This document shows, in pieces, positions 1-21,752 of a stretch of DNA of 21,752 nt. A program made the position numbers and the translations under genes. Location of the stretch: positions 1 through 21,752 of the IMG/VR virus record IMGVR_UViG_3300012920_000323. The stretch is one strand, 5' to 3'. Below the pieces are notes generated by a model. It did no database searches. It saw only the letters and a list, made by a program, of their open reading frames with translations, and was not told where the DNA came from. The number at the start of each line of letters is the position of its first letter. Within the stretch, counting starts at the first letter, position 1. The DNA is from a virus.

Positions 1-3000
1 AACTTTAATAAAATCATTACCATCATCATATACCCTTGCAGTTTGTACCATAGGGTCACGCAATGTAATTTGATCGATAACTTCGTTAGGATCTGAGCCT
101 GCCGCAACTAATCCAAAGTTACCATTTGAATTAGAACCGTTAAGTGATCTAATTTGTGAACCATTGTTTGCCATGTATGCCGCATGACAATAGTAAGTGA
201 ATGTTGAAACTTGTTCAGTCAATGCACCATTGTTAACTACAATACCATATCCTAAATCATTAACCTGTGTGTAGTCATTTGCTAACATTGAAGTATTACC
301 AGCGGACTGTAATACAATATCAGTGAAGTCAGCCAGTGTAAATCCATTTCCATCACCTGATGTTGGATTCAAGAATAGTGTTGCTGTACCTGCCGCTTGG
401 TCATAATTTGTTACAGCATCTACTTGGTAACGTATTCCTTGTATGTAGAACGGAGCAGGTGTTTCAGGACGTCTTTGTCTAAGTCCACTACCTACACCAC
501 TTGACACATTTAGTGTAAATGGATCATCTTTGCTTATAACTGTCATAGTTAAGTTAGAAGTAAAGTTATCAATATACATACCACCAGCAAATACTTGTTT
601 GTTTTGTGATCTACTAAATGATCCACAAACCTGTACGTATGGTGATTTAATTAAAATTTGTCCGTCTGGATCAAGTACCTGTGCAAACCCACCGTGTCCT
701 TGCATTGTTACGTTCATGATTCTGTTAGCATCATTCATCATGAATACATCTATTTGATCATTGTTCTTAGGTGGATTATAATTCGCATCAAAAGCAAATT
801 TAACACAATCTATTAATGCATTATGATTTGTTAAGGCATTCGCTTCTGCTACTGCATCAGTAGTAATATTTTGTGCTACTGTACTTTGTCTACTATCTGC
901 AAATGCTGTTTTTGCTAATACTGCCGCGCCAATTGTTTTAATGTAATTAATTGCATCTGCTGTTTCAGTTTCTTGACCTGTAACTGCACCAGCATAATAG
1001 GCTGTCTGATTAGCAAGTGAACTTACTCTACCGCCAACTTTAAGGTCTGACATAATACCGTCAATAATCAAACCTGTATCTCTACGGCATTTACTTTCGT
1101 TAAATGCTAATGAAGGATACGTTGCATTAATGTATGCAATAGTTTCTTCAACAATAAAATCTTTGTTATAACTTATAATTTCTGCGGCAAATGGAAAATT
1201 ACCTGGATTGTTTTGACCATCAGTACCAACGTTCATTGCTTTAGTTGGATCAACAGTATAATGATATCCATAACGTGGATCAACAAGGTCTGGTAAGTTT
1301 GCTAAACCATTTGTAACAACATCAACAATGCTATCCATTAAAGTTTCAACTCTTGTTATATTTGCTGAACTTGCCTGGTTTGCACTATCTGTTATTTGTG
1401 ATGTTACACTTTGTAATGGAGTGTATGCCACTTGAGGTAAAATATATTGTGTAACAATTTCTTTAGTTTTGTTTAGAGCCGCCGCTGTTTGTGCTTCTTG
1501 GCCGTTAATTAAACTTGTAGTACCACTGTAATACTTAGAAGCATTTTCGTAAGTTTTAGCATTACCATTATACTTTATATCGTGTGCAATACCATCAAGT
1601 ATGATTCCTGTGTCTCTTTCGCACTTGGCCGCATTGTAAGTAAAGCCTGCCCAAATGCCTTGTCCACCCGCAATCTGTGCTTCAATCCAAGCAATGGTTT
1701 CATCTTTAACAAATTCTTTGTTGTCATTGATAAGTGCTACTGCACCTGGATTGCCTGAAGGCAATAAATCTAAGCCATCAAAGTTTGCATCTCTGTAGAA
1801 ATAAGTGTTGATCCATTTTGATTGTGATCCTCTACGTGCTGGTCTAATTTGACAACGTCTAAAGTCTGTACCTTTGATTGAACAGTTTGCAGGAAGTTTA
1901 ATAGGAAAGTCTTCATAAAATATTCCTGATTCTACATGAATACAAATTTGTGCTGTTCTTGTAAAGTTACCGTATTCATATTTTTCATCTGTTCTAAATG
2001 TTGCTGGTTCAATAAGAGCAACACGAAGTTCATCTGTATTTGCCCCTCTTGCATATTTTACAATACGTCCTAACGCACCCGATGTTTTACCTCTAAGAAT
2101 TTTTCCTGGTAATATATCAACATTGTTTGGAGCACCTTGGTCAACATAACCTTGTCCACCATTGGTTACAGTAAGTGTGACTGTGCTACCTTCAACAAGT
2201 GCAGTTGTATCAAGAACTGAAAGACCATTTGTTATAATATTTGTTGTAATATCAATTTTTGCCAATACTGCATTTCTTACTGTAGAACTTACTGTTTGGT
2301 TTGTATCAATTGTTTGTGTTAATCCATCTGTATTTCTTACAGGTGCAACTGTTCCATTTTGTAAAATGATATTAATAATTGCTTTACCATAATTGATTCC
2401 TGCAAGTGTTTCTGTTAATTGAGTTGTTCTTGCTATTTGTCCACTTACAGAACTAAAGTATCTTTTACCTGCTTGGATTGCATGAAAGTTTGCATTCAAG
2501 CCATTTTCAATATCAATTGCTAATCCTTCAACAATGTAACCCATGTCTCTTGCACAGGTTGCTTCAGTATATTGAAAGTCAGGATAAGTTGCGTTTATGT
2601 ATTCAACAATTTCTTTTTTAATAAATTCTTTGTTTGCTCTAATTAGGTTTGCCGCTGGAACTCCGTCAGCATGAACAGATGTAATTTGTTGTCCTTGTAT
2701 GATTGAATCAACTGAGCCATTAGTATGTGTAACTGTTTGTACATAAGCACCTGGTTCTAACGGACTTGTTTCTATAATTTCTTCTGCTTTTTCACAGGCT
2801 TTTGCAACAGACTTGTATGCAAATTGTAAACTACGTCCTTCTTTACCTACAGGTGAAAAACGTTGTTCATCGTCTCCGTCTGTTCTTACATATAAATCAA
2901 CAATTGAAGTAAAACTTGAGTTGTCAACATAAAACTTAGATGCGGCTTGTAAATCATCAATATCATTTGGTGTGCCGCTTCCTGCAAGGTTGCCTGGATG

Positions 3001-3921
3001 ATCATGCAAGTATAATGCACCTGTCATATCGTCACCTTGACGTCTTACAGTTGCACTCCTTGGCATTGCTTCAGTTGTTAAGTATGTTCCGTATAAAGCA
3101 CTATCATATTCACTGTCTACTAATGTATGAGTACCACCCGGATTACCTGCCGCTCCTTGGTTAGCAGAAATTTTATTTGTTCCTGCAATAGCATCTGCTG
3201 ATGTAGGGTGTAAACTAATTTGGTTAGCATTTACAAATCTTGCATAATAAATTGTATTGTCTACAAGATTGGCCGCCGCAGATCCACCTGACACACTGTA
3301 CTTAAATCCAACACCATTAATATTGTGATCATAACCATGACTTGCAATAATTAAATTGTTGTTAATAAAACTACCAATGGCTTTTGTATATTCTGATCCA
3401 TCAGCAGGTTCTGATCTCATTCTGTTTGGCAAACCTTTTCTTTGATATGCCATATCATTGTATTTTTTATCTGCAACTAAATCGTGTACTTGAATTTGAG
3501 TGCTGTGAGTTGTGTTAAAATCTGTTGCCGCTTGATCTGATATAGGACCAATGTTACCAAGTGTAAAGTTACCTGAACCATTTAAATAACCACCAATTGT
3601 TGGCTGTAAATCTGAACTGATAGCACCACCACTGTTTGTAATAACAAGTTGGCTTGGATCTGTGTTATCAATTAAAATACCTGTTCCGCCAACTATGTTT
3701 TTCATTAATAGTTCTGCGCCAGTGTCACTGGATACAGGAATTTTATTAGATCCTAATTCGTCTGGTGTGTCTGAAAGTGCTGTAAATCTAATTGTGCCTC
3801 CTTGTCCAAACACAGCATACAGTTCGGAAAAGTTCTCATTAGTTTTGCTAAACGCATCTCTGATACTATCACCAGTTGCGTCATTACCTTCAACACCAAT
3901 GTTAATATTTTTTCTTGGCAT
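1..3921 (-). CDS. Very large virion structural protein (tail/baseplate fibre type), partial at C-terminus
   Basis: An uninterrupted minus-strand frame runs from the ATG at 3921 to the left edge, giving at least 1307 residues with the C-terminus missing. The N-terminus (MPRKNINIGVEGNDATGDS, then an IRDAFSKTNENFSELY-type stretch) is an opening I recognise from fibre and baseplate proteins of T4-like marine phages. Three copies of a roughly 65-75 residue module follow (about residues 428-490, 730-800 and 915-980), each starting N-K-E/D-F and carrying a C-x-R-D-x-G core. Between them lie stretches resembling right-handed beta-helix starts (for example VESGIFYEDFPIKLP). The gene starts 9 bases after the Fe-S carrier gene, and its AGGGG ribosome site overlaps that gene's stop, so the two are probably co-transcribed and translationally coupled. 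The exact virion position is unknown; host-contact fibre or baseplate periphery is an inference. Confidence 0.85.
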   Translation of the reverse strand, partial: MPRKNINIGVEGNDATGDSIRDAFSKTNENFSELYAVFGQGGTIRFTALSDTPDELGSNKIPVSSDTGAELLMKNIVGGTGILIDNTDPSQLVITNSGGAISSDLQPTIGGYLNGSGNFTLGNIGPISDQAATDFNTTHSTQIQVHDLVADKKYNDMAYQRKGLPNRMRSEPADGSEYTKAIGSFINNNLIIASHGYDHNINGVGFKYSVSGGSAAANLVDNTIYYARFVNANQISLHPTSADAIAGTNKISANQGAAGNPGGTHTLVDSEYDSALYGTYLTTEAMPRSATVRRQGDDMTGALYLHDHPGNLAGSGTPNDIDDLQAASKFYVDNSSFTSIVDLYVRTDGDDEQRFSPVGKEGRSLQFAYKSVAKACEKAEEIIETSPLEPGAYVQTVTHTNGSVDSIIQGQQITSVHADGVPAANLIRANKEFIKKEIVEYINATYPDFQYTEATCARDMGYIVEGLAIDIENGLNANFHAIQAGKRYFSSVSGQIARTTQLTETLAGINYGKAIINIILQNGTVAPVRNTDGLTQTIDTNQTVSSTVRNAVLAKIDITTNIITNGLSVLDTTALVEGSTVTLTVTNGGQGYVDQGAPNNVDILPGKILRGKTSGALGRIVKYARGANTDELRVALIEPATFRTDEKYEYGNFTRTAQICIHVESGIFYEDFPIKLPANCSIKGTDFRRCQIRPARRGSQSKWINTYFYRDANFDGLDLLPSGNPGAVALINDNKEFVKDETIAWIEAQIAGGQGIWAGFTYNAAKCERDTGIILDGIAHDIKYNGNAKTYENASKYYSGTTSLINGQEAQTAAALNKTKEIVTQYILPQVAYTPLQSVTSQITDSANQASSANITRVETLMDSIVDVVTNGLANLPDLVDPRYGYHYTVDPTKAMNVGTDGQNNPGNFPFAAEIISYNKDFIVEETIAYINATYPSLAFNESKCRRDTGLIIDGIMSDLKVGGRVSSLANQTAYYAGAVTGQETETADAINYIKTIGAAVLAKTAFADSRQSTVAQNITTDAVAEANALTNHNALIDCVKFAFDANYNPPKNNDQIDVFMMNDANRIMNVTMQGHGGFAQVLDPDGQILIKSPYVQVCGSFSRSQNKQVFAGGMYIDNFTSNLTMTVISKDDPFTLNVSSGVGSGLRQRRPETPAPFYIQGIRYQVDAVTNYDQAAGTATLFLNPTSGDGNGFTLADFTDIVLQSAGNTSMLANDYTQVNDLGYGIVVNNGALTEQVSTFTYYCHAAYMANNGSQIRSLNGSNSNGNFGLVAAGSDPNEVIDQITLRDPMVQTARVYDDGNDFIKV
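985..1175 (-). repeat. Protein-level repeat module C in the large virion protein
   Basis: Third copy: starts NKDFIVEETIAYINATYP, contains CRRDTGLIIDGIMSDLKVGG and ends at QTAYYAGA, then TGQETETADAINYIK. Modules B and C resemble each other more than A. Boundaries are approximate. Confidence 0.75.
1520..1730 (-). repeat. Protein-level repeat module B in the large virion protein
   Basis: Second copy: starts NKEFVKDETIAWIEAQ, contains CERDTGIILDGIAHDIKYNG and ends at ASKYYSG, followed by a GQE...A.N..K stretch also seen after module C. It carries a short insertion after the first helix relative to A and C. Boundaries are approximate. Confidence 0.75.
2450..2635 (-). repeat. Protein-level repeat module A in the large virion protein
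   Basis: First of three divergent copies: starts NKEFIKKEIVEYINATYP, contains CARDMGYIVEGLAIDI and ends near GKRYFSS. Similarity to the other copies is at protein level; the DNA has diverged. Boundaries are approximate. Confidence 0.75.
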
Positions 3922-3930
3922 ATTTTACCC

Positions 3931-4257
3931 CTAAAATCCTATTGATTCACCACAACCACAACTTGACGTTGAAGCAGGGTTTTCTATTGTGAAGTATGAT
4001 CCAAATACTTCCTTCTTATAATCTATTGTACTACCTAACAGGTACATAACACTTGTACCGTCTATAGCGAACTTTCCAGTCGGCAAATCAATAACTTCAT
4101 CATCATCTTTTGCAGACCCATCTAATGACCAATCATACTTGAATCCTGCACAGCCTCCGCCCTTCATTGCTAAACGTACCACTCCTTGCTTTTGTTCAGT
4201 AAGCATTTCGCACATACGTTCTTTGGCATTGTCTGTTAGTTCTACAACTGCTGTCAT
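3931..4257 (-). CDS. A-type iron-sulfur cluster carrier (HesB/IscA family)
   Basis: A 108-residue protein, the usual length for the IscA/ErpA/SufA family, which receives and delivers Fe-S clusters in the cytoplasm. The three family cysteines are present: C36 in GGGCAGFKY, and C100 and C102 in the C-terminal CGCGESI signature, preceded by the typical FTIENP stretch. The ATG at 4257 has an AAGGA ribosome site 7-8 bases upstream and a late-type AATAAATA box just before it. It lies directly upstream of the giant virion gene, a late-expression context. The phage could use it to sustain host Fe-S assembly or to mature a phage enzyme; this is inference. The family call is firm, the specific orthologue is not. 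Confidence 0.93.
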   Translation of the reverse strand: MTAVVELTDNAKERMCEMLTEQKQGVVRLAMKGGGCAGFKYDWSLDGSAKDDDEVIDLPTGKFAIDGTSVMYLLGSTIDYKKEVFGSYFTIENPASTSSCGCGESIGF

Positions 4258-4275
4258 TTTAAGTTCCTTCTATGT

Positions 4276-4283
4276 TATTTATT
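4276..4283 (-). promoter_or_regulatory. T4-type late promoter box (AATAAATA) for the Fe-S carrier
   Basis: AATAAATA on the minus strand matches the T4 late -10 consensus TATAAATA in 7 of 8 positions. By T4 spacing, transcription would start near 4270, leaving a 13-base leader that holds the AAGGA ribosome site. Confidence 0.6.
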
Positions 4284-4310
4284 AAATATTTTATAATCCG
4301 AATGTAATCA

Positions 4311-4318
4311 GGTAAATA
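4311..4318 (+). promoter_or_regulatory. T4-type late promoter box (GGTAAATA, then CT) at the start codon of the zinc-ribbon gene
   Basis: GGTAAATACT resembles the extended T4 late consensus TATAAATACT. T4 spacing puts +1 at 4324, the A of the ATG, which predicts a leaderless transcript. No ribosome site lies between box and ATG. Confidence 0.5.
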
Positions 4319-4323
4319 CTTAT

Positions 4324-4611
4324 ATGTTTTTAAGAACAGAACAAGAAGTTAAATGGTACGTTAGGAAGTCTAAAAAGGGAAAAACGCACCCTTATAAACG
4401 TGTAAAGACTGTGGTAATATTCGAGTGTGATGATTGCCACAATGAATTCAAACGTGATAAAGGAAAAGTTGATCCTAAAAGATTAGATAATGCATACAAT
4501 CATGTGTGTTCAGATTGCAATCCTAAGCGTTTCGCACAAAAGAAAGGCGTCGAGCAAAGACGCAAACTAAACACACCAATTGATTCGTTAGTTACTATTG
4601 ATCAGTTATAA
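4324..4611 (+). CDS. Small zinc-ribbon protein
   Basis: A 95-residue basic protein with two CxxC pairs (CDDC near residue 35 and CSDC near residue 62) about 24 residues apart, a classic one-zinc ribbon. The flanking lysine-rich segments (RKSKKGK near the start, KRFAQKKGVEQRRK after the second pair) suggest nucleic-acid contact. It is the only plus-strand gene in the left 9 kb, lying between the minus-strand Fe-S carrier and a minus-strand membrane protein whose stop codon begins at the next base. It has no Shine-Dalgarno sequence; a late-type promoter box sits just before the ATG. I do not recognise a named function. A homing-endonuclease-like or transcription-related zinc-binding role is possible but unsupported. 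Confidence 0.82.
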   Translation: MFLRTEQEVKWYVRKSKKGKTHPYKRVKTVVIFECDDCHNEFKRDKGKVDPKRLDNAYNHVCSDCNPKRFAQKKGVEQRRKLNTPIDSLVTIDQL

Positions 4612-4788
4612 TTATTTTTCTGATTTCCAAATAGTCCATGCGCCATAGGCTATGGCCGCATATGCTAATAAACCTGCAAGAGGTTTAGCAATTAGCACGA
4701 TAATACCAAATGCAATAAGAACTGCACCATCCCATGATGTTCTTTCTTTAAATGCTTCTGATACCCATCCTTTAAACTTATCTAACAT
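4612..4788 (-). CDS. Small membrane protein, 58 aa
   Basis: ATG at 4788 preceded by a strong AAGGAGAG ribosome site; TAA at 4612-4614. The product starts MLDKFKGWVSEAFKERTSWD (amphipathic) and continues with one long or two short hydrophobic helices (AVLIAFGIIVLIAKPLAGL, then LAYAAIAYGAWTIW), ending in WKSEK. Such tiny membrane proteins are common in marine T4-like phages and are often of unknown role. It follows the SAP-like gene by 10 bases in the uvdE-SOD transcription unit and is convergent with the zinc-ribbon gene with no gap. A holin-like or membrane-modulating role is only a guess. Confidence 0.78.
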   Translation of the reverse strand: MLDKFKGWVSEAFKERTSWDGAVLIAFGIIVLIAKPLAGLLAYAAIAYGAWTIWKSEK

Positions 4789-4798
4789 ATTACTCTCC

Positions 4799-5041
4799 TT
4801 ATCCGTTTAGTGATTTCAAATGTTTGTGAAGTTGATTAACTAACTTATCTTTGGTTAGTCTTTTATCAAGTTCAAGACCATTCTTTCTTCCGTTTGCTTC
4901 TAATTCAGCCTTAGTCAATTTTTTAAGATCTGCTTTAGAAGGAACAAGAAGTAATGGTTTCTTTTGTGCAACATGATCAGAAAGTTTTAAACCTTTCTTT
5001 TTTTCTGTTGCTCCAAAAATTTTCTTAATCCAATTTAACAC
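4799..5041 (-). CDS. SAP/HeH-like small basic protein
   Basis: An 80-residue lysine-rich protein. Its C-terminal half (LTKAELEANGRKNGLELD, then a RLTKDKLVNQL stretch) has the helix-extended turn-helix pattern of SAP, HeH or Rho-N-like DNA-binding motifs, which phages often carry. The start codon is GTG at 5041, since the overlapping ATG in another frame meets a stop at once. An AGGAG site lies 8 bases upstream, inside the last codons of the SOD gene; one base separates the SOD stop from this GTG, implying translational coupling. A DNA-associated role is inferred; the target is unknown. Confidence 0.8.
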   Translation of the reverse strand: MLNWIKKIFGATEKKKGLKLSDHVAQKKPLLLVPSKADLKKLTKAELEANGRKNGLELDKRLTKDKLVNQLHKHLKSLNG

Positions 5042-5042
5042 A

Positions 5043-5591
5043 TTATTCTCCTTTAGTAAGTGTAATTACACCGCAAGCCAATCTGTCACCAGCGTTTCCG
5101 GTTTTCAAAGACTCAGCGTCACCACCCTTGCCTAAATCATCTTCATTTTCGTGTATTACTATTGCTCTACCAACAATACTACGTTCGCCAATTAATTCAA
5201 TTCTTTCTGCTTTTATAGTAAACTCTGCAACCCCGTCTGAGTTTGCTTCAACGTTACCAAGATCACCGACATGGCCGTTTTCAAGGTCGCCATGCTCTAC
5301 ATTATCTGGATTGTAATGTGCGCCAGCACTTTCACAACCATTAGATAGATCGCCATATTCATGAACATGAAATCCATGAAGTCCTTCGGACAAACCAGTT
5401 ATCCTACCCTTTATAAGAGTAGCAGTGCCTGGCTTCTGCATGAAAAGTATAGTTCCTTTAACCTTATCAGAATGGACTAAATCACAAACTGCGGTTACTG
5501 CTTCTTCAGATTCAACTATTTTATTCAGGCTTTCGCACTGACAAGTTCTTGATTTTGTTCTTTCACAGGCTTTGAATTGTTTAAATCGCAT
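5043..5591 (-). CDS. sodC: Cu/Zn superoxide dismutase, cytosolic type
   Basis: Dismutates superoxide to oxygen and peroxide. All metal ligands align with the eukaryotic SOD1 pattern: copper ligands H75 and H77 in GFHVHEYGD, bridging H92 in GAHYNP, zinc ligands H100, H107 and D110, and copper ligand H147. The disulfide pair C86/C173 and active-site R170 in [10 protein letters not shown] are present. There is no signal peptide, unlike most bacterial SodC, so it should act in the cytoplasm. The domain proper starts near residue 31; the first 30 residues are an odd Cys/Lys-rich extension. The only in-frame ATG (5591) lies 67 bp inside uvdE, directly after a late-type box. A start at a non-ATG codon near the uvdE stop cannot be excluded. 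Confidence 0.92.
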
Positions 5592-6610
5592 ACAGTATTT
5601 AGCGAATATTCACGTAGGTTTTCACTCGCAAGATTCTTGTGTTTAGACTCTACCATAATATCTGCATATTCATTAAACTGTAGAGCCCAATCATTAACTG
5701 CGTTATTCCACATCATATCGCTATGGGCTCGTAGTTTTGCTTTTTTAAAACCTTGTTCAAGTAGTTCATCCATGTTAGGCAAAACGTTAGAGTCATGTCC
5801 GATAAGCAAGTCTTCTCTTGATACAGAATAGTGTATGACCGGACGAACACCTCGCCACGAATCTATTATGCGAGAAAATCTATCGTCGGTGGGCTGAATA
5901 TATTCTCCACTGCGTACCCAGTGGTGGTGTATGTCAAGAACGAGTGCGAGTTCGTTGACAAGTTCAAGCGAGGCTTCAATGCCCCACGACATCTCGTCAT
6001 TCTCAATAGTAATGCAGTTTCGTGCCTCTTGAGATAATCTTGGGAGGACTGCTTTGATACCGGCTGGACCCTTACGGCCGGAGATATGGACGTTACATTT
6101 AAAGTCTTGGAAGGATTTGCCGTAGCCCATCCATCTGATGCAATCAACATGATATTCAAACTCCTCTATACTTCTATTTACTATATCTTCACTTTCAGAT
6201 GCCAACACAGTAAACTGACCAGGATGCATTGAAAGTCTTACATCTAACTTTCTTGCAAGGTCACCAACTGGTGCAAAATGCTTTTCGCAATATTCTCTAA
6301 CATCAGGCTTACGCCAGAAGTAACTCCAAGTAGGTTCTGTGTATACAGGAAGAACATCACTGCCAAGCCTAACCATTCGTAATTCATTAGGCAAACTTCC
6401 TACATATCTAATTAAGTTTTCATAAGACTTAATGTTGTGTACCATGATGTCCCATAACCTTTGTTCTGCGACTTCTTTTGTTTGTCTATTGAGCCATGCA
6501 ACTGTAGTGCTTCTTGTATTCAATGGACGTTGTATTTCCTCAAGAAGTTTTTTCTTCTGAGTCTGGTCAGGGTGCATATATTTGCAGGCAAAGCCTATAC
6601 GTTTTGTCAT
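5525..6610 (-). CDS. uvdE: UV damage endonuclease (UvdE/UvsE family)
   Basis: A 361-residue TIM-barrel endonuclease that nicks DNA 5' of UV photoproducts in an alternative excision pathway. Family motifs are in order: RLGSD near residue 82, RLSMHPGQF near 125, CNVHISG near 172, ITIENDE near 200, DIHHHW near 227, VIHYS near 259, AHSDMM near 296, and the C-terminal MVESKHKN near 319, supplying the metal-binding His/Glu/Asp set. The last 40 residues look like a dispensable tail and overlap the SOD start in another frame. A strong sigma70-like promoter ends 6 bases before the ATG, so the mRNA may be leaderless; there is no Shine-Dalgarno site. The central part (about 5820-6130) is visibly GC-richer than its surroundings (32 and 31 G+C in two 60-base lines), hinting at separate origin. 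Confidence 0.93.
5596..5603 (-). promoter_or_regulatory. T4-type late promoter box (GCTAAATA, then CT) inside uvdE, before SOD
   Basis: GCTAAATACT lies 4 bases before the SOD ATG, within the uvdE coding sequence. It has the same TAAATACT core found before the 4324 and 15202 genes. T4 spacing puts +1 within the ATG, predicting a leaderless or near-leaderless SOD mRNA. It could be a chance match, since it lies in coding DNA. Confidence 0.4.
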
Positions 6611-6616
6611 GCTATA

Positions 6617-6645
6617 ATTATACTATCTTTATTTGGGTAAGTCAA
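6617..6645 (-). promoter_or_regulatory. Sigma70-like promoter for uvdE (TTGACT-17-TATAAT)
   Basis: The -35 TTGACT (6640-6645) and -10 TATAAT (6617-6622) are separated by 17 bp, near-perfect consensus. Expected +1 is at 6610, the A of the uvdE ATG. It begins just after the stop codon of the upstream glycosyltransferase-like gene. Confidence 0.82.
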
Positions 6646-6647
6646 GT

Positions 6648-7346
6648 TTATTTCCAATTTTCTCTACACCATTCATCCACGCAATTATGAGGGTGTGGTT
6701 CACCGTGAAATACTGCAACACTTGTTTGTGGTAAAATTTTTGGTGCACCTGGAATAGCAAAGTTCCTTACACCGTTTATTCTCGTCATTTCAGGTTTGCC
6801 ACGCATTTCCCATTTATAACTTTGTATCCATTCATCTGGCCAAAATGCAAAGTCTTTTTGGACTTGAGAATATATCCAATCTTGATCTCCGTGCATTCTT
6901 TTTGTAGCGGCAAATTGTTGTTTTTCAAATTGATCCCATACCTGCTGTTGCATACCGCTTGTTAATCTAAAAACACTACTGTTCATTTTCTTCCAGTCTG
7001 GTCTTATGTGCCTATTGAAGTCTTTGCATATCGCAAATAAATCTGGTTGGTATGAAAACAACTTATCAATATTTTGAAATATAATAACATCAAGATCAAA
7101 ATACAAAATGTTACCTTGTATAGGAAGATCTCTGTTAAAAAAATAAGGCTTGTACCACCAACCTGAAACTGGAAATTTAGGCAGTGGTAAACACCTTACT
7201 CCTGCTTGTATGTTTGCACTATTGTCTGTGAAACACACAAACTCGTATGGAACTGTGGTATTTCGTTTGACCATGTTAGCCAAAACGTTTACATAATCCG
7301 CACTATACTTGTCGCCCCACTTAAGGCACACAACATAGTTTTTCAT
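6648..7346 (-). CDS. Glycosyltransferase-like protein with DxD motif
   Basis: A 232-residue protein from the ATG at 7346, which has an AGGG ribosome site and follows the queD stop by one base; longer starts inside queD lack a ribosome site. The segment ILYFDLDVIIF (D84, D86) matches the metal/nucleotide-sugar DxD motif of GT-A glycosyltransferases. GDQDW near 153-157 and FHGEPHPH near 213-220 match late motifs of GT8-like enzymes. WWYKPYFF near 63-70 resembles the acceptor-side segment before the DxD. The likely role is transfer of a sugar to phage DNA, a virion protein or host envelope; the acceptor is unknown. Its coupling to queD makes a modified-base substrate thinkable but unproven. Confidence 0.78.
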   Translation of the reverse strand: MKNYVVCLKWGDKYSADYVNVLANMVKRNTTVPYEFVCFTDNSANIQAGVRCLPLPKFPVSGWWYKPYFFNRDLPIQGNILYFDLDVIIFQNIDKLFSYQPDLFAICKDFNRHIRPDWKKMNSSVFRLTSGMQQQVWDQFEKQQFAATKRMHGDQDWIYSQVQKDFAFWPDEWIQSYKWEMRGKPEMTRINGVRNFAIPGAPKILPQTSVAVFHGEPHPHNCVDEWCRENWK

Positions 7347-7347
7347 A

Positions 7348-7815
7348 TTAACCCTCGTAGATTGCTGAGTTGGCGCCATGTTCATAACATTCGACGCTCT
7401 TTACATACACTGTTGGATTCAATGCTTTTCCACTTTTTTCTGCTTTAAGTAATATGTCAGCCATTTTAAAATATGCCAATTCTGCAAAACGTTCTGCACC
7501 TACACCAGGAATAACTCTTACTTCAGCAAGTCCTTTTTCTCCTAATGCTACTAATTCATCTTTCATTGGATCATCTTGTGCAACAACTAATTTGTGATCG
7601 AACATATCTTCCAACCAATTTTTAAATTCTTTAAGGCCTCCAAAGTCCATTACCCAGTTTCTGTCATCAAGTTCATCACAACCAAAAACAAGTTTAAATC
7701 CTAAACTGTATCCGTGAATCAAAGAACAATGTGAGTGTGTTGCACCCCATTGTCTAAATGAGCATGACAATCCTCTATCATTACCATAATTTTTTGTACT
7801 ATAAAATTTTCCCAT
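7348..7815 (-). CDS. queD: QueD-like 6-carboxy-tetrahydropterin synthase (PTPS family)
   Basis: A 155-residue protein of the 6-pyruvoyl/6-carboxy-tetrahydropterin synthase family, which makes the precursor of 7-deazaguanines such as preQ0 and queuosine. Visible features: the C30-x3-H34-G core (family CxxxHGH), NWVMDFGGLK near 53-62 (family W.MDF..L), FDHKLVV with D73/H74, and a C-terminal CYEHGANSAIY with E145. The usual third zinc histidine of HGH is Y36, and the upstream zinc His must be H27 or H29, closer than in E. coli QueD. I recall similar phage forms, but could not check. ATG at 7815 has a TAGGAG site and lies downstream of a perfect sigma70-type promoter. Companion genes for deazaguanine synthesis are not in this window. 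Confidence 0.87.
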   Translation of the reverse strand: MGKFYSTKNYGNDRGLSCSFRQWGATHSHCSLIHGYSLGFKLVFGCDELDDRNWVMDFGGLKEFKNWLEDMFDHKLVVAQDDPMKDELVALGEKGLAEVRVIPGVGAERFAELAYFKMADILLKAEKSGKALNPTVYVKSVECYEHGANSAIYEG

Positions 7816-7882
7816 AATTTTCTCCTACTGTTATATGAGCGGCAGAATTAGAAGGGTTGACGCTAAGACCTTTGTTAAACAT
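7797..7882 (-). CDS. Possible 28-aa leader ORF overlapping the queD start
   Basis: The ATG at 7882 lies 7 bases after the -10 box, at or next to the predicted +1, and opens a frame of about 28 codons (MFNKGLSVNPSNSAAHITVG, then ENYGKIL) that ends inside the start of queD in another frame. There is no ribosome site; it would be read as a leaderless leader peptide. Coding potential cannot be judged from one sequence; chance is likely enough to keep confidence low. The end coordinate is approximate to a codon. Confidence 0.2.
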
Positions 7883-7889
7883 ACTGTAT

Positions 7890-7918
7890 ATTATACAGAA
7901 TTTATTATTCTTTGTCAA
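7890..7918 (-). promoter_or_regulatory. Consensus sigma70-like promoter for queD (TTGACA-17-TATAAT)
   Basis: The -35 TTGACA (7913-7918) and -10 TATAAT (7890-7895) have a 17-bp spacer, an exact consensus promoter. The -35 lies inside the last codons of the upstream oxygenase gene. Expected +1 is about 7882-7883, leaving a leader of about 67 bases before queD. Confidence 0.88.
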
Positions 7919-8543
7919 CCGGTAAATGACCATAATGATGCATTTTGGCGGCAACAAGTGGAATCAATTTCTTACGCATTGAATTGAAACTGACAGTGAT
8001 ACGTTTTTCAGTTTGATTTGGATCTGTTCTATGTTCAAGCCAACTTGGAAATATCAATAGTAAGCCAGTTCTTGGTTTACAACTTGCAAAATAACTGCTA
8101 TAAGGATTTTGTTCTTCAAAAACATCATTCATTCTTAAAGGGCGTAGAGGTGATTCAAAAATTAATGGACAACTGTCATCATCTACATACGGATAAAATG
8201 CACCACTAACTACACTTCCTTCGTGTCTGTGCTTGTCTACTTGTCCATCTTTACCAATTACATTGAACCAACTTGTGCCTAAAATGCTTTCTTCAAGTCC
8301 TGCACTTTTGCAATATAAATCAATACAGTTTTGTATATCTGCTCGTAGTTTACTTAGATCCTTGTGAAATAAAAACTCTTCATCGCCATTTATAAAACTG
8401 CTTTTGCCCTTTAGTATTAAAGCATGATCTCCAGTGTCCCAGTTATCAATTAATTCTAAACACTTTGGAATTTCTGCATGACCAGATAAATCAAATGCAC
8501 TTACCAACGTAGGAAACAAAGCAAGATCTTCTTGATTATACAT
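7905..8543 (-). CDS. 2OG-Fe(II) oxygenase family protein (2OG-FeII_Oxy_5 type)
   Basis: A 212-residue double-stranded beta-helix protein, likely an iron- and 2-oxoglutarate-dependent hydroxylase. It shows the pattern of a family common in marine phages and cyanobacteria: TSWFNVIG near 90-97, iron ligands H105/H107 in KHRHEGSVVSGAFYPY, IFESP near 128, LLLIFPSWLEHRT with the third ligand H171, and RITVSFN with R181 as the likely 2OG-carboxylate contact. The start codon overlaps the upstream gene by 8 bp; the ribosome site is GAGG within that gene. Substrate unknown. A paralogue lacking the metal ligands is encoded at 19950-20513. Confidence 0.85.
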   Translation of the reverse strand: MYNQEDLALFPTLVSAFDLSGHAEIPKCLELIDNWDTGDHALILKGKSSFINGDEEFLFHKDLSKLRADIQNCIDLYCKSAGLEESILGTSWFNVIGKDGQVDKHRHEGSVVSGAFYPYVDDDSCPLIFESPLRPLRMNDVFEEQNPYSSYFASCKPRTGLLLIFPSWLEHRTDPNQTEKRITVSFNSMRKKLIPLVAAKMHHYGHLPVDKE

Positions 8544-9141
8544 TAACCATTTCCTCTAATTTGCTTAATTCATAAAATGCAACATTCTCTTTTTTCCAAG
8601 TATCTGGCATTTCCCAGTCTTTGTTGTTGAATATTCTAAATTGTTTTTTAGGATAATGTTCAAATAATTTTGAAATTTGATGAATCCAAAAACTTGGATC
8701 TATTGGTTTGCTTTCTGCAGATTCATAGTTTCTTGTACCTTTAAAAATATTATTGACAGTATTTGTTTTGCTAAACAAATCAAAGCCTACAAGATCTATA
8801 GTTTCATCTTCCTTACTTAATATACAGCCGATGTAAACTGCATAAGGACCACTACCCCAATGAAATGCTTGATCTCTTTTTTCATCTGTGTTATACCAAA
8901 GTCCTGGTACAACATTTATATTGTGTTTACCACCGAATTCTTCTACCCAGTCTGGCCTTGTCCAAATACCTGATTTAAGATTCACGTATTTACTTAAAGC
9001 CTCTCTGACCATTCTACGATCACAACAAACAATGTGTCGTACTTTCCATTCTCGAAAAATTGCATTACAGCCTACTTTTTCGCCTGGTAAATCATCTAAT
9101 CTAATTGTTTTTCGACTTTCGCCGTTACCTATTATGAGCAT
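8536..9141 (-). CDS. Unknown protein, possibly MptE/sialyltransferase-like fold
   Basis: A 201-residue protein starting MLIIGNGESRKTIRLDDLPG with VGCNAIFREW, an opening resembling the DUF115/MptE-like and some CST-like glycosyltransferase families (IIGNGPS... CNA). IVCCDRRMV near 37, FHWGSGPYAVYIGC near 93-106 and IDLVGFDLF near 114-122 fit an alternating Rossmann-like fold; the GSG..A segment would be in a nucleotide or sugar site. Family assignment is tentative. It is first of a two-gene unit with the oxygenase, starting from the divergent promoter region shared with the big fibre gene. No clear Shine-Dalgarno site precedes the ATG; a TAAATA box sits 4 bases upstream. Confidence 0.75.
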   Translation of the reverse strand: MLIIGNGESRKTIRLDDLPGEKVGCNAIFREWKVRHIVCCDRRMVREALSKYVNLKSGIWTRPDWVEEFGGKHNINVVPGLWYNTDEKRDQAFHWGSGPYAVYIGCILSKEDETIDLVGFDLFSKTNTVNNIFKGTRNYESAESKPIDPSFWIHQISKLFEHYPKKQFRIFNNKDWEMPDTWKKENVAFYELSKLEEMVNV

Positions 9142-9145
9142 ACTA

Positions 9146-9153
9146 TATTTAAT
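9146..9153 (-). promoter_or_regulatory. Weak late-type box (ATTAAATA) before the MptE-like gene
   Basis: ATTAAATA on the minus strand ends 4 bases before the ATG at 9141, the same placement as the box before SOD. It overlaps the plus-strand AATAAATA box at 9151-9158 in a near-palindromic AT-rich stretch, so a by-product of the opposite promoter is possible. Confidence 0.3.
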
Positions 9154-9158
9154 AAATA
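9151..9158 (+). promoter_or_regulatory. T4-type late promoter box (AATAAATA) for the fibre operon
   Basis: AATAAATAC with predicted +1 near 9164 gives a 21-base leader that contains the ATAGGAAAA ribosome site before the ATG at 9185. Its position before a large virion operon fits late expression. Confidence 0.65.
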
Positions 9159-9184
9159 CATATAACGATAGGAAAAATACTGGT

Positions 9185-12100
9185 ATGCCAACAGCAATTC
9201 ATGATATATTTAGGTTTATAAAACTCTACTCGCCAGACGGCACAACACTCGAACATACACTTGAAGCAGATAGTGTAAGTGATGTATTAAGCATACGTAG
9301 AGGAGACGGTGTAAGTTGGAATCTTCCAACTGTTTCACCAAGCACTAATATTGCTGTTACTGTAGGCACAAATACAGGAAACAACCAAATACAAGGTGCA
9401 TATTACTTAGACGGCATAGAACGTAATTCTATTGCACTTGTAAAAGGTAGAGAATATATCTTTGATCAAAGCGATAGTTCAAATGCTTCATTTGGTGGTT
9501 ACTTACACCCACTAACATTTAGTAACACAGTTGATGGCTCAATAAGTGGTGCTATTCAAGGTGTAGAATATGATGATGGTATTACATACTTAATTGATGA
9601 TGCTCCAGTATCTAAAGCAAATTACAAACTTAATTTTACAACATCTACAAACAGAAAAGTCAAAGTATTAGTGCAAGACGAAGCACCTAACACTTTTTAC
9701 TATAATTCACATGATAACATAAATCAAGGTGGTACTATTACTACATCGCCAGGTAATGATATTATGATGATTGATGTTGATTATAGTTTAGACGTTCCTC
9801 CAGGAACAACAAGAGTAGAACTTACAGATGTAAACGCGGCGACAACAGGTGTTGATTTAAGTGCGGCAGGCGGCATTACACTTACAAGAAAAAATGGCAA
9901 TGAAATTGAAATTGGTTCATTTGCTGTTGCGGAAATAGACACACTACACACTGTAACAACAAGAAATTCTATTACAACTAATAAACTATATATGGAAGAT
10001 CTTGAAGTAGGAGATGTTCAAAGTGCAACAGAAGATGGATTTGTTTCTCCTACATCAGAATTTTTAGGTACTGGTACGTTAGGTAATGCACTTAGACTTG
10101 CTATTAATGAAAGAGAAATAACATCTAACACTGTTACAAAAACTTTTGCATTTACGTCTAAACCAGCAAAAGGTATTTTAAATTACACAGTTGGTTTTCA
10201 ACTTGGAAGTGATGCAACTGCAAGTTCTGTAACAGCAAGTATTCAAAGATATAATCCATCAACAACTATATGGGAAACTATCAACACTGTGAGCGGCACA
10301 GGCGGAGTACCATATGAAGTTTCTAATTCATACAACGAGACTTCGGCATCAGGTGCACAATATAGAGCAGTGTATGCGATTGCAGGAAACACAGGAACAA
10401 TTACACTTGAACTTCAAGCATATTATGAGATACATGAAATAACAAATAATCCTGTGCTAAGAACTGAAAGTGCCACAGGCACATTAAGAACAAGAGATTT
10501 AGCACCATTGGGTACAAATGATATTGGTAGAGGAAGTGAGCCATATGATAATGTGTATGCAAATACATTCCACGGACACCTACAAGGAACCTTCGACGGT
10601 GACATAACAGGTTCTGTTTATTCAGATGATTCAACAGTATTAATAGATGCTACAAATGGAAAAATTATTGCTCCAACAGTAGCAGGTGATATTACAGTTG
10701 AAAGCGGACACATTGATTTAGATGACAATTACAAATTAAAATTAGGTACTGGTAATGATCTTGAAATATATCATGATGGAAATCATAATTGGATTGATGG
10801 AAGTCAAGGAGTCACAACTGCTAATACTTACATAAGGTTAGCCCCTGGAGCGGCAACACGTCTAATTGTTGATAACGGATCAAAGACAGCAATAGAAATT
10901 GTTCCTGATTCTTTAATAAGTTTAAATTACGCAGGATTCCAAAAACTTACTACTCAAGGTTATGGTTCAGAAACTACAGGTGAACACAGAGCAACAGATA
11001 GAATGAGAGCGCCAGAGTTTATTGGTGATTTATATGGATCAGTGTTTGGTCCAGACTCATCAGTCGTGATTGATAACAATGGTACTGTAATGGGTGAAGT
11101 TAACAATGCCCAAGTTACTACTGCTAACTTAGAAGCAGGCCTCTTTACTGACACCGTAGGTACAATTACCAACGGTAACATCACAGGCTTTAACAACGTA
11201 AGTGCAGTAAACTTTACAGGTAACTACACAGGTTCATTCTTTGACGATGGTAGCACAATGTTAATTGATGGTATGCGTGGACGTATCGTTGGCACTATTG
11301 ATGCAGATACAAGTAGAGTAGGTCCATTAAATATTAATTCTGATACTTCAATTAAATTTAACAATGGTGTTGGTGTTGATGCCAATGGTAAACTTGTAAA
11401 TGTAGCCAACGCGGCACAACCATTTACAATAGGCAGTCCGGTCACGTTTGAAAGAGAAGCACGTAGTTTCCCAGGCGCACAAGAAGTTATGTTGTACACA
11501 AACGTATCAACTGGAACATATGATATTGATACAACGGCTACACAGAATGTATATTGGAACCAACCAAGTGGTTCTCTTGTTGCTAACTTTACAGGACTTG
11601 AAACAAGTACACAAAGAGTAAGACGTGTAAGAATACACATTAAAACAAGTGGTACTGCTGTAATTCCTACAATGGAAGTAAATGGTGTTACACAGACTCC
11701 AACAGATTTAGGTACTGTTATAAGTAAAATTAATTCATTAAACATTTACGAATACACATTCTATAGAACACATACAAACGTATGGGAAATATATCGTAAA
11801 CAGTTAGATGCTGGCAACCTTTCATTAGACTTAGGTGATGTTTTAGCAAACGGTAATACAACTACTTTAGGTATTAGTACAACTAATAAGATTAATGCAA
11901 ACGAACTTGAGGTAAGTTTAAGTGGAACAGTGTATGGAAACTTTACTGCAACGTCTACTCCGGCGGCTGGATTCTTCACATTTAAAGACGGTGATTTACG
12001 TCTTGAATCAAATAATATTGTACACAATTCAGGAAATGCATATGTTCAATGGAAAAGTACAACACAAATGATGCCACAAACTACAACACCATCAGGAGTT

Positions 12101-12418
12101 ACAGCATTTGATTTCACGGATACTGATACTCATTATGTGTATCAACCAGCGGCGGCATGGACACCTAATATAACAAACATACCTAACGTTGCTCAGAGAG
12201 TTACAAACATAAGATTCTTTGTTATACAAACTGCAACACCTTATATTCCAAGTTCATGTCAAGTTGACGGAGTTGCTCAAACAGTTGCTTGGCAAAACGG
12301 TGTTACACCTACAGGTACTGCAAGTGGTGTAGACTTTGTTCAACTTACAGTAATTCAAACTAATGCAGGACTGTCTCCTACATATGTTGTTATTGGACAG
12401 TCAAATAGTTATTCATAA
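9185..12418 (+). CDS. Long tail fibre / adhesin protein, 1077 aa
   Basis: The start is ATG 9185 (MPTAIHDIFRFIKLYSPDGT); upstream codons in frame run through the opposite gene and lack a ribosome site. Domains in order: N-terminal part; a cupredoxin-like domain at about 68-178 (RNSIALVKGREYIFDQSDSS, HPLTFS, then TFYYNSHDN); a NDLEIYHDGNHNWIDG motif near 522, widespread in marine phage fibres; three repeats of the type G.l.Gs.f.DdSt.liD..nG.i (near residues 460-495, 608-640 and 675-710); and two related C-terminal beta domains at about 750-873 and 961-1075. It heads a plus-strand operon with the 387-aa and 52-aa proteins. Role: fibre shaft and possibly receptor contact, inferred from motif content. 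Confidence 0.9.
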   Translation: MPTAIHDIFRFIKLYSPDGTTLEHTLEADSVSDVLSIRRGDGVSWNLPTVSPSTNIAVTVGTNTGNNQIQGAYYLDGIERNSIALVKGREYIFDQSDSSNASFGGYLHPLTFSNTVDGSISGAIQGVEYDDGITYLIDDAPVSKANYKLNFTTSTNRKVKVLVQDEAPNTFYYNSHDNINQGGTITTSPGNDIMMIDVDYSLDVPPGTTRVELTDVNAATTGVDLSAAGGITLTRKNGNEIEIGSFAVAEIDTLHTVTTRNSITTNKLYMEDLEVGDVQSATEDGFVSPTSEFLGTGTLGNALRLAINEREITSNTVTKTFAFTSKPAKGILNYTVGFQLGSDATASSVTASIQRYNPSTTIWETINTVSGTGGVPYEVSNSYNETSASGAQYRAVYAIAGNTGTITLELQAYYEIHEITNNPVLRTESATGTLRTRDLAPLGTNDIGRGSEPYDNVYANTFHGHLQGTFDGDITGSVYSDDSTVLIDATNGKIIAPTVAGDITVESGHIDLDDNYKLKLGTGNDLEIYHDGNHNWIDGSQGVTTANTYIRLAPGAATRLIVDNGSKTAIEIVPDSLISLNYAGFQKLTTQGYGSETTGEHRATDRMRAPEFIGDLYGSVFGPDSSVVIDNNGTVMGEVNNAQVTTANLEAGLFTDTVGTITNGNITGFNNVSAVNFTGNYTGSFFDDGSTMLIDGMRGRIVGTIDADTSRVGPLNINSDTSIKFNNGVGVDANGKLVNVANAAQPFTIGSPVTFEREARSFPGAQEVMLYTNVSTGTYDIDTTATQNVYWNQPSGSLVANFTGLETSTQRVRRVRIHIKTSGTAVIPTMEVNGVTQTPTDLGTVISKINSLNIYEYTFYRTHTNVWEIYRKQLDAGNLSLDLGDVLANGNTTTLGISTTNKINANELEVSLSGTVYGNFTATSTPAAGFFTFKDGDLRLESNNIVHNSGNAYVQWKSTTQMMPQTTTPSGVTAFDFTDTDTHYVYQPAAAWTPNITNIPNVAQRVTNIRFFVIQTATPYIPSSCQVDGVAQTVAWQNGVTPTGTASGVDFVQLTVIQTNAGLSPTYVVIGQSNSYS
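10560..11310 (+). repeat. Three G.lxGSvf.DDSt.liD repeat modules in the fibre
   Basis: Protein-level repeats: FHGHLQGTFDGDITGSVYSD with DSTVLIDATNGKI; FIGDLYGSVFGPDSSVVIDN with NGTVMGEV; FTGNYTGSFFDDGSTMLID with GMRGRIVGTI. They are separated by other sequence, including the EIYHDG motif. They resemble beta-helical shaft repeats of phage fibres. Boundaries approximate. Confidence 0.7.
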
Positions 12419-12427
12419 GGATAAGTC

Positions 12428-13591
12428 ATGTCCGCTACCTTAGACACTTTTGGACTTAATGTAGATAGGAAGAACGGTTTTCTATTATGTACTGCAAATA
12501 ATGTCAACGATACAGATACCACTGGTAAACTAATTTACTTTCCTATAGGTGACTTAGGAAACCCACAAATAAAAACTTATACTAATACTTTTTTTGCAAG
12601 TGTCAACTGGATGGGCGATAAAGCAGTCGTAGGAAATTACGCAACAAATCCAATAGTTTACACCAGTAGAAATCCTAAACCAGATTTTAGTGCTTTACCT
12701 GGAAGATTTGTTGCAGGTAGCGAGGCACTAACAAATAATTTTCCATGGTATTGGAGTTATGCTGGAGGTCATTTAATTACTCACGGTATTAGAACATCGG
12801 CACAAGTTGGAACTACAGTTTACAGCACCAGCGATGGACACACATTCAGCAGTCAAACTATGAGTGGTGGATCAACCACAGGAGCATACACAAACTTTGT
12901 AGAAGTAAGAGATGCCAATGGCGATACAGCAGTAGGTACAATAAGATTAGATGGTGCTTATTGGCATAGAAGCCAAAAAAATAATGTTACAATGAGCGGC
13001 ATTGGTTCGGCAGGTGGTTCTGCGTCAGGTGCTTTTGGAGGAACCGTATATGGTTTAACCGTGTGGCCAGGCAAAAACGGAGACGGTAGCGATAGATTAT
13101 ATATTTGTCGCGGAAATACTATAAGTCAAAAAAATAATGATCCTATTGCAAATGCTTGGAGTAATGCAATAACAACTATACCTGGAAATAATTTTGCACA
13201 ATTTAGTTACAACATAAGATATCTAAAAGGTGTTGATCTATTATATTTGCCATCAGGTGTTTGGGGAGGTTCAGATGCTTGGTACAAGCCTTTGATAAGA
13301 TATCACAATGGTACTGCTATGTTCATTGCATCATCAAGTGCTGTTGACGATCTTAATTTATTTTTAATGGACTTTGCAGGTGACGATGAAGGTAATATCA
13401 TAGGAATAGGCAGAGCATGGGATAATGCTAACAGCACTTTCGGACCTACCACAGATTACATATACCTAAATGGACCTAACCACGGAGGCGGCAACTGGCA
13501 GGCTGGCACATTACCAACACCTGTAGATGTACTACCAGGAAGTCAACAACTTGTTTATTGTGGTATGGACTCACCAACTTATAGGGGATAA
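12428..13591 (+). CDS. Probable tail fibre tip / receptor-binding protein, 387 aa
   Basis: The ATG at 12428 lies 9 bases after the fibre stop, with an AAGGATAA ribosome site between, so it is co-expressed with the fibre. The protein is rich in Gly, Asn, Ser, Thr, Tyr and Trp, typical of exposed beta structure. TVYSTSDGHTFSSQ near residues 128-141 resembles an Asp-box of sialidase-like beta-propellers, and other blades may be NPIVYTSRN near 74 and DRLYICRGNTISQ near 222. No catalytic set is recognisable. A fibre-tip adhesin acting with the long fibre is the best inference; a chaperone-like assembly role is the alternative. Confidence 0.75.
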   Translation: MSATLDTFGLNVDRKNGFLLCTANNVNDTDTTGKLIYFPIGDLGNPQIKTYTNTFFASVNWMGDKAVVGNYATNPIVYTSRNPKPDFSALPGRFVAGSEALTNNFPWYWSYAGGHLITHGIRTSAQVGTTVYSTSDGHTFSSQTMSGGSTTGAYTNFVEVRDANGDTAVGTIRLDGAYWHRSQKNNVTMSGIGSAGGSASGAFGGTVYGLTVWPGKNGDGSDRLYICRGNTISQKNNDPIANAWSNAITTIPGNNFAQFSYNIRYLKGVDLLYLPSGVWGGSDAWYKPLIRYHNGTAMFIASSSAVDDLNLFLMDFAGDDEGNIIGIGRAWDNANSTFGPTTDYIYLNGPNHGGGNWQAGTLPTPVDVLPGSQQLVYCGMDSPTYRG

Positions 13592-13592
13592 C

Positions 13593-13751
13593 ATGACAGT
13601 ACAAGATGAATTACCAATTAGTAAAAAACAACAAGTAAAGGTGGACTTAGATAAGCCAGTTGATATAGGTGCTCCTATTGTTCCACAAGATCATGTTGAT
13701 GAGAAACCACCATCAGCGCCAACTGATAATATGAAACCGACTACTTCTTAG
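13593..13751 (+). CDS. Small Pro/Lys/Asp-rich hypothetical protein, 52 aa
   Basis: The ATG at 13593 follows the previous stop by one base and has an AGGGGATA ribosome site made by the end of that gene; a longer frame from 13527 lacks support. The product (MTVQDELPISKKQQ..., PSAPTDNMKPTTS at the end) is hydrophilic, low-complexity and probably disordered. It ends in an 11-bp tail-to-tail overlap with the minus-strand membrane protein gene. Function unknown; position after the fibre tip might suggest a small virion or assembly component. Confidence 0.65.
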   Translation: MTVQDELPISKKQQVKVDLDKPVDIGAPIVPQDHVDEKPPSAPTDNMKPTTS

Positions 13752-14070
13752 AATTCTTTTTTGGATCTAATTGTTTGATATCGTCTTTGACTTCTTTGAT
13801 ATCAGTAAGTATTTTTTCAAATTGTTTATTTGTATTTGTAAGTAGATTGAATAAATCCTTGACAGCATAAATTACCCACCACCACCATGTAAATGCTACA
13901 ATGGCAAATGATAATGCTATTCCACACACTATCCAATCAACCCATGTATCAACATCAAACGTAAGTGCAAGTATAAGTCCAACCAAGGCAGTGAGTGGAG
14001 CCACTTTACCTATCCATGACCAAAAATTGACCTGCTGGTCTGTCTTTAATTTATGAAAATATCTTAACAC
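13741..14070 (-). CDS. Small membrane protein with C-terminal coiled coil, 109 aa
   Basis: GTG start at 14070 (VLRYFHKLK in the DNA), 4 bases after the fibre stop, with a GGGTAGG ribosome site overlapping that stop. Two hydrophobic helices at about residues 26-39 and 46-69, the second ending in a run of four Trp (WWWW), are followed by a charged heptad-like segment (LLTNTNKQFEKILTDIKEV...). The N-in topology with a cytoplasmic coiled coil resembles holin or spanin-like small phage proteins, but the family is not recognised. It is last of the unit formed by the 430-aa gene and the second fibre. Confidence 0.75.
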   Translation of the reverse strand: MLRYFHKLKTDQQVNFWSWIGKVAPLTALVGLILALTFDVDTWVDWIVCGIALSFAIVAFTWWWWVIYAVKDLFNLLTNTNKQFEKILTDIKEVKDDIKQLDPKKNSKK

Positions 14071-14074
14071 CGGC

Positions 14075-15202
14075 CTACCCTTGGATTATACCAAACTTGG
14101 ACCAATTGCCAGGACTTCCTTCTCTTGTGCAAATCCAACCTACGTGTCCGTTTGGTACTGGTTCTGTATTCCAAACAATATCACCTTTTTTCCATAAACC
14201 ATCTGATGGTGCGGTGTTACTATTTGCAAACTTCTTACCTTCAAACTTGATAGGACCTGCTACTTCAAAATTCAATGACGGATTAGATACACCAATACCT
14301 ACTTTGCCAAACATTGAAATTTGTGTTTGTGTGTTTTCTGGTTGACCCATTCTTATATGTCCGTATGGTGAAATAGCAATTCTTGAAGTGCTATCTGTAA
14401 TAATTTTTAGTTCACTTGTTGAATGTGTACCAAGTACTACAGTTTCACCTTGTGGATCAACGATAAATTCTGCTTGTTCACTGCTAATGCTTAACTGTCC
14501 ATTAGGTGCTTCAGTTCCAATTGATAGACGCATAGCATCTCCGTCCCAGAACAAAAAGTCGTCAACAGTTAAGTTGCCGTCGACTACCAAGTTCTGTAAA
14601 CGTCCAACTGTACGTAAACTTGAATTAATAATTGTTTCACCTAAAGTATTTGCAGTTAAAACAGGAGTGTTATCAATATTATAACTTGCATCTCTATGTA
14701 AATCAATTGGCTCGCTACTCCATAATCTTGATGGATTAGTTTGTAGAATAAAACTCTTTGCTCCGCCATCTGACTTCCATTGTAAACCTTTTCCAATTGG
14801 CGAGTCACCATTGCTTGAATCAAACACAAGTGAGTCACTGCGTTCTTGTCTGATGTCAGCGGTTAATTCATTTACGTGTAAACTGTTACATTCAAGATGA
14901 CCGTCAACAGTCAATTGACCTGTAACTGTTGTATCACCTGAAATCTTATCTGCATTTACAGTATCTACAGTAATGCCATTGTTGTCAATAAGTAGGATTG
15001 TTCTGTTTGCTTGGTCTGTAATACCAGTGCTTCGGAACTGTGTGATCTTTCCGCCCTGAATTGCATTACCTGTTAACTGTCTATCCTCGATACGTTGTAC
15101 CGGAACAATACGGTTAGCAATTACCTCAAGAGTATTACCGAGTTCAGCAAGACCCTTTTTTACCTGTTGTATTTCGTTATTATCAATGTCATTGTACTGC
15201 AT
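14075..15202 (-). CDS. Virion fibre protein, 375 aa
   Basis: Repeated short beta motifs typical of phage fibres: GDTTVTGQLTVDGHLECNSL near 90-108, VDGNLTVDDFLFWDGDAMRL near 206-225, and KVGIGVSNPSLNFEVAGPI near 296-314. The C-terminal KKGDIVWNTEPVPNGHVGW, then CTREGSPGNWSKFG, is a compact module seen at the ends of many marine-phage fibres, possibly carbohydrate-binding. The N-terminus is helical (NNEIQQVKKGLAELGNTLEV), a likely trimerisation or attachment segment. The ATG lies 8 bases after the 430-aa gene's stop; there is no Shine-Dalgarno site but a TAAATACT late-type box overlaps that stop, predicting +1 at the ATG. Confidence 0.85.
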   Translation of the reverse strand: MQYNDIDNNEIQQVKKGLAELGNTLEVIANRIVPVQRIEDRQLTGNAIQGGKITQFRSTGITDQANRTILLIDNNGITVDTVNADKISGDTTVTGQLTVDGHLECNSLHVNELTADIRQERSDSLVFDSSNGDSPIGKGLQWKSDGGAKSFILQTNPSRLWSSEPIDLHRDASYNIDNTPVLTANTLGETIINSSLRTVGRLQNLVVDGNLTVDDFLFWDGDAMRLSIGTEAPNGQLSISSEQAEFIVDPQGETVVLGTHSTSELKIITDSTSRIAISPYGHIRMGQPENTQTQISMFGKVGIGVSNPSLNFEVAGPIKFEGKKFANSNTAPSDGLWKKGDIVWNTEPVPNGHVGWICTREGSPGNWSKFGIIQG

Positions 15203-15207
15203 ATTAG

Positions 15208-15215
15208 TATTTATC
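15208..15215 (-). promoter_or_regulatory. T4-type late promoter box (GATAAATA, then CT) at the start codon of the second fibre
   Basis: GATAAATACT overlaps the stop codon of the 430-aa gene. T4 late spacing places +1 at 15202, the A of the fibre ATG, so a leaderless late mRNA is predicted. The sequence TAAATACTAATATG nearly equals TAAATACTTATATG before the 4324 gene. Confidence 0.55.
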
Positions 15216-16503
15216 TAACTGCCTTTAGAAGTATAGTATCCGGATTAATACGCCCATTTAGTTTAATGTCTACTGCATTGATTTCGTCTAAATATGTGTT
15301 AAGTTTACGTTTACCTGCGTCTTTAAATTCTTTTAATTTTTCTTCTGGTTTACGCAGGGTCTTTTGTATGCTTTTTTCTTCTGCAAACTGTGTGATTGTA
15401 GTACCCTTTACACTCAATCCAGTTCCTTCTCTTTCAGCACCAAGAGGATCAATAGTTGCCGCAACATATTTTCCTATCTTTCTTGTCTTAACATTAAAGA
15501 CCCATAGTTCATTACACCCGATAATCTCAATTGGATTGATACTTGCAAGTTGAAACTTATCATCATTTATTGCAAACTTTAATTTTGCAATTAATTTTTC
15601 TTTACTCTTTGGTTGTTTCTTACGAGGCTTACGCATAGCCTTAGCAGTATCAATAAGAACATCTAATGCACCCATATACAATTCTAATGCACTTATTTTT
15701 TTCTTAATATCTGTTTTACTAAAACAAGCATATGCTTCTTTAAGTTGTGCCGCCCAATCTATTTCTTGTTCTGTAGCATCTGCCTTTAACACAGGCGGAT
15801 CAACTACATCTTTTAGTTCTTTAATTTCAGGCAAATAATAATCTTTAATTTTACGTGCATGAGCCTGTGTTACTTTCATATCGTAAAAATGTTTTTTAAA
15901 ATTAAAAGACTTGATATTAAACTTTGCAGGATCATCAAGCCAACTGTCTAACCAATCTTGAGGCTTTTCATCCATTATCCAAGCCTGTGCAGTAATACGT
16001 TCTTGAATACTTGGCACATGAGCATTCTTCTTTTTCTTTGCTTCTTCCTTGGCCTTTTCTTCTTCTGCACGAGCAAATGCGTCTGCTTTTTCTTTAAGTT
16101 CTTCTATCCATTTATTGATGTAACTACTTTGTGGTTTAACTTGACCCATAGTACCTGGAAGTTCATCCCAATATTTGTTATATGCTTCATGAGTATCTGG
16201 TCTACCTAATGTAGCCATTCTGCATAATGCGCCTATTGTACTATGAAATCTACTGTCTGGAATCTTTGTGAAGCCTGGAACTTCTTCTTTCCAACGTTCA
16301 TTATTACGCATATATTCAATAACATATGCTTTGTAGTCTGAATTCTTTTTGTCTAATCTATAATAGTCATTTGCAACTGTTGATCTATTACTAAATTGTT
16401 GACCTGTAAGTTTATCAGCATCTTCCCAGGTAGGTTCTGTTTTTAAACCTTTGACTACTCTTCGAACGGGTTTCTTTTTTCTACGGGGGGTCAGTAAAGC
16501 CAC
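15211..16503 (-). CDS. Lysine-rich conserved-looking phage protein of unknown function, about 430 aa
   Basis: The likely start is GTG at 16503, 8 bases after an AGGAG site; a TTG two codons upstream is too close to that site. The N-terminus is strongly basic (TPRRKKKPVRRVVKGLK), followed by helical, charged segments including a coiled-coil-like ARAEEEKAKEEAKKKK near 145-160 and a C-terminal globular region (ELWVFNVKTRKIGKYVAA, ..LNGRINPDTILLKAV). I have the impression of relatives in other marine T4-like phages but know no function. It has its own sigma70-like promoter and precedes a fibre gene. DNA-binding or capsid-associated roles are possible; neither is supported by a motif. Confidence 0.8.
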   Translation of the reverse strand: MALLTPRRKKKPVRRVVKGLKTEPTWEDADKLTGQQFSNRSTVANDYYRLDKKNSDYKAYVIEYMRNNERWKEEVPGFTKIPDSRFHSTIGALCRMATLGRPDTHEAYNKYWDELPGTMGQVKPQSSYINKWIEELKEKADAFARAEEEKAKEEAKKKKNAHVPSIQERITAQAWIMDEKPQDWLDSWLDDPAKFNIKSFNFKKHFYDMKVTQAHARKIKDYYLPEIKELKDVVDPPVLKADATEQEIDWAAQLKEAYACFSKTDIKKKISALELYMGALDVLIDTAKAMRKPRKKQPKSKEKLIAKLKFAINDDKFQLASINPIEIIGCNELWVFNVKTRKIGKYVAATIDPLGAEREGTGLSVKGTTITQFAEEKSIQKTLRKPEEKLKEFKDAGKRKLNTYLDEINAVDIKLNGRINPDTILLKAVR

Positions 16504-16528
16504 TCTCAATTCTCCTTAAGTTTGTTTT

Positions 16529-16556
16529 ATTATATATTAAAAAAAAATAAAGTCAA
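16529..16556 (-). promoter_or_regulatory. Sigma70-like promoter for the 430-aa gene (TTGACT-16-TATAAT)
   Basis: The -35 TTGACT (16551-16556) and -10 TATAAT (16529-16534) have a 16-bp A/T-rich spacer. Expected +1 is about 16522, leaving a leader of about 19 bases that holds the AGGAG site. Confidence 0.75.
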
Positions 16557-16575
16557 CTGAAAATGGCTTTAAAGA

Positions 16576-16878
16576 TTAGTTTTCTGCATTAGATGGGTCA
16601 CCTAAAAAGAAGTACAAGATTTGGTTTTTGTTCTTAACCAACTGTGCTTTACCTTCTGCCCAGTTATTCTTTTGGAACTCTTTAGTGTCTTCAACCCAGT
16701 TATTCACTGCGTCTGGTCTTGAGTTCAACCAACTGTTAGCACTATTAATCTTGCTTTTAAGATTAAGTGTAAACGGTTTCTTCTCTGGTAACACCGTATT
16801 TTCATTTGAACTTACTCCTGTTGTAACCAACATAAGCAATCCTATTGATAAAAATACTGTCATTATCACTTTATACAT
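16576..16878 (-). CDS. Small exported protein with signal peptide, 100 aa
   Basis: The ATG at 16878 has an excellent GGAGG ribosome site 7 bases upstream; longer frames start inside the neighbouring gene. The N-terminus MYKVIMTVFLSIGLLMLVTT is a clear signal sequence, with possible cleavage near VSS-NEN, leaving a mature part of about 75 polar residues (NSANSWLNSRPDAVNNWVED... ending DPSNAEN) with repeated N-x-W patterns and helical character. There is no lipobox cysteine. It lies 16 bases after the membrane protein gene in the ligase operon. Periplasmic or membrane-anchored; role unknown. A spanin or superinfection-exclusion role is a guess. Confidence 0.78.
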   Translation of the reverse strand: MYKVIMTVFLSIGLLMLVTTGVSSNENTVLPEKKPFTLNLKSKINSANSWLNSRPDAVNNWVEDTKEFQKNNWAEGKAQLVKNKNQILYFFLGDPSNAEN

Positions 16879-16894
16879 ATTATACCTCCTCTCT

Positions 16895-17269
16895 TTACTC
16901 GTGTTCACCACCAGGATCATTTTCTGGCATATAGACTTTCTTTGGATTACCATGCTTGTCATAATATAAAGTATAACCTCTGGCTCTTCCATAAGAATGA
17001 TATCCACTACCAAATCTCCATGGTTGTTTTTCTGCAACTCTAAATGTTGCAACAGTGATTACTACCGCGGCAACAAATACCACGTGAGCAATAGCACTAA
17101 TACTAAATGCTAATACACTGTTTGCAATTTGAAGTGCAAATACTGTTGACCACATGAAAGCAAGAACCTGCATTATCATATGTCGTACTTGTAAGTCAGG
17201 AATATGTCTCAGAGGATTTACTCTTGCATCCATGATACTATTCCAACTATCATATACAAATTGTCTCAT
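16895..17269 (-). CDS. Membrane protein, 124 aa
   Basis: The ATG at 17269 overlaps the ligase stop by one base (TAATG), with GGAGA about 9 bases upstream. Two transmembrane helices are likely: about 31-52 (MIMQVLAFMWSTVFALQIAN) and 55-77 (AFSISAIAHVVFVAAVVITV), followed by a Gly/Tyr/Arg-rich soluble tail (FGSGYHSYGRARGYTLYYDK) ending in acidic PENDPGGEHE. Family not recognised. Coupling to ligase suggests early or middle expression, perhaps a membrane-located host-takeover or replication-anchoring role, but nothing in the sequence shows this. Confidence 0.78.
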   Translation of the reverse strand: MRQFVYDSWNSIMDARVNPLRHIPDLQVRHMIMQVLAFMWSTVFALQIANSVLAFSISAIAHVVFVAAVVITVATFRVAEKQPWRFGSGYHSYGRARGYTLYYDKHGNPKKVYMPENDPGGEHE

Positions 17270-18594
17270 TAAATTTTTTCTCCTGGCTCAAAGCCTCTAA
17301 AAGTTTTGAATCTTGGAAAACGCAAACTAAACGTTCCATCTTGATTCTGCGTGACAGCATCTGCTCTCACCTCAACAAGTTGTCCAATAATGCTATCACG
17401 GTCAGTCCAAAAACTGTCACGATTAGCATCACTAAACCCACTACCCACATTAACTTTGATATCTCTGCCATCATCTTGTCCAGCACAGATAAATGCTCCA
17501 AGTCTTCCTTCATTTCGTCCAGTTCCAACTTCAACATCCTTTACTTCCAAAGTTACTTCAATAAACGGTTTTGCTTTTAACCAAGCATGACTACGTTTAC
17601 ATTCGTATGGTGCGTCTGTATCCTTGATCATAACTCCTTCATAACCACCGTCTACAGCCGCTTTATTCAGCTCTACAAAGCGTCTTTCACCTTCTGTGGT
17701 ACTAAGGTCTACATCTTCCCACTCCAGTGCTTGTACGTGCTTTAAAATGCTTTTATGTTGCTCTACCCAATGCTTGGTTGCAACACTTCTAAATGATTGT
17801 GGCTTGTCCCAACCACCTTCCAAAAACTTATCCAAAGGACACATATCGAATAAATGTAGAACTGCGTCTGTGGCATCTCCCCCACTTTTTCTATGTACCT
17901 GTTTCATAAGGTCTTGGAAATTTGCACTCATAACTTCTCCGTCCAATACCAAATCGTATGGAGCAGGATTGTCTTTAAGCACCTCTTCAATCTCAGCAAT
18001 GATGTGTCCAAAGTTATGAAACTGTTTTCCATTACGACTAAACGTTTCTACTTTGTTGTTCTTAACTACTGCAAGAACTCTTACGCCATCAAGTTTAACT
18101 TCTATTTGCTTTTTACCTGTCATCTTCTTTTCATGGTTAGCACTATCATGAGCAAGTTGACAAGTAAACACAGGAATCTTATACTGTGGAAATTTCTTTG
18201 CAATTTTGTTTACAGTCTTTTCTGAAACTCCACAACGTAGATCCTTAATCAAAATTCTTCTATAAAAACCATTCCATTGTTCTGCGGTAGCGACACTCAT
18301 TGTAAGTTCAATAGCATCTCTGGCCGCATGACCTGTTAGTTCTCTTGCGTGTAATTTTTCTGCAAGTTCTTTAAATATTTTCCATTCACAGCCTTGTGCT
18401 GATAATACTTCGTTTTCTGCTTTTGTAGGAACTTGCTTTACACCAAATGTATATAAAGGATCAAGTGCCATACGAACACCTTCAAAGAACTCATCAAGTC
18501 CTTCGTTCATTGCGTCTGTAAGTATTTGTTCTTTTGCGAGTCTTGAATTATCTGCTTCAAGTTTTGCGATTACTGCTTGTGGTTGTGTTCTCAT
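17269..18594 (-). CDS. lig: ATP-dependent DNA ligase (T4 gp30-like)
   Basis: Seals nicks in duplex DNA using ATP. The 441-residue protein has an N-terminal helical domain (1-150, with RRILIKDLRCGVSEKTVNKI near 112-131 as in T4-type ligases). The nucleotidyltransferase motifs are: I EVKLDGVR with catalytic K167; Ia/III FSRNGK near 185-190; DGE at 218-220; IV GYEGVMIKD near 317-325; V WLKAKP with K340/K342. The OB domain follows from about 345 (VKDVEVGTGRNEGRLGAF, ...RFPRFKTFRGFEPG as motif VI region). It is slightly shorter than T4 gp30 (487 aa). The ATG has a GAGAGG site and a sigma70-like promoter 25 bases further up. It heads a three-gene unit. Confidence 0.96.
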   Translation of the reverse strand: MRTQPQAVIAKLEADNSRLAKEQILTDAMNEGLDEFFEGVRMALDPLYTFGVKQVPTKAENEVLSAQGCEWKIFKELAEKLHARELTGHAARDAIELTMSVATAEQWNGFYRRILIKDLRCGVSEKTVNKIAKKFPQYKIPVFTCQLAHDSANHEKKMTGKKQIEVKLDGVRVLAVVKNNKVETFSRNGKQFHNFGHIIAEIEEVLKDNPAPYDLVLDGEVMSANFQDLMKQVHRKSGGDATDAVLHLFDMCPLDKFLEGGWDKPQSFRSVATKHWVEQHKSILKHVQALEWEDVDLSTTEGERRFVELNKAAVDGGYEGVMIKDTDAPYECKRSHAWLKAKPFIEVTLEVKDVEVGTGRNEGRLGAFICAGQDDGRDIKVNVGSGFSDANRDSFWTDRDSIIGQLVEVRADAVTQNQDGTFSLRFPRFKTFRGFEPGEKI

Positions 18595-18625
18595 TTGTGC
18601 CTCTCTTTTGCCTTATTATTACTAT

Positions 18626-18654
18626 AATATACCATCTTTTAGGCTATTTGTCAA
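18626..18654 (-). promoter_or_regulatory. Sigma70-like promoter for ligase (TTGACA-17-TATATT)
   Basis: The -35 TTGACA (18649-18654) and -10 TATATT (18626-18631) are separated by 17 bp. Expected +1 is about 18619, giving a leader of about 25 bases with the GAGAGG ribosome site. Confidence 0.8.
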
Positions 18655-18662
18655 GAGATTTT

Positions 18663-18872
18663 TTACCAAAATCCTAATACCTTACCATTTCCTGCTATGA
18701 TAAAAACACAAGTTAGTATGTGTAATACTATCCAAAATGTCCTCATTGCTAATGCACGTTTGACATCTGCTTGTGATATTGGTAGGAATTCTGGTTTGTC
18801 GTCATCATCAATTCCAATAGGCATACCTACTGTTCTTGCCCACATTTTTAAAAAACGTCTTTGTCCGCTCAT
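18663..18872 (-). CDS. Small single-helix membrane protein, 69 aa
   Basis: The ATG at 18872 overlaps the preceding TGA in an ATGA junction, so translation is probably coupled. The N-terminal half is polar with a DDDD run near residues 22-25 (GIDDDDKPEFLPISQADVKR). The C-terminal part (MRTFWIVLHILTCVFIIAG) is one transmembrane helix ending near the C-terminus. Function unknown. Confidence 0.72.
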   Translation of the reverse strand: MSGQRRFLKMWARTVGMPIGIDDDDKPEFLPISQADVKRALAMRTFWIVLHILTCVFIIAGNGKVLGFW

Positions 18873-19057
18873 ACTGCTTCTTTCTTTGAAAGTATATATC
18901 CGTGATCAAGTTCTTCCCAGATAAGATTGTCACCTACGTCCCAACCTACTTGATCAAGACTTCCTACAGGAAATTCCAAATATAATTCTTTGGTTTTGCC
19001 ATCTTGTTTTATTTGAACGATCCAACTATTTGGACCTGTTTGTTTTGGATAAGTCAT
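18869..19057 (-). CDS. Small AbrB-hairpin-like hypothetical protein, 62 aa
   Basis: The product has the pattern W-IVQIKQDGKTKELYLEFP, V-G-W-x-x-G-D-N-L-I-W and a final GYILSKKEAV. This strand-turn-strand with LGW.xGDxLxW resembles swapped-hairpin AbrB/MazE-type DNA-binding or antitoxin domains, and similar short proteins occur in marine T4-like phages. An AAAGGTGA site precedes the ATG; a late-type box overlapping the 3' end of tRNA-Arg lies 24 bases upstream of the ATG. DNA binding is an inference from the fold pattern; no partner toxin gene is visible. Confidence 0.75.
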   Translation of the reverse strand: MTYPKQTGPNSWIVQIKQDGKTKELYLEFPVGSLDQVGWDVGDNLIWEELDHGYILSKKEAV

Positions 19058-19080
19058 TTACTGTCACCTTTGCTTACCTA

Positions 19081-19088
19081 TATTTATT
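19081..19088 (-). promoter_or_regulatory. T4-type late promoter box (AATAAATA) at the tRNA-Arg 3' end
   Basis: AATAAATA begins with the final A of the encoded CCA. Expected +1 is near 19075, leaving a short leader with an AAAGGTGA ribosome site before the 19057 gene. Confidence 0.55.
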
Positions 19089-19164
19089 GGCCTGCCTGAG
19101 AGGATTCGAACCTCTGACCTCCGGTTCCGCAAACCGACGTTCTATCCAACTGAACTACAGGCAG
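19088..19164 (-). tRNA. tRNA-Arg, anticodon GCG, CCA encoded
   Basis: Full cloverleaf: 7-bp acceptor stem CTGCCTG/CAGGCAG (perfect), D stem GTTC/GAAC with GGA in the loop (A20, an arginine identity base), anticodon stem TCGGT/ACCGG with loop TTGCGGA (anticodon GCG), T arm AGAGG-TTCGAAT-CCTCT, discriminator G and encoded CCA. GCG would read CGC and CGU. Bacteria normally read these with an ACG (inosine) tRNA, so this anticodon is unusual. It has its own sigma70-like promoter and lies behind a terminator. Confidence 0.95.
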
Positions 19165-19171
19165 ATACTTT

Positions 19172-19200
19172 ACAATACAACATAAAATCATATTTGTCAA
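19172..19200 (-). promoter_or_regulatory. Sigma70-like promoter for tRNA-Arg (TTGACA-17-TATTGT)
   Basis: The -35 TTGACA (19195-19200) and -10 TATTGT (19172-19177) have a 17-bp spacer. Expected +1 is about 19165-19166, only one or two bases before the mature tRNA 5' end. Confidence 0.72.
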
Positions 19201-19215
19201 CCAGATATTTCAGCC

Positions 19216-19247
19216 AAAAAAATAGGCGACACAAAGGCCGCCTATTT
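19216..19247 (-). terminator. Rho-independent terminator after the helix-turn-helix gene
   Basis: On the minus strand, AAATAGGCG (19239-19247) pairs perfectly with CGCCTATTT (19220-19228) over a 10-base loop and runs into seven T. It lies about 24 bases after the stop at 19272 and just before the tRNA-Arg promoter. Confidence 0.9.
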
Positions 19248-19271
19248 AAGAAAGAAAATAACGTCAGCCTA

Positions 19272-19547
19272 TTAGTTGTCTAATAAACCTTTTGCCATTG
19301 CTTTGTAGCCAGCACCAATTACTTTTCTTGGAGCCTTAGTACCCATTACGTATCTTGATACCATAGTACCTCTGCTATTTTTTCTTGTGTTTAAGAAAAT
19401 TGGGTGACCCGCAAATCTTAATGCTTGGATAACCGCTTGTGGGTTACCTGCTTTATATCTGTTTTTGATATCAGCACTTGTAAGTGCTTTACCATCTACA
19501 AGAGCCGATAAAACTCTTTCTTGAATTGTAGTTGTTTTTGTAGTCAT
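19272..19547 (-). CDS. Small winged-helix-like protein, 91 aa
   Basis: The ATG at 19547 has a GGAG site 7 bases upstream; a longer frame start at 19574 lacks one. The pattern RVLSALVDGKALTSADIKNR, then NPQAVIQALRFAGHPIFLN and a beta-wing-like RGTMVSRYVMG, matches a helix-turn-helix with a wing: helix, turn around KALTSADI, and recognition helix around NPQAVIQALRFAG. The tail is basic (APRKVIGAGYKAMAKG). A small DNA-binding regulator is the likely role. It is a single-gene unit bounded by a sigma70-like promoter and a strong terminator, consistent with an early regulator; its operator is not visible. Confidence 0.8.
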   Translation of the reverse strand: MTTKTTTIQERVLSALVDGKALTSADIKNRYKAGNPQAVIQALRFAGHPIFLNTRKNSRGTMVSRYVMGTKAPRKVIGAGYKAMAKGLLDN

Positions 19548-19606
19548 GCTACTCTCCTTTATTGATTTAATCAAGTATTAAGTGAGTTTCCTCATTTAAC
19601 TTTTAT

Positions 19607-19635
19607 AGTATAACAAAAATATGTAAGAAAGTCAA
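19607..19635 (-). promoter_or_regulatory. Sigma70-like promoter for the winged-helix gene (TTGACT-17-TATACT)
   Basis: The -35 TTGACT (19630-19635) and -10 TATACT (19607-19612) are separated by 17 bp. Expected +1 is about 19600, giving a leader of about 53 bases with the GGAG site close to the ATG. Confidence 0.78.
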
Positions 19636-19650
19636 GTGTTTGTTTGCCAA

Positions 19651-19953
19651 TTACACAGGAATGGTAAGCAATCTAATAAGTCCAACACCATCAATTGTAA
19701 AATATAAAACATATAACAACGTAAGACCAAAACTCTTTCTACTCATTGCACCGTATATCAAACACATTGCACTCAATTCCCACATGATGTATGACACAAG
19801 TAAGTTAGGTGTAGGCATAGTTGCCGCCATTACAATAGTTGCACCAATTCCTAAGATTAGGCCTGCAATTTCTGCTATGAATCGTTTTTTGTTGCTCTTC
19901 CAGTCTTCTCGAAAGAAACGTATCAGATGCTGTCGAATGTTCTCACGTTTCAT
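19651..19953 (-). CDS. Membrane protein, 100 aa
   Basis: The ATG at 19953 overlaps the preceding TGA (ATGA), implying coupled translation. A basic N-terminus (MKRENIRQHLIRFFREDWKS) is followed by about three hydrophobic segments: IAGLILGIGATIVMAATM near 28-46, LLVSYIMWELSAMCLIYGAM near 51-70 and LTLLYVLYFTIDGVGLIRLL near 77-96. The pattern is compatible with a holin but also with many small phage membrane proteins. Family not recognised. Confidence 0.75.
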   Translation of the reverse strand: MKRENIRQHLIRFFREDWKSNKKRFIAEIAGLILGIGATIVMAATMPTPNLLVSYIMWELSAMCLIYGAMSRKSFGLTLLYVLYFTIDGVGLIRLLTIPV

Positions 19954-20513
19954 ACACTCTTCTTAGTAGTAAATGCAAACGTATCAATTTGTTTGTTATC
20001 ATTTACCATAAAATATCTATCAAGGTGTGCTGGTACAATCAAAAGTCTACCTGCTTCACAAACAAATCTTTCGTCTGGAGCAGTATAGATGCTGACTGTC
20101 TTATTTGGTGGAACCATTATTGGATTTTTGTAAGGTGGATTAATAACGAATTTGGCATCGTCATAAAAACAATTTGCAATGTAATATCCTGTAAAGTTTC
20201 CTTTTGGATAATTTTGGATTTCACTTGTACCTGTATGTCGTTCATACCAACTCTCGTCAATCTCATACAGGTCTACTCCATGTTCTTGGGAGTATGCTTT
20301 GATACAGTCGTTGATACTGTTCTTAAGAATTAATAATTCATTAGCATCGAATACATCTTTATCTGTTTCAAACTCTGTAAGTTCTTTGTCAATGTATTTT
20401 TTGACTTTAGGTTCTTCCGCAGGATGATATAATCTTAAATCATACATTCCTACACAAGTAGGAAAGATACTAAAATATTCACTGTCGTTTAATGAATCTG
20501 TTTGGTGGTGCAT
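19950..20513 (-). CDS. Degenerate 2OG-oxygenase-like protein, 187 aa
   Basis: The frame aligns by eye with the intact oxygenase at 7905-8543: FPTCVGMYDL against FPTLVSAFDL near the start, ESWYERHTG against TSWFNVIG, FTGYYIANCFYDD against SGAFYPYVDDD, and GRLLIVPAHLDRYF against GLLLIFPSWLEHRT. The iron ligands are lost: the HRH region is QNYP near residues 100-103, and the distal histidine position is R166. The 2OG-binding arginine is also not evident. It therefore probably keeps the beta-helix fold without oxygenase chemistry, perhaps as a structural or binding protein. The ATG at 20513 has an AGGAG site 8 bases upstream, and it follows tRNA-Thr. Confidence 0.72.
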   Translation of the reverse strand: MHHQTDSLNDSEYFSIFPTCVGMYDLRLYHPAEEPKVKKYIDKELTEFETDKDVFDANELLILKNSINDCIKAYSQEHGVDLYEIDESWYERHTGTSEIQNYPKGNFTGYYIANCFYDDAKFVINPPYKNPIMVPPNKTVSIYTAPDERFVCEAGRLLIVPAHLDRYFMVNDNKQIDTFAFTTKKSV

Positions 20514-20541
20514 AATATATCTCCTATACTTTACTTATGTC

Positions 20542-20617
20542 TGGTGCCGGCACACGGATTCGAACCGCGGACCTACTGATTACAAATCAGTTGCTCTACC
20601 AACTGAGCTATGCCGGC
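20542..20617 (-). tRNA. tRNA-Thr, anticodon TGT, CCA encoded
   Basis: Full cloverleaf: acceptor GCCGGCA/TGCCGGC, D stem GCTC/GAGC with GGTA in the loop, anticodon stem ACTGA/TCAGT with loop TTTGTAA (anticodon TGT, reads ACA and others), T arm CGCGG-TTCGAAT-CCGTG with one G-T pair, discriminator A and encoded CCA. It is embedded in a minus-strand unit between the WYL_2 gene and the degenerate oxygenase gene. The first 10 bases are also the end of the upstream CDS. Confidence 0.97.
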
Positions 20618-20892
20618 TTCTTTACTTCTTGCACTCTGTCGTATCTAAATGAACGCCAGCCATTTGCATTGGTATCCCATACTGTAATTAGTCCTTCTTT
20701 TACAGGTTCACTATCAGTTTTGGGGTGATTCTCTTTAGGAATAATATCGAAACTTTTTGTGCAAGTCATAATTCGCTTGTCACCGTCAAGTTTAAGAAAC
20801 GTTACTTCAAGTAGTTCTTTTCTAAGTTGGGCATTTAATTCTTCTTGGGTAGGAATACCCTTCATGTTTGCAATTTCTTGTTTAATATCCAT
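20608..20892 (-). CDS. WYL_2 / DUF2693 Sm-like SH3-fold protein, 94 aa
   Basis: The central and C-terminal pattern LRKELLEVTFLKLDGDKRIM, TCT, then ITVWDTNANGWRSFRYDRV is that of the WYL_2 (DUF2693) family of Sm-like SH3-barrel proteins, frequent in T4-like marine phages; the molecular role is unknown, with RNA or ligand binding suspected from the fold. The ATG at 20892 has GGAGAG 5-10 bases upstream, made by the end of the SGNH gene; a TTG four codons earlier is less likely. The last two codons and stop (CCG GCA TAG) lie in the tRNA-Thr gene, with the stop formed by tRNA bases 8-10. Confidence 0.88.
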   Translation of the reverse strand: MDIKQEIANMKGIPTQEELNAQLRKELLEVTFLKLDGDKRIMTCTKSFDIIPKENHPKTDSEPVKEGLITVWDTNANGWRSFRYDRVQEVKKPA

Positions 20893-20893
20893 A

Positions 20894-21721
20894 TTACTCT
20901 CCAAATGCTATTTGTTCGAACCAACGATCTGCAATTTGCAAATGACTCTTTGGCCCTGGGTGTTGATGATCTCTTGCATGATCTATTTCTACTTCTTTAG
21001 GATTAATTTGTGCAACACTTTCAGTTGGTAGTGTTTGCTTAATTATTTCGTTAGTTTCTCTACCCCAACTCCATACACTTATCATACTATCGTTAATGTT
21101 TGATATATCGTTGAGCCAATTTAAATAATTAATTGTTCTATGTATTTCTAATTCTTCCCAATAGTTTCTAATATATGCCATGTGATCTGGATTAGACTCA
21201 TCAAGGCCAGAGCCTATAATCATGTTCGTATGTTGCCATTCTTTTTCATATTGAGGCCAACAAAATCTGCTATAGTCAGGTAATAAGAACAATGCTTTAT
21301 CAAACCCTATCAATCTTTCAGCAACACTATAACATTTAACAATGTTATCAATGCTACTCCCAACCATGCCAAAATTCATTATGTCATAGTCTGGAAAATA
21401 ACTTTTTAAATGAGTAGTATAGATATCTTTTTCATCTACACCTACACCAAATGTGCAACTGTCACCAAACACTGCAATACGTACTTTTCTGCTTAGGTCA
21501 AGATTCCAATCGCCTCTAAAGCCATACTCATTAATGTTATAACGTGTAGGACCATTAGGGTCTACATTCCATTCTTCACTGTCTTTGAATGGTCCGCATG
21601 TAAAAGACTTGTTAGGTTTGTACTCCGGACAAGTTAACATATACTCGTGAAACTTTACAAGGTCGTGCTTGTCGTTCATCAGTGCTGGACTTAACTGTGA
21701 TAGATTGTCTATGCCGTCCAT
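20894..21721 (-). CDS. SGNH/GDSL-type hydrolase, 275 aa
   Basis: Block I IAVFGDSCTFGVGV supplies the nucleophile S88; block II is NFGMVGSSIDN with G121; the C-terminal RDHQHPG gives the D251-x-x-H254 catalytic pair of block V. The family includes esterases, lipases and acyl-sugar deacetylases. There is no signal peptide. The N-terminal 80 residues (including RYNINEYGFRGDWNL) match the segment often seen before block I in SGNH proteins acting on carbohydrate, where YG.RG is typical. A deacetylase or esterase modifying surface polysaccharide or a virion glycan is inferred. The ATG at 21721 has an AGG site about 9 bases upstream; the gene lies in a unit that begins to the right of the window. 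Confidence 0.85.
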   Translation of the reverse strand: MDGIDNLSQLSPALMNDKHDLVKFHEYMLTCPEYKPNKSFTCGPFKDSEEWNVDPNGPTRYNINEYGFRGDWNLDLSRKVRIAVFGDSCTFGVGVDEKDIYTTHLKSYFPDYDIMNFGMVGSSIDNIVKCYSVAERLIGFDKALFLLPDYSRFCWPQYEKEWQHTNMIIGSGLDESNPDHMAYIRNYWEELEIHRTINYLNWLNDISNINDSMISVWSWGRETNEIIKQTLPTESVAQINPKEVEIDHARDHQHPGPKSHLQIADRWFEQIAFGE

Positions 21722-21752
21722 AAAATATTACCTTGTTTGTCTTGTTTCACTT

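Follow-up and report, generated by a model that had tools for sequence, protein, structure and literature searches.

The window, i.e., the whole 21,752-base virus fragment that was analysed, carries 17 copies of the hexamer TAAATA, both strands counted, and at four of its 27 gene starts such a copy ends 4-6 nt upstream, where 0.032 cases would be expected (Poisson P = 4e-8). The genes preceded in this way encode a zinc-ribbon-like protein, a Cu/Zn superoxide dismutase (SOD), a protein of unknown function and a tail-fibre-like virion protein (Table 1). The first-pass annotation had placed the longer motif TAAATACT directly before the ATGs of the zinc-ribbon, SOD and fibre genes, and it was found there in each case (4313-4320 on the plus strand, 5601-5594 and 15213-15206 on the minus strand). 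These three are the only copies in the window, and their number alone is unremarkable, as at least three copies occurred in 26 of 100 shuffles. The octamer is also not the conserved unit: its trailing CT is not kept in homologues, and what is conserved is TAAATA. The box before the gene starting at 9141 had been described as a weaker version in the same place; the place is correct, but the box is a full fourth case, with TAAATA 4 nt before the ATG both here and in the homologue on the related contig G001.

Table 1. TAAATA boxes of the window and the genes that they precede
Feature	Position	Strand	Remarks
Leadered-distance box	4276..4281	-	18 nt before ATG of Fe-S gene 3931-4257, AAGGAA in between
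Second TAAATA	4283..4288	+	35 nt upstream of ATG 4324; may be a further promoter
Box TAAATA	4313..4318	+	5 nt from ATG 4324; promoter predicted to give a leaderless mRNA starting at the A of the ATG
Zinc-ribbon-like ORF, 95 aa, predicted leaderless	4324..4611	+	
Cu/Zn superoxide dismutase, predicted leaderless	5043..5591	-	Pfam Sod_Cu 3.7e-47
Box TAAATA	5596..5601	-	4 nt before ATG 5591; within 3' end of UvdE-like gene
ORF of phrog_30607 (function unknown), predicted leaderless	8536..9141	-	
Box TAAATA	9146..9151	-	4 nt before ATG 9141; fourth case; context TAAATATAGTATG
Leadered-distance box	9153..9158	+	26 nt before ATG 9185, large fibre-like ORF; back to back with 9151 box
Tail-fibre-like virion protein, 375 aa, predicted leaderless	14075..15202	-	PHROG tail and virion matches
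Box TAAATA	15208..15213	-	5 nt before ATG 15202
Leadered-distance TAAATA	19086	-	23 nt before ATG 19057

A Shine-Dalgarno (SD) site is missing at the three genes for which this had been noticed and also at the fourth. The accompanying statement that nearly all other genes possess one was exaggerated: read by eye, AGGA, GGAG or GAGG occurs within 17 nt upstream of about 10 of the 23 starts that have no box, and the genes at 5525-6610, 6648-7385 and 20894-21721 are among those that lack all three motifs within this distance. The box of the Fe-S gene and the leaderless-type box of the zinc-ribbon gene share one intergenic region, which thus contains its own internal control.

The comparison of homologous loci suggested in the first-pass annotation revealed that the box is kept before the ATG in the zinc-ribbon, fibre and most SOD homologues. 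Each of the 44 zinc-ribbon homologues found, which represent 21 distinct start regions, has TAAATA 4-7 nt upstream of its ATG; the base at -1 is always T, and the bases between box and ATG drift. Of 33 distinct SOD start regions, 27 have the box 4-8 nt upstream of the ATG, and these include loci whose upstream gene differs; in the fibre homologues (L127-L130) the box lies at 5 nt in four of four. Homologues of the gene starting at 9141 with a box were found in G001 (4 nt, TAAATACCGTATG) and in a further contig, G003 (5 nt). The Fe-S gene of the window is of the leadered type, but in G003 and G012 its box lies at 5 nt, and a CHASE2-cyclase-like gene has it at its start in G003 and in phages HTVC008M and Melnitz. 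The start codons of the relatives are predictions, and one could therefore suppose that ordinary late promoters are followed by translation from a downstream in-frame codon, in which case the mRNA would be leadered after all. We consider this very improbable, as there is no in-frame alternative in the first 28, 49, 42 and 59 codons of the zinc-ribbon, SOD, 9141 and fibre genes, respectively, and the ATG itself is preserved at a fixed spacing. Moreover, the zinc-ribbon protein is conserved from codon 1 (M1-F2, R4, E6 and E8 are invariant in 22 sequences, and third-position variation starts at codon 2), and the annotators of HTVC008M picked the same starts.

A nucleotide search of a phage collection with the window returned tRNA matches only, but marine IMG/VR contigs, including the 156-kb G001, encode close relatives of the zinc-ribbon, SOD and fibre proteins, and contigs bearing SOD homologues reach 221 kb. 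The portal protein of G001 is about 50% identical to those of the jumbo T4-superfamily phages Sinorhizobium phage Phosso and Agrobacterium phage Atu_ph07, followed in similarity by the Serratia BF / GAP32 / PA5oct group. The marine relatives, the portal kinship and the contig size together suggest that the window most likely originates from a marine jumbo-type branch of the T4 superfamily. Using tblastn and PHROGs, a long gp55-type late sigma factor of 277 aa was located in G001 (14111-14944; phrog_12791, 1.7e-76; phrog_234, 2.9e-23), and G002 has a gp55 match as well. No gp55 was found within the 21,752 bases of the window, and we infer from these relatives that its phage encodes one elsewhere in the genome. 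The genes with a box at the start include a gp25-like baseplate wedge (in two relatives), fibres and a PAAR protein, and also accessory genes such as SOD and a ClpA-like ATPase. In the relatives and in HTVC008M the box thus precedes late (virion) genes, the kind of genes that T4-type late promoters drive.

The distances between TAAATA and ATG were counted over predicted genes of eight related contigs (1,045 ORFs), and their distribution is bimodal, with a sharp peak at 5 nt and a broad leadered mode at 15-30 nt. The counts, which are approximate because they come from uncurated greedy ORF calls, are 73 at 4-6 nt (homologous genes included), 19 at 7-14 nt and 112 at 15-30 nt. With 2.4 cases per position, the 7-14 nt zone is close to the background of 2.7 per position at 31-60 nt; such an empty zone is expected if a gene has to have either no leader at all or one with room for an SD site. 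TAAATA scores 56 at 5 nt, against 11 for the highest-scoring of 14 rearranged hexamers. Enrichment at other start codons had been set beforehand as a check of the first-pass idea, and TAAATA 5 nt before ATG proved to be the top hexamer in four of six relatives (G001, G002, G003 and G008) and in HTVC008M; G004 and G007 have four cases each at 5 nt, with TAAATA ranked second. Chance placement of a common A/T-rich hexamer at A/T-rich starts would agree with the ordinary octamer count in the window, but it is refuted by the placement statistics there, by the excess over the rearranged hexamers and by the conservation of the box in dozens of homologues.

Three further signatures are predicted by leaderless transcripts, and none of them was used in defining the class. 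All 56 start codons with the box at 5 nt are ATG, with no GTG or TTG; ATG versus GTG/TTG stands at 73 versus 1 at 4-6 nt and at 112 versus 17 at 15-30 nt (Fisher P = 0.0037). A pyrimidine occupies -1 in 96% of the cases with the box at 5 nt and in 93% of those at 4-6 nt, versus 38% at SD-only starts of the same genomes, and a pyrimidine before the initiating purine fits a transcription initiator. Finally, an SD match is present in 5% of the box-at-start genes versus 72% of the leadered-box genes of the eight contigs, a depletion that is partly forced, as the box occupies the SD position.

The 5-nt peak is also present in the cultured Pelagibacter phages HTVC008M and Mosig. In HTVC008M, 12 of the 14 TAAATAN5ATG sites are annotated starts, mostly of virion genes, among them those for the tape measure, the end protector (gp2), head closure and baseplate. 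Its end-protector and head-closure genes are divergent, and the 26 nt between their ATGs hold only the two boxes. T4 was the positive control for late promoters of the ordinary kind: 35 of its boxes lie at 15-30 nt and none at 4-6 nt; its raw matches to the pattern number 10 versus 5 in the control, yet none lies at a gene start. In Syn9 and M12, only the leadered mode is seen and no box lies at 5 nt, and Atu_ph07 has 15 raw matches versus 9 in the control, with only two at gene starts in 400 kb. Raw counts were barely above or below the control in Syn9, P-SSM2, S-ShM2, KVP40, S-PM2, Cr30, P-SSM4, Melnitz, GAP32, PA5oct, Phosso and Vibrio 2.275.O. Melnitz and P-SSM4 have three boxes each at gene starts, which may be isolated cases of the same arrangement. 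HTVC008M and the clade of the window are distant (about 30% identity in gp55 and 37% in gp23), and the class therefore arose more than once or was exchanged.

We hypothesize that TAAATA acts as the -10 element of T4-type late promoters, which would be read by a gp55-type sigma factor on the host RNA polymerase. In T4 late transcription, 5 nt separate the box from +1. With the same spacing, the box of a subset of genes would be placed so that +1 is the A of the ATG; the late mRNA would then be leaderless, and translation would initiate at the 5'-terminal AUG independently of an SD site. In these phages, further late genes would use the same box 15-30 nt upstream and carry an ordinary leader. 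We regard such gp55-type promoters with leaderless late mRNAs as highly probable. The first-pass annotation had arrived at the same reading, which is supported by the AUG-only starts, the gap at 7-14 nt, the pyrimidine at -1, the missing SD sites, the late-type genes and the gp55 of the relatives; the activity of the promoter, the precise +1 and translation without a leader are predictions drawn from sequence comparison. At two of the four genes of the window the spacing is 4 nt; +1 would there fall on the T of the ATG if the T4 spacing held strictly, so the choice of start site must flex by one base. The few SOD homologues with the box at 7-8 nt would have leaders of 1-3 nt if the spacing were rigid.

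Another explanation would make TAAATA an A/T-rich translation-initiation element of SD-poor phages and not a promoter, with transcripts that start further upstream. The box-at-start genes indeed have no SD site, and the relatives contain further SD-less genes; nevertheless, we judge this explanation unlikely, as the same genomes carry this very hexamer, along with an SD site, 15-30 nt upstream of other genes. TAAATA is also specific among rearranged A/T hexamers, the box keeps to a distance of 5 nt and is accompanied by a pyrimidine at -1, and the divergent pair of HTVC008M leaves just 26 nt between two ATGs. Returning to the promoter hypothesis, it is possible, albeit doubtful, that a single sigma factor serves two classes of late genes in marine T4-superfamily phages, and that the distance between box and ATG decides whether an mRNA is leaderless or SD-led. 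The two classes would then be translated differently late in infection, and orthologues could switch class by a shift of the box, as the Fe-S gene may have done.

T4-type late expression is a textbook system with leadered, SD-led mRNAs. The boxes described here would resemble the T4 late promoters (gp55/gp33/gp45) in a putative -10-only A/T box of the TATAAATA kind, whose TAAATA core the homologues retain, in the predicted spacing between box and start and in the gp55 of the relatives. The T4 box, however, lies mostly 20-30 nt before the ATG of leadered genes, whereas here one class sits at the start codon, and the T4 consensus has T at -13, where G or A prevails here, with A at -12 in 53-58%. 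Leaderless mRNAs, which resist kasugamycin, are also known from other systems, lambda cI being one example. Like lambda cI and the leaderless mRNAs of Sinorhizobium meliloti, the predicted class starts at AUG and has no SD site; theirs, however, come from host-sigma promoters at scattered genes, whereas a phage late sigma factor would here serve a set of late genes. In S. meliloti, 171 leaderless mRNAs were mapped, all starting with AUG (PMC3616915), and the class described here shares this restriction to AUG. The late promoters of phiKZ have a TATG motif with transcription starting at the G (PMC5312081), which likewise allows a promoter motif to overlap the start codon in a jumbo phage, but it involves a phage-encoded multisubunit RNA polymerase, another motif and a start on G.

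In pelagimyophages, which are the same kind of phage as HTVC008M, the prediction of late promoters by cyanophage rules was unsuccessful (PMC7029224), and the position of the box right at the ATG may be part of the reason. In the cyanophage work, TATAAAT was sought only in intergenic regions or within at most 10 bp of the upstream gene (PMC3037559). No earlier account of such late mRNAs for T4-like phages turned up in the open full-text literature, to which the search was confined, and the novelty of the class is thus provisional.

If true, our reading would mean that abundant marine phages, cultured SAR11 phages among them, possess a conserved class of leaderless mRNAs for which the position of the promoter also sets the start of translation. 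Such a class would help in correcting the annotation of start codons, and it would offer a direct way to test the translation of leaderless mRNAs in infected marine bacteria.

Two arrangements in the window place late promoter boxes (TAAATA) against neighbouring features. The superoxide dismutase (SOD) gene shares 67 nt at its start with the UvdE-like gene, and the SOD promoter box therefore doubles as UvdE coding sequence, in the tail past the UvdE conserved domain. Elsewhere, two late boxes lie back to back with 1 base between them (TATTTAATAAATA); one box is predicted to serve a leaderless gene, and its neighbour a leadered, fibre-like gene on the opposite side.

Promoter class appears to have switched in the Fe-S biosynthesis-like gene, judging from its start regions, which are leadered in the window vs box-at-start in two related marine contigs, G003 and G012. 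The cyclase genes of G003, the cultured Pelagibacter phage HTVC008M and phage Melnitz encode similar N-termini (MK..THW.TA), and gene and promoter were perhaps exchanged as one among these distant phages. The late sigma factor of the window's clade comprises 277-290 aa vs 185 in HTVC008M, the approximately 100 additional residues being placed upstream of the conserved part. The window also carries two tRNA genes, of which tRNA-Thr (tgt) has 94-96% identity to one in Acinetobacter phage records.

Coordinates of the features discussed
Feature	Genome	Position	Start region
Fe-S biosynthesis-like	window	3931-4257	leadered, with AAGGAA
Fe-S biosynthesis-like	G003	70525-70848	box 5 nt before ATG
Fe-S biosynthesis-like	G012	1854-2177	box 5 nt before ATG
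SOD	window	5043-5591 (-)	box-at-start
SOD/UvdE-like overlap	window	5525-5591	
Back-to-back boxes	window	9146-9158	
Cyclase	G003	46567-48618	box at 5 nt
Cyclase	HTVC008M	11921-13807	box at 5 nt
Cyclase	Melnitz	54825-56876	box at 5 nt
tRNA-Arg (gcg)	window	19088-19164	
tRNA-Thr (tgt)	window	20542-20617	
Late sigma factor (L131)	G001	14111-14944	

An M-x2-4-[DE]-[FIL] N-terminus is encoded by 24 of the 73 box-at-start genes in the related contigs (G001-G012), a count to which SOD homologues contribute, vs about 8% of other genes. The SOD of the window belongs with the box-at-start proteins considered for this start. T4 Alt and internal proteins carry capsid-targeting N-termini, and because those of the box-at-start proteins resemble them, some of these proteins, SOD among them, might be packaged in the phage head.
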